This document shows, piece after piece, positions 1-6,787 of a stretch of 6,787 nt of DNA (the first letter of the stretch is position 1; each line of letters begins with the position of its first letter). The translations under genes were made by a program, and so were the position numbers. The notes under the pieces are model-generated. The model had not been told where the DNA came from, ran no database searches, and saw only the letters and a list, made by a program, of their open reading frames with translations. Source of the stretch: Candidatus Eiseniibacteriota bacterium. GTDB lineage: Bacteria; JAFGKV01. Location of the stretch: contig JALOPK010000179.1 of assembly GCA_025453925.1 (NCBI GenBank), positions 1 through 6,787 of the forward strand, given 5' to 3'.

Positions 1-1137
1 GCGGCGGATGGCTGGCGCCTGGCCCGAAGCCGTGGGCTGGCGCTCGCCCTGGCCCTGTTGCTGCCCGCCGCCGCCGTCGGTCTCTACCTGCTGGTGGGCG
101 ACCCCGGGGCCGTGGCCGAGGAGGCCGCCGCCGAGCAGGCCCAAGCCCACGGGATGGCGGATCTGGAGGAGGCGATCCGCACCCAGATCGCGCATCTGGC
201 CGAGGACCCCAAGGACGCCGCGGGCTGGGCCACCCTGGGCATGACCTACGCCGGCATCGGTCGCTGGCCCGAGGCGGAGCGCGCCCTGGCCGAGGCCTAC
301 GCCCTGGCGCCCAAGGAGGCCTTCATCGTCTCCGCCTACGCGGAGGCCCTGGCGGTTCAGGCGGGCCGGGACCTGAGCGGCCGACCCATGGAATTGGTCC
401 GCGAGGCCCTGGAGCTCTCCACTCAGGACGAGAAGGCCCTGGAGCTGGCCGCGGTGTACGCCTACCAGTCCGGCGAGTATGCCCAGGCCGCCTACTACTT
501 CCGCCAGCTCCTCAAGGTCCTGCCGGAGGACAGCCCCTACGCGGCGGACATCCGGGCCGCCATGCGCGAGGCCAAGGGGCGGGCCGAGGAGGCCGCCTTC
601 GGGCCGCCGCTGGACACCCGCCCGGCCGATGCCGGGGGCGAGGGTGCTGCACCGGCCGCCACCATCAGCGGCCAGGTGGAACTGGCCCCGGACCTGGCGG
701 GGCGGATCACCGGCAAGGAGTCCCTGTTCCTCGTCGCACGGCCGGTCAGCGGCGGGGGTACCCCCCTGGCCGGGCTCAAGACCACCGCGGGACTCCTTCC
801 CGTTCCCTTCACCCTGGACGACAGCCTGGCCTTGCTGCCCGACCAACCCCTCTCACAACAGGACAACGTGACCCTCGTGGCCCGCATCTCCCTGTCCGGC
901 GGCACCGAGCCCATGCCCGGGGACCTGGAGGGGGAGATCGGCTGCTTCATCGACCACACCCATCATCGGAATCACGAGTTGTTGGGCAATGTAGCCCCGG
1001 CGGACGTCTGCTTCGGGAGGGTCAAGGGGCTCCTGACGGAACGAGAGGAGAGCGAGCGCTTGACGCGCGAGGCGTGGCGCCGGCATCACTCGCAGTCGCT
1101 GCAGCAGGCCGCGCCACCTCAGGCACATCCGGGGTGA
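1..1137 (+). CDS. ccmI: CcmI-like cytochrome c biogenesis TPR protein, 5'-partial, with a transposase-derived C-terminal tail
   Basis: CcmI (the C-terminal part of CcmH in enterobacteria) is an inner-membrane chaperone that holds apocytochrome c for haem ligation in System I maturation. Frame 1 is open from the first base, so the true start and first membrane helix lie upstream. Numbering from base 1, a hydrophobic helix spans about residues 9-33. TPR-like helices follow at about 69-102 (WATLGMTYAGIGRWPEAERA) and 144-178. The CcmI C-terminal beta domain runs from about 222 (ISGQVELAPDLAGRI, FTLDDSLAL) to GDLEGEIG near 315. Normal members continue for a short stretch past this point. Here the protein instead switches to IS3-type transposase sequence (HELLGNVAPADVCFGR) and stops at 1135-1137. 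The ATG codons inside the window are internal. The family call is secure; whether the hybrid still works is unknown. Codons before the join are more strongly G/C-ending than those after it. Confidence 0.85.
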   Translation, partial: AADGWRLARSRGLALALALLLPAAAVGLYLLVGDPGAVAEEAAAEQAQAHGMADLEEAIRTQIAHLAEDPKDAAGWATLGMTYAGIGRWPEAERALAEAYALAPKEAFIVSAYAEALAVQAGRDLSGRPMELVREALELSTQDEKALELAAVYAYQSGEYAQAAYYFRQLLKVLPEDSPYAADIRAAMREAKGRAEEAAFGPPLDTRPADAGGEGAAPAATISGQVELAPDLAGRITGKESLFLVARPVSGGGTPLAGLKTTAGLLPVPFTLDDSLALLPDQPLSQQDNVTLVARISLSGGTEPMPGDLEGEIGCFIDHTHHRNHELLGNVAPADVCFGRVKGLLTEREESERLTREAWRRHHSQSLQQAAPPQAHPG

Positions 1138-1202
1138 CCGCCCGGGCCACAGTAGTATGTCTCGACGTGGATGCCCGATTCGTCTCGCTCTTGCTGACAC
1201 GA
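946..1202 (+). mobile_element. 3' remnant of an IS3-family insertion sequence (transposase tail plus probable right end)
   Basis: The translated frame from about 955 to 1137 matches the end of IS3-family OrfB integrase-type transposases. It has HHRNHELLGNVAPADVCFGR, the counterpart of the family's YNHRRYHE-LGNVTPADVYFGR, followed by the usual basic tail (LTEREESERLTREAWRRHH). The catalytic DDE core lies upstream in full-length enzymes and is absent, so this piece is inactive. About 45 bases after the stop, a motif at 1182-1202 recurs at 2619-2639 and probably marks the element's right end. No left end is visible at the ccmI side. The remnant therefore looks like the product of deletion or recombination between ccmI and an IS copy, not a simple insertion. 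The transposase tail is a confident call; the outer boundary is inferred. Confidence 0.72.
1182..1202 (+). repeat. IS-end motif, copy 1
   Basis: Begins GTCTCGCTC and ends TGACACGA. It lies just after the transposase tail and matches copy 2 (2619-2639) at 17 of 21 bases and copy 3 (3370-3390) at 15 of 21. Confidence 0.5.
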
Positions 1203-1226
1203 TCCACGCCGTACCGGGTCCGGATG

Positions 1227-2420
1227 CTACCCGGGATTGCTCAGGTAGTTGCGGATCATCAGCGCTGCGGTCGCCCCCTCGCCGGCGGCTGAGGCCGCCT
1301 GTTTGGTGGATCCCAATCGCACATCCCCGGCCGCGAACAGGCCCGGGAGCGAAGTCATGAGCTGGCCATCTGTCCTCACAAAGCCATACGGATCCAGGTC
1401 GGCCAGGCCTTGCACCAGGTTGCTGTTGGGCTCCAGTCCGATGAAGACGAACACGCCGTCGTACTGCCATTCCTTGCGTTCGCCGGTGGTGCGATCCCTG
1501 ACCACGACCGCCTGCAGCCTGTCCTCTCCCTGAAACGCCTCAACGGCGTGGTTGACTGTCACGGACATGTCCGATCGCTTCGCCACCTTCTCCTGAAGGA
1601 TGGCGCTGGCCTTGACCTGGGGTGCGAATTCGACGATGTCAACCCGGGACGCAAACTTCGTCAGAAACAGGCCTTCCTCGAACCCACTGTTGCCTCCGCC
1701 GATCACCAGGACCCGTTTGCCCTTGTAGAACGCTCCGTCGCAGGTGGCGCAGAAGTGCACGTTGGTCCCAACCAGCTCTTGCTCACCCGGGATGCCAAGC
1801 CTGCGGTAGCGCGCGCCCGTGGCGAGGAGGGCGGCCTTCGTGCCGTATTGGCCCCCGCCGGCCGTGGTCACGCAAATGTACTGCCCGTCGGGCGAGACGT
1901 CGGAGACCTCCTGCGCCTGGAGGATCTCCACGCCGAATCGCCGCGCCTGGCGAGTCAAGCGATCGGCGAATTCAGCTCCCGAGATCCCCTCATCGAAGCC
2001 GGGGAAATTGTCCAGCACTTGAGTGATCCCCGCTTGACCGCCGAGCCCGGCCTTCTCGATCACCAGGGTCTCCATGCCCTCCCGGGCGAGGTAGAGCGCC
2101 GCCGTGAGTCCGGTGGGGCCGCCCCCGATGACGATCGCATCGTAGAACGCCCGCTGTGCCTTGGCCTGCAGGCCGAGTTTCCCGGCCAGCTCGGCGTCGG
2201 ACGGTTCGACCAGGATCGAACCATCCGGGAAGACGATCGTGGGAATGATCCGTTTGCCTCCATTCACCTGCTGCACGTAGGCCATAGCGGCGGGATCCTG
2301 CTCGATGTCGACACTGACGTACGGGATCCGCTGCTCGCCGAAGAAGCGCTTGGCGCGCTTGCAGTCGGGGCACCACACGGTGCTGTAGACCACGATGTTG
2401 GCTGGTTGCGGACCGCTCAA
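1227..2420 (-). CDS. Glutaredoxin-like domain fused to an AhpF/thioredoxin-reductase-type flavoprotein
   Basis: Predicted cytosolic FAD disulfide reductase of 397 residues. Residues 8-84 form a small glutaredoxin/mycoredoxin-like fold with CPDC at 17-20 and cis-Pro60 (IIPTIVFPDG). The reductase begins near 92 with the FAD motif GGGPTG at 99-104, then CATCD at 224-228 (redox cysteines), a second nucleotide fold GGGNSG at 241-246, and the FAD-binding GLFAAGD ending at Asp366. After the second fold the sequence reads VEFAPQVKA, as in AhpF, not the HRRxxxR of NADPH-dependent TrxR. Preference for NADH is inferred from Glu264. Electrons would pass NADH > FAD > CATC > CPDC > a partner that is not in the window. 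The start chosen is TTG at 2420, because GGGAGG lies 6 bases upstream and a -10 box ends only 10 bases before the alternative GTG at 2450 (407 aa). AhpF normally carries a double thioredoxin fold at its N-terminus, so this version is shorter. Confidence 0.88.
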   Translation of the reverse strand: MSGPQPANIVVYSTVWCPDCKRAKRFFGEQRIPYVSVDIEQDPAAMAYVQQVNGGKRIIPTIVFPDGSILVEPSDAELAGKLGLQAKAQRAFYDAIVIGGGPTGLTAALYLAREGMETLVIEKAGLGGQAGITQVLDNFPGFDEGISGAEFADRLTRQARRFGVEILQAQEVSDVSPDGQYICVTTAGGGQYGTKAALLATGARYRRLGIPGEQELVGTNVHFCATCDGAFYKGKRVLVIGGGNSGFEEGLFLTKFASRVDIVEFAPQVKASAILQEKVAKRSDMSVTVNHAVEAFQGEDRLQAVVVRDRTTGERKEWQYDGVFVFIGLEPNSNLVQGLADLDPYGFVRTDGQLMTSLPGLFAAGDVRLGSTKQAASAAGEGATAALMIRNYLSNPG

Positions 2421-2426
2421 GCTTCG

Positions 2427-2432
2427 CCTCCC
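2427..2432 (-). promoter_or_regulatory. Ribosome binding site deciding the TTG start of the reductase
   Basis: On the minus strand GGGAGG stands 6 bases before TTG at 2420-2418. The upstream in-frame GTG at 2450 has only weak purine runs before it, so TTG is the better-supported start. Confidence 0.6.
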
Positions 2433-2459
2433 GGGGATGGCCGGACGCACCTACCGGCA

Positions 2460-2465
2460 ATCATA
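2460..2465 (-). promoter_or_regulatory. Candidate -10 box of the reductase gene
   Basis: The minus strand reads TATGAT, one mismatch from TATAAT. It would start transcription near 2453, giving a leader of about 33 bases to the TTG start. No good -35 hexamer is visible 16-18 bases upstream, so the promoter is weak, activator-dependent or wrongly called. Confidence 0.4.
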
Positions 2466-2526
2466 CTCCTGGACTCCAGAGGCACTCTCGCCGAGATGCG
2501 GTGGGTGGTGCCTGCCGCAGACCCCA

Positions 2527-2639
2527 GAGGCCTGGCGTCGCCAGCACACGCAGCGGCCGTGGATGCCTGCGCGACGGAGGCAAGTGCAGACGCGTGCCTC
2601 AGCTCGGAGCCCTACCTTGTCTCACTCCGGTTGACACGA
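2527..2639 (+). mobile_element. Second decayed IS3-like right end
   Basis: Bases 2527-2553 match 1069-1095, the end of the transposase tail, at 22 of 27 positions and encode EAWRRQHTQ against EAWRRHHSQ. About 90 bases later, 2619-2639 matches 1182-1202 at 17 of 21 positions. The order, the strand and the near-equal spacing (110 versus 131 bases between matching points) point to a second, more decayed copy of the same type of IS end. Sequence upstream of 2527 no longer matches the transposase in any frame. This copy and the one at 946-1202 lie in the same direction on either side of the reductase gene. Confidence 0.5.
2619..2639 (+). repeat. IS-end motif, copy 2, carrying a TTGACA hexamer
   Basis: Begins GTCTCACTC and ends TTGACACGA. 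Bases 2631-2636 are a perfect -35 hexamer pointing outward from the remnant, a feature of many IS3-family ends. No matching -10 box is seen 16-18 bases downstream. Confidence 0.5.
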
Positions 2640-2805
2640 AATGCATCGGATTGGTAACCGTGCCACCAGGGCTCGCGTTGAGGCGTGCGATTGTCCTTCG
2701 GAGAAGTCTCGCCGTATCAGGATCACGCCCCCCTTGGAGAGTGGTCGCCTGCGGCCCGCAGTTCAGGACCCGCTGAAGGCTGCGTGCCGGACGTTGTTCT
2801 CGCTA

Positions 2806-3020
2806 GAGGCGACGATGGGATTCGCCTGCCCTGGCCGCACTTCGTCCCGATGACTTTCAGCAGGCCAGGGAATCCATGGCGGGGGCCTCGCAAGGAGCGA
2901 CGCCGGCAAATCAGACACATGCTCGTTTCTCGCCGGAGTCCGTGTGAGGGTCCGCTGATTCTGCATCTCCTGGTGGGCTCAGCGCTTGTCCGACTGACGG
3001 GGCCGGGCGACGGACAATTA
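2806..3020 (+). repeat. Diverged direct repeat, copy A
   Basis: Starts at GAGGCGACGATGGGATTCG and matches copy B (6592-6787) in the same direction. The best block is 2911-2963 against 6679-6731, with 44 of 53 bases identical and no gaps, including a shared GCTGATTCTG at its end. Looser similarity with small gaps continues on both sides to about 3020. Translation of both copies on the minus strand does not keep the protein better than the DNA, so the repeat is probably non-coding. The family is unknown to me; a miniature or decayed mobile element is the likeliest explanation. Confidence 0.6.
2818..2875 (+). repeat. Inverted repeat / hairpin inside repeat copy A
   Basis: CCCTGGCC (2829-2836) pairs perfectly with GGCCAGGG (2863-2870) around a 26-base loop. 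The stem can extend through GGATT (2818-2822) with AATCC (2871-2875), leaving a 6-base bulge on the left arm. Copy B does not keep this pairing clearly. Confidence 0.4.
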
Positions 3021-3111
3021 CGCGGCTCGACCGTTCAGGAGTCGGGCCATCTCCTCGGGGATTGGAGGTCAAGGATCCTCGCTCGATTTCTAGTGACAAG
3101 TGCCCAATGGT

Positions 3112-3129
3112 GGGTTCGTGCTCGAACCC
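3112..3129 (+). repeat. Short perfect hairpin, 7-bp stem and 4-base loop
   Basis: GGGTTCG (3112-3118) and CGAACCC (3123-3129) enclose TGCT. It resembles a tRNA T-arm at first sight, but the loop is too short and no tRNA surrounds it. No T-run follows, so it is not a standard intrinsic terminator. Confidence 0.4.
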
Positions 3130-3369
3130 GACCCCTTCGCTCGCAACTGCAATGTCCTTCGGACTACCATTCGTACTGGTACACGAAACGGGGGCAGAAG
3201 AGGCGGGCGAGCTGGGCAAGCCAGGTGAGAAGAAGTACGTCGTCACGGGGCCTGACATTCTGATGTGGAATGATGTGCTGCACGCATGATCGAGTCCAGA
3301 CAGCCCGTCCTGGCTGGCGACGTACCCGTTGAGGGAGCGGATGTGCGGCTTTGGCTGGAGGCCCCATGA

Positions 3370-3390
3370 GTCTCACTCTGGTGCATACGA
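3370..3390 (+). repeat. IS-end motif, possible copy 3
   Basis: Begins GTCTCACTC and ends ATACGA, matching copy 2 at 17 of 21 bases. No transposase tail is recognisable upstream, so this could be chance or the last trace of another end. It sits about 20 bases upstream of the lipoprotein gene's -10 box. Confidence 0.3.
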
Positions 3391-3406
3391 TGCGTGCGTG
3401 AAGAGA

Positions 3407-3415
3407 TGCTAGAAT
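3407..3415 (+). promoter_or_regulatory. Extended -10 promoter of the lipoprotein gene
   Basis: TGC followed by TAGAAT (3410-3415) fits the extended -10 form TGnTATAAT with one mismatch. Transcription would start near 3421, giving a leader of about 70 bases. This argues against the upstream in-frame GTG at 3394. No clear -35 is seen, as is common for extended -10 promoters. Confidence 0.45.
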
Positions 3416-3489
3416 CCCCTGTCTGTTGGCGTCGTGTGATGGCGCGTCACATACAAGCGAATAGGCGACTCCCTCCACAGGGAGCGTCG

Positions 3490-6279
3490 ATGAAGGAGAT
3501 GAGGATGCAGAACAGATGCTCCACATCCGAAGTCCGCCATCTCCTGCCGCTGATCGTCACGGCTTCCGTGATGGTACTGGGTGCCTGCTCGCCGGGAGGC
3601 ACTCCTGCTCCGAGTAGCGGTGACACGGAACCGCCCGATGCGGAGTCGGCGTCCCTGTCCGCCCCGGAGATGGAGCCCGGCAGCGAGCGCTTCGAGGAGT
3701 CCTTCGACGATCCTTCGCTGGCCGGATGGGAGACATCGCCAGGCGTCAGCGTCGTCGACGGTGCGCTGTCCATCCCCTCCGACGGCTTTGCCTTCCAGCC
3801 AGGCCGGTGGTCGGAGTTCTCGCTCTCGGTGCGTGCCCGCCGAAGCGGAGGCGGGCTGCTGGGTATTCGTTACGTGAGCACGGATGCCGGGGGCTACCTG
3901 TTGAGCCTGGGCGAGGAGGGGGCGTCACTGTCGCGTGAATCCGAAGGCTCGTCGGGCGAACTGGCCTCAGCCAGTGCGGCGATTCCGGCGGGTGGATGGG
4001 TCGAGGTCACGATCCGCGTGGTCGACGGTGAGCACGCGATCGCGCTAGACGGCGAGACGGTGCTGACTGCCAGTGATGCGGTGCCGCTGCGAGCGGGAGG
4101 ACTTGTGCTCCGGGCGCAGGGCGACGCCCCCGGCCAGTTCGACGATATCTCGATCGGCCCGGCGGAGGGAATCCCTGCCATGCCGGCAACAACGACCGGA
4201 CAGCCGGATGTCCAGACTGGGACATGGCGAAGACTGGGGGGGCCGATCGGCGGATTGGGGTACGACATCCGCTACAACTTCGCCGATCACAATGTCTGGT
4301 ATGTGACCGATGCCTGGTCGGGTTTCTACATCAGTACCGACAATGGAGGGACGTGGGAGCTCAGCAACACGGGGATCTCCGCCCGCAAGCAGATCGACGG
4401 AATTCCGATCTTCAGTGCGACGGTGGACCCTCACAATCCCAACACGATTTGGATCGGCACGGACATCACGGCGGATATCTACAAATCCACGGACGGAGGA
4501 CACACGTGGGTGGAGATGACCAACGGCGTGGATCCCGACCTGCGGCCGATGAGCTTCCGCGGCTTCACCGTCGATCCCCGCACCTCCGACATCGTGTATG
4601 CGATGGCCGAGATCGCCAGCCCGGCATGGACGCCGGATCACAGCCCTCGCAAAGGCACCGAGGGACTGGACATGACCCAAGGCATTGTCTACAGGACGAC
4701 CGATGGCGGCCGCAGCTGGAAGGAGATCTGGCGAGGGGATAACCTTGCCCGCTACTGCTGGATCGATCCCCGCGATCCGGATGTGCTCTACATCTCCACC
4801 GGCATCTTCGACCGGGACGCCGCTAATTCGAGCGTTGAGGACGGATTGGCCGGGGGCGTGGGGGTTCTCAAGTCCTTAGATGGTGGAGAGACGTGGCGCG
4901 TGCTCAACCATGACAATGGACTGACCGACCTCTACATCGGCAGCTTGTACATGAAACCCCAGGAGCCGGACGTGCTGCTCGCTGCGGCCGGCCACAACAC
5001 GTGGTCTCGCTCTGGCGCGGAGTTCACGGGCGGCATCTTCCTGACAGAGGACGGCGGCGAAACCTGGGAGCGCGTAATCGCCGACAACGAGATCTTCAGC
5101 ACGGTCGAGTTCTGCGACTCCGATCCGGAGGTCGCCTACGCGGGAAGCAGCCGAGCTATCTATCGTAGCGACGATGGGGGACACAGCTGGCAGCGCTTCA
5201 CTCGCTCCAACAACACATGGGGGTCTCCAGGAGTGGTGGCCGGCTTCCCGATTGACATGCAGTGTGATCCCGCAGATCCGGAGCGGATCTTCATCAACAA
5301 CTACCTGGGCGGCAACTTCGTCTCGACAGACGGGGGCCAGACGTGGACGCTGTCCAGCGATGGCTACACCGGCGAGCAGGTCAATACCGTAATCGCCGCA
5401 CCAGGTGCGGTCGTTGTCGGCAGCCGCAGCGGGGTATTCCGCTACGATGATGACGGCGATTCGGGCTGGATCGGCCTCGTCAATCCGCCGGAGGAACTCG
5501 GGGCGAAGTTCAACGAGATCATTGCACTGGCGATCGATCCGGGAGACCCGAACCATCTGCTGGCTGTCCCGATGGACCTGAACGGAGTCGTGTACAGCAC
5601 AGATGGCGGTCAGAGATGGAAGGTGGGGAGTGTCTTCGGCCCCCGGCGCCTGGTGTTCGCACCCAGCGATCCATCGATCGTGTACGCAGCGGCCGAGACC
5701 GGACTGCATGTCTCGCACGACGGTGGCGTGAACTGGGAGGCGGTGGCCCATGAACAGGTCACCGGATTCACGCCATCGATCGTAGCCGTGCAGCCCGACG
5801 ATGCCGACACCTTGTACGTTGGGCGGCCCGACGCTGGCGTACTGAAGACGCAGGACGGGGGTCAATCCTGGTCACTTCTCACGGCTGGGCTCCCCGAGGC
5901 GCCTGTCCTGGCTCTGGCGATTGACGCGGGCGATGTCACGACCTTGTTCGCCACCACCGGCGCAGGGCAGCCTTCGGTGGGAGGAGCGGGCGTCTTTCGA
6001 AGCACAGACGGCGGATCGACCTGGGCGCAGGTCACCGCCGGGCTCCCTCCTGAGGGGAGATTCCTGAACGTGGTGATTGATCCGACGAACAGCCAGACCG
6101 TCTACGTTGCCGATGTCCTTTCGGGGGTGTACGTCTATTCGGATGGCGGCACGACGTGGGCCTCCCTGAACATCGGGCTCCAGCACAGGGAGGTCAATGC
6201 ATTGTCCATTTCTGCGGACGGTCGGTACCTGTATGCCGGCACGTGGGGAGATGGGGTGTACCAGCTGGTGACACACTAG
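3490..6279 (+). CDS. Large predicted surface lipoprotein with jelly-roll-like domain and Asp-box (BNR) beta-propeller
   Basis: 929 residues, predicted exported. Residues 1-33 are a lipoprotein signal: hydrophobic 18-32 and lipobox LGAC with lipidated Cys33. Position +2 is Ser, which in enterobacteria favours the outer membrane. A Ser/Pro/Gly linker (34-65) leads to a concanavalin-like domain at about 66-222 (FEESFDDPSLAGW to GQFDDISIG). From about 245 the chain is all beta-propeller. It carries 12 clear Asp boxes of the S-x-D-G-G-x-T-W type plus one degenerate DDDGDSGW, ending with YLYAGTWGDGVYQL. This is the fold family of sortilin/YCF48-type and GH74-type proteins. Thirteen blades suggest two propellers. 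GH74 xyloglucanases also have two seven-bladed propellers, but I cannot identify catalytic residues and claim no enzyme activity. ATG 3505 is an equally good start. The upstream in-frame GTG at 3394 would bury the signal peptide. No operon partner is present. Confidence 0.85.
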   Translation: MKEMRMQNRCSTSEVRHLLPLIVTASVMVLGACSPGGTPAPSSGDTEPPDAESASLSAPEMEPGSERFEESFDDPSLAGWETSPGVSVVDGALSIPSDGFAFQPGRWSEFSLSVRARRSGGGLLGIRYVSTDAGGYLLSLGEEGASLSRESEGSSGELASASAAIPAGGWVEVTIRVVDGEHAIALDGETVLTASDAVPLRAGGLVLRAQGDAPGQFDDISIGPAEGIPAMPATTTGQPDVQTGTWRRLGGPIGGLGYDIRYNFADHNVWYVTDAWSGFYISTDNGGTWELSNTGISARKQIDGIPIFSATVDPHNPNTIWIGTDITADIYKSTDGGHTWVEMTNGVDPDLRPMSFRGFTVDPRTSDIVYAMAEIASPAWTPDHSPRKGTEGLDMTQGIVYRTTDGGRSWKEIWRGDNLARYCWIDPRDPDVLYISTGIFDRDAANSSVEDGLAGGVGVLKSLDGGETWRVLNHDNGLTDLYIGSLYMKPQEPDVLLAAAGHNTWSRSGAEFTGGIFLTEDGGETWERVIADNEIFSTVEFCDSDPEVAYAGSSRAIYRSDDGGHSWQRFTRSNNTWGSPGVVAGFPIDMQCDPADPERIFINNYLGGNFVSTDGGQTWTLSSDGYTGEQVNTVIAAPGAVVVGSRSGVFRYDDDGDSGWIGLVNPPEELGAKFNEIIALAIDPGDPNHLLAVPMDLNGVVYSTDGGQRWKVGSVFGPRRLVFAPSDPSIVYAAAETGLHVSHDGGVNWEAVAHEQVTGFTPSIVAVQPDDADTLYVGRPDAGVLKTQDGGQSWSLLTAGLPEAPVLALAIDAGDVTTLFATTGAGQPSVGGAGVFRSTDGGSTWAQVTAGLPPEGRFLNVVIDPTNSQTVYVADVLSGVYVYSDGGTTWASLNIGLQHREVNALSISADGRYLYAGTWGDGVYQLVTH
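3493..3498 (+). promoter_or_regulatory. Ribosome binding site, ambiguous between two ATG starts
   Basis: AAGGAG at 3493-3498 is 6 bases before ATG 3505. A second site, AGGGAG at 3479-3484, is 5 bases before ATG 3490. Both starts are well placed and differ by only five residues. Confidence 0.45.
4333..6159 (+). repeat. Array of 13 Asp-box motifs in the lipoprotein gene
   Basis: Motif codons begin near 4333, 4486, 4696, 4873, 5044, 5167, 5323, 5446 (degenerate), 5596, 5713, 5848, 6001 and 6136. Spacing ranges from 117 to 210 bases, that is 39-70 residues per blade. The first blades are the longest and the later ones more compact, which fits two propellers with different loop lengths. DNA identity between blades is low, so this is an old protein repeat and not recent tandem duplication. 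Confidence 0.8.
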
Positions 6280-6350
6280 GAGCGCGACGATCAATTCCCG
6301 CCCGGTTCTGGTCCGCCGAAGATAGGCCAGGCTCGTCCACGCGATCACGG

Positions 6351-6376
6351 TGCAGGCAGGGAAGTATCCTCCTGCA
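6351..6376 (+). terminator. Hairpin 72 bases after the lipoprotein stop, possible terminator
   Basis: TGCAGGcAGG (6351-6360) pairs with CCTCCTGCA (6368-6376): nine base pairs with one bulged C and a 7-base loop. No T-run follows, so it is at best an incomplete intrinsic terminator or a transcript-stabilising stem. Confidence 0.3.
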
Positions 6377-6459
6377 TGGTCATCTCTCGGCAGGCTTGCG
6401 GTGGACGGTCAACGAGTTTGTCGCCGGGGAGGACGCTGCAGTACCTGCCCCCGTTCTCT

Positions 6460-6487
6460 GTACCAGGGTCTATGGTAGACCGTGTAC
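6460..6487 (+). repeat. Imperfect hairpin with perfect 6-bp core
   Basis: GGTCTA (6467-6472) and TAGACC (6476-6481) face each other across TGG. Outer GTAC copies at 6460-6463 and 6484-6487 can add four pairs across a small internal loop. TCTG and CTCTG flank the two sides. Confidence 0.4.
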
Positions 6488-6505
6488 TCTGCGGAGGAGG
6501 GGGCC

Positions 6506-6563
6506 ACCGTGCTTAGGGAGTGCATACCGGGAATTGGGGCGCGGAAGCCACTCCCAGCACGGT
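6506..6563 (+). repeat. Strong inverted repeat, 15-bp stem with 26-base loop
   Basis: The left arm ACCGTGCT-TA-GGGAGTG (6506-6522) pairs perfectly with CACTCCC-AGCACGGT (6549-6563) except for the bulged TA. It is the strongest dyad I found in the window and lies about 30 bases before repeat copy B. No T-run follows on either strand. It may be the paired ends of a tiny element, or an RNA or protein-binding hairpin. Confidence 0.55.
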
Positions 6564-6591
6564 CTTGCCTACAGTGGCTGCCCATTGCCTT

Positions 6592-6787
6592 GAGGCGATG
6601 ACGGGATTCGTCCCTCGGCCTCGCCTCAGGACGCTTCGCAGGACCCATGGTTGGGATTCTGCAGGACCCGACGGCGCGTCAGACCCTTGCTCGCCTATCC
6701 CCGGATTCCGTGTGAGGATCTGCTGATTCTGGCCTGCGTGGGGACCCAGACCCTTGGCCGTCTCCAGGGGCGAGGCAACAGGCAATA
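6592..6787 (+). repeat. Diverged direct repeat, copy B (runs off the window)
   Basis: Starts at GAGGCGATGACGGGATTCG and matches copy A (2806-3020) in the same direction. The 6679-6731 block is 44 of 53 identical to 2911-2963, and weaker similarity continues to the last base. An internal 9-base direct repeat, GCAGGACCC, occurs at 6638-6646 and 6661-6669. The right boundary is beyond the window. Confidence 0.6.

Follow-up and report, generated by a model that had tools for sequence, protein, structure and literature searches.

Two diverged copies of one sequence lie on either side of a lipoprotein gene, which raises the question of what these copies are and whether they make the gene a mobile cassette. 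The window, i.e. the whole stretch of DNA analysed, is one entire contig of 6787 bp in a draft genome of 502 contigs (3.9 Mb, 82% complete). The contig also carries, at 1-1137 (+), a TPR protein of the CcmH/CycH type of cytochrome c biogenesis (72% G+C compared with 64% for the rest of the contig) and, at 1227-2450 (-), a 407-aa protein in which an N-terminal glutaredoxin/mycoredoxin-like domain is fused to a thioredoxin-reductase-like domain, and whose nearest matches in two family members are just 37-38% identical.

The direct repeat and its copy number

The features that set the question were located as follows, the repeats by pairwise alignment and shuffles:

2803..3019, +, repeat copy A (core 2901-2963), putative body of relic 1
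3490..6279, +, lipoprotein gene with lipobox LGAC and a BNR/Sortilin-Vps10-like propeller, 929 aa from the ATG at 3490
6589..6787, +, repeat copy B (core 6669-6731), putative body of relic 2, cut by the contig end

The preliminary description had placed A and B in the same direction about 3.8 kb apart, with 83% identity over the best 53 bases and a weaker likeness over about 200. Both statements were confirmed. Positions 2911-2963 and 6679-6731 share 44 of 53 bases (83%) at an offset of 3768; identity is 79% across the 63 nt of 2901-2963 and 6669-6731; and a gapped alignment of 2803-3019 with 6589-6787 scores 75, whereas the maximum of 300 dinucleotide shuffles is 33. The ungapped block (2901-3019 and 6669-6787) covers 119 nt, over which the copies differ by about 30%. 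The 5' half of the repeat is significant alone (score 32, shuffle maximum 31), and so is the 3' part by itself (P 0.004). To the left of 2803 and 6589 there is no match between both sites (P 0.95). Copy B reaches the last base but one of the contig, which ends at 6787, so that its right edge is out of view.

A search of the full genome and of related genomes had been proposed in the same description as a means to count copies and locate edges. The count is clear: blastn of the own draft genome returned two body copies, A and B, and a profile built from both gave them 112-113 bits, far above the background of at most 17 bits elsewhere in the genome, a level also seen in unrelated genomes. The edges were located in part, with a left limit at 2803/6589 and the right edge of B past the contig end. 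No copies were found in other genomes. Blastn (E 0.01 or better) against 145 genomes gave matches of 24-30 nt and no body copy, a 31-nt pattern with 3 mismatches allowed detected no further copy in 386 genomes, and nothing rose above noise in 13 genomes carrying the lipoprotein or in the phages, plasmids and viral contigs searched; the same class is represented by only two other genomes in the comparison set.

Inverted ends beside both copies

Close to the repeats we observed an inverted match that is absent from the preliminary description. It pairs 3160-3197, to the right of A, with 6445-6482, to the left of B, at 76% identity over 38 nt (pairwise blastn E 0.001), a likeness reached in 0 of 1000 shuffles. 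Within it lies CTGCCCCCGTTnnnTGTACCA, which has no further occurrence in the 3.9 Mb genome and at both sites faces the repeat copy. The motif has zero occurrences in two family-member genomes; some unrelated genomes hold two to five copies each, where the reversed control pattern has none. The corresponding features are:

3160..3202, -, inverted end of IS3 type, putative right end of relic 1 (CTGCCCCCGTTTCGTGTACCAG on the minus strand, 3176-3197; outermost TGACC degraded)
6441..6482, +, inverted end of IS3 type, putative left end of relic 2, (T)ACCTGCCCCCGTTCTCTGTACCAGGGTCTATGGTAGACC
6493..6511, +, GGAGGAGG then GTG, 68 nt inside the left end (from the sequence, compared with the element of viral contig L118)

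Insertion sequences of the IS3 family (IS407-like) end in the CTGCCCCCGTTnnnTGTACCA motif. The ends of IS407A are TGACCTGCCCCCT, with 4-bp target repeats (PMC2877748), and the IRR of ISPa32, an IS3 element, is TGACCTGCCCCCAGTTTTAGTACC (PMC7378034); both start with TGACCTGCCCCC (PMC2877748; PMC7378034). With members of the IS407 group of the IS3 family (IS407A, ISPa32 and the L118 element) the two inverted ends share CTGCCCCC followed by six bases and (T)GTACCA, and similar inner bases. The terminal pattern of the group, TGACCTGCCCCC...TGTACC, is found at these inverted ends except for the outermost TGACC: at both of them the inner 18 defined bases of the IS3-family terminal repeat are exact and the outermost TGACC is altered. 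A further likeness to the group is a GTG or ATG some 70 nt in from the left end, and the spacing of GGAGGAGG and GTG is similar to that of the orfA start in IS3 elements; this GTG does not open a transposase-like reading frame.

The contig L118 carries at 8394-9638 an apparently complete IS3-family element of 1245 bp, with OrfA/OrfB and the motif at its start. Its second inverted end, TGACCTGCTCCCC, is weaker, and TCAG stands on both flanks as a 4-bp repeat. OrfB matches rve_3 (2e-26) and rve (1e-15), and its C-terminus extends into the end. The left inverted end of relic 2 is 84% identical to the IS3 end of L118 over 37 nt and 87.5% identical to L120 over 32 nt, and it matches L092 at 23/23 positions. 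L111, L112 and L117, which represent three genomes, likewise have a C-terminus of IS3 OrfB (53-62% identity) immediately inward of the motif. At several other motif copies no nearby IS3 OrfB was detected, and solo or relic ends of IS3 type probably exist in other genomes as well. None of the other elements with these ends contains the body of about 200 bp. The preliminary description had called the repeat unrecognised and without a match to any known element, which still holds for the 200-bp body and no longer for the ends, which are of IS3-family type.

Repeated IS3-type ends of the form TGACCTGCCCC...TGTACCAC were observed at L110, L113 and L115 and at L096, L097 and L103-L109 (genomes G075, G345 and G007). 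Most adjoin ordinary host genes, with no IS3 transposase detected, and these loci are possibly unrecognised MITE-like or solo-end elements. IS21-like leader sequences in plasmids were considered too and set aside: there the likeness concerns an inner part of other elements, and the end motif was not found.

Two probable relics of one short element, and rival readings

We consider, with a probability of about 0.6, that the repeats are the inner parts of two old copies, in the same direction, of one short transposase-less element with IS3/IS407-like ends. What is left of relic 1 would be body A and the right end, which stops near 3202; relic 2 would start with the left end at 6441 and continue into body B, after which the contig stops. 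Reassembled, the element would measure about 550 bp, with a left arm of 148 nt, a body of about 200 nt and a right arm of about 180 nt. The transposase of a complete IS3-family relative may have recognised the ends and so moved the element, and both copies would have decayed since and presumably be inactive now. Linkage leads us to infer that bodies and ends belong to a single element: two sequences, each present twice in 3.9 Mb, lie 110-145 bp apart at both sites, and the ends face the bodies like two ends of one element. There is no single complete copy; neither has both inverted ends in view, and the partner end of B would fall past the contig. The left side of relic 1 was probably truncated or eroded, since no left end is recognisable beside copy A (best match 10/19, below the shuffle mean) and its left arm is unlike that of relic 2 (2451-2802 and 6280-6588 bear no mutual resemblance).

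Compared with IS3/IS407 elements, the window relics have no trace of OrfA/OrfB, have lost the outermost TGACC and show no visible target repeat. In relic 1 the spacing from body to end, only about 180 nt, leaves no space for orfB and is too small for a full IS3 element of about 1.2 kb. Pfam gave no match in the six frames of 2451-3489 and in four of the six frames of 6280-6787, and tblastn with the L118 OrfB gave only chance-level matches in the former region and none in the latter. The relics resemble IS-derived MITEs in being short and non-coding with IS-like inverted ends, but the window has only two diverged copies with one end visible in each. The preliminary description had listed copies of a miniature element among its readings, and this one gains support from the IS3-family-type inverted ends that adjoin both copies.

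The main rival is a tandem duplication, in which A and B would be the upstream regions of duplicated lipoprotein genes with the second paralogue just past the contig end. A indeed lies upstream of the lipoprotein gene, as B may do for a further such gene, and the nearest relatives have lipoprotein paralogues in tandem, three in L059 and two each in L060 and L064. Upstream of and between the genes of those arrays, however, the sequences have no repeat in common, the 82%-complete draft has no close second paralogue (the best others reach 29-32%), and a duplication would leave the IS3-type ends next to A and B unexplained, so that we regard a duplication as unlikely. Still less probable, in our view, is a conserved regulatory DNA or RNA region next to which IS3-type ends were later inserted independently. 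Conservation is best in a single 53-nt block, and a weak consensus stem can be drawn; the search for compensatory changes that had been proposed yielded one compensatory pair in this stem, against negative Rfam and folding results. The copies fold no better than shuffled sequences (z about -1 to +1.1), their minimum-energy folds differ, Rfam gave no match, and no copies stand beside other genes in the own or related genomes; two separate insertions next to the sole two copies would be a coincidence. The conserved intergenic RNA of the preliminary description thus finds no support (z near 0, no common minimum-energy fold, no Rfam match).

An origin as remnants of a protein-coding gene, either with a minus-strand C-terminus (ESADPHT[DE]SG...) or with a plus-strand frame, appears very improbable. 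The minus-strand frame is open in both copies and ended by the same stop, and one codon phase holds 8 of the 13 core mismatches, but this bias is weak (P 0.06) and the phase is absent among the mismatches from 2986 onward. The best protein similarity over six frames does not exceed what the same changes give when placed at random (P 0.70), and neither Pfam nor PHROGs gave a match in the frames searched in both copies. The codon-phase test, the six-frame simulation and both databases therefore lend a coding origin no support, and the earlier impression that the copies look non-coding was borne out by Pfam, PHROGs and the simulation.

The lipoprotein gene between the probable relics

The lipoprotein gene is flanked by the right end of relic 1 and the left end of relic 2. 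Its closest relative (59%) is on an Ardenticatenia (Chloroflexota) contig and the others are mostly from Chloroflexota; in the same-genus genome the match is no better than 33%, and the second family member gave no match. From this distribution the gene may have been horizontally acquired, or the contig may be mis-binned; the composition of the contig fits the genome bin. Paralogue arrays were observed in Chloroflexota drafts at 190-6991 of L059, 6001-11778 of L060 and 2412-7486 of L064. No repeats flank lipoprotein homologues elsewhere, save one 20-nt match at chance level.

A gene between the inner ends of two elements in the same direction recalls a composite transposon of two same-direction ISs, but here the relics are about 30% divergent and transposase-less, and no target repeat flanks them. 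It is rather improbable that the 200-bp body is an undescribed non-autonomous element with IS3-type ends, two copies of which brought the lipoprotein in as a composite unit. Transfer through such a geometry would be hypothetical, given the age and decay of the relics and the absent target repeat. An integron gene cassette would also place a gene between two direct repeats; this candidate was rejected. Neither attC core (GTTRRRY or RYYYAAC) occurs in copy A or B, and the best IntI match (TIGR02249) in the own draft genome, 82% complete, reaches 79 bits for a cut-off of 265; all 14 control genomes likewise match below the cut-off only. ARAGORN found no tRNA that could mark an attachment site. 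In the preliminary description the repeats had been taken as possible ends of a gene-carrying cassette. They do bracket the gene, which is at most putative mobile cargo, and for an integron cassette, with attC cores and an IntI above the cut-off both lacking, there is no support.

What had appeared as an unrecognised repeat is now recognisable as, most probably, mobile-element debris, an ordinary outcome of small wider importance. Lying between two such relics does not in itself make a gene a mobile cassette, and a relic whose body gives no clue can be identified from a short inverted motif at its end.
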